Assembly: GCF_024721585.1 (NCBI RefSeq)
Contig: NZ_CP102629.1
Location: 806,001-870,000 of the forward strand
Direction of reading: 5' to 3'
Length of the DNA: 64,000 nucleotides
Source of the DNA: Sphingomicrobium aestuariivivum
Lineage (GTDB): Bacteria; Pseudomonadota; Alphaproteobacteria; Sphingomonadales; Sphingomonadaceae
Positions 1 to 64,000 of the stretch are shown one piece after another. Under the pieces are notes generated by a model, which saw only the letters and a list, made by a program, of their open reading frames with translations, was not told where the DNA came from and did no database searches. The position numbers were made by a program, and so were the translations under genes. The first letter of the stretch is position 1, and every line of letters starts with the position of its first letter.

Positions 1-744
1 GGCCGCGTCTACCGGACCGACCTGCCCATCGTCTCGGACATGGAGGAATTCGCGCAGGACATGGACGCGTGGGAAGATGACGACCTCGTCCCCTTCTCCT
101 GCGGCGCCAAGGCGCATGAGGAATGGCGCGAATGGTCCGAGCCCAAGCCGCGCGACGGCGTCGCGCTCGACCTCGGCCCCGTCGTCAAGACGATGCGCGA
201 GGCGCTTCCCGCCGACACCATCATCTGCAACGGCGCGGGCAATTTCTCGGGCTGGTGGCACCGCTACTGGCATTACGGCCCGACCCCGACCCAGCTCGCG
301 CCGACCAGCGGCACCATGGGCTATGGCCTTCCCGCCAGCGTCGCCGCTGCCTTGCGCTTCCCCGGCCGCAAGGTCGTCTGCGTCGCGGGTGACGGCGACT
401 TCCTGATGAACGGGCAGGAGCTCGCCACTGCTGCCGCGCATGGCGCTGACCTCCTCGTCATCATCGTCGACAATGGCGCCTATGGCACCATCCGCATGCA
501 CCAGGAGCGCGACTATCCCGATCGCATCAGCGCCACCGAGCTCGCGCCCGGCAACCCCGATTTCGTGAAGTTCGCCGAGGCCTTCGGCGGCTGGGGCGCG
601 CGGGTCGAGACCACCGACCGGTTCGACGAAGCCTTCGCCGCGGCGATGGAGAGACAAGGCATCCGCCTCCTCCACCTCCTCACCGACGTCGAGGTCATCA
701 CCAACGCCACCACGCTGGAAGCGATGAAAGCGGCACGCAGCTGA
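1..744 (+). CDS. Thiamine-diphosphate enzyme, acetolactate-synthase-like (5' partial)
   Basis: The reading frame is open from base 1, so the N-terminal domains lie outside the window. What remains is the C-terminal ThDP-binding domain. It has the GDG...N cofactor motif (GDGDFLMNGQEL) followed by the usual VDNGAYGTIRMHQ segment that contacts the Mg-diphosphate. The layout matches the acetolactate synthase / benzoylformate decarboxylase superfamily, in which ThDP carries an activated aldehyde from a decarboxylated 2-oxo acid. Substrate cannot be told from this domain alone; many sphingomonad members are annotated only as thiamine-pyrophosphate-binding proteins. The stop is followed by a hairpin terminator at 763-796. 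Confidence 0.85.
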   Translation, partial: GRVYRTDLPIVSDMEEFAQDMDAWEDDDLVPFSCGAKAHEEWREWSEPKPRDGVALDLGPVVKTMREALPADTIICNGAGNFSGWWHRYWHYGPTPTQLAPTSGTMGYGLPASVAAALRFPGRKVVCVAGDGDFLMNGQELATAAAHGADLLVIIVDNGAYGTIRMHQERDYPDRISATELAPGNPDFVKFAEAFGGWGARVETTDRFDEAFAAAMERQGIRLLHLLTDVEVITNATTLEAMKAARS

Positions 745-762
745 CGTTGGATGTGGGGAAAA

Positions 763-796
763 CAGGCGCTGGCTTCACCGCCAGCGCCGGCTCTTT
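763..796. terminator. Bidirectional intrinsic terminator
   Basis: Perfect 8-bp stem GGCGCTGG/CCAGCGCC (765-772 and 781-788), followed by CTCTTT on the plus strand and by TGTTTTCC on the minus strand. It would end both the ThDP-enzyme transcript and the convergent 67-aa gene. Confidence 0.6.
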
Positions 797-821
797 GAGA
801 TGATGGAAGCCCTATGGGGCG

Positions 822-1025
822 CTAGAGCTTGGGCAGCTCCGACAGGATCGCCTCGACATTGGCTTCCTGGCAGGCGGCGGGATCGAACATTTCGGCCCAT
901 TTGCGGTGGCCACGGGCATCGGGATCGCCAAACAGCGCGAGCAGCTGCTGGCCATCGTCGAAATTGCCCGCCTGCTCGTCGTCGAGGACGGGGGCATAGT
1001 CGAGTTTGGGCGTGGCAGTGAACAT
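822..1025 (-). CDS. Small acidic hypothetical protein (67 aa)
   Basis: Short acidic protein with no recognised family. The start (MFTATPK...) is chosen because AAGGAG lies 6 bases upstream of this ATG; an in-frame ATG 24 bases further up has no such site. It is rich in Asp/Glu and Ala, has one Cys, and lacks a signal peptide or membrane segment, so it is probably cytosolic. It is followed by a hairpin terminator and sits with two other short genes of the same orientation (51-aa and CsbD-like), which suggests a set of small stress-type proteins. That role is inferred from context only. Confidence 0.65.
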   Translation of the reverse strand: MFTATPKLDYAPVLDDEQAGNFDDGQQLLALFGDPDARGHRKWAEMFDPAACQEANVEAILSELPKL

Positions 1026-1165
1026 GATCGCTCCTTGCTGGCTCGGCATGTCCGTCTAACCCCCTGTTCGCGCCCGCTGTTGCGGGCATTTGCCTCCGCT
1101 TCGGAGCAAGACCGCGACTCGGCCTGCCCCCGAAATCCGCCACCACCCTCGCCTTCCTTGGTAAA

Positions 1166-1200
1166 CAAAAGGAAAAGGCCGCCCCGAAAGGCAGCCTTTC
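1166..1200 (-). terminator. Intrinsic terminator for the 51-aa gene
   Basis: 10-bp stem AAAGGCYGCC / GGCRGCCTTT (1174-1183 and 1190-1199) with one wobble pair, then a run of T on the minus strand, 42 bases after the stop codon. Confidence 0.75.
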
Positions 1201-1241
1201 CTTCATCCGATCCGGCAGCGATTATGCTGCCGTCAGGTTCC

Positions 1242-1397
1242 TTACTCTTCTTCCTCGAGCGAGGTGCCATCCTGATTGGCCGTGCTCCTGTCATGGGAGG
1301 AGGGCTGCTGGCCCTGCTGCTGGCCGGTCGCCGGTTCGGTCTGGTGCTGCGGGCGGCCATAGCTGGCCTGCGGCTCATGTTTGTCGAGGTTACTCAT
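1242..1397 (-). CDS. Small hypothetical protein, Gln/Glu-rich (51 aa)
   Basis: A short reading frame starting MSNLDKHEPQ and ending in an acidic LEEEE tail. The start has AGGAG seven bases upstream, and a good terminator follows the stop, so it looks like a real single-gene transcript. The protein is very hydrophilic (many Gln, Glu, Ser, Asp, Pro), has no Cys and no hydrophobic core, and is probably disordered. It lies next to a CsbD-like stress gene on the same strand. Function unknown; a role as a small hydrophilic stress protein is inference from composition and neighbours. Confidence 0.65.
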   Translation of the reverse strand: MSNLDKHEPQASYGRPQHQTEPATGQQQGQQPSSHDRSTANQDGTSLEEEE

Positions 1398-1522
1398 CAC
1401 GTCACTCCTGTGCAGGCGGTTGCGGTGCTGGAAGAACGAAGCACCTGCCCCTCAGGTGGCACCGCAAGGCGCTCCCCGCCCCCTGCCCGTCGCACCGCCA
1501 GCGCAACGTTCGTGACGGACCC

Positions 1523-1558
1523 GAAAAGAAAGAGGCCGACCCTCGGGGCCGGCCTCTC
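1523..1558 (-). terminator. Intrinsic terminator for the CsbD-like gene
   Basis: 11-bp stem AGAGGCCGRCC/GGYCGGCCTCT (1531-1541 and 1547-1557) followed on the minus strand by TTCTTTTC. Its sequence is nearly shared with the terminator at 1911-1945. Confidence 0.75.
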
Positions 1559-1599
1559 TCGCGGGGATCTAGCCCGCGAAACGCGACACTCTTGTCCGA

Positions 1600-1782
1600 T
1601 TAGATGTCGTTGCCGAGGGCACCTTCGACTTCACCCTTGAGCTGCTGGGCTTCGCCCTTCTTCTCCTGGTTGTCGCCCTTGATGATCAGCGACTCATTGT
1701 CGGTCGCACGACCGATGCCTTCCTTGGTTTCGCCAACGGCTTCGTTGAAGTTGCCTTTGATCTTTTCGCCAAGTTCACCCAT
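1600..1782 (-). CDS. CsbD family stress protein (60 aa)
   Basis: Small hydrophilic protein with the CsbD-like pattern: GELGEKIKGNFNEAVGETK at the start, then a central stretch of charged residues and KKGEAQQLKGEVEGAL at the end. The family is induced by general stress (sigma B in Bacillus, EcfG-type regulation in alphaproteobacteria), but its molecular role is not established. The start is placed at MGELGEK because AAGGAG lies just upstream; a longer ORF exists but lacks this. Own terminator at 1523-1558. I saw no clear EcfG promoter (GGAAC...CGTT) in the upstream gap. Confidence 0.9.
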   Translation of the reverse strand: MGELGEKIKGNFNEAVGETKEGIGRATDNESLIIKGDNQEKKGEAQQLKGEVEGALGNDI

Positions 1783-1910
1783 GTGACTTACTCCTTGCGT
1801 GTCTGAATTACCCCACCAACGCAAGGACTTGGGACGCCGCCCCTCGGCCCGTCGCCCGCATCCATCGGACCATCAATCTACTGTCAATTCGGGGTGCCGC
1901 GAGGCCATAA

Positions 1911-1945
1911 GCAAAAGAGGCCGAACCCGCAGGTCCGGCCTCTCT
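1911..1945 (-). terminator. Intrinsic terminator downstream of thiG
   Basis: Stem AGAGGCCG-A-ACC / GGTCCGGCCTCT around 1916-1943 with TTTTGC after it on the minus strand. A second hairpin (ACGAAC..CCGAGG / CCTCGGTTCGT, 2003-2035) lies closer to the thiG stop but has no T-tract. Confidence 0.6.
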
Positions 1946-2046
1946 CTTCCGGCTTTTCACACCGGAATTGCATGATGTGTTTATCTCATCAGCACCCTAT
2001 CAACGAACCATCCGAGGATCGGTGCCTCGGTTCGTCGCATTTCGCC

Positions 2047-2829
2047 CTAGATGAGCCCCGCCAGCGGCGAGGACGGATCGGCATAGCGGCGCTTGGCCAT
2101 CCGGCCGGCAAGGTAGCTGTCGCGCCCTGCCAGCACCGCATGTTTCATCGCCCGCGCCATGCGAACGGGGTCCTTGGCCTCGGCAATCGCGGTGTTCATG
2201 AGGATGCCGTCGCAACCCAGCTCCATGCCGACCGCGGCATCGGACGCCGTGCCGACGCCCGCATCGACCAGCACCGGCACCTTGGCGCCCTCGACGATGA
2301 GGCGGATGGTGACGCGGTTCTGGATCCCGAGCCCCGAGCCGATCGGCGCACCCAGCGGCATGATCGCCACCGCGCCCGCATCCTCGAGCTGCTTGGCCGC
2401 GATCGGATCGTCGACGCAATAGACCATCGGGTGGAAACCCTCCTTGGCCAGCACTTCGGTCGCCTTCAGCGTCTCGCGCATGTCGGGATAGAGCGTCTTG
2501 GCCTCGCCCAGCACCTCGAGCTTGACGAGGTCCCAGCCCCCCGCCTCGCGCGCCAGCCGAAGCGTGCGGATCGCCTCGTCGGCGGTAAAGCAGCCCGCCG
2601 TATTGGGCAGATAGGTGATCTTCTTGGGGTCGATATGATCCTGCAGCGTCGGCTGGCCCGGATCGCTGATATTCACGCGGCGCACCGCCACCGTGACGAT
2701 CTCGGCGCCCGAGGCCTCGACGGCGGCAGCGTTCTGCGCGAAATCCTTATACTTGCCCGTGCCCACGATGAGGCGCGAAGTGAAGGTCCGTCCGGCGACG
2801 GTCCACGTGTCGTTGTTCTGGTCGGTCAT
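2047..2829 (-). CDS. thiG: Thiazole synthase ThiG
   Basis: Full-length 260-aa ThiG. It forms the thiazole phosphate ring of thiamine from 1-deoxy-D-xylulose 5-phosphate, dehydroglycine and the thiocarboxylate of ThiS. Visible family features include the N-terminal [15 protein letters not shown] segment, the [15 protein letters not shown] region that carries a Schiff-base lysine, and [12 protein letters not shown] near the phosphate-binding end. It lies 25 bases downstream of thiS on the same strand, the common thiSG pair. No TPP riboswitch was found; only about 50 bases separate thiS from divergent aroQ. Confidence 0.97.
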
Positions 2830-2854
2830 GAGCGCGTCCTAGCGTGGCCGTTCC

Positions 2855-3073
2855 TCAACCGCCACCGACGAAATGCACGATCTCGAAGGTGTCGCCATCC
2901 TCGACCATCACCTCGCCCAGCGTGGCGCGGGGGACGATGTCGAGGTTGCGCTCGACTGCCACCCGCGCGGGATCGAGACCGATGTCGCGCACCAGCTGGG
3001 CGACGCTGGTGCCTTCGGCCACGCGGCGATGGTCGCCATTGACGCGGACGGCAAGGCTGGGATCGAGAGACAT
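2855..3073 (-). CDS. thiS: Sulfur carrier protein ThiS
   Basis: Ubiquitin-like sulfur carrier of 72 aa ending in VGGG; the C-terminal Gly-Gly is adenylated and thiocarboxylated to donate sulfur to ThiG. The internal pattern (VRVNGDHRRVAEGTSVAQLV, EDGDTFEIVHFVGGG) fits the family. The start ATG is preceded by GAAGGAAA. It is the first gene of a thiS-thiG operon and is divergent from aroQ, with which it shares a gap of 50 bases. Confidence 0.95.
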   Translation of the reverse strand: MSLDPSLAVRVNGDHRRVAEGTSVAQLVRDIGLDPARVAVERNLDIVPRATLGEVMVEDGDTFEIVHFVGGG

Positions 3074-3123
3074 GTTACGCTTTTCCTTCCGTTACGGCTT
3101 TGCAGCCCATATAGGAGCCGGTC

Positions 3124-3645
3124 ATGAGTTCGCCAGCATCGATCCATGTCCTAAACGGACCCAACCTCAACCTGCTCGGCAAGCGCGAGCCGCAGCTATA
3201 CGGCTCGACCACGCTCGACGACATCACCATGGCCTTGAACGAGCGCGCGCAGGCGATGGGGCTCGAGGTGATCGTCAAGCAGTCCAACCATGAAGGACAG
3301 CTCGTCGACTGGGTCCACGAGGCGGGCGAACAGAAGGCCGCCGCGATCATCATGAACGCGGGCGCCTATTCGCACAGCTCGATCGCGCTCAGGGATGCCA
3401 TCCCCGCCGTCGGCCTGCCCGTCGTCGAGGTGCATCTCACCAATATCTACGCGCGCGAACATTTCCGCCGCCAGAGCCTGATCAGCCATGTCGCCGTCGG
3501 CGGCGTGCAGGGCTTCGGCGCGCAGGGCTACCTCCTTGCGCTGGACGCCGCAGCACGGATCGTCCATGCAGCGCAGTCAACGAAGACCCCCGCGGGGGTC
3601 CACAACCAACAGGGAATTTCCGATGCCCAAAAGCAACGGCACTGA
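3124..3645 (+). CDS. aroQ: Type II 3-dehydroquinate dehydratase
   Basis: Shikimate-pathway enzyme converting 3-dehydroquinate to 3-dehydroshikimate by trans dehydration. The N-terminal [18 protein letters not shown] carries the catalytic Tyr and Arg. [15 protein letters not shown] holds the active-site Asn and His, and [17 protein letters not shown] the second His/Arg patch. At 173 aa it is about 25 residues longer than usual; the extra tail (after about residue 148) runs over the accB ribosome-binding site, and the gene ends 23 bases inside accB. The overlap suggests co-transcription with, and possible coupling to, accBC. Confidence 0.96.
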
Positions 3646-4117
3646 AGACAAGATGCGCGTCGACAGCGCGCTGGTGCGCGAGCTCGCCGAACTGCTCAGC
3701 GCGAATGAGCTGACCGAAATCGAGGTCGAGGACGGCAGCCGCAAGATCCGCGTCAGCCGCGAGGTCAACGTCACCTACGCCGCTGCCGCCGCCCCTGCAG
3801 CCGTGCCCGCTCCGGCACCCGCCGCCGCACCCGCCGCCGCGCCGGCCGTCGACGCAGCGCCCGCCGGTAACGAACTGCCCGCCGGCACGCCCGTTCTCGC
3901 CCCGATGGTCGGCACCGCCTACATGTCGCCCGAACCCGGCGCCTCGCCCTTCATCTCGGAAGGTGCTTCGGTCAAGGAAGGCGACACGCTCCTTATCGTC
4001 GAGGCCATGAAGGTCATGAACCCGATCACTGCCCCCACCTCGGGCACGGTCAAGAAGATCATGGTGGCGGACGCCCAGCCGGTCGAATTCGACCAGCCGC
4101 TCGTCATCATCGGCTGA
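3623..4117 (+). CDS. accB: Biotin carboxyl carrier protein of acetyl-CoA carboxylase
   Basis: 164-aa BCCP. It has an N-terminal helical region, an Ala/Pro-rich flexible linker (about residues 53-82) and a C-terminal biotinyl domain with the EAMKVMN motif, where Lys130 by my count is the biotin site. It carries CO2 from biotin carboxylase (AccC) to the carboxyltransferase in the first step of fatty-acid synthesis. The start at [10 protein letters not shown] is chosen for the AGGGAA site nearby; an in-frame start much further upstream would lie inside aroQ. accC follows after 8 bases. Confidence 0.97.
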
Positions 4118-4125
4118 GGCGCCAG

Positions 4126-5478
4126 ATGGGCAAGATCACCAAGCTCCTCATCGCCAACCGCGGCGAGATCGCACTGCGCATCCACCGCGCCTGCCACGAG
4201 CTCGGCATCAAGACCGTCGCGGTCCATTCGACCGCCGACGCCGATGCCATGCATGTCCGGCTCGCCGACGAGACCGTCTGCATCGGCCCGCCCCCCGCGA
4301 CCGACAGCTATCTCAACGTCGCCAACATCATCTCGGCGGCCGAGATCACCCATGCCGACGCGATCCACCCGGGCTATGGCTTCCTCTCGGAAAACGCCAA
4401 GTTCGCCGAGATCGTCGAGAGCCATGACATCACGTGGGTCGGCCCCAAGCCCGAGCATATCCGCATCATGGGCGACAAGGTCGAGGCCAAGCGCACCGCG
4501 GGCAAGCTCGGCCTGCCGCTGGTGCCGGGGTCGGACGGCGCGCTCGAGGATGTCGAGGAAGCCAAGAAGCTGGCCGAGGAAATCGGCTATCCGGTGCTGA
4601 TCAAGGCGGCATCGGGCGGTGGTGGCCGCGGCATGAAGGTCGTGCCCGAGCCCGACCTCCTTGAAAGCCTGTGGAAGCAGGCAGCCAGCGAAGCCAAGGC
4701 GGCGTTCGGCGACGACACCGTCTACATGGAAAAATACCTCGGCAACCCGCGCCACATCGAATTCCAGGTGTTCGGCGACGGTGACGGCAAGGCCGTGCAT
4801 CTGGGCGAGCGCGACTGCTCGATCCAGCGCCGTCACCAGAAGGTGATCGAGGAAGCCCCCTCGCCCGTCATCAGCGCCGAGGAACGCGCGCGCATGGGCA
4901 AGGTCTGCGCCGACGCCATGGCCGACATGGGCTATCGCGGTGCGGGCACGATCGAATTCCTCTACGAGGACGGCGAGTTCTACTTCATCGAGATGAACAC
5001 CCGCCTGCAGGTCGAACATCCCGTCACCGAGATGATCACCGGCATCGACCTCGTGCGCGAACAGATCCATGTCGCGCAGGGCGACGGCCTGTCGGTCACG
5101 CAGGACGAGGTCCGCTTCGAGGGCCATGCCATCGAATGCCGCATCAACGCCGAGGATCCGCGCACCTTCGCGCCCTCGCCGGGCAAGGTGAAAAACTACG
5201 TCGCGCCCGGCGGCATGCATGTGCGCGTCGATAGCGGGCTCTACGCCGGCTATTCGGTCCCGCCCTATTATGACAGCATGATCGGCAAGCTGATCGTCTA
5301 CGGGCGCAACCGCGAGAGCTGCATCCTGCGCCTCAAGCGCGCGCTCGAGGAGTTCGTCTTGGACGGGATGAAGACGACGGTGCCCCTGCATCAGCGCATC
5401 ATCGACACGCCCGAATTCGCCACCGGCGACTATACGATCAAGTGGCTCGAGGAGTGGCTGGAGCAGCAGGACGCCTAG
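4126..5478 (+). CDS. accC: Biotin carboxylase subunit of acetyl-CoA carboxylase
   Basis: 450-aa ATP-grasp enzyme that carboxylates the biotin on AccB. Recognisable parts: N-terminal biotin carboxylase domain ([14 protein letters not shown]), the Gly-rich ATP loop ([14 protein letters not shown]), the [10 protein letters not shown] segment, the catalytic [17 protein letters not shown] stretch, and [16 protein letters not shown] with the metal-binding Glu/Asn. Length is normal for AccC. It follows accB by 8 bases, and the next gene starts at the base after its stop, so this is a tight operon. Confidence 0.98.
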
Positions 5479-5841
5479 ATGGGCGCCCTGCGGCCACGCC
5501 TGCATCCCGACCGCTTCGGCATCGTCCGCACGGACGCTGCCCTGCCCGATAGTGTCACCCCCTTCGCGCTCGTCCGCGAGCGCGAAGGGCTGACCGTCAT
5601 CGCCGGGGCCGAGGCGCTCGAGACGGCGGGGATCGCGCCGGGACCTCCCTATGCGCTCGTCAGCCTCGACCTCGAAAGCGCGCTCGACTGCGTTGGCCTG
5701 ACCGCCGCCTTCTCGACCGCACTCGCCGCTGCCGGCATCGCCTGCAACGTGATCGCGGGCTTTCACCACGACCACCTCCTCGTGCCATGGGAGCGGCGCG
5801 CGGAGGCCACAGACATTCTCGACCGACTGGAGTTCTCATGA
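5479..5841 (+). CDS. ACT-domain protein
   Basis: 120-aa protein of the small ACT/CASTOR-like family (often annotated DUF2241). It contains a VSLDLESALDCVGLTAAFSTALAAAGIACNVI segment and a FHHDHLLVPWERRAEA segment, both typical of these amino-acid-sensing folds. The family's ligand and partner are not known. The start codon abuts the accC stop with no spacer, and its own stop overlaps the next start by ATGA, so translation is probably coupled across accC, this gene and the ArsC-like gene. Confidence 0.85.
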   Translation: MGALRPRLHPDRFGIVRTDAALPDSVTPFALVREREGLTVIAGAEALETAGIAPGPPYALVSLDLESALDCVGLTAAFSTALAAAGIACNVIAGFHHDHLLVPWERRAEATDILDRLEFS

Positions 5842-6191
5842 GCAAGACCGCCTGGATGACGTTCAACCCGCGCTGCGGCACCGCGCGCAAGACCCTCGCC
5901 ATCCTCGAGGAGGAAGGCTTCGAGGTGACCCAGCGCCGTTATCTCGATGAACCGCTCAGCCGCGCCGAGATCGAGCATCTCCTCGAGAAGGGCGACATGA
6001 CCGCGCGCGACGTGCTGCGCGCCAAGGAGCCGCTCGCGCAGGACCTCGGCCTGACGCAGGACACGGCGAGCGACGACGAGATCATCGATGCGATGGTCGA
6101 GCACCCCATCCTCCTCAACCGCCCCATCGTCGAGACCGACAAGGGTGCCCTCCTCGCCCGCCCGCAGGACGAGGTGCGCAGGATCATCTGA
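5838..6191 (+). CDS. ArsC-family reductase (arsenate reductase-like)
   Basis: 117-aa thioredoxin-fold protein. The N-terminal FNPRCGTARKTLAIL carries the single active Cys of the glutaredoxin-dependent ArsC family, and EHPILLNRPIVETDKGALLARP is the conserved Arg-containing C-terminal region. Members either reduce arsenate via glutathione/glutaredoxin or, as the YffB type, have no proven arsenate activity. The absence of ars neighbours makes a housekeeping YffB-like role as likely as arsenic resistance. The start overlaps the previous stop (ATGA). Confidence 0.85.
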   Translation: MSKTAWMTFNPRCGTARKTLAILEEEGFEVTQRRYLDEPLSRAEIEHLLEKGDMTARDVLRAKEPLAQDLGLTQDTASDDEIIDAMVEHPILLNRPIVETDKGALLARPQDEVRRII

Positions 6192-6237
6192 CCTTTGTCC
6201 GTCTCGCAATCGCCGTGGTTGCTGCTAGATTGACCAT

Positions 6238-6945
6238 GTGAGCGAGACCCTCGATCCCCGAATGCTGCTGCGCGGCTATGCGGCGGGCATCTTCCCGATG
6301 GCCGACAGCGCCGATGCGCCCGACATCTTCTGGGTCGAGCCGCGCCAGCGCGCGGTGCTGCCGCTGGATGGCTTCCATCTTTCGAAGAGCCTCGCGCGGC
6401 GGCTGCGCTCGGGGCGCTTCACCGTCACCGCCGATACCGCTTTCGAGGCCGTGCTGGCGGGCTGCGCCAATCGCGACGAGACGTGGATCAACCCGATGAT
6501 CGCGCGCGCCGTCATCGGCCTCCATGCAGCGGGCCATGCCCATTCGATCGAGACGTGGCACGACGGCAAGCTGGTCGGCGGGCTCTACGGCATCGAACTG
6601 GGCGGCGCCTTTTTCGGCGAGAGCATGTTCTCGACCATGACCGACGCCTCGAAAGTGGCGCTGGCGTGGCTGGTGGCGCGGCTCAAGGTCGGCGGGTTCA
6701 GCCTGCTCGACTGCCAGTTCATGACCGATCACCTGAAAAGCCTCGGCGCGGTCACGGTGCCGCGCGCGCGCTATCTTCAGATGCTGTCGTCGGCGCTCGG
6801 TTCGGGCAAGGGCGAGAGCGGGTCGGCGTCGGACGTCGCCCCCGCGTTCGGCGCACTCGACGGCCTTCTCGCGGAACGCGTCTCGGGCGGTGCGGCGGGG
6901 CCTTCGGGAAAGCTCATCGCGCAGCTCTTGGGCCAGACGTCATAG
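6238..6945 (+). CDS. aat: Leucyl/phenylalanyl-tRNA--protein transferase
   Basis: 235-aa GNAT-fold enzyme that moves Leu or Phe from tRNA to N-terminal Arg/Lys of proteins, marking them for ClpS/ClpAP (N-end rule). Family motifs: [64 protein letters not shown] and [11 protein letters not shown]. The start is GTG, because the overlapping ATG runs straight into TGA. The C-terminal 50 or so residues extend past the enzyme core and overlap the convergent DUF2155 gene by 169 bases. Confidence 0.96.
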
Positions 6946-7370
6946 ACTTGGTGCTCGACCACGTTGAGTGACGGGCTTTCCTTGTAGAGCCAGCCCGAGA
7001 AGATCCGTTCCATCCGGCCGGTGAGGCGGCTCTCGACGTCGAGCTGGACGAAGGCACCCGTCCACGTCTCGTCTTCCCACGGCGCGGTGGTCTCGCAGGC
7101 CCGCAAGCGCACCAGCGCATCGCCGATGCGCACTTCCTGGCCGGGGCGCATTTCGAGATCGCGGGTGAGGCCGTTGCGCTTGTTGAGGAAGCCGAGCACG
7201 GCGACGCGCTCGGCCATCGGGGTCACCCCCGGCAGGCCGCTATTGTCGACGACCTCGGCGCTTTCCTCGACGACGAGTTCCTCTTCCTCGCCCTCGCCGG
7301 TGGCGGGCGGCTCGCTGCTGCAGGCAGCAAGGGCCGCGAGGAGCGGCGCAAGGACAAGCGCGCGGCGCAT
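6777..7370 (-). CDS. DUF2155 lipoprotein
   Basis: 197-aa exported protein. The start [19 protein letters not shown] gives a lipoprotein signal with lipobox LAAC. After an acidic linker comes the DUF2155 domain (about residues 60-150) with [38 protein letters not shown] and [23 protein letters not shown]. The domain is common in alphaproteobacteria and often sits beside NDUFA12-like and aat genes, as here; function unknown. The last ~50 residues are Pro/Ser/Ala-rich and are encoded opposite the 3' end of aat. The gene starts 1 base after the stop of the upstream NDUFA12-like gene. Confidence 0.85.
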
Positions 7371-7371
7371 G

Positions 7372-7761
7372 CTAGTCCTGGTCGGGCGACCAGGCCTCGT
7401 AATCGCCCGTGGCGGCGGGACGCCGGGCGGGCCCGCCGAGCGCGCCGCTCGGGCGATAGGCCTCGATCGTACCGGTGAGGTTGGGCGTGGGATCCTTCTG
7501 GAAGGCGCGGCGCGGGGGCATGCTTTCCTCGGGCAGCGCATCGACGGTGCCGCGCAGCCAGGCATTCCATTCGGGCGGCGTACGGCTTGAATCGTTCGAG
7601 CCCTCGTAGATCACCCAGCGACGCTTGGGGTCGCTCTTGTGGCGATAATAGGTGTTGCCGAGAGTATCGGTCCCGACCTTTTCGCCATGACGGCTCGTGA
7701 ACAGGTCGGTGCCGACGCTCGCGCCGTTCCACCAGGTGAAGATCTTGCCAAGGATTCCCAT
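7372..7761 (-). CDS. NDUFA12-family (complex I accessory) protein
   Basis: 129-aa protein matching the NDUFA12/B17.2 family, an accessory subunit of respiratory complex I in mitochondria and alphaproteobacteria. Seen: GILGKIFTWWNGASVGTDLFT at the start, GTDTLGNTYYRHKSDPKRRWVIYEG in the middle, and a C-terminal PP.EWNAWLRGT segment. The start at MGILGKI is preferred, because the longer ORF adds a basic stretch unlike the family. It lies head-to-tail with the DUF2155 gene, 1 base apart. No nuo operon is in the window. Confidence 0.9.
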   Translation of the reverse strand: MGILGKIFTWWNGASVGTDLFTSRHGEKVGTDTLGNTYYRHKSDPKRRWVIYEGSNDSSRTPPEWNAWLRGTVDALPEESMPPRRAFQKDPTPNLTGTIEAYRPSGALGGPARRPAATGDYEAWSPDQD

Positions 7762-7800
7762 GGGCCGCCGCTTAAAGCGGGCGCTCCTTCCATGCAAGCA

Positions 7801-8268
7801 TCAAGACCCCTCCGTAAGGCGCACGACGTCGCCTTCCGCGATGCCCAGTTCGGCCGAGCGGCCACCCGCGATCTCGAACACCATGCTGACCGGCTCGAGG
7901 CTGCCAAGCGGGGTTTCCGACAGCGGCAGCGTATTTTCATAGATGCGCGCGATGGTGCCGTCCTCGCGCACATAGATGATGTCGAGCGGGATGTAGGTGT
8001 TCTTCATCCAGAAGCTCTGGTTGGCCGGCGTGTCGTAGAGGAACACCATGCCGCGGTCGGGCGCGAGCGATTCGCGGTACATCAGCCCCTTGCGCTGCGC
8101 CTCGGGCGTGTCGGCGATCTCGACGGTGAAATTATGCACTTTACCGCCGGCTGTGGTCACGGTCAGCGGCTTCTCGACGAGGCCGGAGGGCGCGAAACTG
8201 GTGGTGGGTTCGGCAGGCTGGCAGGCGGCCAGCGGCGCGGCGACGAAAAGCGCGAGCGCGGCGCTCAG
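7801..8268 (-). CDS. DUF192 lipoprotein, probable CTG start
   Basis: 155-aa exported protein. A hydrophobic signal ends in lipobox PLAAC, followed by a DUF192 domain with TPEAQRKGLMYRESL, DRGMVFLYDTPANQSFWMKNTYIPLDIIYV and an ELGIAEGDVV end. Function of DUF192 is not established. The frame is certain, but no ATG, GTG or TTG lies between the signal peptide and an ATG at 8451, deep inside the preceding gene. A CTG at 8268-8266 overlaps that gene's TGA as CTGA, the same geometry as a normal ATGA coupling, and gives a perfect signal peptide; I chose it. The alternative is a 216-aa product from 8451. Confidence 0.75.
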   Translation of the reverse strand: MSAALALFVAAPLAACQPAEPTTSFAPSGLVEKPLTVTTAGGKVHNFTVEIADTPEAQRKGLMYRESLAPDRGMVFLYDTPANQSFWMKNTYIPLDIIYVREDGTIARIYENTLPLSETPLGSLEPVSMVFEIAGGRSAELGIAEGDVVRLTEGS

Positions 8269-8867
8269 GCCTCGCGCAAGGCCACCGCGGTGAGCCCCTT
8301 GCGCCCCTCCGCGATCCGCGCTTCCAGCTCGTCCCCCGGCTCGAGGTCGAGCAGGTGCCCCGAGCGCACCGTCTCCATGTGCACGAAGATGTCCGGCTCG
8401 GTCGTCCCGATCCGGTTGAGAAAGCCGTAGCCCTTGACGCGATTGAACCATTTCACCTCCACCGGCTCATAGGGACCGGCGCCTTCGAGCAAGGCTTCGC
8501 GGTCCGCCCGTTCGGCGGTAGAGATGGACGAGCGCGGCTCCTGGGGCAAGGCGGTCGACAGGTCGATCTCGAGAATTTCCCGTGCCTGCCAGCCGCGCTC
8601 CTGCCGCACGGCGAGCAGTTCGACGCTGGCGCCCTCGGGCAGCGAGCGGCGGTCGTGCGCCTCGAGGATCGAGAAATGGACGAGGATGTCGCCATCGATC
8701 GCTTCGGACACGACGAAACCGAAGCCGCGGGTGGCATCGAACCACTTCACGCGGCCCGACACCTCGACGGCACCGTCGGCATCCGAGTCGTTGGCGGAAA
8801 GCTCGCTCATTTCGGCATTGGACCGCTGGAACACCACTCTACTTCTCCGAGACTTGTGAGCGTTCAT
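8265..8867 (-). CDS. Double cold-shock-domain protein
   Basis: 200-aa protein with two OB-fold cold-shock domains: one near residues 37-100 (GRVKWFDATRGFGFV, DILVHFS) and one near 133-200 (VKWFNRVKGYGFLNR, DIFVHMET). The RNP1-like K-G-Y/F-G-F and RNP2-like D-I-F/L-V-H motifs bind single-stranded nucleic acid, so it probably acts as an RNA chaperone. Tandem-CSD proteins are usual in alphaproteobacteria. The start could be MNAHKS (used here) or MSELS at 8810; neither has a strong ribosome-binding site. A TGTCGG-GAAA-CCGACA hairpin (8882-8897) lies in the 5' leader. Confidence 0.92.
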   Translation of the reverse strand: MNAHKSRRSRVVFQRSNAEMSELSANDSDADGAVEVSGRVKWFDATRGFGFVVSEAIDGDILVHFSILEAHDRRSLPEGASVELLAVRQERGWQAREILEIDLSTALPQEPRSSISTAERADREALLEGAGPYEPVEVKWFNRVKGYGFLNRIGTTEPDIFVHMETVRSGHLLDLEPGDELEARIAEGRKGLTAVALREA

Positions 8868-8949
8868 AGCAGAATCGGCTATGTCGGGAAACCGACATCT
8901 AACGGATGTTTAACAAGGTGGGCTACCCCGCCTAGGCGGATTTGCGGAA

Positions 8950-9495
8950 TCAGCGCCGCTCGGCGAGATCGTCGCGGTCGGGCTCGGCGCCGGGCTCGAG
9001 CCGCACGATCGCCTCGGCCAGCGCGAAGGAGTGACCCGCGCGCAGGAAGGCCGCGATCGCCCGCTGGCGTGCCCTGGGGTCCTCGATCACCGCCTGCGCA
9101 TAGGGGCCGAGCCGCCGCCGCGCGGCGAACTTGAGCGCGGCGTCCACCGCGCCCTCGCTCGCGACCTCGCGCGCGCTGCCCGCATCGGCATCGCCCACTC
9201 CCGCCACGCGCAGCGCCTGGTCGACCCGCCGCGAGCCATAGCCGCGCAGCGTCAGGTCGCGCGCCTTGGCTTCGGCATAGAGGCGGTCGTTGACATAGCC
9301 GCGCTGCGCGAACTTGTCGGCCAGCTCCTCGACGGCACGGGGCGCCGCGCCCTCCTCGCCGGCCCAGCCCCGCTCGCGCAACTTGCGATGCAGATAGGCG
9401 GCAAGCTTGGCCCGCGTCGTCGCGAAGCGTTCGGCATAGCGCAGCGCGAGCGCCTCCATTTGCGCCGAATCGAGCGGGGGCCGCGGGCGTTTCAT
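8950..9495 (-). CDS. recX: Regulatory protein RecX
   Basis: 181-aa three-helix-repeat protein that modulates RecA filaments. Seen: LRYAERFATTRAKLAAYLHRKLRERGW, an FAQRGYVNDRLYAEAKARDL block, and LRGYGSRRVDQALR, all diagnostic of RecX. The start MKRPRPPLDS is chosen from the family N-terminus; longer frames would run into the divergent ligase gene. RecX is usually next to recA, but recA is not in this window. Divergent from the acyl-AMP ligase with a 67-base gap. Confidence 0.9.
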   Translation of the reverse strand: MKRPRPPLDSAQMEALALRYAERFATTRAKLAAYLHRKLRERGWAGEEGAAPRAVEELADKFAQRGYVNDRLYAEAKARDLTLRGYGSRRVDQALRVAGVGDADAGSAREVASEGAVDAALKFAARRRLGPYAQAVIEDPRARQRAIAAFLRAGHSFALAEAIVRLEPGAEPDRDDLAERR

Positions 9496-9562
9496 CCAGG
9501 CCACCCTGTCACAATCCGCCTTGATTGTGCCATAGTCGGGCAGCATTGACGCTGCGACAACC

Positions 9563-11437
9563 ATGGATAACGCATGGTTTGCACATGGCCCGCGCCCCCG
9601 AAGAAGGCGCGCGAAACAGAGAATTTCGGCAGCAATTGCCAAGGAAAAACATAGGGTGCTCGACTTGACCAATCTCGACCACAACGATCCGCTCGCGCCC
9701 GAGGGGACGACCCCGACGCAGGACGCACTGCCGCGCCGGATCGCCGATTTCGCCACCCTGGGCGATGCCCTCGACTATGCCGCGCGCGGTCGCCGCGGCA
9801 TGAATTTCCACGACGCGCGCGGTCGTCTCGTCTCGGTCCTGTCCTACGGCCAGCTGCAGGTCGACGCGCTCGCCCATGCCCAGCGCTTCCTCTCGCTCGG
9901 GCTCGAGCCCGGCATGCGCGTGGCGCTGGTTGCCGAGACCAACCCGCATTTCGCCGCCTGCTTCTTCGGCGCGGTCTATGCCGGCCTGTGGCCGGTGCCG
10001 CTGCCGCTGCCGACCAGCTTTGGCGGGCGCGATGCCTATACGGAACAATTGAAGGTCATGCTCGGCAGCTCGGACCCGCAGCTGTTCCTCTACCCCGAGG
10101 ACATGGAGAGCTTCTGCACCCCCGCGGGCGACATCCGCGAAGTGCCGCACCGCAGCTGGGAATCGCTGCTCGATATCGAGGTCGGCGATGCCGGCCTGCC
10201 GCAGGCCGACCCCGATGCGATCGCCTATCTCCAGTACAGCTCGGGCTCGACCCGCTTCCCCCACGGGGTCGCGGTCACCCATCGCCAGCTGCTCGACAAC
10301 CTGCGCGCCCACGGCCTCGGCCTGAAGGTCGGCGAGCGCGACACCGACCGCTGCGTCAGCTGGCTGCCCTGGTACCATGACATGGGCCTCGTCGGCTGCA
10401 TGCTCTCGCCCATGGCGAACCAGCTGTCGGCCGATTACATGAAGACCGAGGATTTTGCCCGTCGCCCGCTGACCTGGCTCGACCTCATCAGCCGCAACCC
10501 GGGCACCACCCTCTCCTATTCGCCGACCTTCGGTTACGACATCTGCGCGCGCCGCATCTCGTCCAAGACCAAGGCCGAGGATCGCTTCGACCTGTCGCGC
10601 TGGCGCATTGCCGGCAATGGCGCCGACATGATCCGCCCCGACGTCATGCAGAGCTTCGTCGACGCCTATGCGCCGGCGGGCTTCGATCCCAAGAGCTTCT
10701 GCCCGAGCTACGGCCTCGCCGAAGCCACGCTGGCGGTCAGCCTCATGCCGCCGGGCGAAGGCATCAAGCTCGAACTGGTCGAGGAAGAGAAGCTGGCCGG
10801 CGGCGCGCCCGCCCCGGGCGGCGAGGACCGTCCCCAGCGCTATCGCGCCATCGTCAACTGCGGCAAGGCCGTCGAGGGCATGGAAATCGAGATCCGCGAT
10901 TATGACGACCGCGTGCTCGCCGACCATCAGGTCGGCCGCGTGCTGGTCCGTGGCGGCTCGGTCATGACCGGCTATTTCCGCGATCCGGAATCGACCAAGG
11001 CCTGCCTGTCGGACGACGGCTGGCTCGACACCGGCGACATGGGCTACCTGTCGAACGACTATATCTTCATCGTCGGCCGCGCCAAGGACATGATCATCAT
11101 CAACGGCCGCAACCACTGGCCGCAGGACATCGAATGGGCGGTCGAGCAGCTACCCGGCTTCAAGTCGGGCGACATCGCCGCCTTCGCGCTGACCACCGAG
11201 ACGGGCGAGGAACTGCCCGCCGTGCTGGTCCACTGCCGCGTCTCCGACCTTTCCGAGCGTGGCCGCCTTCGCGACGAGATCAAGGAGCGCGTGCGCTCGA
11301 TCACCGGCATCTCGCCGATCGTCGAACTGGTGCCGCCGCGCAGCCTTCCCCGCACCTCGTCGGGCAAGCTGTCGCGCACCAAGGCGCGCAACATGTACGT
11401 GTCGGGCGAAATCCAGCCGGTCGATATTGCTGCCTAA
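9563..11437 (+). CDS. Fatty acyl-AMP ligase
   Basis: Adenylate-forming enzyme of the FAAL/acyl-CoA synthetase family, about 624 aa. Motifs: P-loop-like YLQYSSGSTRFPHGVAVTH; SWLPWYHDMGLVG, typical of FAALs; SYGLAEATLAVS; DGWLDTGDMGYLS with the hinge Asp; and KDMIIINGRNHWPQDIE. The last segment belongs to FAALs that load acyl-AMP onto an acyl carrier rather than CoA. The first ~35 residues are very basic and not family-like, and a TTG at 9665 may be the true start. No PKS or carrier gene is nearby, so the acceptor is unknown. Confidence 0.9.
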   Translation: MDNAWFAHGPRPRRRRAKQRISAAIAKEKHRVLDLTNLDHNDPLAPEGTTPTQDALPRRIADFATLGDALDYAARGRRGMNFHDARGRLVSVLSYGQLQVDALAHAQRFLSLGLEPGMRVALVAETNPHFAACFFGAVYAGLWPVPLPLPTSFGGRDAYTEQLKVMLGSSDPQLFLYPEDMESFCTPAGDIREVPHRSWESLLDIEVGDAGLPQADPDAIAYLQYSSGSTRFPHGVAVTHRQLLDNLRAHGLGLKVGERDTDRCVSWLPWYHDMGLVGCMLSPMANQLSADYMKTEDFARRPLTWLDLISRNPGTTLSYSPTFGYDICARRISSKTKAEDRFDLSRWRIAGNGADMIRPDVMQSFVDAYAPAGFDPKSFCPSYGLAEATLAVSLMPPGEGIKLELVEEEKLAGGAPAPGGEDRPQRYRAIVNCGKAVEGMEIEIRDYDDRVLADHQVGRVLVRGGSVMTGYFRDPESTKACLSDDGWLDTGDMGYLSNDYIFIVGRAKDMIIINGRNHWPQDIEWAVEQLPGFKSGDIAAFALTTETGEELPAVLVHCRVSDLSERGRLRDEIKERVRSITGISPIVELVPPRSLPRTSSGKLSRTKARNMYVSGEIQPVDIAA

Positions 11438-11442
11438 GGGGC

Positions 11443-11471
11443 TTGAACAAATGACAAGGCGCGGCTAGTTC
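11443..11471 (+). promoter_or_regulatory. Candidate promoter of tRNA-Trp
   Basis: TTGAAC, 17-base spacer, TAGTTC, ending 14 bases before the tRNA. It overlaps a perfect hairpin AGGCGCGG-CTAGTT-CCGCGCCT (11457-11478) that may instead end the ligase transcript. Confidence 0.35.
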
Positions 11472-11484
11472 CGCGCCTCGGCCT

Positions 11485-11560
11485 AGGGGTATAGCTCAGT
11501 TGGTAGAGCATCGGTCTCCAAAACCGAGGGTCGCGGGTTCGAATCCTGCTGCCCCTGCCA
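11485..11560 (+). tRNA. tRNA-Trp (anticodon CCA)
   Basis: 76 bases including an encoded CCA end. Acceptor stem AGGGGTA/TGCCCCT (one G-T pair), D-stem GCTC/GAGC, anticodon stem TCGGT/ACCGA with loop CTCCAAA giving anticodon CCA at 11518-11520, and T-arm GCGGG-TTCGAAT-CCTGC. In many proteobacteria tRNA-Trp directly precedes secE-nusG; here a glycosyltransferase gene lies between. Confidence 0.97.
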
Positions 11561-11591
11561 GGCCGCCAAGATGTTTCGGGGGGAACGTCGC

Positions 11592-13070
11592 ATGACCGCC
11601 AGTGTGAAGCCGCAGCGCCTGTTGCTGCCTTTCCTTCTCCTCGCGGTCATCGTGCTGGCGCTGCGCCTGCCCCTCCATCCCATCGCCGTGCTGACCGTCG
11701 ACGAATCGAGCTACATGCTCGTGGCGCGCGACCTGCTCGCGGGGCAGTGGCCGCTGTCGGGCAATTTCGACCACAAGCCGGTCGCGCTCTACATGCTCTA
11801 TGCCGCCGCGATGGGCATTGGCGGGCACGATCCTTCCTCGATCCGCTGGATCGCCACCCTGTCGGCGCTGGCCTCGAGCCTCGCCGTCCTGTGGATCGCT
11901 TGTCGTGCCTATGCGCTGCCCCTGCGCAGCGCCATGATCGCGGCGCTGGCCTGGACCTTCGCCTCCTTCGGGCTCGAGGGCTACAGCTCGAACACCGAGA
12001 TCATCCTCAACGCTTTCGTCATGCTGTGGCTCGCCGCCTTCCTCGGCTGGTCGGCGGGCGCCGCGCGTTTCTGGCCCGCGGCCATCCTGTCGGGCGTCGC
12101 CGCGGGCGTGGCGGTGCAGGTCAACTATCTCGCCGGCCCGCTGCTGGCGGCGCTCTACCTCGGCGGGCTGCTCGTGAGCCCGCGCGACAATTTCCGCTGG
12201 CTCCTCCTGTCGGGGCTGGTCTCGATCGCGACCGCGCTGGCGCTGCTCGTGCCGCTTGTCATGGCGGGTACGCTCGAGAGCTATATCGCCCAGCAGCAGG
12301 CCTTCCTCGGCCGCTACCAGGGCAATATCGCCAAGGCCGACTGGGGCGAGCTGATGCAGCCCGTCGCGCTCCAGCTCGCCCCGCTCGCCCTCGTCTCGCT
12401 GCTGCTCGGCCTTGCCGGTCGCGAGGGGCGCGGCGCGGGCAAGAGCCTCGTCGCCTTCCTCTACATCGCCGCCGCGGTCGCGATGGCGCTCGTCTCGGGA
12501 CGCGTCTTCGCCCATTATTTCCACCTGCTGCTGCCCGGCCTGTTCCTGCTCGCGCTCGCGGGGCTTGCCGGGGCGGACGAGGCGCGGCGCGGACGGCTCG
12601 GCCTCCTCCTCCTGCTCGCCACCCTGCCCGGGCTGATGATCGCGCTCGGCCAAGCGCAGCGCGGCATCGGCGTGGCGCGCGCGATGGCGGCGGGCGAACT
12701 GACCGAACTCGACCGCGAGCGCAGCGTCACCCGCCTGTTCGCGCCGCACGTGCCCGAGAATGCCACCGGCTATGTCACCTGCACCCAGCCGGTCTATTAC
12801 ATGACGCTGGGGCTGGCGGACCTGACGCCCTATCCCTTCTGGAGCGTGCATGTGTACGGCTACCTGCCGGGCCTCGACCCCGAGACACATGTCCGCCAGA
12901 TCCATGCCCGCCGTCCCGACGTCTTCATCATGGGCGAGAATTGCCCCGATCCCGAAATCGCGATGATCGAGGATATCTTCGCCGACTATGTGGCGGTCGA
13001 GGAGCATCGCGGCGTGAAGCTGGCGCTTCGTCCCGACCTTGCGCAAGGCGCGGCGCGCGCGGCCCGCTGA
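11592..13070 (+). CDS. GT-C family integral membrane glycosyltransferase
   Basis: 492-aa protein with about ten hydrophobic segments and an ArnT/PMT-like layout. An N-terminal membrane helix is followed by a periplasmic loop with the acidic pair in TVDESSYMLVARDL and a GNFDHKPVALYMLYAA stretch, as in dolichyl-mannosyl / undecaprenyl-sugar transferases. It probably transfers a sugar from a polyprenyl-phosphate donor to an envelope acceptor; the substrate cannot be read. The start at 11592 has GGGGGGAA just upstream. It sits between tRNA-Trp and secE, an unusual place. Confidence 0.8.
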   Translation: MTASVKPQRLLLPFLLLAVIVLALRLPLHPIAVLTVDESSYMLVARDLLAGQWPLSGNFDHKPVALYMLYAAAMGIGGHDPSSIRWIATLSALASSLAVLWIACRAYALPLRSAMIAALAWTFASFGLEGYSSNTEIILNAFVMLWLAAFLGWSAGAARFWPAAILSGVAAGVAVQVNYLAGPLLAALYLGGLLVSPRDNFRWLLLSGLVSIATALALLVPLVMAGTLESYIAQQQAFLGRYQGNIAKADWGELMQPVALQLAPLALVSLLLGLAGREGRGAGKSLVAFLYIAAAVAMALVSGRVFAHYFHLLLPGLFLLALAGLAGADEARRGRLGLLLLLATLPGLMIALGQAQRGIGVARAMAAGELTELDRERSVTRLFAPHVPENATGYVTCTQPVYYMTLGLADLTPYPFWSVHVYGYLPGLDPETHVRQIHARRPDVFIMGENCPDPEIAMIEDIFADYVAVEEHRGVKLALRPDLAQGAARAAR

Positions 13071-13077
13071 TCATCGC

Positions 13078-13106
13078 TTGAAGTTTGCGCTTTCCGGCGC
13101 TACATC
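13078..13106 (+). promoter_or_regulatory. Weak candidate promoter of secE-nusG
   Basis: TTGAAG, 17-base spacer, TACATC, about 92 bases before secE in the only gap able to hold a promoter for this pair. Confidence 0.3.
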
Positions 13107-13198
13107 GCCTTCCCATGCGACATGGGTGGTAAGCGATCCCCGCACCGGAACAGCCGGCGGCGGGGGAAGAGCCCTACCCGAAAGCCGTTAGAAGAAGG

Positions 13199-13405
13199 AT
13201 GAGCCAAGTGGCCAAGACGAGCCCCGCAGAACTGATTTCGCAGGTCCGTGCCGAAGCGCGCAAGGTCGTCTGGCCGACCCGCAAGGAAACCGTCCAGACC
13301 GCGATCATGGTGCTCATCATGACCGCGATCCTCGCCTTCTTCTTCCTCGGCGTCGACAGCGCCTTCCGCGCCGTCGTCAACTTCCTCATCGGCCTCATCG
13401 GCTGA
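13199..13405 (+). CDS. secE: Preprotein translocase subunit SecE
   Basis: 68-aa single-span SecE. The cytosolic amphipathic part ends in EARKVVWPTRKETVQTA, the family signature, and is followed by one transmembrane helix (about residues 36-64). It clamps SecY in the SecYEG channel. An AAGGA site overlaps the ATG region. nusG follows after 20 bases, the conserved secE-nusG pair. Confidence 0.96.
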   Translation: MSQVAKTSPAELISQVRAEARKVVWPTRKETVQTAIMVLIMTAILAFFFLGVDSAFRAVVNFLIGLIG

Positions 13406-13425
13406 TCCTGACCTAGAGGTATTAC

Positions 13426-13962
13426 ATGTCCCGCTGGTACATCATCCACGCCTATTCCGGTTTCGAGAACAAGGTGAAGGAAGCCGTCCTCTCCGAAGCC
13501 AAGCGCCTCGGCCTCGAGGAAGCGGTCGAGCGCGTCGAGGTTCCGACCGAGACGGTCACCGAGATCAAGCGCGGCAAGAAGGTCCAGACCGAACGCAAGT
13601 TCATGCCGGGCTATGTGCTGGCCAAGCTGACCATGACCGACGATGTCTTCCACCTCGTGAAGAACACGCCCAAGGTCACCGGTTTCCTCGGCAATGGCGG
13701 CAAGCCGCAGCCGATCCCCGACGCGCAGGCCAACCGCATGCTCGACACCAAGGACGAGACCGCCGAGGCGCCCAAGCAGAAGATCTCGGTCGATTACGAG
13801 ATCGGCGACAACGTCAAGGTGCTCGACGGCCCCTTCGCGAGCTTCAACGGCATCGTCGAAGAGCTCAACTTCGAGCGCGGCATGGTCAAGGTGTCGGTCT
13901 CGATCTTCGGCCGCGCCACCCCGGTCGAGCTGGAATTCGACCAGGTCGAACTGGTCAAGTAG
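13426..13962 (+). CDS. nusG: Transcription termination/antitermination factor NusG
   Basis: 178-aa NusG. The NGN domain starts RWYIIHAYSGFENKV and includes FMPGYVLAKLTM and VTGFLGNGGKPQPI; the C-terminal KOW domain contains GDNVKVLDGPFASFNGIVEELN. It binds RNAP to suppress pausing and links to Rho or to ribosomal S10. A strong terminator follows its stop (13985-14013), which closes the secE-nusG transcript before the low-GC gene. Confidence 0.98.
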   Translation: MSRWYIIHAYSGFENKVKEAVLSEAKRLGLEEAVERVEVPTETVTEIKRGKKVQTERKFMPGYVLAKLTMTDDVFHLVKNTPKVTGFLGNGGKPQPIPDAQANRMLDTKDETAEAPKQKISVDYEIGDNVKVLDGPFASFNGIVEELNFERGMVKVSVSIFGRATPVELEFDQVELVK

Positions 13963-13984
13963 GCCCCAAGCCACCGAGAATAAG

Positions 13985-14013
13985 AAAAGGACCGCTTCGG
14001 CGGTCCTTTTTTT
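13985..14013 (+). terminator. Intrinsic terminator after nusG
   Basis: Stem AAAGGACCG / CGGTCCTTT around a CTTCGG loop, followed by seven T. Confidence 0.93.
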
Positions 14014-14070
14014 GTACCGAGAGATGGCATTCCCGGCGGCCAGCGGGTCGCGCCAGCGAACCCGATTGAC

Positions 14071-14095
14071 GGGGGGGGCAGGCCGTCCTGCCCCC
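14071..14095. repeat. Perfect inverted repeat at the edge of the low-GC segment
   Basis: Stem GGGGGCAGG / CCTGCCCCC (14074-14082 and 14087-14095) with loop CCGT. There is no T-tract, so it is a poor terminator. GC content drops just after it (from about 14110), so it marks the left boundary of the low-GC segment. Confidence 0.5.
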
Positions 14096-14189
14096 GTATC
14101 CATTGGCTTTCGAATTCGCCCAAAAAACCTGAAAATAATTCACAGGCTAATGATGTTGATACGCGCTTGTTAAGCACTAAGTCTGCCCA

Positions 14190-15140
14190 GTGAGTATACT
14201 TCTGAATCCACCTCCATCTTTTCCGTTTATACGTGATGGTGCGGACCTCGCCCGAGCTGCCGCCAAGGACTTCGAGTCATTTTTCATGCTGAGAGGCAAA
14301 GTCGAGATTCGCGTTGAGACTGCGCGCGTCAACGCTGCATGCACCAGGGGAGCCGGGGATAATGTCCGAATCCTCATTCCCAGAGAGATGGCTGACGAGG
14401 TCATCGATACGCCCGCAAAGCTCTTTTTCCACCTCCTGATCATTGGCCATGAGATCGCGCATGTAGTGCATCGCCATATTAATGGATGTGGCCAATCCCG
14501 AGATGACTACCGCGCCTTGGAGATGTGGGCCGACTTTTACGGCGCCAAGGTGATGATGTGCCTACTGACCTTTGGCCACCGCGTCCGGCCAAAATTCAAG
14601 ACCTTCTATCCAGACACCCACTTTCTAGAAACTGCATTGGAAGGTATGGGAGAAGCTGCTGGAAGACTTGTGGCTGGAGTCTATACAACTGACCGGCGTT
14701 ATCCATATCCGCTGCTCCGTGTGGGACTAGTCTGCAACGGCGTTACGTCTTTTCTTCGGCGGGAAATTAATGACGCACCAAGTATATTGCCGTTCAGTGT
14801 CTATAAGAGAATTTTTTCTTCGCCACAGGTGAAAGAACTCTTGCTTATAAACCCAGAACATTTGGATGCAGATTTTGAGCCCTTGGAGCGCGCAAGACGC
14901 TGGCACCTTCAAGAACAGGGTGAAGATGCGGCGATCGCCCCTTGGCTTCTTCCAAGATTTCTCGATCACCTCCATACATCGTTTCAACAGACTCCGGAGG
15001 AACTTGAAGCCTCCCGGATAACGCGGCTAAATGAACTCCTTGATGCTGGCCTTCTCTCAGAAGCAGACGTAATCGGAGATTCATTCCTCCACCCTACAGG
15101 TTCGGAAGATACAACGAGCGGCAATGGGGACCACAGGTAG
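14190..15140 (+). CDS. HEXXH zinc metalloprotease, low GC; Lit-like candidate
   Basis: 316-aa soluble protein of unknown function. A zinc-protease signature HEIAH (residues 87-91) is followed 20 residues later by EMWAD (Glu111, Asp115), the HEXXH + ExxxD layout of gluzincins such as M48 and the Lit (U49) phage-exclusion peptidases. Length (E. coli Lit is 297 aa), lack of signal peptide or membrane helix, and position on a foreign-looking segment favour Lit-like over M48, but this is inference. Base composition is far below its neighbours (about 40% GC in 14591-14640). The GTG start has no clear ribosome-binding site; an ATG at 14287 would still keep the active site. Confidence 0.6.
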   Translation: MSILLNPPPSFPFIRDGADLARAAAKDFESFFMLRGKVEIRVETARVNAACTRGAGDNVRILIPREMADEVIDTPAKLFFHLLIIGHEIAHVVHRHINGCGQSRDDYRALEMWADFYGAKVMMCLLTFGHRVRPKFKTFYPDTHFLETALEGMGEAAGRLVAGVYTTDRRYPYPLLRVGLVCNGVTSFLRREINDAPSILPFSVYKRIFSSPQVKELLLINPEHLDADFEPLERARRWHLQEQGEDAAIAPWLLPRFLDHLHTSFQQTPEELEASRITRLNELLDAGLLSEADVIGDSFLHPTGSEDTTSGNGDHR

Positions 15141-15173
15141 CTCCAGCTCGCGCATTCAAGCTCGCTAACCCTC

Positions 15174-15893
15174 TCACCCCTTCCGGTCCATCCGATAGAG
15201 AAACTGCAGCGCCTGCCCCGTGGTGAGCTTCTGCGCCTCCTCCAGCTCGCGCGTCCCCGTCATCTTGATGCGATGCGCGATATCGAAGTTGAGGAAGAAA
15301 CGTTCGACCATGAGGTCCTCGACGACCGCCTCGGCGCACTCCAGCGCTTCCTCGAAACGGGCGGCGAAGGCGGGGTCGACCTTGCGGCGGCGGGGGATGC
15401 TGCTCGGCGCGATGCCGATGCTGTCGGCGGCCAGCCGCACGTTGCCGGTACAGGCGAGCGCGGCAAGGAAAGCGGCCTCGCGCGCCGGCGTCAGGCCGTT
15501 CGCGGCGGTGCGGCGGATCTGGGCGCGGCGCTGGCCGCTGGCGGGGAGGTAGCGGAGCGGTGGGAGTGGTGCGGGCTCGGACGCGGGGGTCGATCTTCCG
15601 GTGACCGGAACCGGCGTGTCCGGCGCGTCTCCATGCTGCGCCAGCCTTGCGGCAAGCGTCCATGTCCCCTCTCGTGCCGCGGGGCGGGTGTGGAAGGCCG
15701 CGAGGGCGGCGGTCCATTTCGCGGCGAAGGCGGGGTCGCTGGCGCGGCGCTTGTAAAGGCCCGCCTTGGGGCGGTGGATGGCCGCGGCGGCGAGCGCGAC
15801 ATTGCCGGTGAGCGCCAGCACTTCGAGGAACACAGCGAAATCCGCGGCGCTATAGGGGCGGCGACGGGGGACGGCTGTAGGATCGGGCTTCAT
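15174..15893 (-). CDS. Tandem-HTH protein, phage terminase small-subunit-like
   Basis: 239-aa Ala-rich basic protein containing two copies of one module. The first (about residues 19-65) has FLEVLALTGNVALAAAAI then KRRASDPAFAAKWTAALA. The second (about 137-185) has FLAALACTGNVRLAADSI then RRRKVDPAFAARFEEALE. Each looks like the helix-turn-helix of phage small terminases (phBC6A51 type), which bind DNA. A C-terminal helix (AEAVVEDLMVERFFLNFDIAHRIK) follows. No large terminase or other phage gene is near, so it is either a phage remnant or a domesticated DNA-binding protein. It is convergent with the metalloprotease gene and has normal high GC. Confidence 0.6.
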   Translation of the reverse strand: MKPDPTAVPRRRPYSAADFAVFLEVLALTGNVALAAAAIHRPKAGLYKRRASDPAFAAKWTAALAAFHTRPAAREGTWTLAARLAQHGDAPDTPVPVTGRSTPASEPAPLPPLRYLPASGQRRAQIRRTAANGLTPAREAAFLAALACTGNVRLAADSIGIAPSSIPRRRKVDPAFAARFEEALECAEAVVEDLMVERFFLNFDIAHRIKMTGTRELEEAQKLTTGQALQFLYRMDRKG

Positions 15894-15955
15894 GCATCAT
15901 TGCATCAGTCCAAATCCTATTTGGCAAGGCGCGCGCGGGCGCGCTCCCCGGGGCG

Positions 15956-17098
15956 CTAGGCGCCAAAGGTCTCGTCGACGATGCGTGCGGCAATACCGGT
16001 CTCGCCCTGCCCTTCGGAGCCCGCGCCAAGTCCGTCGACCGGCACGTCGAGCGAATAGATGAAATGCGCCTCGTCGACATTGCGCTCGGCCTTGCCGCGC
16101 AGCATCGTCGGCACGACGCGGACGAGGAGCTTGGTGCCGAAACCGATGCGCTCGCCCGAGAAGGGCGCGGGGCCGGCGGTCGGTTCGAAGGTCTCGCACC
16201 AGACGAGCTTGAAGCGCCCGTCCTCGACATGCCAGCGCACGACGATCTCCGCCTCGTCATGGTCGAGGCCGCCATATTTCTGCGCGTTGGTCGACAGTTC
16301 GTGGAGCGCGAGGCTGATCTGCTGCGCGGCTTCCGAGCCGATGCGCACCAGCGGCCCCTCGATCCGCACTTTATCGCCATGGACCGCGAGCAGCGGCTCG
16401 AGCTGGCGGCGGACGATGGTCTCCACCCCCTGGCTGGTCTTGTCGTCGCCGCGCATGATGGAGCTGGTCGCGCCGGCGAGCGCGTCGATGCGCCCGGCGA
16501 AGGTCTCGACATAGCTCTCGATATCCTTGGCATCGCGCGCGCTCTGGCGGGCGAGCGAGGAGACGACGGCGAGCAGGTTGTTCGAGCGATGCACCGCCTC
16601 GCGCGTCAGGATGGCGAGCTTGGCATTGGCGTCGGACAGTTCGGCGGTGCGCTCATCGACCTTGGCCTCGAGCGCGTCGCGCGCCTCGCGCAGTTCCTCG
16701 TTGGCGCGGCGCAAGTCGCCGGGGCTCGGCAAGGCGACGAGGGCGGGGATCATGCGGAACAGGAGGATCGCGGTGATGGTGGAAACGATGCCGGTCGCCA
16801 GCTTGAGCGCGCCGACATAGGGGTAGATGGGCACCCACAAGGTGACGATGCCGAACAGGTGCGTGAAGCCGCACAGGAGGATGAAGCTGGCGAACAGCAT
16901 GACGATGCCGCGGTGGGGCACGTCCTTGCGGCGCCTCAGCACCATCAGCAGCGCCACGGGGATCGCCATGTAGGAGGCGAAGATGAGCGCGTCGGAGCCC
17001 GCCCACAGGAATACCAGCCACGGCTGCCACAACAGGCACATGCCGTGGGGCATGTAGTCGGCCACCGTGACCGCGTGGCGCATCAGCTCGTCTGTCAT
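15956..17098 (-). CDS. HWE histidine kinase with ETR1-type ethylene-sensor domain
   Basis: 380-aa membrane kinase. Residues 22-120 form three transmembrane helices resembling the plant ETR1 ethylene-binding domain. Asp36, Tyr43, Pro47, Ile73, Cys76 and His80 match ETR1 Asp25, Tyr32, Pro36, Ile62, Cys65 and His69 at identical spacing; Cys and His bind the copper ion there. A coiled coil (about 128-160) leads to an HWE/HisKA_2 kinase: phospho-acceptor His170 in EAVHRSNNLLAVVSS, N-box LHELSTNAQKYGG, and the W-x-E of LVWCET. The start MTDELMRH follows AGGGGA. No response regulator is adjacent. Whether it senses ethylene or another ligand is open. Confidence 0.88.
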   Translation of the reverse strand: MTDELMRHAVTVADYMPHGMCLLWQPWLVFLWAGSDALIFASYMAIPVALLMVLRRRKDVPHRGIVMLFASFILLCGFTHLFGIVTLWVPIYPYVGALKLATGIVSTITAILLFRMIPALVALPSPGDLRRANEELREARDALEAKVDERTAELSDANAKLAILTREAVHRSNNLLAVVSSLARQSARDAKDIESYVETFAGRIDALAGATSSIMRGDDKTSQGVETIVRRQLEPLLAVHGDKVRIEGPLVRIGSEAAQQISLALHELSTNAQKYGGLDHDEAEIVVRWHVEDGRFKLVWCETFEPTAGPAPFSGERIGFGTKLLVRVVPTMLRGKAERNVDEAHFIYSLDVPVDGLGAGSEGQGETGIAARIVDETFGA

Positions 17099-17205
17099 CT
17101 TGTTCCCCTCACGCAACGACCAATGCCTTAGGGGGACGGATCGATCCGGTCCAGCGACAAGGTCTTGGGGAGAGACGATTTTTCCCGGCGCCCTTCGGTG
17201 GTAGC

Positions 17206-17234
17206 TTGAAAGCCGCGCCGCCGCCTGCTAGGCG
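17206..17234 (+). promoter_or_regulatory. Candidate promoter of rplK-rplA
   Basis: TTGAAA, 17-base spacer, TAGGCG, then a GC-rich stretch; about 130 bases before rplK. It has the same TTGAnn-N17-TAG form as the tRNA and rplJ promoters. The leader also holds a GGGTC...GACCC hairpin near 17278-17299. Confidence 0.35.
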
Positions 17235-17364
17235 CGCGCTCGTCTATTCCAAATGGATTCGGACATTCGCGCGGGAGGGTCGCCCCGGTGACCCGCTTGT
17301 ACCGCTTAACATGAGGGCTGCAGCCTCGGCAGCAGTCCCGACAGTGTGAAAGGAATTCTTTGCC

Positions 17365-17796
17365 ATGGCGAAGAAGATTTCGGGCTATATCAAGCTCCAG
17401 GTGCCTTCGGGCGTCGCCAACCCCTCCCCGCCGATCGGCCCCGCGCTCGGTCAGCGTGGTGTCAACATCATGGAATTCTGCAAGGCCTTCAACGCCGCCA
17501 CGCAGGACATGGAAAAGAACATGCCGATCCCGACGACCATCACGGTCTATGCGGATCGCAGCTTCTCCTTCACCATGAAGACCCCGCCCGCCAGCTTCCT
17601 CCTGAAGCGCGCCGCCAAGCTCAAGTCGGGTTCGAAGGAACCGGGCAAGGTCTCGGCCGGCACGATCAAGCGCAGCGAAGTTGCCAAGATCGCGGAAACC
17701 AAGATGGCCGACCTCAATGCCAATGACATCGAGGCCGCCACGAAGATCATCGAAGGCTCGGCGCGCGCCATGGGCCTCGAAGTGGTGGAGGGTTAA
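17365..17796 (+). CDS. rplK: 50S ribosomal protein L11
   Basis: 143-aa L11. The N-terminal domain carries [26 protein letters not shown], the Pro-rich GTPase-centre region, and the C-terminal rRNA-binding domain ends [18 protein letters not shown]11 is needed for the EF-G/RelA response at the factor-binding site. rplA follows after 2 bases, so the two are co-transcribed. Unusually, nusG is 3.4 kb upstream rather than adjacent. Confidence 0.98.
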
Positions 17797-17798
17797 TC

Positions 17799-18497
17799 AT
17801 GGCCAAGCTCACGAAGAAGCAGAAGGCGCTCGCCGAAAAGGTCGATTCCGAAAAGCTGTACGGCGTCGATGAAGCCATTTCGCTGGTCAAGGAACTGGCC
17901 ACCTCGAAGTTCGACGAAACCGTCGAGATCGCCATGAACCTCGGTGTCGACCCGCGTCACGCCGACCAGATGGTCCGCGGCGTCGTCGCCATGCCCAGCG
18001 GCACCGGCAAGACCCTCAAGGTCGCCGTGTTCGCCAAGGGCGACAAGGCCGACGCGGCCAAGGAAGCCGGCGCGGACGTCGTCGGTGCCGAAGACCTCAT
18101 GGAAGACATGCAGAACGGCAACCTCGACTATGACCGCGTGATCGCCACGCCGGACATGATGGGTGTCGTCGGTCGCCTCGGCAAGGTGCTCGGCCCCAAG
18201 GGCCTGATGCCGAACCCGAAGCTCGGTACAGTGACCCCCAACCCTGCCGAAGCGGTCAAGAACGCCAAGGCCGGTGAAGTCCAGTATCGCGCCGAGAAGA
18301 ACGGCATCGTCCACGCCGGCATCGGCAAGGCGAGCTTCGCCGACAAGGACCTCAAGGCCAACTTCGACGCGTTCGTAAACGCGATCGTCAAGGCCAAGCC
18401 GTCGGGCGCCAAGGGCAAGTATGTCCAGAAGGTCGCGCTGTCCTCGACCATGGGTCGCGGCGTGCGCATCGACGTGAGCGACGTCGAAGGCGCGTAA
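17799..18497 (+). CDS. rplA: 50S ribosomal protein L1
   Basis: 232-aa L1, a mobile-stalk protein and in many bacteria the translational repressor of its own rplKA mRNA. Seen: [36 protein letters not shown] and [18 protein letters not shown], both highly conserved. Begins 2 bases after rplK, suggesting coupling. A strong terminator at 18528-18560 ends the operon, so rplJ-rplL is a separate unit here. Confidence 0.98.
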
Positions 18498-18527
18498 CGC
18501 TCCTTCGTCCTCGCGGACAAGAGATGA

Positions 18528-18560
18528 GGGCCGGCGGGGCAACCCGCCGGCCCTTTCTTT
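18528..18560 (+). terminator. Intrinsic terminator after rplA
   Basis: 11-bp perfect stem GGGCCGGCGGG / CCCGCCGGCCC with a GCAA loop and TTTCTTT tail. Confidence 0.93.
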
Positions 18561-18590
18561 ATGCGCGCGATGGGGACAGGCGGCGGACGC

Positions 18591-18637
18591 AAGAAAAAGG
18601 GGCCGGGAAGCGCAACGCTCCCCGACCCCTTTTTTGT
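18591..18637. terminator. Bidirectional terminator, mainly for the M16 peptidase gene
   Basis: Stem AAAAAGGGG.CCGGG / CCC.GACCCCTTTTT flanked by A-run and T-run, lying 19 bases beyond the stop of the minus-strand M16 gene. Confidence 0.8.
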
Positions 18638-18655
18638 CGGCAGGTGCCGCGGCCC

Positions 18656-21487
18656 TTACGGCTGCAGCACGCTGTCGATGTCGAACTCGTCGATGCTTAC
18701 CACCTCGACGTTCGGGCGCCAGGCGCGCAGGTCGTCGATGAACATCGAGGCATCGCCGACAATCACCAGCGACACGCGCTCGGGCTCGAGGAAGGCGCCG
18801 TACATGGAGCCTGCCTGGCCGGCCGGGACCATGCGCACGCGGTTGCCGTAGGAGAGCGCCTTTTCGGGCGAAACGCCTTCGAACACCGCACCGGCGACGG
18901 TGGCGGCAAAGCCGAGGCTGGTCTGGAGACCGCGATCGGCGCGGCCCGCGAGCAACGCACGGCGCGGCGCCAGCACCTCTTCGGTATAATGGCCATCGCC
19001 GACCTTGCCCATTTCCTCGACCAGCAGCTTGGCGACTTCCGCCGCGCTCTCGTTCTTGGTCTGCGAGCGGGCCGAGATGTAGCCGTCATGCGCCAGCGTC
19101 GAGACGCCGCTATAGGCGCCATAGGACAGGGCACGCTTGTTGCGCACTTCGTCGAACAGGCGCGCGGTGCCCGAACCGCCGAGCTCGGCGTTGACGAGCT
19201 GCATGGCATCGAGGCGCGGATCGTTCGCATCGACGCCGCGCGCGACCGCGAACACCGCCGCCTGGCCCACGCCCGGCATGTCCACGACCACCGTGCGGCG
19301 CGGCTGCATGGCCGAGGCGACACTGTCGACGATCACGCCTGCTTCGCCGCTCGCGGTCCAGTCACCGAACGCCTTTTCGGCGATGGCGGTGGCGCGCTCG
19401 GCGCTGAGGCCGCCCGAGGCGATGATGGTCGCATTCCCGGGACGCCAATAGGCTTCGCGATAGGCGAGGAGATCCTCGCGGGTCATCGCCTCGAGGCTGT
19501 CGGGCGTGCCGCTCGACGGGATCGCATAAGGCGAATTGCCGAAGATCACGGGGCCGAGCAGCATGCCGCCCAATGCCGAGGGATTGTTCATCGACACGCG
19601 CAGGCCGTCGAGCGAGCGGTTGCGTTCGCGCTCGAACACGTCCTGCGGATAGGTCGCATTCTTGACGAGGTCGGCGGCGATCATCGCGGCGGCCTCGAGA
19701 TTGGCGACCGGCGCGAGGACATAGAGGTAGCTGCCGTCGGCCGAGGAGGAGGCCCCGACCTGCGCGCCCAGCGCCTCGAGCTGCGCGGCGATGTCTTCCT
19801 CGCTGCGGCTCGCGGTGCCCTTTTCGGCAAGCGCGGCGGCCATGGCGGCACGGCCCGCCTTCTCGAGCGGATCGACGACGGCGCCGCCGTCGAAGGCGAT
19901 GATCATGGTGCCGACGGGCACGTCACTGGTCTGCCCGGCGAGCACTTCGATGCCGTTCGACAGCTGCGCGCGCTCGAGTTCGGTGGTCGGCACGGTGACC
20001 TCGTCGCCCGCGGTCGGCCACGGCATGCGTTCGCCGTCCGCCTTGACCTCGCGAAGCGGCTGGGTCGCGGCGGGCGGGGTGAAGAGCGTCGGGCGCGGCG
20101 CGGGGTTGGCCCAGACCGCGTTGTCGCCATCACCCTTGATGTAACGCATCTCGAGACGGTGCGCGGGATCCATGATCTTGGCGGCCACCGCCTGCACCTC
20201 GGCAGCGGTCATCGACAGCACCTGTTCGAGGCGCGTGTTGGCAGCCTCGGGATCGCCGGTGCGCACCAGCGCCTCGCCAAGCTCGTTGGCGCGGCCGGCA
20301 GCGGTCTCGCGGCGGCGCAGCGTGTTCGACAGGATGGTGTTGCGCGCCTCGGTCATTTCGGCCTCGGTCGGGCCTTCGGCGATGAAGCGGGCGAGCACCT
20401 CGTCGAGCGTGGCGGCGACGGTGTCGGCCTCGACCCCGCTGGCGACGGTCGCATCGACCATCATGAAGCCGCCGTCCTCGAGGTCGTTGGCGAAGCTGCC
20501 GACGCCCGCGGCCAGCCCCGTGCGCACCAGCGCGGGGTCGAGGCGGTTGCTGTTGCCCGAGGTGAGGATGGTGGTGATGAGGTCGACGGCGGCCATGTCG
20601 CGGTTCGCCGTGCCCGGGATCTGCCAGGCATAGCTGACCTTGGGCAGCGGCACGTTGGGCGCGGTCACCGTGACGGTGCGCGCCGCGATCGGCTGCGGCT
20701 TCTCATCGATCTCGAGGCTGATCGGGTTGGCGCGCGCGGGGATGTCACCGAAATACTGCTCGGTCCATTCGCGCAGCTGCGCCTCGTCGAAATTGCCGGC
20801 GACGACCAGCGTCGCGGTGTCGGGACCGTAATAGGCCTCGAAGAAGGCGCGCGCGTCCTCGAGGGTGGCCGACTGCAGCTCCTCGATATTGCCGATGGTG
20901 GCGCGGCGGTAGGGCGAGGCCGAATAGAGGTTCTCGTTCATCGCGAGCAGCTGGCGGCCATAGGGCGGCGAGGCGTAGCGCTGGCGATATTCCTCCTGCA
21001 CGATGTCACGCTCGGCCTTGAACACGTCCTCGTCGATGACGGGGCGGGCCATGCGCTCGGCGTGGGTCCAGAGAATGGGTTCGAGATGCGCGGCAGGCAC
21101 GGTCTCGTAATAGTTGGTGCGATCGAGCCAGGTCGAGGCGTTGCGGCTGCCGCCGACGTCATCGACATATTTGGCGATCGAGGAATAGGTGATGTTCTCG
21201 GTCTTGCGCGACAGGATATGCTCGAACAGGTGGGCGAAACCGCCGCGGCCCTCGGGGTCGTGCTTGGAGCCGACGTCATACCACATGGAGACATAGACGT
21301 CGGGCGTGGTGTCATCCTCGATGGCGATGACGGTCAGGCCATTGTCGAGCGTCCAGCTTTCATAGGCGATCGGCGGCACGGTGAGCTGCGCGGCGCCCGC
21401 GTCCTGCGCGGCGGTGGCCGGCGCGGCGGCCAGCGGGAGCGCCAGCGCCATCAGCGCGGCACCACTAAGTGCTTTGATACGGAACAT
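18656..21487 (-). CDS. Periplasmic M16 zinc peptidase
   Basis: 943-aa pitrilysin-family peptidase. The Sec signal peptide (about residues 1-27, ending PATAAQ) follows start MFRIKALSG, which has GGGGAA upstream. The first M16 half contains the inverted zinc motif HLFEH (GRGGFAHLFEHILSR) and the downstream ERDIVQEEYRQR Glu; the second half (from about residue 480) keeps the fold without the HxxEH motif, as in other two-domain M16 enzymes. Likely a periplasmic peptide-degrading clamshell protease. It breaks the usual rplA-rplJ adjacency and is divergent from the cNMP/TrxR-like gene. Confidence 0.93.
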   Translation of the reverse strand: MFRIKALSGAALMALALPLAAAPATAAQDAGAAQLTVPPIAYESWTLDNGLTVIAIEDDTTPDVYVSMWYDVGSKHDPEGRGGFAHLFEHILSRKTENITYSSIAKYVDDVGGSRNASTWLDRTNYYETVPAAHLEPILWTHAERMARPVIDEDVFKAERDIVQEEYRQRYASPPYGRQLLAMNENLYSASPYRRATIGNIEELQSATLEDARAFFEAYYGPDTATLVVAGNFDEAQLREWTEQYFGDIPARANPISLEIDEKPQPIAARTVTVTAPNVPLPKVSYAWQIPGTANRDMAAVDLITTILTSGNSNRLDPALVRTGLAAGVGSFANDLEDGGFMMVDATVASGVEADTVAATLDEVLARFIAEGPTEAEMTEARNTILSNTLRRRETAAGRANELGEALVRTGDPEAANTRLEQVLSMTAAEVQAVAAKIMDPAHRLEMRYIKGDGDNAVWANPAPRPTLFTPPAATQPLREVKADGERMPWPTAGDEVTVPTTELERAQLSNGIEVLAGQTSDVPVGTMIIAFDGGAVVDPLEKAGRAAMAAALAEKGTASRSEEDIAAQLEALGAQVGASSSADGSYLYVLAPVANLEAAAMIAADLVKNATYPQDVFERERNRSLDGLRVSMNNPSALGGMLLGPVIFGNSPYAIPSSGTPDSLEAMTREDLLAYREAYWRPGNATIIASGGLSAERATAIAEKAFGDWTASGEAGVIVDSVASAMQPRRTVVVDMPGVGQAAVFAVARGVDANDPRLDAMQLVNAELGGSGTARLFDEVRNKRALSYGAYSGVSTLAHDGYISARSQTKNESAAEVAKLLVEEMGKVGDGHYTEEVLAPRRALLAGRADRGLQTSLGFAATVAGAVFEGVSPEKALSYGNRVRMVPAGQAGSMYGAFLEPERVSLVIVGDASMFIDDLRAWRPNVEVVSIDEFDIDSVLQP

Positions 21488-21583
21488 GTCTTTTTCCCCA
21501 CGTTTGAACTGATGTGGCGAATGCTGCGGGGTGGTCCCGTCGGCGTCATGCGCCATTCGACAAACGACAGGTAACAATCGCCA

Positions 21584-23242
21584 ATGGAAAATATCGGGGC
21601 CGATCTAGCCGAGATGAAGCGTGTGCCGCTCGACCGCGCACATGTCGACGCCATCCGGAAAATCGCCGAGGAGCGCGAATATGAGGAGGGCGAGATGGTC
21701 GCCGAGGTGGGCGATCCGATGGACCGTTTCGTCTATGTCCTCACCGGCGAGATCGAGGTAGTCGACCCCTATTCGGGGGCGCGGCTGATCGAGAGCAGCC
21801 TGGGGCCGACGCAGTTCATGGGCGAGCTCGCCTTTCTGAACGCGGGCAGCTTCACCCTGCCGATGCGCGCGGCCAAGCCGACCCGCACCCTTGAAGCGCC
21901 GCGGGAAAAAATGCTCGACCTCATGTCCAAGCGCCCCGAGCTGTCCGACCATGTCATCGGCGTCTTCTCGGCGCGCAGGCGCAAGCAGTTCGAGGACCAT
22001 CGCTCGGCGATCAAGCTGATCGGCGCCGACCGCGACAGCGCGGTGCAGGAAGTCGCCCGCTTCCTGTCGCGCAACCGCATCCCCTTCCAGAGCTTCGACC
22101 TCGACAATCCCGAGGGCGAGGGCATCCAATTGTGCCAGCTCGCCGACCACGAGCCGGCGGTGATCTTCAACGAGGGCATGATCCTCGACGACCCCACCCC
22201 GCGCGCCGTCGCCCGCCTCCTCGGCCTCGACCTCAACGTGTGCGAGCGGGCCGAAGCGGACCTGCTGATCGTCGGCGGTGGCCCCGCGGGCGTTGCTGCC
22301 GCCGTCTATGCGGGCGCCGAGGGCCTCACCGCGCTGGCGATCGAGGACACGGCGATCGGCGGGCAGGCGGGCACCTCGAGCCGGATCGAGAATTACATGG
22401 GCTTTCCCACCGGCATCTCCGGCGCCGACCTCATCTATCGCGGGCAGGTGCAGGCGATGAAGTTCGGTACGCGCTTCGTGATGCCGCGCCGCGTGGTGGG
22501 GTTGAAGCGCACCGACGACCATCGTTTCTGTGCCACGCTCGACGATGGCGGGGACGAGATCTGCGCCCATGCCGTGCTGGTGGCGACCGGCGTGCAATAT
22601 CGCCGCCTGCCGCTGGCCCGGCTGCGCGAGTTCGAGGGGTCGGGCATCTATTATGCGGCGACCGAGATGGAGGCGCGCTTCTGTGCGGGCAAGCCCGCGC
22701 TCATCATCGGCGGCGGCAACAGCGCCGGACAGGCCGCCATGTTCCTGTCGCGCCATGCGGCCTGCGTGAAACTGATCGTGCGGGGCGACAGCCTCGCTGA
22801 CAGCATGTCGAGCTATTTGCGCGAACGGCTCGAGGCCGAACCCAATATCGAGATCCATTATGATTGCGAGGTCACCGCGCTCCACGGCGACAAACGCCTC
22901 GAGGAAGTGACGATCCAGTGCGGTGGCGAGGACGGCGCGCGCGAGGATTGCGCGGGGCTCTTCATCATGATCGGCGCGGCGCCCAATACCGACTGGCTGT
23001 CGGGGCTGGTGGAGCTCGACGAGAAAGGCTTCGTCAAGACGGGCGAGGAGGCGGGCGTCCCCTCCCCCTACCAAACGAGCTGCAAGGGCATCTTCGCGGT
23101 CGGCGACGTGCGCGCGGGCTCGGTCAAGCGTGTGGCAAGCGCCGTGGGCGAAGGCTCGGTGGTGGTGAGCGAAATCTGGCGCCACGTCGCCGACTGCCAC
23201 GAGAAGCTCGGGCAGGACCCGCCCGGCGAAATGGACGACTGA
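21584..23242 (+). CDS. cNMP-binding domain fused to thioredoxin-reductase-like flavoprotein
   Basis: 552-aa fusion. Residues 1-125 form a cyclic-nucleotide-binding-like beta barrel (YEEGEMVAEVGDPMDRFVYVLTGEIEV, FMGELAFLNAG). Residues 135-215 look like a thioredoxin/glutaredoxin-fold linker (VQEVARFLSRNRIPFQSFDLD). Residues 225-540 form an FAD/NAD(P) reductase with LIVGGGPAGVAAAVYAGAEG, ALIIGGGNSAGQAAMFLSRHA and GIFAVGDVRAGSVKRVASAVGEGS. The CxxC redox pair of thioredoxin reductase is missing: the usual CATCDG site reads YAATEM. It cannot be a normal TrxR; electrons may leave by another route. The cNMP part lacks an obvious full RxA phosphate-binding cassette. Confidence 0.88.
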   Translation: MENIGADLAEMKRVPLDRAHVDAIRKIAEEREYEEGEMVAEVGDPMDRFVYVLTGEIEVVDPYSGARLIESSLGPTQFMGELAFLNAGSFTLPMRAAKPTRTLEAPREKMLDLMSKRPELSDHVIGVFSARRRKQFEDHRSAIKLIGADRDSAVQEVARFLSRNRIPFQSFDLDNPEGEGIQLCQLADHEPAVIFNEGMILDDPTPRAVARLLGLDLNVCERAEADLLIVGGGPAGVAAAVYAGAEGLTALAIEDTAIGGQAGTSSRIENYMGFPTGISGADLIYRGQVQAMKFGTRFVMPRRVVGLKRTDDHRFCATLDDGGDEICAHAVLVATGVQYRRLPLARLREFEGSGIYYAATEMEARFCAGKPALIIGGGNSAGQAAMFLSRHAACVKLIVRGDSLADSMSSYLRERLEAEPNIEIHYDCEVTALHGDKRLEEVTIQCGGEDGAREDCAGLFIMIGAAPNTDWLSGLVELDEKGFVKTGEEAGVPSPYQTSCKGIFAVGDVRAGSVKRVASAVGEGSVVVSEIWRHVADCHEKLGQDPPGEMDD

Positions 23243-23271
23243 GAGGGGCGACTGAAAGGGACGATTGGCAC

Positions 23272-23535
23272 CTAGCGGAGCTGGCTGTCCTTCGAGCCGC
23301 GCCGGTTGATGGTCGTGTGGCGGACATGCGCATCGCGGCCCGACTGGCACTCGACGCAGGTGCGCACCCCGGGCAGTGCCTCGCGGCGGCGCGGCGGGAT
23401 GGGCTCGCCGCATTCCTCGCATTCCTCGAGGCTCTCGCCGCTGGCCAAGCGCGCGCGGGCGGCGGCGACGGCGTCGCTCACCGTGTCGTCGATCTGTTCC
23501 TGTACCGCACCGTCGCGGGTCCATCCGCCTGCCAT
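23272..23535 (-). CDS. DksA/TraR-type C4 zinc-finger protein
   Basis: 87-aa protein of the short DksA/TraR (YbiI/YocK-like) group. The N-terminal helical part is followed by the zinc finger CEECGEPIPPRRREALPGVRTCVEC (two CxxC pairs). Short members bind in the RNAP secondary channel or have unknown roles. The start MAGGWTRDG is fixed by AAGGAG 7 bases upstream. It is transcribed away from rplJ-rplL, with the probable rplJ promoter about 60 bases from its start. Confidence 0.9.
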   Translation of the reverse strand: MAGGWTRDGAVQEQIDDTVSDAVAAARARLASGESLEECEECGEPIPPRRREALPGVRTCVECQSGRDAHVRHTTINRRGSKDSQLR

Positions 23536-23594
23536 CAATGTCTCCTTGCCCTCCCCTAACGAACGGACATCGCCCATTTTTCCGTTGCTCCGGC

Positions 23595-23622
23595 TTGACT
23601 GGCACGGCGAAATCGCTAGGTA
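23595..23622 (+). promoter_or_regulatory. Probable promoter of rplJ-rplL
   Basis: TTGACT, 16-base spacer, TAGGTA, followed by GCCCC. The GC-rich discriminator is typical of promoters under stringent control. Confidence 0.55.
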
Positions 23623-23631
23623 GCCCCTCGA

Positions 23632-23656
23632 AGCCGTCCTTCGGGGCGGTTTTCTC
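23632..23656 (+). terminator. Attenuator-like hairpin in the rplJ leader
   Basis: CCGTCC-TTCG-GGGCGG stem with a UUCG loop followed by TTTTCT, only about 10 bases after the predicted transcription start. It could stop early transcripts or act as a pause or stabilising 5' hairpin. Confidence 0.4.
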
Positions 23657-23847
23657 TGTCCGAGACAGTCGCTGACCTTCCGGTCTTAATTTGCGGCCTA
23701 GACGGGGATGAAGAGAGATTTGCGGCAGCCATTGCGCGCGCCGCCTGTCGATCCCAACCCCAACGGACTTTTCGCTGCAGCGGCCCCGGCCGGTGCGGCA
23801 ACCGCTTTTGGTAATGGTGCCAACTGCGGAACGATTGGGAGTATGGC

Positions 23848-24354
23848 ATGGATCGTTCGCAAAAAGCCGATCTGGTTGCCGAGCTGAAGAGCGTCTTTGC
23901 GGAGACGGGTGTGGTGGTCGTGACCCGGAACAACGGGTTGTCGGTCTCGCAGTCGACTGAACTTCGCAACCAGATGCGCGACGCCGGTGCCCAGTTCAAG
24001 GTCGCGAAGAACCGCCTTGCCAAGATCGCGCTCGAGGGCAGCGACTACCAGCCGATCTCGGACCTGCTTCAGGGTCCGACCGCGCTGGCGACGTCGTCCG
24101 ACCCCGTCGCGGCCGCGAAGATCGCGGTCAACTTCGCCAAGGACAACGAAGATTTCGAAATCCTCGGCGGGGCGATGGGGACGACCGTCCTCGACGTGAA
24201 CGGCATCAAGGCCCTGGCCGAACTGCCCTCGCTCGACGAACTGCGTGGCACGCTGGTCGGCCTTATCCAGGCCCCGGCGACGAAGATCGCGCGGATCGCC
24301 AAGGAACCGGGCGGCATGCTCGCCCGCGTCCTGAGCGCCAAGGCTGCGGCCTAA
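23848..24354 (+). CDS. rplJ: 50S ribosomal protein L10
   Basis: 168-aa L10, the base of the L7/L12 stalk. N-terminal [32 protein letters not shown] and [13 protein letters not shown] belong to the rRNA-binding part; the C-terminal helix ([27 protein letters not shown]) docks L12 dimers. rplL follows 76 bases downstream. Confidence 0.98.
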
Positions 24355-24430
24355 CTTTTAGGTTTGGTTCAAAACAACTGATCGACAGGGCGGCAAACAA
24401 CAAAGCGCCCTCTCAAATGGAGTGAATATA

Positions 24431-24805
24431 ATGGCTGATCTGGAAAAGATTGTTGACCAGCTTTCGGAACTCACCGTTCTCGAAGCTGCCGAGCTCGCCA
24501 AGATGCTCGAAGACAAGTGGGGCGTGAGCGCCTCGGCCGCCGTCGCCGTTGCCGGCCCGGCTGCTGGTGGTGGCGAAGCCGCCGCTGAAGAAAAGGACGA
24601 GTTCGACGTGATCCTCACCGGCGACGGTGGCAAGAAGATCAACGTCATCAAGGAAGTCCGCGCGATCACCGGTCTCGGTCTCGGCGAAGCCAAGGCGCTC
24701 GTCGAAGGCGCGCCGAAGCCCCTCAAGGAAGGTGCTTCGAAGGCCGAAGCCGAAGAAATCAAGGGCAAGATCGAAGCCGCTGGCGGCACCGTCGAGCTCA
24801 AGTAA
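24431..24805 (+). CDS. rplL: 50S ribosomal protein L7/L12
   Basis: 124-aa L12. The N-terminal dimerisation helix ([30 protein letters not shown]), Ala/Gly-rich hinge and C-terminal factor-binding domain ([30 protein letters not shown]) are all present. The ATG at 24431 is used; a GTG nine bases upstream is in frame but gives an atypical N-terminus. A strong terminator follows, and rpoB is 4.2 kb away rather than adjacent. Confidence 0.98.
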
Positions 24806-24840
24806 GCTCTTCGCGATCTTCCGAGATTTTCGGGACACGG

Positions 24841-24871
24841 AAAGGGCGGTCCTTCGGGGCCGCCCTTTTTG
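24841..24871 (+). terminator. Intrinsic terminator after rplL
   Basis: Stem GGGCGGTCC / GGGCCGCCC with a TTCG loop, flanked by AAA and TTTTTG. Confidence 0.93.
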
Positions 24872-25007
24872 TATGCGCCCGACTACCGACTTTCTGTCGC
24901 AGGGACCAAAGCACGCCTAGCAACGCGGCGGACAATCGCCATTTTTCGCGCCAAGGCTGCGGGGCCAGGAACATCCGGGGAGGGGAAGACCAAGAGGAGA
25001 CCCTCCC

Positions 25008-25541
25008 ATGATCAAGACTATCGCCGCCATCACGGCCATCGCCCTCGCCGCGCCCGCCATGGGCGCGATCGATCATCACAAGGAAATGGCGCCGAGCCAG
25101 AACATCGTCGAGATTGCCGCGGGCAATCACGACTTCGAGACCCTCGTGACCGCGGTCCAGGCCGCCGGCCTCGCCGATGCGCTCTCGGGCGACGGACCCT
25201 TCACCGTCTTCGCGCCCACCGATGCCGCCTTCGGGGCGCTGCCCTCGGGCACGGTCGAGAGCCTCGTCCAGCCCGCCAACAAGGGCACACTGACCAACAT
25301 CCTCACCTATCATGTCGTGGCGGGCGACTATTCGGCCAGCGACATCGTCTCGGCGCTCCAAGCCAATGGCGGCACCGCGAGCTTCCCGACGCTTCTCGAA
25401 AATGCCTCGATCACCGCGGCGCTCTATGACGGGAAGGTCTATCTGTCCGATTACAAGGGCAATGCGATCGGGGTGATCGCCACCGACGTCGCTGCCACCA
25501 ATGGCGTGATCCATGTCCTCGACGGCGTTCTGATGCCGTAG
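25008..25541 (+). CDS. Fasciclin-domain secreted protein 1
   Basis: 177-aa exported protein: Sec signal (MIKTIAAITAIALAAPAMGA) then one FAS1 domain with the H1 motif FTVFAPTDAAFGALP, the YHVVAGDY segment and the closing NGVIHVLDGVLMP. FAS1 domains mediate cell adhesion or bind matrix polymers; the bacterial partner is unknown. GGAGA lies upstream of the start. It is the first of two FAS1 genes in tandem, separated by 151 bases that contain an imperfect hairpin near 25562-25612. Confidence 0.93.
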   Translation: MIKTIAAITAIALAAPAMGAIDHHKEMAPSQNIVEIAAGNHDFETLVTAVQAAGLADALSGDGPFTVFAPTDAAFGALPSGTVESLVQPANKGTLTNILTYHVVAGDYSASDIVSALQANGGTASFPTLLENASITAALYDGKVYLSDYKGNAIGVIATDVAATNGVIHVLDGVLMP

Positions 25542-25692
25542 GACGTTTCGGATTCGAGACGAATGACAGGGGCGCGAAGGCGAGTACGGCCTTTCGCCCC
25601 CTGTTCATTGCGGAGCCGTTTTGTTAATCAAGATCAAGAGAGCAGCTCATCCACTCGAGTTTCCGGGGGCGGGACAACAGGAGTAGTTAGTC

Positions 25693-26205
25693 ATGAAGCT
25701 TGCCCCCCTCGCCGCCATCGCGGCCACCTCGCTTGCCCTTGCCACCCCCGCCGCCGCCCAGAGCGCGGACGGGATCGACAATCGCCCCGACATCGTCGAC
25801 GCCGCCTCGGGCGCGCCCGAGCTTTTCTCGACCCTCGTCGGCCTCGTGGTCGATGCGGGCCTCGTCGAGGCACTGCAGGCCAACGGCCCCCTCACCGTCT
25901 TCGCGCCGACCAACGACGCCTTTGCCGGCGCCAGCCTCGATGACGATGTGACGAGCATCCTGACCTATCATGTGGTGGCCGGCCGCTACACCTCGGGCCG
26001 CGTTATCGCGGCGGCCAAGAAGAGCCCCGGCGGGGTCGATCTCGAAACGCTGCAGGGCAACACCATCAACATCCGCCTTGCCAATGGCGAAGTGATCCTG
26101 ACCGACCAGGACGGCGAGGAACATGGGCTCGTCGCCACCGACATCAACACCTCCAATGGCGTGATCCATGCGATCGACGGGGTGCTCGACCCCACGGCCG
26201 ACTAG
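25693..26205 (+). CDS. Fasciclin-domain secreted protein 2
   Basis: 170-aa paralogue of the gene before it. Signal peptide ends PAAAQS; one FAS1 domain has LTVFAPTNDAF, ILTYHVVAGRYTS and NGVIHAIDGVLDP. Outside these motifs the two copies differ a lot, so the duplication is old. Followed by a terminator at 26225-26262. Confidence 0.93.
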   Translation: MKLAPLAAIAATSLALATPAAAQSADGIDNRPDIVDAASGAPELFSTLVGLVVDAGLVEALQANGPLTVFAPTNDAFAGASLDDDVTSILTYHVVAGRYTSGRVIAAAKKSPGGVDLETLQGNTINIRLANGEVILTDQDGEEHGLVATDINTSNGVIHAIDGVLDPTAD

Positions 26206-26224
26206 TTTCGACGTGCCGAAGCGG

Positions 26225-26262
26225 AAGGGGCGGTGCCGGTGACAGCGCCGCCCCTTCTTTCA
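26225..26262 (+). terminator. Intrinsic terminator after fasciclin gene 2
   Basis: Stem AAGGGGCGGTGC / GCGCCGCCCCTT (26225-26236, 26245-26256) followed by CTTTC. Confidence 0.75.
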
Positions 26263-26296
26263 TTCTCCGTCAAGCATTGCCGGTTACCAAGAAGCG

Positions 26297-27505
26297 ATGA
26301 ACGCCGTTTCACCCACCGGCCGCTATGACGGCGAGATCGAGCGCGAACTCATCCGCACGATGATCCAGCGCGCGCGCCATTCGATCGTCGCCAATATCAT
26401 CGGCATCTGCATCCTCACCACCGCCGCCTTCCTGGTGCCGTTCGGGCGCGAGCTGACGGTCGGCGTGCTGCTGCGCATGCTGACCATCTCCTTCACCGCC
26501 TACAACACCAACCGCGTGCGCGAGTGTATCGACAAGGAGCTGCCGGTGACCCCGGCGGTCAACCGCTTCTGCCTCGGCATGGTCTTCGCCGGCATGAGCT
26601 GGGCGGGCCTGCTGTGGGTGCTGCCGCTCCAATATGTGGAGACGCTGTCGGGAACCCTCATCCTGTGCGTGGTCATCACCGGCATCTCGCTCGTGGTCGC
26701 GGTCGCCAGCCCGCTACCGCGCGTGATGTGGTCGTTCATCGCGGGCTTCCTCCTGCCGCTGTTCGGCTGGCTGCTGATGATCGCCCCGACCTATGGCCTT
26801 GCCCCCGCGGTGACGGTGGCGGGCCTCGGCCTTGCCTCGCTCAGCCTTGGCGCCGGCATGGGGCGCGAGAGCGTCGAGACCGCGCGCACGGTGATCGAGA
26901 AACGCGAGCTCGCTATCCAATTGTCGCAGCTCAACGAGGAACTGCGCGCGACGGCGGCGGAGAAGGAGCATCTGGCCAGCCACGATGCGCTGACCGGCCT
27001 GCCCAACCGCCGCAGCTTCGAGAAGCGCGTCGCCGGGATCGCGGCGGGGGGCCAGTCCGAACGCTGGAGCCTGCTCCTCGTCGACCTCGACCATTTCAAG
27101 GTGATCAACGATGCCGCGGGCCATGCCGGCGGCGATACCGTGCTGCGGGCGATGGGGAGCCTGCTCGCCTCGCTGGCCGGCGCGCTGCCCGGCGAAGCGC
27201 ATGCCGCGCGCGTCGGCGGGGAGGAATTCGCGCTGCTGGTCGAAGGCTTGCGCGATGCGGCGGTACAGGATGTCGGCATCTCGCTCGGCGCGCGTTGCCG
27301 CGTCATCCCGCCGCCGCCCGGCTATGACGGCCGCGTGACCGCCTCGATCGGCATCACCCGCTGGGCTGCGGGCGAGCCGTTCGACCGCACCTTCCGCCGC
27401 GCCGACGAGGCGCTCTATGCCGCCAAGGATGAAGGCCGCGACCGCGTCCGCCGCTCCGCCGAAGCGGTCGCCGACCTGCCTTACGAGCAGCCCGCGCGGG
27501 GCTAG
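26297..27505 (+). CDS. Membrane diguanylate cyclase (GGDEF)
   Basis: 402-aa protein with about six hydrophobic helices in residues 28-190, a coiled-coil link (VIEKRELAIQLSQLNEELRA) and a GGDEF domain (about 230-385). The domain contains LTGLPNRRSFEKR, VDLDHFKVINDAAGHAGGD and the active-site RVGGEEFALL. The catalytic GGEEF is intact, so it should make c-di-GMP; the RxxD inhibitory site five residues before GGEEF is absent. The membrane part resembles no sensor I can name. Its last 4 bases overlap the convergent YihY gene. Confidence 0.9.
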   Translation: MNAVSPTGRYDGEIERELIRTMIQRARHSIVANIIGICILTTAAFLVPFGRELTVGVLLRMLTISFTAYNTNRVRECIDKELPVTPAVNRFCLGMVFAGMSWAGLLWVLPLQYVETLSGTLILCVVITGISLVVAVASPLPRVMWSFIAGFLLPLFGWLLMIAPTYGLAPAVTVAGLGLASLSLGAGMGRESVETARTVIEKRELAIQLSQLNEELRATAAEKEHLASHDALTGLPNRRSFEKRVAGIAAGGQSERWSLLLVDLDHFKVINDAAGHAGGDTVLRAMGSLLASLAGALPGEAHAARVGGEEFALLVEGLRDAAVQDVGISLGARCRVIPPPPGYDGRVTASIGITRWAAGEPFDRTFRRADEALYAAKDEGRDRVRRSAEAVADLPYEQPARG

Positions 27506-28326
27506 CCCGCGCCGCGCTCGGCGCGCACCATATTATATTCGTCGCCGAACAGGACGGCATAGGCGGAAAGGTAGATCCACAGCTGAAGGATCACCACCGC
27601 GCCGAGCGCGCCATAGGTGGCGTTGTAATTGCCGAACTGGGCGACATAGATGGCAAAGCCGAGCGTCGCGCCGAGCAGGATGACGGCGGCGAGGATGGCG
27701 CCGGGGATGGTGTCGCTCAGCGGCGGCACGGGGCCGTTGGGCGCGCGCGCATAGAGCCAGCCGAGCCCCGCGATCGCGCCGATGACGAGCACCACCCACA
27801 GGCCGACCCGCATGAGGGCGTAGAATTCGTCGGGCAGCCCCGGGATCATCGCTTCGGCATAGCCGAGGACCGAGATGGCGGCGAGCGCGACCAGCACGCC
27901 GGCGATGCCGATCAGCGTGATGCCGAGCCCCGTCCATACCTGCCGGACAAAACCGCGACTCTCCTCGACCCCCTCGATGATGTTGAGCGCGACAAGTACC
28001 GCCTTGCCCCCCTTGCTGGCGCTGTAGAGCACGGTGCCGAGCGCGACCACGAAGCCGAGCGCGGTCTTGTTGCCATCGATCGCCGCGATCTTGCGCATCT
28101 GGTCGGTGACGATCTCGGCGGCGGCGGGCGGCAGGAGGCGGGTGAGCGCCTCGGCGTGGACGACGGCATCGGCGCGGTCGGCGAACAGGCCATAGCCGAT
28201 CACCACCGCCGCGATCGTCGGCACCAGCGCGAGGAAGCCGTAAAAGGCGACGCCTGCGGCAAGGAAGGTGGTCCGGTTGCGGCCCGACCGCGCGAAGGCG
28301 GCCTTCAGGTCTGCGATCAACTGCAT
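27502..28326 (-). CDS. YihY/BrkB-family membrane protein
   Basis: 274-aa integral membrane protein with six predicted helices, starting LKAAFARSGRNRTTFLAAGVAFYGFLALVPTIAAVV, the typical YihY opening. Other family features are YSASKGGKAVLVALNIIEGVEESRGFVRQ and the late LGATLGFAIYVAQFGNYNATYGALGAVVILQLWIYLSAY. Earlier links to RNase BN and to virulence are not supported for most members; function unknown. Confidence 0.92.
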   Translation of the reverse strand: MQLIADLKAAFARSGRNRTTFLAAGVAFYGFLALVPTIAAVVIGYGLFADRADAVVHAEALTRLLPPAAAEIVTDQMRKIAAIDGNKTALGFVVALGTVLYSASKGGKAVLVALNIIEGVEESRGFVRQVWTGLGITLIGIAGVLVALAAISVLGYAEAMIPGLPDEFYALMRVGLWVVLVIGAIAGLGWLYARAPNGPVPPLSDTIPGAILAAVILLGATLGFAIYVAQFGNYNATYGALGAVVILQLWIYLSAYAVLFGDEYNMVRAERGAG

Positions 28327-28353
28327 GCCGGCCCAACGCGCCAGCCCCCGCTC

Positions 28354-28680
28354 CTATCCGAACAGCGACATGTCGAGCGGCTCGGAAGGACCGAACCAGA
28401 TGACATGGTCGCGGTGATCGGCACGGTCGTCGCCCGTCGAGGAATGGGCAAAGACGGTCATGCCGCCGCGATTGACGCTGAGCCAGCTGGCGACCGCGCC
28501 GAAGCGCTCCGTCGGCACCGTCAGCTGGACCGAGCCGCGCGGATGCGGTCCGACGGGACGGGTGTGGAAATGGCCGACGGGCAGGTCGAACCGTGTCGCC
28601 AGGGCCACGGCGAGCGCCTTTGCGCGCTCGACCTCCGCGGCGTCGAAATAGAGATGGACATGGAAGTCGTGGATCGTCAT
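28354..28680 (-). CDS. DOPA 4,5-dioxygenase-like protein
   Basis: 108-aa protein of the small DOPA-dioxygenase family (PF08883 type). Conserved His-rich motifs are FHVHLYFD, VGHFHTRPVGPHPRGSVQL and HRDHVIWFG, the likely iron ligands. Plant and fungal relatives cleave DOPA in pigment synthesis; the substrate of bacterial members is mostly unknown. The start MTIHDFHVH is preferred to a much longer upstream frame that has no family match. Divergent from rpoB. Confidence 0.85.
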   Translation of the reverse strand: MTIHDFHVHLYFDAAEVERAKALAVALATRFDLPVGHFHTRPVGPHPRGSVQLTVPTERFGAVASWLSVNRGGMTVFAHSSTGDDRADHRDHVIWFGPSEPLDMSLFG

Positions 28681-28760
28681 TCTAGGTTCCTCGAAAGCGT
28701 GTCGCGGGACGTCGGATCGACGAGCCGAGACGACAAGAAGGCACATCGCTGTGCCCCCTC

Positions 28761-28788
28761 TTGCATTCCCTACAAGAGGCGCTAGATA
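28761..28788 (+). promoter_or_regulatory. Candidate promoter of rpoBC
   Basis: TTGCAT, 16-base spacer, TAGATA then GGCTCC, about 185 bases before rpoB, in a 292-base gap with no other gene. Because rpoB is not joined to rplL here, an own promoter is expected. Confidence 0.4.
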
Positions 28789-28972
28789 GGCTCCATCCAA
28801 CATGATGTGGCTCCGCCGCAGGTTATCCTGTGCCGGGGCCTCCTGCCTTTTCCGGGCCACGTCTCATTCGCGCACGAGACGAACGAATGGAAAAGGGATC
28901 ACAGGAAAAGCGCCCGACCTGAACAATAGGGTCCGCGAGCATGTTCGCGCGCCCGCTGCGCTGAGGAAATCC

Positions 28973-33148
<4,176 letters not shown>

Positions 33149-33171
33149 CCGAGCGGAAGGGAAAAGAAGAA

Positions 33172-37464
<4,293 letters not shown>

Positions 37465-37509
37465 GGGCAAGCGGGGCTCCGGCCCCCTCGCCTCTCCGGC
37501 CTGATCAAA

Positions 37510-37548
37510 AAGAGGCCCCGGTGCAGCGATGCGCCGGGGCCTTTTTCT
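37510..37548 (+). terminator. Intrinsic terminator after rpoC
   Basis: 8-bp GC stem GGCCCCGG / CCGGGGCC with an inner small hairpin, then TTTTTCTT; A-run on the other side. Confidence 0.9.
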
Positions 37549-37563
37549 TGGGCCTCAGCCTAC

Positions 37564-37604
37564 GAAAAAGCCCCCCGGGTCGCATCCGACCCGGGGGGCT
37601 TTCC
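37564..37604 (-). terminator. Intrinsic terminator for the second entericidin gene
   Basis: 16-bp perfect stem AAAGCCCCCCGGGTCG / CGACCCGGGGGGCTTT (37567-37582, 37587-37602), with a T-run on the minus strand. Confidence 0.9.
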
Positions 37605-37623
37605 TGTTCGATCCTGCGGTGGC

Positions 37624-37761
37624 CTAGCAGCCGTCGCCGTTGATCACGTCCTCGCCGCATTCGCCCGCCGACTTGATGTCCTCGCCGAGCCCCTGCACCG
37701 CGTTGCAGCCGGCCAGCGCGATCGCGCCGCCAACCATCGCGAGGGTAAAGAACTTACGCAT
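37624..37761 (-). CDS. Entericidin-like lipoprotein B (45 aa)
   Basis: Tiny lipoprotein: hydrophobic signal with lipobox IALAGC, then a short mature part NAVQGLGEDIKSAGECGEDVINGDGC. The GxGEDIxxxGE pattern is that of entericidin A/B, membrane lipoproteins linked to stationary-phase toxin/antidote pairs in E. coli. Start fixed by GGGAGGA. A longer frame upstream was rejected. Own terminator downstream. The mature sequence has three Cys besides the lipid Cys count, more than E. coli entericidins. Confidence 0.85.
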   Translation of the reverse strand: MRKFFTLAMVGGAIALAGCNAVQGLGEDIKSAGECGEDVINGDGC

Positions 37762-37874
37762 TTCATTCCTCCCAAATGCACCCTGTCGGCCCCTCCATAG
37801 GAAGCCGACCGCACGCCTGTCCAGCGCCAGATCACCCACCCTCGCGGCGCCATGCTTTCGCATGGATGAACCAC

Positions 37875-37912
37875 GAAAAACCCCGCCCTCCCAAAGGGGA
37901 GAGCGGGGCTTT
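37875..37912 (-). terminator. Terminator between the two entericidin genes
   Basis: Long stem AAAACCCCGC(C)CTCCC / GGGGAGAGCGGGGCTTT with an AAA loop; T-run on the minus strand. Confidence 0.8.
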
Positions 37913-37932
37913 CTCGCAACAGTGGGGACGGC

Positions 37933-38073
37933 CTAGCAGTCGCCGCCCTTGATCACGTCTTCGCCACATTCACCGGCCGAGCTGATGTCCTCGCCCACGC
38001 CCTGCACCGTGTTGCAGGCCGAAATCGCGAACGCACCGGCGACCATCGACGCCATGAGGAACTTGCGGATCAT
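37933..38073 (-). CDS. Entericidin-like lipoprotein A (46 aa)
   Basis: Paralogue of the 45-aa gene downstream: start MIRKFLMASMVAGAFA, lipobox ISAC, and a mature part NTVQGVGEDISSAGECGEDVIKGGDC, closely matching its neighbour. GGGAGAAA precedes the start. An EcfG-like promoter (38103-38129) lies 30 bases upstream, which would place it under general stress control. Tandem entericidin pairs in enterobacteria act as toxin and antidote; whether that holds here is unknown. Confidence 0.85.
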   Translation of the reverse strand: MIRKFLMASMVAGAFAISACNTVQGVGEDISSAGECGEDVIKGGDC

Positions 38074-38102
38074 GCACTTTCTCCCTTTCAAGGTAGGGGA
38101 AA

Positions 38103-38129
38103 AACGCGACCCCACCCGAAATGGTTTCC
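38103..38129 (-). promoter_or_regulatory. Candidate EcfG (general stress) promoter of entericidin A
   Basis: On the minus strand: GGAAAC, 17-base spacer, CGTT, close to the alphaproteobacterial EcfG consensus GGAAC-N16/17-CGTT, with CGTT about 30 bases before the start codon. Confidence 0.4.
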
Positions 38130-38150
38130 GTTACGGCCCCGCAAAAAGCC

Positions 38151-38945
38151 TCAGACCGCCACGGGGGCCTTGATGTGCGGGTGCGGATCATAGCCGGAAA
38201 AGCTGAAGTCCGAGGATTCATAGTCGAACAGTCCCTGTCCGCGATCCTCGATGACGAGCTGCGGGAGGTCACGCGGCTCGCGGGCGAGCTGCGTGCGGGC
38301 CTGCTCGAGATGGTTCGAGTAAAGATGAACGTCGCCGCCGGTCCAGACGAAGTCGCCGACCTCGAGCCCCGTCTCGCGCGCCAGCATGTGGGTGAGAAGC
38401 GCATAGGAGGCGATGTTGAAGGGCACGCCGAGGAAGAGGTCGGCGCTGCGCTGGTAGAGCTGCAAGGACAGCCTGCCGTTCGCGACATGGGTCTGGAACA
38501 GGCAGTGGCAGGGCGCCAGCGCCATCTGGTCGAGTTCGCCCGGGTTCCACGCGCTCACCACCTGGCGGCGGCTGGCGGGGTTGCTCCTGATCTGGTCGAC
38601 GAGGCCCTTGATCTGGTCGATCGTCTCGCCCGCAGGCGTCTCCCAGCGGCGCCACTGCTTGCCGTAGACGGGGCCGAGGTCGCCCTTCTCGTCGGCCCAT
38701 TCGTCCCAGATGCTGACCTTGTTGTCCTGGAGATATTTGACGTTGGTGTCGCCATTCAAGAACCACAACAGCTCGACGATGATCGAGCGCAGGTGGAGCT
38801 TCTTGGTGGTGAGAAGCGGGAAGCCCTTCGACAGGTCGAACCGCATTTGCGCGCCGAAGACCGAGAGCGTGCCGACACCGGTGCGGTCTTCCTGTGCGGC
38901 GCCCGTATCGAGGATGCGCTGCATGAGATCGAGATATTGCTGCAT
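38151..38945 (-). CDS. thyA: Thymidylate synthase ThyA
   Basis: 264-aa folate-dependent dUMP methylase, the source of dTMP. Seen: [30 protein letters not shown], the active-site Cys in [37 protein letters not shown], and the terminal [20 protein letters not shown]. Length and order are the same as E. coli ThyA. Last gene of a minus-strand run from the amidase gene. Confidence 0.99.
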
Positions 38946-38983
38946 GGCCCCAGCCTAGGGCGCGGCGTCAGCCGATCAAGCGC

Positions 38984-39679
38984 TTAATCGCAAGGCTGGA
39001 TCGTGCTCGGCACGGGCAGTTCGCCGACTACCTTGAAGGTGGCGAAATAGGCATCGCCGCCCTCGAGCTGGCTCATGTCGACGCGCTCGAGGCCCAATGC
39101 CTCGAATTCGCAGTCGAGGCGGGCGGGCGGCATGCCGTGGCGCTTCACCGGCCGGTCGGCATCGACGACAACGACGAGTCCGTCCTGCTTGAGTCCCTGC
39201 CGGAGGTTCCAGAGGAACTGATAGGGCTCGGTGACCTCGTGATACATGTGGACGAGGAAGATGCGGTCGAAGCTGGCATGGGGCAGCCGCGGATCGTCGG
39301 CCTCGCCCAGGCGCACCGCGACATTGTCGAGGCCCTCGCGCTGGACGCGCTGGGCGAGAGCATCGCGCACGGTGGGCTGGATGTCCTGGGCAAGGACGCG
39401 GCCCGAGGGACCGACGGCGCGCGCGAGGCGGACCGTATAATAGCCTTCGCCCGCCCCGATGTCGGCGACGCTCATGCCGTCCTCGATGCCGGCGAGCCCC
39501 ATGACGGCCTCGGCCTCGCCAAGCCGGTCGCGCGCATCCTCGGTCGAGAAACGGTCGGACAGGATGGGGGCGACCGGACGGTCGATCGTCGGGAAACCGT
39601 CCTCGTCGACCTGCGGCCCCTGCCGGCACGCGGCCAGCGAGAGCATCAGGGCGCCGAGGAGAAGTTTCCTATTCGACAT
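38984..39679 (-). CDS. Lipoprotein SAM-dependent methyltransferase-like protein
   Basis: 231-aa exported protein: signal LLLGALMLSLAAC with a lipobox, then a class I methyltransferase fold whose first motif is VADIGAGEGYYTVRLARAVGP (SAM loop) and which has a DRIFLVHMYHEV acidic segment. A SAM enzyme outside the cytosol is odd, since SAM is not known in the periplasm, yet such proteins are common in proteobacteria. The start at 39679 (GAGG 6 bases before) lies inside the end of prfB; an ATG 6 bases upstream is an alternative. Confidence 0.85.
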   Translation of the reverse strand: MSNRKLLLGALMLSLAACRQGPQVDEDGFPTIDRPVAPILSDRFSTEDARDRLGEAEAVMGLAGIEDGMSVADIGAGEGYYTVRLARAVGPSGRVLAQDIQPTVRDALAQRVQREGLDNVAVRLGEADDPRLPHASFDRIFLVHMYHEVTEPYQFLWNLRQGLKQDGLVVVVDADRPVKRHGMPPARLDCEFEALGLERVDMSQLEGGDAYFATFKVVGELPVPSTIQPCD

Positions 39680-40802
39680 CGTCATCCTCGACTTCGACCG
39701 CCTCGCCGGTCACCCGCTGCGACAGCGCCGCGGCCATGAACTTGTCGAGGTCGCCGTCGAGCACGTCGCCCGGCGCGGTCGAGATGACGCCCGTGCGCAG
39801 GTCCTTCACCTGCTGGTAGGGCTGGAGGACGTAGGAGCGGATCTGGTGGCCCCAGCCGATCTCGGTCTTGCTCGCATTGGCCGCATTGGCCTCTTCCTCG
39901 CGGCGCTGCAGCTCGGCCTCGTAGAGGCGCGCCTTCAGCTGCTTCATCGCCTCGGCCTTGTTCTTGTGCTGCGAGCGCTGCGACTGCGAGGCGACGACGA
40001 TGTTGGTCGGGATGTGCGTGATGCGCACCGCGCTGTCGGTGGTGTTGATATGCTGCCCGCCCGCACCCGATGCACGATAGGTGTCGATGCGCAGGTCGCT
40101 TTCGACGATCTCGATGTCGATGTCCTCGTCGACTTCGGGATAGACCCAGACGCTCGAGAAGCTGGTGTGGCGGCGGGCCGAGGAGTCATAGGGCGAGATG
40201 CGCACGAGGCGGTGCACGCCGCTCTCGGTCTTGGCATAGCCATAGGCATTCTCGCCCTTGAGGAGCAGCGTGGCGGACTTGATGCCCGCCTGTTCGCCGG
40301 CGTGATAGTCGACCAGCTCGACCTTCATGCCGCGGCGCTCGGCCCAGCGCGAATACATGCGCTGGAGCATCTCGGCCCAGTCCTGGCTCTCGGTGCCGCC
40401 GGCGCCGGCATGCACCTCGACATAGGCGTTATTGGCATCGGCCTCGCCCGCGAGCAGCGCCTCGACCTTGTCCTTCTCGGCCTTGGCGGCGAGTTCCTCG
40501 AGGCTCTTCAGGGCCTCGTCGACCATCGACTCGTCGCCCTCGGCCTCGGCCATCTCGATCAGTTCGAGCGTGTCGGCGAGCTCGCGCTCCATCCGTTCGG
40601 TCGCCTTGATGGCGGCATCGAGGCGGGTGCGCTCGCGCATGACGTCCTGCGCCGCCTTGGGATCGTCCCACAGGGTCGGGTCCTCGACCTTGTCGTTGAG
40701 TTCCTTCAATCGCTTCTTGGCCTTGTCCCAGTCGAGGAAGCGACGCAGGAGGTCGGTCGCGGCGTTGATCTGGTCGGCAAAGCCCTGCGCTTCTGCACGC
40801 AT
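39669..40802 (-). CDS. prfB: Peptide chain release factor 2
   Basis: 377-aa RF2, which reads UAA and UGA. The peptidyl-hydrolysis motif GGQ is in [20 protein letters not shown]. The codon-reading tripeptide, SPF in E. coli, is SPY here ([15 protein letters not shown]). The frame is continuous with no CUUUGA slip site near codon 25, so the programmed frameshift is absent. Start MRAEAQ is preceded by GGAA; an ATG 12 bases upstream is in frame. Confidence 0.97.
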
Positions 40803-40868
40803 GAAGAATTCCAATGTGTTGGGCGCCGCTTCGCGTGCGGTCGCCGGAAAAAGCCGTTCAGGCGGGGA

Positions 40869-43403
40869 TTAGTAAATCCCGCCCTCTCTTTGCAAGAAGT
40901 CGCTCTCGTCGGGCTGCGTCTGCGGGCGCGGCGCCTGGCGGACCACCGCGGGGCGGGTGGCGACCTGCGGGGCCTCTTCCTCTTCCTCGCGGTTGCGGAA
41001 GGAGCGGCGCGGTTCGGTCTTTGGCTGGAAGGCTTCCCAGATCACCGTCGACAGGCGCTCCTCCTCGCGCGGGAAGGCGCCATAGACGCGCTCGCCCGTT
41101 CGGCGGTCGATGCGCACGAAGCTGATGCCCTCGGGCGCGACGAAGGGCGTCTTGGGGGCATCGGCCAGCGCCTTTTCGGCGAACTGGAGGAAGACGGGGC
41201 CGGCGACGCTGCCGCCCTGCACCCAGTTGCCGCCCATGTCGCGGTTGTCGTCATAGCCGATATAGGTGCCGGTCACGACGTCGGGGGTGCCGCCGACGAA
41301 CCAGACGTTGGTCGGGCCCGAGGTGGTGCCGGTCTTGCCGAACAGCGGTCGGTCGAGCTGGGCGAGGCGCTGCGCGGTGCCGCGGGTGACGACGCCCTCC
41401 ATGACATGGACCATCTGGTAGGCGGCCATCGGGTCGACGAGCTGGCGGCCGCGCTTGGGCGGGCGCGGCATGGCGCTGCCGTCCCAGTCGCCGGCGTTGC
41501 AATTTTCCATCGCCGCGCAGCGGTTGTCAGCGCGGAAGATGACCTTGCCGGCGCGGTCCTGGACATAGTCGATCAGGCTCGGGCGCACCTCGCGGCCATG
41601 ATTGGCGAGGATCGCGTAAGCGTTAACGAGCTTGAGCGGGGTGGTCTCGCCCGCGCCCAGCGCCATCGAGAGATAGGGTTCATATTCGCCGAGGCCGAGC
41701 TTTTCGGCATTGGCCATGACCTTGTTGATGCCGGTGTCGCTGGCGACGCGGACGGTCATCAGGTTGCGCGACTGTTCGACACCCCAGCGCAGCGTCTTGG
41801 GGCCGGCATATTTGCCGTCGAAGTTGCGGAAGCATTTCTCGCCCAGCGCGGCGCCCTGCCAGACGCAGAAAGGCGCATCGACCACCGTCGAGGCGGGGGT
41901 GTAGCCGTTCTCGAGCGCGGTCAAATAGACGACGGGCTTGAAGGCCGAGCCCGGCTGGCGGTTGGCCTGCGTGGCGCGGTTGAAGGAGGAGCCGAGCACG
42001 TCGAACCCGCCCTGCATGGCGAGCACGCGGCCGGTGTCGACTTCCTGCGCGACGAAGGCGCCGCCCACTTCGGGGATCGAGCGCAGCGCGAAGCTGCCGT
42101 CACCCTCGTCCTTGACGACGATGATCATGCCGGGACGGAACTGGTCGAAGGCAATGCCCCCGCCGCCGCGCACGGGCATGGTGGCGGCCGAACGCGGCAG
42201 GCTGGCGGTCTGGCCGCCGACGAAGCCGATGGTTGCCGCGCCGCCGTCCTTTTCGAGCACGACGGCCTTGCGCCAGTCGCCGAAGCCGGTGCCGACATTG
42301 GCGATGCGCAGCTGGCTTTCCCAGTCCTGGTCCATGTCGACCGTCATGCCGAGATCGCGCCAGCCCTTGGGGCCGTCGAAGCGCGCCAGCGCCTCGCGCA
42401 GCGCCTCGGCGGCCGCGTCCTGCATGACGGGATCCATCGAGGTGCGGACCCACAGGCCGCCGGCATAGATGCTGTTCTCGCCGTCCGCGGCATCCTCGCC
42501 ATAATCCTCGAGCAGGGCGCGGCGCACTTCCTCGAGGAAATAACCTCCGCGCTCCTCGAACGCCTTGGCCGAACCGGTCGGGATGGCAGCGAGCTCGATG
42601 CCCATCGCGCGGTCGCGCTGCGCCTCCGAGATGAAGTCGTTGGCGGCCATCTGGGTCAGCACGTAGTTGCGCCGCGCGGTCGCCCGCTCCTTGTTGCGCA
42701 CGGGATGGTAGTTGGCGGGCCCCTTGGGGATGGCGGCGAGATAGGCGACCTCGTGCAGGTCGAGCTCGTCGACATCCTTGTCGAAATAGGCACGCGCGGC
42801 GGCCTGCACGCCATAGGCGTTGCGACCGAGGAAGATCTCGTTGAGGTAGAGGGCGAGGATTTCCTGCTTGGTCAGCGTGTCCTCGATGCGGAAGGCGAGC
42901 ACCGCCTCGCGGATCTTGCGCAGCACCGAATAGTCATCGTCGCCCGACAGGTTCTTGGCGACCTGCTGGGTGATGGTGGACGAGCCGCGCGAGCGCCCGC
43001 CGCCGGTCACGGTCTTCACCGTGAATTCGCCGATCGCCGCGACAAGGCCCGGATAGTCGATGCCGCCGTGCGAAAAGAAGGTCTTGTCCTCGGCCGAGAT
43101 GAAGGCCTGCACGACCTGGTCGGGATAGTCCTCATAGGCCAGTTCGACGCGGCGCTGGCGCGCATAGCTGCCGACCAGTTCGCCGTCATGCCCGCGCACC
43201 ATGGTCGGCAGGCTCGGGCGATAGGCGAGGATTTCCTCGCGGCTCATGGTGTTGGCGGCGGCAAGGAACATCGCCGCCATGACCATGAAGAAGCCCGCCA
43301 GCGCCGCATAGGCGCCCCAGCGGAACCAGCGCTTCTCGCGCCAGGGGTCGAGCTTCTCGTGCACGCGCGCGTTGAACGCGACCATGTCGGGGATACGGGC
43401 CAT
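40869..43403 (-). CDS. mrcA: Penicillin-binding protein 1A (bifunctional)
   Basis: 844-aa class A PBP. Cytosolic tail and one membrane helix (about 33-53), then a GT51 glycosyltransferase with AEDKTFFSHGGIDYPG and STITQQVAKNL, an OB-like inserted region, and the transpeptidase with SxxK in PGSAFKPVVYL, SRN and KTGTTSGPTNVWFVGG. Builds and cross-links peptidoglycan. The C-terminal ~70 residues are Glu/Arg/Gln-rich. It directly follows the amidase gene (44 bases), a cell-wall pair. Confidence 0.97.
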   Translation of the reverse strand: MARIPDMVAFNARVHEKLDPWREKRWFRWGAYAALAGFFMVMAAMFLAAANTMSREEILAYRPSLPTMVRGHDGELVGSYARQRRVELAYEDYPDQVVQAFISAEDKTFFSHGGIDYPGLVAAIGEFTVKTVTGGGRSRGSSTITQQVAKNLSGDDDYSVLRKIREAVLAFRIEDTLTKQEILALYLNEIFLGRNAYGVQAAARAYFDKDVDELDLHEVAYLAAIPKGPANYHPVRNKERATARRNYVLTQMAANDFISEAQRDRAMGIELAAIPTGSAKAFEERGGYFLEEVRRALLEDYGEDAADGENSIYAGGLWVRTSMDPVMQDAAAEALREALARFDGPKGWRDLGMTVDMDQDWESQLRIANVGTGFGDWRKAVVLEKDGGAATIGFVGGQTASLPRSAATMPVRGGGGIAFDQFRPGMIIVVKDEGDGSFALRSIPEVGGAFVAQEVDTGRVLAMQGGFDVLGSSFNRATQANRQPGSAFKPVVYLTALENGYTPASTVVDAPFCVWQGAALGEKCFRNFDGKYAGPKTLRWGVEQSRNLMTVRVASDTGINKVMANAEKLGLGEYEPYLSMALGAGETTPLKLVNAYAILANHGREVRPSLIDYVQDRAGKVIFRADNRCAAMENCNAGDWDGSAMPRPPKRGRQLVDPMAAYQMVHVMEGVVTRGTAQRLAQLDRPLFGKTGTTSGPTNVWFVGGTPDVVTGTYIGYDDNRDMGGNWVQGGSVAGPVFLQFAEKALADAPKTPFVAPEGISFVRIDRRTGERVYGAFPREEERLSTVIWEAFQPKTEPRRSFRNREEEEEAPQVATRPAVVRQAPRPQTQPDESDFLQREGGIY

Positions 43404-43447
43404 GACTGACCCTCTAGCGCCGACCGCCCTGCCTTACAATGAACGGT

Positions 43448-44338
43448 TCAGCGCGCGGCGCGGCGCGCGAGGTCCGCCTCGATCGCCTCGGCCAGCGCAT
43501 CGACCAGCGGTGCGCGCCCAGAAGCGCTCGCCAGCCGCGCCCCGTCGGCGGCATTGGTGATATAGCCCGCCTCGAGCAGCACGCCCGGCGTCTGGCCGAA
43601 ACGCAGGACGAAGAAATTGGCGAACTGGTGCGGGGTCGGGCGCAGCGGCACGTCTCCGCTAGCCTCCGCGCGGCGCAGGATGCGGCGGGCGAATTCGGCG
43701 CTCTGGCTCATCTGCTCGCGAAGCGCGAGGTCGGTGAGGAGGAATTCGACCGGCGCATCGGCATCGGACACCACCTGCCCGACCCTCTCGGCCTCCGCCT
43801 TGGCGAGCGCGGCGGCCTCGGTGGTCGAGGCGATGTCGGCGAGCGAATAGACGGTGACCCCCGTGGCATCGGCGCTGGGCGCGGCATCCATGTGGATCGA
43901 GACGAACAGGTCGGCGCCGAGCCTGCGCGCAAGATCGGCGCGCTGGTCGAGGGTCAGCGTCCCCTCCCCGTCATGGGTCAGCGCGACGCGCACCTGCCCG
44001 CGCTCCACCAGCCTTGTCCGCACCTCGCGCGCCATGGCCAGCGTCAAATCCTTCTCGCGGGTACCGCCGACACCGGTGGCACCGCCGTCGCGCCCGCCAT
44101 GGCCGGGATCGAGCAGCACGAGCGGCGCATCGGGGCGGCTCGCCTCGCTGATCTCCACCTCGCCGATCGCCTCGCCCAGTTCGAGCCGCACGCCGCCGCG
44201 CCGCGCCTCGCCGATGAGCGCGGTCTCGGCCCCGCGCCGCTCGGCGGATGCGGGCGCCTCGCCGCGCGGCGAGGCGACCAGCCACAGCCCGCCGAGGACA
44301 ATGACGGCGATGAGGAGGAAGGCGATGAGCCGTTGCAT
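43448..44338 (-). CDS. N-acetylmuramoyl-L-alanine amidase (Amidase_3)
   Basis: 296-aa cell-wall hydrolase. One N-terminal membrane helix/signal (RLIAFLLIAVIVLGGLWLV), then an AmiC-type domain with zinc ligands in LLDPGHGGRDGGA, TREKDLTLAMA, FVSIHMDAAPS, and the late catalytic Glu in GVLLEAGYITN. Cleaves the Ala-muramate bond during cell division or recycling. Divergent from rne. Confidence 0.95.
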   Translation of the reverse strand: MQRLIAFLLIAVIVLGGLWLVASPRGEAPASAERRGAETALIGEARRGGVRLELGEAIGEVEISEASRPDAPLVLLDPGHGGRDGGATGVGGTREKDLTLAMAREVRTRLVERGQVRVALTHDGEGTLTLDQRADLARRLGADLFVSIHMDAAPSADATGVTVYSLADIASTTEAAALAKAEAERVGQVVSDADAPVEFLLTDLALREQMSQSAEFARRILRRAEASGDVPLRPTPHQFANFFVLRFGQTPGVLLEAGYITNAADGARLASASGRAPLVDALAEAIEADLARRAAR

Positions 44339-44677
44339 GGCTCCGCCCTATCGCCCTTCCGCGCTTCGAAAAAGCCCTGTCGGCATGGCGACACCATCTT
44401 GTAACCCGCGAATCGCGATGCTACCTCCTGTCTGTCGAACCGGGGCAACCCCCCGCGCTTTCGACCCCGCGGGAGCCGCCCTGGCTCCCCTAAAGAGGTT
44501 GACGCTGCATGAGCCATCTCGGCGCCCATCTGACGCACGCTTTGCGGCGGCGCGGCGCGTGGCCCATGCATGCAGACACGCAATTCCAGTCACTTGCGCG
44601 CTTCCACCGAATCGGAAGGCGCGCCCCCAACATGCCGGACGAGCGATCCCATATCCTCGCCGGCCGGAGAAACATTG
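44339..44677 (+). promoter_or_regulatory. rne 5' leader (339 bases, no gene)
   Basis: Gap between divergent amidase and rne. A weak promoter candidate TTGTAA-N17-TACCTC starts near 44398. Two hairpins follow, GGAGCC-GCCCT-GGCTCC (44470-44486) and GCGCGC..TTCC/GGAAGGCGCGC (44596-44624). RNase E is autoregulated through its 5' UTR in E. coli; a like role here is inference. An 84-codon ORF starting at 44509 was rejected. Confidence 0.4.
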
Positions 44678-47296
44678 ATGTCCACGCGCATGTTGATCGA
44701 TGCGCGCCACCCGGAAGAAACCCGGGTGGCGGTCGCCGACGGAAACCGCATTCAGGAATTTGATTTCGAGTCCAGCGAGCACAAACAGCTCAAAGGGAAT
44801 ATCTATCTTGCCAAGGTGACGCGGGTCGAACCCTCGCTCCAGGCCGCTTTCATCGAATATGGCGGCAACCGTCACGGCTTCCTCGCCTTCTCGGAAATCC
44901 ACCCCGACTATTACCAGATCCCCAAGGAAGACCGCGACCAGCTGCTCGCCGAAGAGGCCGAGCATGCCGCCGAGGAAGCGCGCCTGCGCGACGAGGAAGG
45001 CGATCTCGAGCCGGTCGACGGCCATCACGAGGATGACGGCACCGACGACCGTCCCGCCGAACCCGACGAGGAAGGCCTCGCCTCCGACGCCTCGCCGGTC
45101 GACGACACCGCGGTCGAGCAGGTCCGCAACAAGCGCCGCGCGCTGCGCCGCCGCTACAAGATCCAGGATGTCATCCAGCGCCGCCAGGTGCTGCTCGTCC
45201 AGGTCGTCAAGGAAGAGCGCGGCAACAAGGGCGCCGCGCTGACCACCTACCTCAGCCTCGCGGGCCGCTATTGCGTCCTCATGCCCAACACCAGCCACGG
45301 TGGCGGCATTTCGCGCAAGATCTCCAACGGTGCCGATCGCAAGCGCCTCAAGCAGATCATGTCGGACCTGAAGCTGCCGGGGTCGATGGGCCTCATCGTG
45401 CGCACCGCCGGCCTGTCGCGCACCAAGACCGAGATCAAGCGCGACTTCGACTATCTCGCCCGCCTGTGGGACGAGATCCGCGAAAAGACCCTGAAATCCG
45501 CCGCCCCCAGTCTCATCTATCGCGACAGCGACCTTGTGAAACGCGCCATCCGCGACCTTTACAGCCGCGAGATCGACGAGGTGCTGGTCGAGGGCGAAGA
45601 CGGCTACAAGGCAGCGCGACGCTTCATGAAACTGCTCATGCCGAGCCATGTGAAGCGTGTTCAGCAATATGACGACCCCACCCCGATCTTCCAGCGCTAC
45701 GGCATCGAGGACCAGCTCGGGGGCATGTACAACCCGACTGTCCAGCTGAAGTCGGGCGGCTATCTGGTCATCAATCCGACCGAGGCACTGGTCTCGATCG
45801 ACATCAACTCGGGCCGCTCCACCAAGGAGCATAATATCGAGCAGACCGCCTTCCAGACCAACCTGGAAGCGGCCAAGGAAATCGCCCGCCAGCTCAGGCT
45901 TCGCGACATGGCCGGCCTCATCGTCATCGACTTCATCGACATGGAACAGAATGGCCATGTCCGGAAGGTCGAGCGGGCGATGAAGGACGCGCTGAAGACC
46001 GATCGCGCGCGCATCCAGGTCGGGCGCATCAGCTCCTTCGGCCTCCTCGAGATGAGCCGCCAGCGCCTGCGCACCGGCGTGCTCGAGGCCTCCACCCACG
46101 CCTGTCCGCATTGCGACGGCACGGGCCTCATGCGCACCGCCAGCTCCTCGGGGCTTTCGGCACTCCGCATGATCGAGGACGAGGCCGCGCGCGGCAAGGG
46201 CACGACAATCACGCTCTGCGCCGGTCGCGAGGCCGCCATCTTCCTCTTGAACAAGAAGCGCGCCGAACTGGCCGAGGTCGAGGAACGCTATGGCGTGACC
46301 GTCGAGGTCGAGATCGACGAGAAGTTCGAGGGCGCCAAGATGCGCGTCGAATCCAAGGGCCCCCGCCCCACCGACCGCCCCAAGAACAAGCCGATCGTCG
46401 ACGTGAAGCCCGAACCCATCGAGGACGATGAGGACGTGGAAGAGGTCGAGGAGGCAGAAGACGCCCGCGACGAGGAGGAAGATCGTGAAGATCGTCCCAA
46501 GCGCCGTCGTCGCCGTCGTGGCGGGCGCGGACGCCGTCGTGGCGGTCGTGACCGTGACGAGGACCGCTCGGAAGGCGGCAACGAGGACGAGGGTGAGCCC
46601 TCCGACGCGGTGAAGGCCGACGCCGAGGCGCCCGAAGAGGCTGCCGAGGAAGAGGCCAAGCCCAAGAAGCGCCGTAGCCGCTCGCGCAAGAAGAAGGACG
46701 AGGGCGACACCGAAGGCGACGCCGCGACCGAAGACAAGGCGGAAGAGGCCAAGGCCGAACCCGCCGAGGCTTCGGACGAGGAGGAGGCGCCAGCCCCCAA
46801 GACCCGTCGCCGTCCGCGCGCCAAGAAGGCCGATGCCGACGCCAAGGGTGATGAACCCAAGGCCGAGAAAGCCAAGGCCGACGAGACCGAGGAAAAGCCC
46901 GCGCCCAAGAAGCGCCGCACCCGTGCCAAGAAGGCCGACGCCGACAAGGCGAAGGACGAGGCTGGGGAAGAGGCCGGGGAAAAGGCCGCCGACAAGGCGC
47001 CCGAAACCCCTGCGGAAGAAGGCGAGAAGCCCAAGAAGCGTCGCACTCGCGCCAAGAAGGTCGAGGACAAGCCCGACAGCGGCGAAGGCCCCGCCGAACC
47101 GGCCGCCGGCTCGGCGACCACTGCCGCCGGTCGTCGCCCGCGCGCCAAGAAGGCCGACAAGGCCGAGGCGCCGGCCGAGGCGAAGACCGAGACCAAGGCG
47201 GCGGCGGAGCCTGCCCCCGCGCCCGCAACCGAAGGCGCGGATGATGGCGACAAGCCGGCCCCGCGCAAGGGCTGGTGGCAGCGCACCTTCGGCTAA
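44678..47296 (+). CDS. rne: Ribonuclease E
   Basis: 872-aa RNase E. The S1 domain (from about residue 36) is split by an acidic insertion (about 95-155), as usual in alphaproteobacteria. The DNase-I-like catalytic part has VSIDINSGRS and IVIDFIDM with the metal-binding Asp residues, and the zinc link CPHCDGTG follows. The C-terminal half (about 590-860) is disordered, alternating acidic stretches with basic patches such as KKRRTRAKK, which probably bind RNA or degradosome partners. Start MSTRMLID has GGAGA upstream. Confidence 0.97.
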   Translation: MSTRMLIDARHPEETRVAVADGNRIQEFDFESSEHKQLKGNIYLAKVTRVEPSLQAAFIEYGGNRHGFLAFSEIHPDYYQIPKEDRDQLLAEEAEHAAEEARLRDEEGDLEPVDGHHEDDGTDDRPAEPDEEGLASDASPVDDTAVEQVRNKRRALRRRYKIQDVIQRRQVLLVQVVKEERGNKGAALTTYLSLAGRYCVLMPNTSHGGGISRKISNGADRKRLKQIMSDLKLPGSMGLIVRTAGLSRTKTEIKRDFDYLARLWDEIREKTLKSAAPSLIYRDSDLVKRAIRDLYSREIDEVLVEGEDGYKAARRFMKLLMPSHVKRVQQYDDPTPIFQRYGIEDQLGGMYNPTVQLKSGGYLVINPTEALVSIDINSGRSTKEHNIEQTAFQTNLEAAKEIARQLRLRDMAGLIVIDFIDMEQNGHVRKVERAMKDALKTDRARIQVGRISSFGLLEMSRQRLRTGVLEASTHACPHCDGTGLMRTASSSGLSALRMIEDEAARGKGTTITLCAGREAAIFLLNKKRAELAEVEERYGVTVEVEIDEKFEGAKMRVESKGPRPTDRPKNKPIVDVKPEPIEDDEDVEEVEEAEDARDEEEDREDRPKRRRRRRGGRGRRRGGRDRDEDRSEGGNEDEGEPSDAVKADAEAPEEAAEEEAKPKKRRSRSRKKKDEGDTEGDAATEDKAEEAKAEPAEASDEEEAPAPKTRRRPRAKKADADAKGDEPKAEKAKADETEEKPAPKKRRTRAKKADADKAKDEAGEEAGEKAADKAPETPAEEGEKPKKRRTRAKKVEDKPDSGEGPAEPAAGSATTAAGRRPRAKKADKAEAPAEAKTETKAAAEPAPAPATEGADDGDKPAPRKGWWQRTFG

Positions 47297-47327
47297 CGCC
47301 GGAGCACCGCATACCGCATGAATAAGG

Positions 47328-47362
47328 CGCCGCATCGGGTCCGTCCCGATGCGGCGTTTTTC
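47328..47362 (+). terminator. Intrinsic terminator after rne
   Basis: 12-bp perfect stem CGCCGCATCGGG / CCCGATGCGGCG, loop TCCGT, tail TTTTTC. Confidence 0.92.
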
Positions 47363-47399
47363 ATGGACGGTTCACCTCGCGGGCGGCAAGGTCGCCACT

Positions 47400-48761
47400 A
47401 TGACGCGGCTCTCCCAACGCTTCACCGCCGTCGCCGCGCTCCTCGCGCTGCTCTCGGCCCTCACCGTCCGCCCCGCGATGGCGCAGCAATTCCTGCGCGA
47501 TGCGGAGACCGAGGCGCTGTTCGAGGATATCGCCGCCCCGCTGGTCGAAGCCGCGGGCATGCGGCCAGGCAATGTCGAATTCGTCCTCATCAACGATGAC
47601 AGCATCAACGCCTTCGTCGCGGGCGGCCAGCGCGTCTACATCCATTCGGGACTGATCGCCTCGTCCGACCATGTCGGGCAGCTGCAGGCGGTCATCGCCC
47701 ACGAGCTCGGCCATGTCGCGGGCGGGCATATCATCCGCCTCCAATCGGGCGCTTCCAACGCCACCGCCATCTCGATCGCCTCGCTGATCCTCGGCGGGCT
47801 GGCGATGGCCGCCGGCGGGGGCGAGGCGGGCATGGGCGCGATGATGCTCGGCCAGCAGGTCGCGATGGCGCAGTTCCTGTCCTTCAGCCGCACGCAGGAA
47901 ACCAGCGCCGATATCGCGGGCGCCACCTATCTGTCGAAGGCCGGCCTGTCGGGCCGCGGCTCGCTCGAATTTTTCAAGAAGCTGCAGAATCAGGAATATC
48001 GCTACGCCATCCCGCAGGACAATGGCTATGCGCGCACCCACCCGATGTCGAGCGAGCGCATCTCCTATCTTACGAACCTCTATGAAGAGGATGCAGCGTG
48101 GCAGAACCCCTATGATGCCGACCTCGAGGCCCGCTTCCAGCGCGTGAAGGCCAAGCTCATCGGCTATCTCGACCCGCCGCGGGCGCTGCGCGACTATCCG
48201 CGCGGGCAGGACAATGAGATCGCCCATACCGCCCGCGCCTATGCCTATCACCAAGGGGCCTATCCGGCCGAGGCGATGAGCGAGGTCGAGGCGCTGGTCG
48301 CGGCAAATCCCGCCGACCCCTATCTCCTCGAGCTGAAGGGGCAGATCCTCCTTGAATCGGGCAAGCCCGTGGAAGCGCTCGACCCGCTGCGCCGTGCCGT
48401 CGAGCTCGCCCCCGACGAGCCGCTCATCGCCACCACCTTCGGCCACGCGCTCATCGCGACCGAGGATGAAAGCCATTTCGCGGAAGCCAAGCAGGTGCTT
48501 CGACGCGCCGTCGTGCAGGACGAATATAACCCCTTCGCTTGGTACCAGCTCGGCATCATCTACGACCGCGAGGGCGACAGCGCCCGCGCCGCGCTCGCCT
48601 CGGCAGAGCGCTTCCACATGCTTGGCCAGCACCGGCTGGCCTTGTCCTCCGCGCGCATGGCGATGGGCGGCATCCCGCAAGGTCCGGACTGGCTTCGCGC
48701 GCAGGACATTGCCATGGTCAGCGAGCATGAACTGAAAAAGGCCGGCGAGGAGATTCGATAG
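47400..48761 (+). CDS. BepA-like M48 metalloprotease with TPR repeats
   Basis: 453-aa periplasmic protease. A Sec signal (ends RPAMAQ) is followed by an M48 domain with VIAHELGHVAGGH and the distal ETSADIAGATYL Glu. A TPR part (from about residue 270) includes NPADPYLLELKGQILLESGKP and similar helices. BepA cleaves misassembled LptD in E. coli; a role in outer-membrane quality control is probable. Start MTRLSQRF; an upstream start would overlap the rne terminator. dsbA-like gene follows by 2 bases. Confidence 0.92.
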   Translation: MTRLSQRFTAVAALLALLSALTVRPAMAQQFLRDAETEALFEDIAAPLVEAAGMRPGNVEFVLINDDSINAFVAGGQRVYIHSGLIASSDHVGQLQAVIAHELGHVAGGHIIRLQSGASNATAISIASLILGGLAMAAGGGEAGMGAMMLGQQVAMAQFLSFSRTQETSADIAGATYLSKAGLSGRGSLEFFKKLQNQEYRYAIPQDNGYARTHPMSSERISYLTNLYEEDAAWQNPYDADLEARFQRVKAKLIGYLDPPRALRDYPRGQDNEIAHTARAYAYHQGAYPAEAMSEVEALVAANPADPYLLELKGQILLESGKPVEALDPLRRAVELAPDEPLIATTFGHALIATEDESHFAEAKQVLRRAVVQDEYNPFAWYQLGIIYDREGDSARAALASAERFHMLGQHRLALSSARMAMGGIPQGPDWLRAQDIAMVSEHELKKAGEEIR

Positions 48762-48763
48762 TC

Positions 48764-49477
48764 ATGGCCCGTACCACCCTCGTGAGCGCTGCCGTCGGCG
48801 GCCTCGTCGGCGCTGCCGTCAGCGCCGCCATCTTCTATTCCGCCGGCCCCCAGCTGATGGGCGAGCGCCTCGTGCGCACCAGCCTGCTCGAGCATCCCGA
48901 GATCATCCTCGAGGCGGGCGACGTGCTGCGCGACCGCCAGTACGCCCCGCTGATCGAGGCCAATCGCGAGGTCATCGAAACCCCCTTCGAGGGTGCCGTC
49001 CAGGGCGCCTCCGCCGAAGATGCCGATGTCGTGATGGTCGAATTCTACGACTATGCCTGCGGTTACTGCCGCCAGACCAAGCCCGATGTCGACCGCCTGA
49101 TCGAGGAAGATGACAAGCTGCGCGTCGTCTATCGCGAGCTCCCCGTCCTCGGCCCCGACAGCGTGATCGCCGCGCGCGCCAGCCTCGCTGCCGCCAAGGC
49201 GGGCAAGTTCGCGCAGTTCCACGACTATCTCTACGATGCGGGCAGCCCCAACGAAGAGACGATCACCGCCGCGCTGGCCGAGGTCGGCCTCACGCTCGAG
49301 GACGCCAAGGACCCCGCCTTCGAGGCCGAACTTCAAAAGAATTTCGAGATCGCCAACGCGCTGGGTGCCAACGGCACGCCAGTGTTCATCATCGGCAATC
49401 GCGTGATTAACTCGGCTGACGGCTACCAGGCTTACAAGGACGCCATCGAGGCAGCGCGCCGCGCCAAGGACGCCTAG
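48764..49477 (+). CDS. DsbA-family thiol oxidoreductase
   Basis: 237-aa periplasmic protein anchored or exported by an N-terminal helix (AAVGGLVGAAVSAAIFYSAG). A DsbA/ScsC-type thioredoxin domain follows, with active site CGYC in YDYACGYCRQTK and cis-Pro in NGTPVFIIG. Likely forms or isomerises disulfides. The N-terminal ~50-residue helical stretch matches the trimerising arm seen in ScsC/BdbD relatives. Last 4 bases overlap convergent rlmE. Confidence 0.92.
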   Translation: MARTTLVSAAVGGLVGAAVSAAIFYSAGPQLMGERLVRTSLLEHPEIILEAGDVLRDRQYAPLIEANREVIETPFEGAVQGASAEDADVVMVEFYDYACGYCRQTKPDVDRLIEEDDKLRVVYRELPVLGPDSVIAARASLAAAKAGKFAQFHDYLYDAGSPNEETITAALAEVGLTLEDAKDPAFEAELQKNFEIANALGANGTPVFIIGNRVINSADGYQAYKDAIEAARRAKDA

Positions 49478-50169
49478 GCGCCCTCGCCCTCCTCGGCGCG
49501 CCCGCGAAAGCCTTTCGCGACGACATACCATTCGCTCGAGCCCTTGCGACTGGCGGGCGGTTTGGCGTGCTTCACGCTGTCGAAATTCTTGTTGAGCAGC
49601 GTCACCAACGCCTTGTCCGCGCCGCCCGCAAGCACCTTGGCGACGAATGCCCCGCCGGGTTTCAATATCTCGAGCGCGAAGTCGAGCCCCGCCTCGACCA
49701 GCCCCATGGTGCGCAAATGGTCGGTCTGCTTGTGGCCGATGGTGTTGGCCGCCATGTCCGACAGGACGAGGTCGGCGGGCCCGCCGAGCGCGTCCTTCAA
49801 TTTCTGCGGCGCGGCATCGTCCATGAAGTCCATCTCGAGCAGCGTCGCGCCCTCGATCGGATCGGTCGGCAAGAGGTCGATGCCGACCACCGCGGCCTGC
49901 GGCACCTTCTGGCGCACCACCTGTGTCCAGCCGCCCGGCGCCACGCCGAGATCGACCACGGCCTTCACGCCCTTCAACACCTCGAAGCGCTCGTCGAGCT
50001 CGAGCAGCTTGTAGGCGGCGCGGCTGCGATAGCCGTCGGCCTTGGCCGCTTTCACATAGGGATCGTCGAGCTGGCGCTGGAGCCAGCGGGTGGAGGCCGC
50101 CGTGCGGCGGCGCGCGGTCTTGACCCGCTGCTTGCCGGCGCCGCGTCCGCGCCCCGTGCTCTTGCTCAT
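49474..50169 (-). CDS. rlmE: 23S rRNA (uridine-2'-O) methyltransferase RlmE
   Basis: 231-aa FtsJ-fold enzyme that methylates U2552 of 23S rRNA (E. coli numbering). Basic N-terminus, RSRAAYKLLELDERF, SAM site VVDLGVAPGGWTQVV, and the catalytic K-D-K-E set (K near YKLLEL, ADLVLSDMA, FVAKVLAGG, EWYVVAKG). The start MSKSTGRG overlaps the ppx stop by ATGA, so the two genes are coupled. Confidence 0.96.
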   Translation of the reverse strand: MSKSTGRGRGAGKQRVKTARRRTAASTRWLQRQLDDPYVKAAKADGYRSRAAYKLLELDERFEVLKGVKAVVDLGVAPGGWTQVVRQKVPQAAVVGIDLLPTDPIEGATLLEMDFMDDAAPQKLKDALGGPADLVLSDMAANTIGHKQTDHLRTMGLVEAGLDFALEILKPGGAFVAKVLAGGADKALVTLLNKNFDSVKHAKPPASRKGSSEWYVVAKGFRGRAEEGEGA

Positions 50170-51233
50170 AGCTGGTATCCGTCCCTTGCCATCAGGCTGC
50201 GCAAAATGCCCTCGCGGATGCCGCGGTCGGCGATGCCGAGGTCCTGCGCGGGCCAGATGTCGAGGATCGCCTCGAGGATGGCGCAGCCGGCCACCACGAG
50301 GTCGGCGCGCTCGGCCCCGATGCACGGCAGTGCCGCGCGTCCGGCCGGATCGCGCTCGGCGATGGTCTGGGTGATGTCGCGCATGGCGCTGATCGGCACG
50401 TGGAGGCCATCCACGGCGCGGCGGTCGTAGCTCGGCAGCTGGAGATAGACCGAGGCCAGCGTGGTCACCGTGCCGCTGGTGCCCAAGAGGCGGATGTCGG
50501 CGCGGTCCTTGGGCAGCCATTCGGCAAAGCGCGCGAAGCCCTCGCGGGCGCGGCGGCGCATACGGTCATAGGCGGCGATGCGGTCGGGCCCCTCGATATT
50601 GGGACGCCCCTCGCTTTCGGTCAGGCTGACGACGCCCCACGGCGCCGACCACCAGGCGCGGATGCGCGGCATCTCGCCATCGGGCTCGACCAGCACCAGC
50701 TCGGTCGAGCCGCCGCCGATGTCGAAGATGACCGCGGGGCCATCGCCCGGCCCCAAGAGCTTGTGACAGCCGAGGACGGCGAGCCGCGCTTCTTCCTGCG
50801 GCGGGATGATGTCGAGGACGATGCCCGTCTCGCGCCGCACGCGATCGACGAACTGGCGCCCGTTGGCGGCGCGGCGGCAGGCCTCGGTGGCGACCGAGCG
50901 GGCGAGCGTCACGTTGCGGCGCTTCAACTTCTGCGCGCACACGCCCAGCGCCGCGACCGCGCGGTCCATCGATTCGTCGGACAGGCGGCCGGAGGCGGCC
51001 AGCCCCTCGCCCAGCCGGACGATGCGGCTGAAAGCATCGATGACGGTGAACCCCTCGCCCCCGTCGGGACGGGCGATGAGGAGGCGGCAATTGTTGGTGC
51101 CGAGGTCGAGCGCCCCGTAGCTGGGTGCCCGCCCCCCGCGCGTCGGCGCGGCCGGAGCCGCTTTCGCGCGTGCGCCCCGGGAGCGCCTGCGGCGCGGCGG
51201 GGCCTTCCTTGCGGCGTCTTGCGCCATGAACAT
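50166..51233 (-). CDS. Ppx/GppA-family phosphatase
   Basis: 355-aa actin-fold enzyme: very basic N-terminal tail, then YGALDLGTNNCRLLIARP and IFDIGGGSTELVLVEPDG, the two phosphate loops, plus LGTSGTVTTLAS. Family members hydrolyse polyphosphate or pppGpp. At 355 aa it has only the two actin-like domains, without the C-terminal HD part of E. coli Ppx, so pppGpp or short polyP may be its substrate. Start could be 51233 or the ATG at 51227. A perfect 8-bp hairpin CCGCGGGC/GCCCGCGG (51251-51272) sits just upstream. Confidence 0.9.
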   Translation of the reverse strand: MFMAQDAARKAPPRRRRSRGARAKAAPAAPTRGGRAPSYGALDLGTNNCRLLIARPDGGEGFTVIDAFSRIVRLGEGLAASGRLSDESMDRAVAALGVCAQKLKRRNVTLARSVATEACRRAANGRQFVDRVRRETGIVLDIIPPQEEARLAVLGCHKLLGPGDGPAVIFDIGGGSTELVLVEPDGEMPRIRAWWSAPWGVVSLTESEGRPNIEGPDRIAAYDRMRRRAREGFARFAEWLPKDRADIRLLGTSGTVTTLASVYLQLPSYDRRAVDGLHVPISAMRDITQTIAERDPAGRAALPCIGAERADLVVAGCAILEAILDIWPAQDLGIADRGIREGILRSLMARDGYQL

Positions 51234-51335
51234 CTTCTTTCAACACGACACCGCGGGCAAAGTGGCCCGCGGCTGACCTGTGCCCTTTTTAACCCTCTTT
51301 GACGCGGCGGCGCAACCGGCATGGCGCAAGGGCTG

Positions 51336-51364
51336 TTGACAGGGTTCAAACGGCCTATTAGTAG
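51336..51364 (+). promoter_or_regulatory. Promoter of tRNA-Gln
   Basis: TTGACA (consensus -35), 17-base spacer, TAGTAG, then CCCGCC. Distance to the tRNA (42 bases) fits a short 5' leader. Confidence 0.65.
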
Positions 51365-51405
51365 CCCGCCCACGCGCTCCGGAGCGGCCTTGTCGCTCCA
51401 CGAGT

Positions 51406-51479
51406 TGCCCCATCGTCTAATGGTAAGACTACGGACTCTGAATCCGTCAATCGTGGTTCGAATCCACGTGGGGCATCCA
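51406..51479 (+). tRNA. tRNA-Gln (anticodon CTG)
   Basis: 74 bases including encoded CCA. Acceptor TGCCCCA/TGGGGCA, anticodon stem ACGGA/TCCGT with loop CTCTGAA (anticodon CTG at 51438-51440, reads CAG), T-arm CGTGG-TTCGAAT-CCACG. Confidence 0.97.
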
Positions 51480-51499
51480 GCGCTTTTCCCGCACATCGC

Positions 51500-51537
51500 A
51501 AAAGAAAAAAGGCGGTGCCGAAGCACCGCCCTTTCCC
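51500..51537 (-). terminator. Intrinsic terminator for the large lipoprotein gene
   Basis: Perfect stem GGCGGTGC / GCACCGCC, loop CGAA, with TTTTTTCTTTT on the minus strand. The plus side has CTTTCCC and may also end the tRNA-Gln transcript. Confidence 0.88.
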
Positions 51538-51587
51538 TTACGCAGTCCATAGGAAGCAAACCACGGCGCCGGGGGCACCGGGCGCGA

Positions 51588-53477
51588 TCAGCTGTTATTG
51601 CTGTCGCAGCCCAGCGCACCGGCCCAGTCGTTCCATGCCTGCGTCGCATATGCGGCATGGCTCGACAGGCCCTGCTCGGCGAGGCGCCGCGCGACGCGCT
51701 CGTCGAATTCACCCTTCTTGCCGCATTTGATCGGCGGCGCGTCGTCATAATAGCGCGTGAAGGTGCCGCTCCAGGCGACTCCGCAGCCGACCTTGTAGGC
51801 CAGCGTCGCTTCGCGCTGGTTATCGTTGCGATGGTCCTTGAGCGCGACCGTTTCCGCCTGGCAATCGCACGCGGCATAGGCCTTTTCCGTCCACGGCTTG
51901 CACACCCGCGCGGGGCGCGTGCCGGGGAAGTTTTCGCGCGGCTTCTCGTCATGATTGCGCAGCGCCAGCCGCGTCCCGCCCGAACTCCCCGACGCCGGCT
52001 CGCTACGGCGCCGGTTGACCGCGTCATAGATTTCCTGCTGGCGCTGTCGGCCGCGCTCGAGCGCCGCCTGGCGCGCCGCCTCGGCGGCCTGCGCCGCGCG
52101 CTCGGCCTCGCGCCGCTCAGCTTCCCGTTCAGCGGCATTCTGCGCGCTTATCTGGTTGTTGCGCATCCGCTGCATGTCGCGCTGGCGCTCTTCCTCGGCG
52201 CGGATCTGGCGCTGCAGTTCGTTGATCCGGCGCTGGTCCGCGGCCATTTCCGCACCCGCCTGCGCGAGCTGGGTCTTGGCGCTGTTGATCGCCCCCATGA
52301 TCATCTCATGCTCGCGCTGCTGGCGAATACGGCGCTCTGCCTCCTCCTGCTCGCGACGCAGCTGGGCCAGCCTGTTGTTCTCGCGGCGCTGCTCGGCACG
52401 ACGCTCCTCGGCACGGGCCTCGGCCGCCTCGCGCAGGACACGGCGGCGCTCCTCCTCGGCCAGCCAGTCGGCGCGGGCGATCTCATAGACTTCGCCCGCG
52501 GTGCGCCCGTCACGGTCGGTGAGGTCATCGACGACCCCCGCGACGATCATCCGGGCCAGGAGGTCCGAGCGCACCTCGCTAAGGTCGTGGCTTCCGTCAC
52601 CATAAGCGTAGAACAGGAGGTTGCGACCACGCTCGTCGCGCCAGCCGGCGCCCTGCCCGTCCTCGGCGAGCGCCACCATCGCGTGGAGATGATCGTTCTC
52701 GATGGCGAAGTCGACGGGATCAATATCGGGCGTCTTTCCCTCGACGATCGCGTCGTTGACATAAGCAACCGTCGTCCAGCTGCCCTCGACCGAGCGCCGC
52801 AACGCAGCCCCGTCACGGCGCCCGTTACGATAGACGACGAAAGTCCGCGTACCGTCGGGCGCTCTCATTTCCGCCGGTCCGTAGATCTTACCCTCGGCGG
52901 TCCAGCGACCATGAAAGGCGTAGTCGGAACTGTTTACATAGGTTCCTTCGCGCAGCACCCCTTTGCGGTATAGGCCGATGACGCGGCTGCCATTTGGGTT
53001 GGTGCTGTCGACCATCCGTTCCACATCGGGAAACTCGAAGCGTACCGTGGGGCGATAGGTCGAGCGCATGTCGGTGAACATGAAGACGCCAGCCTGCTTT
53101 GCCTGACCGATGTCAGCGGGCTGGAAACGCACCTTTACTTCTTCGGTGCTCCGTCGGCCGGTGTTTGTCTCGAGTTTGTAGGTGAAGATCGCGTCGAAAT
53201 AGGGGTACCGGTCGAACGCCGCACGATCGAGCCGATAATAATGTTTGAGGGCCGTATTCCCCTTGAAATTGTCTTGAACAACGAGGCCCACACCGTCGGT
53301 TTTCACGACCATCGGCGCGCGATGCGAGATCCGGATCGAGTCATGCGGGCTGCGCACGTTCTCCCAGTCGCTCGCGACATCGCTGTACAAGGTATAGTCG
53401 ATCGCATCGAACGCGACACAGCCCGTCAGACCGAGCGCCGCCAGCGGCGCCAGGGCAATCATCAGCTTTCGTTTCAT
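51588..53477 (-). CDS. Large lipoprotein of unknown function with coiled coil
   Basis: 629-aa protein of no family I recognise. Lipoprotein signal MKRKLMIALAPLAALGLTGC. Residues 20-260 form a beta-rich region with MORN-like pieces (GLYRKGVLREGTYVNSSDYAFHGRW, GKIYGPAEMRAPDGTRTFVVYRNG). About 265-330 looks like a degenerate ankyrin stretch (DERGRNLLFYAY, DRDGRTAGEVYEIAR). About 330-490 is a long Arg/Glu/Gln coiled coil, and 510-629 a Cys-containing end (CKPWTEKAYAACDCQ, VGCGVAW, IKCGKKGEF, LGCDS), with six or more Cys that may pair. Probably a periplasmic envelope protein spanning some distance from the outer membrane. Confidence 0.8.
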   Translation of the reverse strand: MKRKLMIALAPLAALGLTGCVAFDAIDYTLYSDVASDWENVRSPHDSIRISHRAPMVVKTDGVGLVVQDNFKGNTALKHYYRLDRAAFDRYPYFDAIFTYKLETNTGRRSTEEVKVRFQPADIGQAKQAGVFMFTDMRSTYRPTVRFEFPDVERMVDSTNPNGSRVIGLYRKGVLREGTYVNSSDYAFHGRWTAEGKIYGPAEMRAPDGTRTFVVYRNGRRDGAALRRSVEGSWTTVAYVNDAIVEGKTPDIDPVDFAIENDHLHAMVALAEDGQGAGWRDERGRNLLFYAYGDGSHDLSEVRSDLLARMIVAGVVDDLTDRDGRTAGEVYEIARADWLAEEERRRVLREAAEARAEERRAEQRRENNRLAQLRREQEEAERRIRQQREHEMIMGAINSAKTQLAQAGAEMAADQRRINELQRQIRAEEERQRDMQRMRNNQISAQNAAEREAERREAERAAQAAEAARQAALERGRQRQQEIYDAVNRRRSEPASGSSGGTRLALRNHDEKPRENFPGTRPARVCKPWTEKAYAACDCQAETVALKDHRNDNQREATLAYKVGCGVAWSGTFTRYYDDAPPIKCGKKGEFDERVARRLAEQGLSSHAAYATQAWNDWAGALGCDSNNS

Positions 53478-53580
53478 CGTCCCCCCCGGAAGACATTGAT
53501 ATGATGGCGTTCCTTCTAAAGGGACGCCGTCTTTCCGGGATAGCTGGAACTAGTTATAGGTTTTCAAAATAACAGCCTTA

Positions 53581-53653
53581 ACGGACCTCGTTAACGGGGC
53601 CGGCCCCATAGAGCCGACCCCGCCCTCTCAATTGTAACGAGAGAGAGGTCCGT
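53581..53653 (-). other. Candidate structured RNA element (three-way junction)
   Basis: A 9-bp perfect closing stem (ACGGACCTC 53581-53589 with GAGGTCCGT 53645-53653) encloses two hairpins: GGGGCCGGC/GCCGACCCC (about 53597-53621, one wobble) and CTCTC/GAGAG (53625-53629, 53639-53643). It lies between the SleB and large-lipoprotein genes, both minus strand. There is no T-tract after it, so it is not a plain terminator. It matches no riboswitch class I know. Confidence 0.4.
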
Positions 53654-53668
53654 GAAGCCCCGCGGGGC

Positions 53669-54265
53669 TTAGCTCTGGTAGAAGATGTGCGTACCGACCT
53701 TGGCGACCTCGTTGAAGGCCGGGGCCCAATGCGGGTTCACATAGTCGGCGTGGTACCACAGGACGTCGCCACGGACGATCTCATGGGCATCGTCGATCGC
53801 GACCTGCGCGACGGCCTTGGCGGTGTCCCACGGCTTCATTTCGGTGATGCGGGGGAAGCGACGGTTCTGCACGAAGCTGAACTGCGCCTTCTGCTTGATC
53901 ACGTCGCACCAGTTGTCGGGATACTGCCCGCTCTCGGCGCGGTTGATCACGACGTCGGCGACGGCCAGCTGGCCCTCGAGGCTTTCGCCACGCGCCTCGA
54001 AGTAGATCGCGTTGGCAAGACACCATTCCTGTTCGTTGAGCTCGTTGTCGGCGATGCCGCGGTTGTTGGCGACCATCTCGTCGAGCGTGAACTGTTCGTC
54101 TTCCGCGATTTCCGCAGCGCGGTCGAGGAAGGCGGCGCGGGTCGTTTCGTCAAGCGCCGGACCCGTGGCGGCAGTCATGTGAGCGGAAACCTGGGTACCA
54201 CCGGCGGTGGCAAGCAAAGCGGCACCAATGACGGGCACGAAGCCCGAAGTAAGGAACTTGGTCAA
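53669..54265 (-). CDS. Cell wall hydrolase SleB-like
   Basis: 198-aa exported hydrolase. Signal TKFLTSGFVPVIGAALLATAGG, then a Hydrolase_2/SleB domain with EWCLANAIYFEARGESLEGQLAVADVVINRA (catalytic Glu), QFSFV and GDVLWYHADYVNPHWA. Probably a lytic transglycosylase acting on peptidoglycan. Start: a TTG at 54265 after AGAGAATAAT gives a clean signal peptide; a GTG at 54292 adds nine residues. A CAAGGA...TCCTTG inverted repeat and AT-rich DNA lie upstream. Confidence 0.9.
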   Translation of the reverse strand: MTKFLTSGFVPVIGAALLATAGGTQVSAHMTAATGPALDETTRAAFLDRAAEIAEDEQFTLDEMVANNRGIADNELNEQEWCLANAIYFEARGESLEGQLAVADVVINRAESGQYPDNWCDVIKQKAQFSFVQNRRFPRITEMKPWDTAKAVAQVAIDDAHEIVRGDVLWYHADYVNPHWAPAFNEVAKVGTHIFYQS

Positions 54266-54628
54266 ATTATTCTCTAATAAGTGCGGCCGCACATTCAGCT
54301 GCCAGCAGGCTCGTCCCCGCTAGGTGAGGCAGTTGAAGATGTCGTCCGTCTCGCTCTCGCTCTTCGCCTACCCTCCACGGCGGCGCGAGCCCTCGCTCTC
54401 TCTCGTTACAAGGATCAATTTAGTTCCTTGTTGAAATTAAAAAAGTAGGTGAGCGGTAAACGGATTGTGCAGCGCGACGAAATGCGCAACTTCTTGAAAA
54501 CGCTCGTTTTTTCTTGCCGTTACATGAACGATTAGCTGTCCATTACATGAACGAAAAAGCCCCCGCCGCAACTCGTCGGCGAGGGCCTTCACTTCATCGC
54601 CGGGCCTTTTTCGCCCGAAACCGCCGAA
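54266..54628. other. Intergenic region between SleB gene and typA (363 bases)
   Basis: Holds the likely SleB promoter area (minus strand) in an AT-rich patch around 54409-54450 with inverted repeat CAAGGA-N10-TCCTTG (54409-54430). It also holds a 12-base direct repeat TTACATGAACGA (54520-54531 and 54543-54554) and the typA terminator (54553-54586). No gene seen. Confidence 0.5.
54553..54586 (-). terminator. Intrinsic terminator after typA
   Basis: Stem GCCC.CGCCG / CGGCGAGGGC (54559-54568, 54577-54586, one wobble on the minus strand) followed by TTTTTC on the minus strand. Confidence 0.75.
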
Positions 54629-56464
54629 TCAGACGGCAGCAGCGTCCTTGCGCGACATTTTCTTGCGCTCGTGCGTGTCGAGATAGCGCTTCCGGAGGCG
54701 GATCGCGCCCGGCGTCACCTCGACCAGTTCATCGTCCTGGATATAGGCGATGGCCTGCTCGAGCGTCATGCGGCGCGGCGGGGTCAGGCGGATGCCTTCA
54801 TCCTTGCCCGAGGCACGGAAGTTGGTGAGCTGCTTGGACTTCTGGGCGTTGACCTCGAGGTCCTGCGGCTTGGCATTCTCGCCGATCACCATGCCCGCAT
54901 AAAGCGGATCGCCCGGCGAGACGAAGAGGATGCCGCGATCTTCGAGCGCATTGAGCGCATAGGCGACCGCATCGCCCTTCTCCATCGAGATGAGCGCGCC
55001 ATTCTGGCGCCCCTCGATCTTGCCCTTGTAGGGACCGTAACGCTCGAACACGCGGTTCATGATGCCGGTGCCGCGGGTGTCGGACAGGAATTCGCCATGA
55101 TAGCCGATGAGGCCCCGGCTGGGCGCCGAGAAGGTCAGGCGGGTCTTGCCCTGCCCCGAGGGACGCATGTCGGTCATCTCGGCCTTGCGCATCGCCATCT
55201 TCTCGACGACCGTGCCCGAATAATCGTCATCGACGTCGACGACGACGGTCTCATAGGGCTCTTCCTTGCCCTCGGGCGTCTCGCGCAGCAACACGCGCGG
55301 ACGGCTGATCGACAGTTCGAAGCCCTCGCGGCGCATGTTCTCGATGAGCACGCCGAGCTGGAGTTCGCCGCGGCCGGCAACCTCGAAGGCGTCCTTGTCG
55401 GCGCTTTCCGACACGCGGATCGCGACATTGGTCTCGGCCTCGCGCTCGAGGCGCTCGCGGATGACGCGGCTCTGCACCTTGTCGCCGTCCTGGCCGGCGA
55501 ACGGGCTGTCGTTGACCGCGAAGGTCATGCTGAGCGTCGGCGGGTCGATTTCAGAGGCCGGGACCGGCTCGGTGATGGTCGGCGTGCCGATGGTGTTCGA
55601 CACGGTGGCGGTCATGAGGCCCGCGACGGCGACGATGTCGCCTGCCTTGGCTTCCTCGACCGGCACGCGCTCGAGACCCTTGAAGGCGAACAGCTTGGAG
55701 ATGCGCGCATCTTCCACCTTGTTGCCGTTGATGTCGATCGCGCGGACGGGATCGCCGACCTTGAGCGTACCCTGCTCGATGCGGCCGGTGAGGATGCGCC
55801 CGAGGAAGTTGTCGCGGTCGAGCAGCGTCGCCAGCATCTTGAACTCGCCCTCGGTGTCGAGGCCGGGCGCGGGGACATGGTCGACGATGGTCTCGAACAG
55901 CGGGACGAGGTCGCCCTCGCGCACGGTCGGATCCTTCGAGGCAAAGCCCGCACGGCCCGAGGCATAAAGCGCGGGGAAGTCGAGCTGTTCGTCATTGGCG
56001 TCGAGCGTGAGGAAGAGTTCGAACACTTCGTCGAGCACTTCGGCCTCGCGCGCGTCGGGACGGTCGATCTTGTTGACCACGACGATGGGCTGGAGGCCGA
56101 GGCCGAGCGCCTTCTGGCAGACGAACTTGGTCTGCGGCATCGGGCCTTCGGCGGCATCGACGAGCAGGATCACGCCGTCGACCATCGAGAGGATGCGTTC
56201 CACCTCGGCGCCGAAGTCGGCGTGGCCCGGGGTGTCGACGATGTTGATCCGCACCGGCTCGCGCCCCTCGCCTTCCCAGACGATCGAGGTGCATTTGGCG
56301 AGAATGGTGATCCCGCGTTCCTTCTCGAGATCGTTCGAGTCCATCGCGCGTTCCTCGACGCGCTGGTTGTCGCGGAAGGTGCCCGACTGGCGGAAAAGCT
56401 GGTCGACGAGGGTGGTCTTGCCATGATCGACGTGCGCGATGATGGCTACGTTACGAAGCTGCAT
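54629..56464 (-). CDS. typA: Translational GTPase TypA/BipA
   Basis: 611-aa EF-G-like GTPase needed for 50S assembly and stress growth. G domain motifs: G1 [10 protein letters not shown], switch GITI, G3 DTPGH, and NKID. Later domains carry the BipA-specific C-terminal region ([61 protein letters not shown]). Length normal. Monocistronic with own terminator. Confidence 0.98.
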
Positions 56465-56532
56465 AAATATTTGTCCGGCTAGGAGGTTTGGCGGCCCCCT
56501 AGCCGAAAAGCGTCTCCGCGCCTAGCCCATAG

Positions 56533-57078
56533 CTACCGCTTGAAGGGGGGCATTCGTCCCGCAGCGGCATCGCGTCGGCTCTGGTGGTAGACCGCCGCGA
56601 GGAGGTGGACGCCGAGCAAGGCGGCAAAGGCCCACACATAGGTCTCGTGCGCATCGCCGGCCCAGTCGGCGACCGCTTCGGTCACGCCCGGCACGGCGGG
56701 GAAGGCGAGCCCGAACTTCAAGCCCACCATGCCGCCCTTGTCGGAGACCGCCATGAGACCGCCGAGCGGAATGGCGACCATGAAGACATAGAGCAGGAAG
56801 TGGCTGATGCCGCCTGCCAGCCGTTCCCAGGCGGGCAGCCGCTCGGGCTGCTTGGGCGCGGTAGTGAAGAAGCGGGTGAGGAGGCGGAAGAGCACCACGA
56901 GGATCAGCGCCGCGCCGAGCGTCTTGTGCCACTCGAACCAGTCGGCGCGCTCGGGGGTGCCCTTCTCGTAGACCTTGTGGAACAGCCAGCCGGTCGTGAA
57001 CTGGCCGATGACCAGCGCGGCGGCGAGCCAGTGCCAGAAGGCGGCGAGCGTCGAATAACGGTGAAGCGGCTTTTGCAT
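56533..57078 (-). CDS. Cytochrome b561-type membrane protein
   Basis: 181-aa four-helix di-haem b561. Haem-ligand His pattern: LHRYSTLAAFWHWLA, WFEWHKTLGAAL, and GVHLLAAVYHQS. Carries electrons across the inner membrane, probably from ubiquinol. Start MQKPLHRYS set by GGGGGGA just upstream. No partner gene beside it. Confidence 0.92.
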   Translation of the reverse strand: MQKPLHRYSTLAAFWHWLAAALVIGQFTTGWLFHKVYEKGTPERADWFEWHKTLGAALILVVLFRLLTRFFTTAPKQPERLPAWERLAGGISHFLLYVFMVAIPLGGLMAVSDKGGMVGLKFGLAFPAVPGVTEAVADWAGDAHETYVWAFAALLGVHLLAAVYHQSRRDAAAGRMPPFKR

Positions 57079-57133
57079 GTTCCCCCCGGAATGATGTTGC
57101 GCGGACGCTGGCATGACGCCGCGCCATGTTCAA

Positions 57134-57172
57134 CGAAAAAGGCCGCCGTCACCTGTTGTGACGACGGCCGTT
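57134..57172 (-). terminator. Intrinsic terminator after the FadJ-type gene
   Basis: 12-bp stem GGCCGYCGTCAC / GTGACGACGGCC (57141-57152, 57158-57169) and TTTTTC on the minus strand, 19 bases past the stop. Confidence 0.82.
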
Positions 57173-57190
57173 TCCTTCAGCAATGCGCGC

Positions 57191-59241
<2,051 letters not shown>

Positions 59242-59245
<4 letters not shown>

Positions 59246-59361
59246 TTCTTTTCCTTCTTTGCTTTTTCCGTTCGGCCAGTAGTCGAGGCCATACGATAGC
59301 GTTTCGCCCGGTTTTTCACGGAACGTTCTTTAACACTTAGGTCCTTGTAGGTTTTCTGCAT
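59242..59361 (-). CDS. Basic 39-aa small protein upstream of the FadJ-type gene
   Basis: Uncatalogued ORF found by eye: begins [15 protein letters not shown], ends with TEKAKKEKK. About a third of residues are Lys or Arg, with no Cys or hydrophobic run. Its stop (TGA) overlaps the FadJ-type start codon as ATGA. AAGGAG lies seven bases upstream of its ATG but is buried in a hairpin (59364-59386). It uses more A-rich codons than the neighbours. It may be a nucleic-acid-binding peptide or a translated leader controlling the downstream enzyme. Function unknown. Confidence 0.6.
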
Positions 59362-59363
59362 CT

Positions 59364-59386
59364 GGCAGCTCCTTTCGGAGCTTGCC
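59364..59386 (-). promoter_or_regulatory. Shine-Dalgarno-sequestering hairpin before the 39-aa ORF
   Basis: On the minus strand: GGC-A-AGCTCC, GAAA tetraloop, GGAGCTGCC, a 9-bp stem with one bulged A. The AAGGAG ribosome-binding site forms the 3' side of loop and stem, two bases before the ATG. Closed, it would block translation of the ORF and of the coupled enzyme gene. Confidence 0.55.
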
Positions 59387-59430
59387 CATCACAACGTGTT
59401 TATCACTTCGATGCCACATTAACCCAAGTC

Positions 59431-60189
59431 CTAGCTTGCGGTGCGGCCGTAGACTTGCCGCGTATAGGGGTGGGAACTGGAAAGTCCGCCGTCGACGACT
59501 AACGCGTGGCCGTTGACGTAGGATGCCTCCTCGGAGGCGAGGAACAGGGCGGCATGGGCGATCTCTTCAGGCTCGCCGCCGCGCTGCAGGGGATTGAGGC
59601 TGCCGATCTCGGCCTCGCGGCCCTTCTGGCGCGCATGGTCGTAGATGAACTGGGTCATGCCGGTCTCGATCAGGCCGGGGCAGATGGCATTGACGCGCAC
59701 GCCCGAGCCGGTGAGCTGCTGGGCGCTGATCTTGACGAGGTTGATGACGCCCGCTTTCGAGGCCGTATAGGCCGGCCCGCCCGCGCCCGAGCGCAGGCCC
59801 GCGACGCTTGCGGTGACGATGATCGAGCCGCCGCCGCGCTTCTTGATGTGCGGCGCGGCATGCTTGATCGCCATCGCGGGGCCGATCAGGTTGACGCGCA
59901 GGATCTCGGCCCAGGCACGCTCGTCCTGGTCGAAGATGCCGTCGAACCCGCCCGAGACGCCCGCATTGGCGAACAGGATGTCGAGCCCGCCATGCTGGTC
60001 GACGGTCTGGTCGATGAGCGATTTAACGCTCTGCTCGGAGCCTGCATCGACCTCGACGTCGGTGCCCATGAGGTCGGCGCCGACCACGGTGGCGCCTTCG
60101 CTGCGCCACAGGTCGGCGGTCGCGCGCCCTATCCCCGAGCCCGCGCCGGTGATGATGGCGACCTTGCCCTCGAGACGCCCCTTGCTCAC
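59431..60189 (-). CDS. Short-chain dehydrogenase/reductase 1
   Basis: 252-aa classical SDR. NAD(P) loop [13 protein letters not shown] motif [11 protein letters not shown], catalytic Ser then YTASK (Tyr-x-x-x-Lys), and C-terminal [13 protein letters not shown]. Likely oxidises a hydroxyl or reduces a keto group on an acyl-CoA or terpenoid-type substrate. Overlaps the upstream SDR gene by ATGA. Confidence 0.93.
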
Positions 60190-60962
60190 AGCCCTGCTCC
60201 GATGGTCGACCCGCCGTCGACGACGATGCTCTGGCCGGTCATGTAGCTACTGGCAGGCGAAGCGAGATAAACCGCCGCGCCCGCGATTTCCTCGGGCTCT
60301 CCGATGCGGCGAAGAGGCATGTGGCGGGTGATCTTCTTGAGGAGCTCGGGGTTCTCCCACAGCGCCTTGGCGAAGTCGGTGCGGATGAGGCCCGGCGCGA
60401 TGCAGTTCACGCGAACCTTCCTGGGCCCGAACTCGGCGGCAAGGTTGCGCGCCAGCTGGAAGTCGGCGGCCTTGGAGACGTTATAGGCACCGATGGTGGT
60501 GCTGGCCGTCATGCCCCCGATCGAGGAGACGATGACGATCGAGCCGTCCTCGCGCTCCAGCATGCCGGGCGCGACCATCTGGATCAGCCAGTGGTTCGAG
60601 ATGACATTGTTCTGGAGGATTTTCTCGAACTGCTCGTCGGTGATCCCGCCCATCGGCCCGTAATAGGGGTTGGAGGCGGCGTTGCAGACGAGGATGTCGA
60701 CCTGGCCGAATTCGGCATTGGCTCGATCGACCATCGCCTGCAGCCCCGCCTTGTCCGAGATGTTGGCAGCGACCGCGATGGCCTTGCCTTTCCCCGCCGC
60801 GTTGATCGCCGTGGCGACTTCCTCGCAGGTTTCCTGCGTGCGGCTCGAGATGACGACATTGGCGCCGCGCATCGCCAGCTGTTCGGCGATCGCCTTGCCG
60901 ATGCCGCGGCTGGAGCCGGTGACGATGGCGCTCTTGCCTGAAAGGTCGAAGGGATCGGTCAT
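60186..60962 (-). CDS. Short-chain dehydrogenase/reductase 2
   Basis: 258-aa classical SDR with [16 protein letters not shown] (cofactor loop), [18 protein letters not shown]...YNVSKAA (Ser, Tyr, Lys) and [15 protein letters not shown]. The start [10 protein letters not shown] overlaps the end of the upstream acyl-CoA dehydrogenase by four bases, so the two are translated together. Confidence 0.93.
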
Positions 60963-62206
60963 CGGGCAATCTCCGCATGTTTGGCATATTCGAGCTTGGC
61001 GATGCTCCGCGCATGCACCTCGTCGGGGCCGTCGGCGAGGCGCAGCGTGCGGATGCCCGCCCACATGCCCGCGAGCGGCGTGTCCTGGCTGACGCCCGCG
61101 CCGCCGAAGGCCTGGACGGCGTCGTCGATGACCTTGAGCGCCATGTTCGGCGCCTTCACCTTGATCATCGCGATCTCGGCCTTGGCGTGCTTGTTGCCGA
61201 CCTTGTCCATCATGTCGGCAGCCTTGAGGCAGAGAAGCCGCGTGCAGTCGATCTCGATCCGCGCATCGGCGACGCGCTGCTCCCAGATCGAATGTTCGGC
61301 GATGGTCTTGCCGAAGGCGACACGGGCATTGAGGCGCTTCACCATCAGTTCGAGCGCTTCTTCCGCCGCGCCGATGGTGCGCATGCAATGGTGGATGCGG
61401 CCGGGCCCGAGGCGGCCTTGCGCGATCTCGAAGCCGCGTCCTTCGCCGAGCAAGAGGTTGGAAGCGGGCACGCGGACATTGTCGAGACGGATTTCCATAT
61501 GGCCGTGCGGCGCATCGTCATAGCCGTAGACGGTGAGCGGGCGCTCGACCGTCACGCCGTCGGCGTCCAGCGGCATGAGGATCATCGACTGCTGGCGATA
61601 CTTGTGTTCCTCGGGGTCGGTCTTGCCCATCAGGATCGCGACTTTCGCGCGCGGGTCCCCTGCCCCGCTCGACCACCATTTCCTGCCGTTGATGACATAG
61701 TCATCGCCGTCGCGGGTGATCGAGCATTCGATGTTGGTGGCATCGGAAGAAGCGACGCCCGGCTCGGTCATCAGGAAGGCCGAGCGGATCTCGCCGCGCA
61801 TCAGGGGGCCAAGCCACTGCTCTTTTTGTTCGCGCGTACCGTAGCGGTGGAAGACCTCCATGTTGCCGGTGTCGGGCGCCGAGCAGTTGAAGACTTCGGA
61901 GGACCACATGATGCGCCCCATTTCCTCGGCGCACAGCGCATATTCGAGGTTGGTGAGCTGTTCGCCCTCGAACTCGAAACTCTCGTCGACATGGCTGAGC
62001 TGGCCGCCCGGCGGCATGAACAGGTTCCACAGCCCCGCCTCACGGGCGAGCGGCTTCAGCTCCTCGATCACCGGCAGCGGCTGCCAGCGGTCACCCTCGG
62101 CGATCTGCGAATGATAATCCCCGACTCGCGGGCGGACGTGCTCGTCGATGAACGCCTTCACGCGATCGCGGAAAAAGGCCTGCCTTTCCGTAAGGTCAAA
62201 GTCCAT
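60959..62206 (-). CDS. Acyl-CoA dehydrogenase family protein
   Basis: 415-aa flavoenzyme of the ACAD fold. N-terminal helical domain from [25 protein letters not shown], middle beta domain with [22 protein letters not shown] and [13 protein letters not shown], and C-terminal helices ending near [27 protein letters not shown]. The pattern is that of the mammalian ACAD10/11-like branch often found in sphingomonads. Catalyses alpha-beta desaturation of an acyl-CoA. First gene of the minus-strand catabolic run; divergent from the next dehydrogenase. Confidence 0.93.
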
Positions 62207-62286
62207 CCGAGCTCTCTCCCCTGTTGCCAACGCTTCGGTAGCGTTCCAAAACGGAGCTACTTGCCGTTTTCGTAAAGGACAAGGCC

Positions 62287-63444
62287 ATGGCCGATCTGGA
62301 GACATTCAAACGCGACGTGCGGAGTTGGCTGGAGGCCAATGTGCCCGCCTCCATGCGCACCCCGATGAAGTCCGAAAAGGACATTTGCTGGGGCGGTCGC
62401 GATTTCGTCTTCCAGTCGGACGACCAGAAGACATGGCTCGAGAAAGCGGGGGAACGCGGCTGGACCGTGCCCGACTGGCCGAAGGAATATGGCGGCGGCG
62501 GCCTTTCCCCCGAGGAATCGAAGATCCTCAAGGCCGAGATGAAGAAGATGGGCGTGCGCACCCCGCTCACCAGCTTCGGCATCTCGATGCTCGGCCCCGC
62601 GCTGTTGAAATTCGGCACCGAGGAGCAGAAAAAGCGCTTCCTCCCCGAGATCGCGCGCGGCGAGATCCGCTGGTGCCAGGGCTATTCGGAACCCGGCGCG
62701 GGCAGCGACCTCGCGGGGCTTCGCACTAGCGCCGACGATGCGGGCGACCATTATGTCGTCAACGGCCAGAAGGTGTGGACCAGCTACGCCGATCAGGCCG
62801 ACTGGATCTTCTGCCTCGTGCGCACCTCGAAAGAGAGCAAGCACGGCGGCATCAGCTTCCTCCTCTTCGACATGGCGTCGGAGGGCGTGTCGACCAAGCC
62901 GATCAAGCTGATCAGCGGCTACAGCCCCTTCTGCGAGACCTTCTTCGATGATGTGAAGGTCCCCAAGGACCAGCTCGTCCACAAGGAAAACGAGGGCTGG
63001 ACCGTCGCCAAATATCTCCTCGGCCACGAACGCGAGATGATCTCGGGCATGGGCCTTGGCGGCGAGCGCGGCTCCTCGCTCCTCAGCGAAGCGATCCCCG
63101 AGGCCGACGCCATCCTCGCCGCCGACCTTGCCCGCTTCGACGTCGACGCCCTCGCCTTCCAGGCGATGAGCGAGGCCTTCATCGACCGGCTGAAGGCGGG
63201 CGAAGCGCATCCCGCCGAGCCCAGCATGATGAAATATGCCGGCACCGAGCTGAACAAGCGCCGCCACGAGCTGATCATGCAGGGCGGCGGCAGCGACGCG
63301 CTCGAATGGGAAAGCGACCGCTCGAAGGGCGGTGCCAAGCCCCGCGACTGGCTCCGCACGAAGGCGAACTCCATCGAGGGCGGCACCTCCGAAATCCAGC
63401 TCGGCATCATCGCCAAGCATATCCTCCAGCTCCCGGGAGCCTGA
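62287..63444 (+). CDS. Acyl-CoA dehydrogenase family protein
   Basis: 385-aa ACAD. Seen: [45 protein letters not shown] and the C-terminal [21 protein letters not shown] (FAD-contact region). Forms an operon with the partial dehydrogenase gene beginning 8 bases after its stop; such paired ACADs often work as heteromers on sterol or other branched acyl-CoAs, which is possible here. Confidence 0.94.
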
Positions 63445-63451
63445 TCCAGCC

Positions 63452-64000
63452 ATGATGAAACTCAACGACGACCAGGTCATGCTCCAGGACACCGTCCGCC
63501 CCTTCATGGCGGAGGAAGGGAAGATCGAAACCCAGCTCAGGCACTGGCGCGACATCGGTTGCAAGGACGGCTTCGGCCATGGCCTGTGGAAGCAGTTCGC
63601 CGAACTCGGCCTCACCGGTATCCTCATCCCCGAGGAAGAGGGCGGTTCGGGCCTCGGCCAGGTCGAGGCGAACATCGTGCTCGAGGAAGTGGGCCGCAAC
63701 CTCACCCCCTCGCCCTTCCTGACCACTGCGGTCGCCACTGTCCGCGCGCTGGAAGGCACGGCCCACGCCAGCCGCTGGTTCCCGACCATCCTGTCGGGCG
63801 AGACCGTCGCCGCGCTCGCGGTCGATGAGGGCGCGCATCATGCGCCCGCCAACACCGCGCTCGAAGCCACCCGCTCGGGCAATGGCTTCACCCTCTCGGG
63901 CGAGAAACAGTTCGTCGTCCATGGCGCCAGCGCCGACCTCATCCTCGTTGCCGCCCGCACCGCGGGCAGCGCGGGCGAGAAGGACGGCATCACGCTCTTC
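63452..64000 (+). CDS. Acyl-CoA dehydrogenase family protein (3' partial)
   Basis: The frame is open to the window end, 183 codons. N-terminal helical domain LNDDQVMLQDTVRPFMAEEG, then GLWKQFAELGLTGILIPEEEGGSGLGQVEANIVLEEVGRNLTPSPF and the start of the beta domain. Two adjacent in-frame ATG codons open the gene. It pairs with the preceding full ACAD. Confidence 0.92.
   Translation, partial: MMKLNDDQVMLQDTVRPFMAEEGKIETQLRHWRDIGCKDGFGHGLWKQFAELGLTGILIPEEEGGSGLGQVEANIVLEEVGRNLTPSPFLTTAVATVRALEGTAHASRWFPTILSGETVAALAVDEGAHHAPANTALEATRSGNGFTLSGEKQFVVHGASADLILVAARTAGSAGEKDGITLF

Follow-up and report, generated by a model that had tools for sequence, protein, structure and literature searches.

The plant ethylene receptor ETR1 has a GAF domain, a kinase and a receiver. 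Bacterial ethylene receptors are already known, and one is proven in Azospirillum: AzoEtr1 of Azospirillum brasilense is described as a functional ethylene receptor, and its N-terminal 130 residues, expressed in yeast, are reported to bind ethylene (PMC11819568). In plant and Azospirillum work, seven residues are reported to be required for ethylene binding (PMC11819568, PMC6944256), and a lysine, K98 in AzoEtr1 and K91 in AtETR1, is described as involved in receptor output (PMC11819568). SynEtr1 (Slr1212) of Synechocystis is reported to add a light-sensing GAF domain to the ethylene-binding domain (EBD) (PMC7700396). Ethylene-receptor-like proteins are also reported in many proteobacteria (PMC11819568; PMC7700396), and the novelty implied by a first-pass annotation of the gene studied here is therefore weaker than it appears. 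Bacterial ethylene sensing has been shown in few species, and the output pathways are mostly open.

HWE/HisKA_2 kinases are described as well-established general-stress sensors in Alphaproteobacteria (PMC12148442). In Sphingomonas melonis, such kinases with an HRxxN motif are reported to feed PhyR and SdrG; its seven general-stress kinases (Paks) are encoded at separate places in the genome and use these two regulators in common (PMC5898713). Paks and kinases of the LOV-HK/EL346 type are soluble or reside in the cytoplasm, many of them carry a LOV or PAS sensor, and no ethylene domain on kinases of this type is described in the accessible parts of two papers on them (PMC5898713, PMC10359499). 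The word ethylene is absent from the accessible text of the HWE papers PMC10359499 and PMC12148442. No EBD-HWE kinase appears among the literature titles listed; Papon and Binder 2019 or Lacey and Binder 2016 may show the architecture.

Here we analysed a kinase gene in a 64-kb stretch of DNA (the window). The encoded protein resembles AzoEtr1 in being alphaproteobacterial and in its three-helix N-terminal EBD, where D36, C76, H80 and K99 correspond to D35, C75, H79 and K98 as given for AzoEtr1 (PMC11819568). Whereas AzoEtr1 has a PAS domain and a neighbouring response-regulator gene, the protein described here has an HWE kinase and no PAS match, and no receiver match lies within the 64 kb. 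SynEtr1 and plant ETR1 have the same type of EBD; the seven residues were matched to ETR1 alone, using what we take to be the AtETR1 N-terminal sequence and the full list of its seven residues. Unlike in SynEtr1 and ETR1, a bare helix joins the EBD to the kinase. With the Paks and the LOV-HK/EL346 type, the protein shares the HWE/HisKA_2 class, the HRxxN motif and a gene located away from regulators.

Architecture of the putative receptor kinase

Judged from its sequence, the product of 15956-17098 looks like a membrane receptor kinase with the following parts:

15956..17098, minus strand: EBD-HWE sensor histidine kinase gene, 380 aa, ATG start
17036..17047, minus strand: His18-Gly-x-Cys21 box preceding helix 1; His and Cys invariant in 45/45 EBD-HWE rows
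16730..17017, minus strand: ETR1_N ethylene-binding-type three-helix domain, residues 28-123, with D36, Y43, I46, P47, I73, C76, H80 and K99
16835..16912, minus strand: predicted helix 2, residues 63-88, with Ile73, Cys76 and His80 (AlphaFold2 model)
16592..16744, minus strand: linker helix from Pro118 to the phosphoacceptor His170, 51 residues (family lengths 51, 58, 65 or 79)
16352..16600, minus strand: HWE_HK phosphotransfer part, residues 167-249, with the HRSNN motif and His170 (Pfam and alignment)
16040..16345, minus strand: HWE-type ATPase part, about residues 252-353, with HELSTNAQKY, W300-x-E302 and GFGT (Pfam match to 252-299 below cut-off)
15965..16003, minus strand: C-terminal tail, residues 366-378, of AARIVDETFG type (loose pattern; a low-confidence helix in the model)

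Translation is read from the ATG at 17098, just 5' of which lies the ribosome-binding-site-like stretch GAGGGGAAC; an alternative in-frame TTG is found at 17116. In Pfam searches of the kinase, ETR1_N (PF25487) scored 103.6 bits against a cut-off of 27 (E 6.8e-30) and HWE_HK, in the C-terminal part, 62 bits against 22.8 (E 9.5e-17); both profiles matched all 33 members of alignment A2. The HWE class hallmarks are intact in the alignment (H266-E267 in the N-box, W300-x-E302), as are the phosphoacceptor motif H170-R171-S-N-N174 (HRxxN) and the N-box residue N271. The best sequence and fold matches were LOV-HK kinase domains (5epv and 6ph4, then 4r39). No solved ethylene-domain structure was found by sequence, where all four matches at E <= 0.01 fell in the kinase half, or among the best 50 of 623 fold matches.

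Alignment to AtETR1 recovered all seven ethylene residues: D36, Y43, I46, P47, I73, C76 and H80 correspond to D25, Y32, I35, P36, I62, C65 and H69, and the spacing from the pocket sites of helix 1 to those of helix 2 is the same in both proteins. A chance or partial likeness to ETR1 is ruled out by the profile scores together with this alignment. The first-pass annotation had thus been right in calling an HWE-type kinase with a complete ETR1-type pocket and had counted its six pocket positions exactly, although its list was one short, since Ile46 (= I35) completes the seven. Lys99 corresponds to K91 of AtETR1 and, judged by spacing, to K98 of AzoEtr1; it is invariant in all 45 EBD-HWE rows.

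The AlphaFold2 model (mean pLDDT 82.9, pTM 0.53) predicts helices at 26-56, 63-88 and 92-122, followed by a single helix at 126-189. The first three are predicted membrane helices, and Cys76 and His80, whose placement outside helix 2 had been named beforehand as a refutation, are both modelled inside it (63-88). In the sequence, helix 1 is followed by Arg/Lys-rich residues and helix 3 by the kinase, which fits a putative N-out, C-in topology. Because of the residue identity with AtETR1 and AzoEtr1, the EBD is predicted, with high confidence, to bind Cu(I) and ethylene.

In the HGxC box, a His lies 18 residues before the helix-1 Asp. Of 33 family-level EBD proteins, 32 have this box and the other comes from a broken gene; the AtETR1 N-terminus presumably lacks it. 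The box is a possible second metal or redox site.

Distribution and conservation of the family

The searches covered 298 genomes of the window's family, 71 genomes of its genus and a set of named genomes, scanned with MPHGMCLL or SD[LA]LIF[LA][SA]Y as seeds. PF25487 was present in 30 of the 298 family genomes, the strain's own included, coupled, as judged by motif, to HisKA, HisKA_2 or HWE kinases. The full-length gene was found in four of the 71 genus genomes, again including its own (E <= 1e-40), and a congener's copy is 88% identical to the window's kinase. The named-genome scan returned 70 loci, 37 of which (L090-L126) match from the EBD through the kinase. All 37 are alphaproteobacterial by record title, from Erythrobacter, Qipengyuania, Blastomonas, Novosphingobium, Leisingera, Cognatishimia, Loktanella, Jannaschia, Cereibacter, Aurantimonas, Notoacmeibacter and others, and the EBD-HWE family was found here only in Alphaproteobacteria. 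In an EBD tree built by a quick method from few columns, a branch with an SH-aLRT of 97 separates the 50 EBD-HWE rows, counting duplicates, from the rest, and a single origin of the EBD-HWE fusion is therefore likely.

The seven pocket residues are invariant in the 45 aligned EBD-HWE rows, which come from 43 genomes and include two duplicates (L047 = L106, L048 = L115); D36 and Y43 are partly fixed by the seed patterns, while I46, P47, I73, C76 and H80 are free of them. Mean pairwise identity is 73.4% for the EBD, 53.0% for the linker and 46.8% for the kinase among the 39 rows whose kinase is intact, a set that contains two duplicates and leaves out the truncated L108. Given the difference between 73.4% and 46.8%, the sensor is the more constrained half.

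The seven residues also occur in all 28 readable PF25487 proteins of the window's family besides its own. An ETR1_N gene at L034 (G007:C1:2225708-2225997) is split over two frames, apparently broken, and was left unscored. Beyond the EBD-HWE family, the full pocket is present in 89 of 95 scored EBD sequences, and the other six vary at Ile, Pro or the second Ile; the Asp and Tyr counts in this scoring are biased, because its anchor demands Asp and an aromatic residue. Unscored EBDs either did not fit the anchor pattern (L034, L132, L135, L153) or were missing (L138, L156, L158). At the level of sequence, a complete pocket is the rule for the PF25487 domain and no peculiarity of the window's gene.

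Heptad spacing of the linker

The distance from Pro118 at the end of TM3 to the phosphoacceptor His is 51 residues in three rows, 58 in 29, 65 in 12 and 79 in one (44 rows parsed by pattern, L101 read separately). All 45 lengths are 2 mod 7 and so always whole heptads apart. Since the lengths are related by descent, these rows amount to about three events: at least three changes are needed on a tree of 43 rows from which the linker columns were excluded. The chance of a whole-heptad change is one in seven for each, or about 0.003 for three.

Among the other EBD kinases, 28 of 45 proteins could be parsed by patterns and 17 could not. Within the window's family, a direct EBD-HisKA link measures 49 or 63 residues (0 mod 7, 15 of 15 proteins), and three HisKA_2 kinases have 100 (2 mod 7). 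The exceptions are L147 and L150, near relatives of each other outside the family, which have HisKA kinases, a direct link of 50 residues, which breaks the rule, and altered pockets. PAS-interrupted proteins, with PAS presence judged by eye, follow no heptad rule. The whole-heptad spacing suggests coiled-coil signalling, and the simplest reading, a fairly probable one, is an unbroken coiled coil that runs from TM3 into the kinase and whose phase matters.

A pseudokinase branch that keeps the pocket

Five rows (L049, L118, L120, L121, L122; the L049 gene lies at 8201-9418 of that locus) are pseudokinases in the alignment: N271 is replaced by Arg and G321 is lost in all five, and the phosphoacceptor His is changed to Gln in four. 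They form one clade (100/100) of Erythrobacter relatives and keep the seven pocket residues and a linker length of 58. Their mean identity is 82.1% in the EBD versus 56.5% in the kinase, and the pocket seems to be kept by selection without kinase catalysis. No second PF25487 match was found in the pseudokinase host G180. Among the genes that cluster across all five loci are those for a biotin carboxyl carrier and a biotin carboxylase, together with one for a type II dehydroquinase; Pfam was run on a single example of each.

Plant subfamily II ethylene receptors have likewise lost histidine-kinase residues and kept the pocket. This likeness concerns the Erythrobacter branch only, which differs from the plant receptors in being of the HWE type and lying near accB, accC and aroQ; we infer that the two arose independently.

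Of the 43 tree rows, 31 end in an AARIVDxSFG-type C-terminal tail when a loose pattern is applied. The five pseudokinases all lack it, as do seven other tree rows and L101, which is outside the tree set, and this ending was not seen in two other HWE kinases of the strain's own genome that were inspected.

Chromosomal slot and neighbouring genes

The kinase gene is divergent from rplK and lies in a slot with the following borders:

13426..13962, plus strand: nusG, one slot border
17365..18497, plus strand: rplK and rplA, the other slot border

Across several genera, nusG, rplK or rplA adjoin the kinase in 13 of 43 loci. The nusG-rplK interval (window 13963-17364) was compared in eight of 67 congeners without the gene, chosen mostly for the closeness of their rplK. 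Five of these slots hold another HWE kinase on the same strand, four of them PAS-HWE proteins and one with an unassigned N-terminus (L210-L213, L215), and a sixth holds a PAS-HisKA-receiver hybrid; by eye, no kinase was recognised in the remaining two. The slot seems to house exchangeable orphan kinases.

None of the 29 receiver (PF00072) matches of the 2.35-Mb genome (E <= 0.001) lies in the 64-kb window, and the two closest lie some 57 kb and 87 kb away from the kinase gene, which bears out the earlier remark that no response regulator is adjacent. The search of relatives for a conserved partner regulator that had been proposed with it gave six receiver-bearing ORFs in five of 43 flanks, not conserved, and no receiver in the other 38 (about 6 kb, shorter at contig ends; receiver profile built from the genome's own receivers). 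Because the S. melonis Paks are scattered and share SdrG and PhyR, a missing neighbour regulator is not odd for this class of kinase in sphingomonads.

The ORF at 15174-15893 (minus strand, 239 aa) lies 62 bases downstream of the kinase and contains two similar helix-turn-helix-like segments, as judged by eye; it had no Pfam or NCBIfam match at E <= 0.1. It was rejected as a partner: it occurs in nine of 71 genus genomes (E <= 1e-10), is missing from the kinase carrier G327 and clusters with ORFs at two congener loci only. The ORF at 14190-15140 (plus strand, 316 aa) shows sub-threshold peptidase M48 and Lit-like matches around a HEIAH stretch. In three relatives, the divergent neighbour of the kinase encodes a DUF4118-PAS-PAS-HWE-receiver hybrid (L116:3216-5642, L117:3354-5636, L119:3344-5599), identified by Pfam in L116 and L119, the receiver of L119 below cut-off, and by likeness in L117. 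This hybrid is a possible partner in that clade.

The general stress response as candidate output

A profile search of the strain's own genome gave five HWE_HK matches: the window's gene, a phytochrome hybrid, a CheB-CheR-PAS kinase, a GAF-PAS kinase and a HisKA_2/HWE kinase beside stress genes, the last of which matches HisKA_2 better than HWE_HK. It lies in a stress locus at 955-959 kb with PhyR (NCBIfam PhyR family, 377.9 bits vs 240), NepR (two matches), an ECF sigma factor and a PhyT-like gene. The sigma factor beside PhyR is taken for EcfG, and the PhyT name is likewise a reading. The prerequisites of a Pak-type kinase are thus present, namely an HWE/HisKA_2 class with HRxxN, an orphan gene and a host with PhyR, NepR and an EcfG-like sigma factor; they are necessary but insufficient.

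NepR was detected in all 40 EBD-HWE genomes searched (42 requested) and in the strain's own genome. In the family of the Leisingera carrier, NepR occurs in 70 of 150 genomes (completeness not given), and the EBD-HWE gene in eight of 394, seven of these with NepR. The comparison of 7/8 with 67/146 gives a Fisher p of 0.024, which ignores shared ancestry, assembly gaps and completeness. Carrier G479 had no NepR match at E <= 0.001, and over all carriers searched the count is 44 of 45; because of G479, the stress response is not the output everywhere.

The EcfG-type promoter GGAAC-N15-18-CGTT was found in one of 42 upstream regions, against four of 1680 random 300-base windows. The published pattern, quoted in PMC12148442 as GGAAC-N16-17-C/GGTT, likewise gave one of 42 (L126), against nine of 1680, or 13 of 1680 with N15-18. 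Upstream of the window's gene, no such pattern was found. As a control, the published pattern located sites at 957047, 61 bases before nepR, and at 959048 within the 14-kb stress locus. With no enrichment while the nepR control site was found, the promoter was set aside as evidence tying the gene to the stress regulon. The class of the kinase, its orphan position and its co-occurrence with NepR all suggest the PhyR-NepR-EcfG response, but given the G479 exception and the negative promoter test we rate an output through it at about even.

Proposed mechanism and alternatives

We propose that the three N-terminal helices would hold Cu(I) between Cys76 and His80 and that this copper pocket would bind ethylene or a similar small pi-ligand. 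The continuous helix from TM3 to the kinase could relay a change in helix packing to the phosphoacceptor helix and alter autophosphorylation of His170. The orphan HWE kinase would then most likely phosphorylate shared regulators (PhyR and/or a single-domain receiver of the SdrG type), thereby tuning the PhyR-NepR-EcfG general stress response. Taken as a whole, this chain from a copper/ethylene receptor through a heptad helix and an HWE kinase to the stress response is slightly favoured.

HWE kinases also act outside the stress response, and the same ethylene receptor might signal through an HWE-associated single-domain or hybrid receiver for motility, biofilm or light rather than through PhyR. 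Candidates for such a route exist: the divergent PAS-PAS-HWE-receiver hybrid of L116, L117 and L119, and in the strain's own genome the receivers L085 and L086 and the phytochrome-HWE hybrid with a sub-threshold receiver match. SynEtr1 and AzoEtr1 are described as acting on phototaxis and biofilm (PMC11819568), and G479 carries the kinase without NepR. The presence of NepR in 40 of 40 searched carriers and the strain itself, and flanks free of receivers at 38 of 43 loci, weigh the other way and leave this alternative rather unlikely, if a serious one. More doubtful is a metal or redox sensor whose pocket binds copper together with a non-ethylene ligand (copper itself, CO, O2 or another alkene). 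Only the Cys and His among the seven residues are metal ligands, and the extra invariant His18/Cys21 box before helix 1 could be a second metal or redox site; however, the ethylene residues beyond the metal ligands are also invariant in all 45 rows, and AzoEtr1, with the same spacing of D, C, H and K, binds ethylene.

The patchy presence of the gene, in four of 71 genus genomes and eight of 394 in another family, would also suit a relic, decaying or gained by horizontal transfer, that no longer has a role in the strain. Such a relic is hard to reconcile with an open frame, intact kinase motifs, 88% identity to a congener's copy and, at 13 of 43 loci from different genera, the recurrence of nusG, rplK or rplA next to the kinase, and we regard it as very improbable.

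Conclusions

Newly seen here are the heptad linker spacing, the pocket-keeping pseudokinase branch and the pointers to PhyR-NepR-EcfG. Many carriers have marine or aquatic rather than plant-associated names, an impression that would point to non-plant ethylene sources; marine ethylene formed by sunlight on organic matter is a possible natural source. Tentatively, and at somewhat less than even confidence, we suggest that an ethylene receptor serves Alphaproteobacteria, including many aquatic ones, as one of their general-stress sensors, its signal passing along a heptad-locked helix to an orphan HWE kinase, and that a kinase-dead form in Erythrobacter keeps the pocket and parallels plant subfamily II.

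The EBD-HWE family is a very short receptor, consisting of pocket, helix and kinase, and its natural series of linker lengths would allow direct testing of the signalling step. The pseudokinase branch poses the question of what role an ethylene pocket has without a kinase. For the receptors with intact kinases, the alphaproteobacterial general stress response is a concrete candidate output for which reporters exist.
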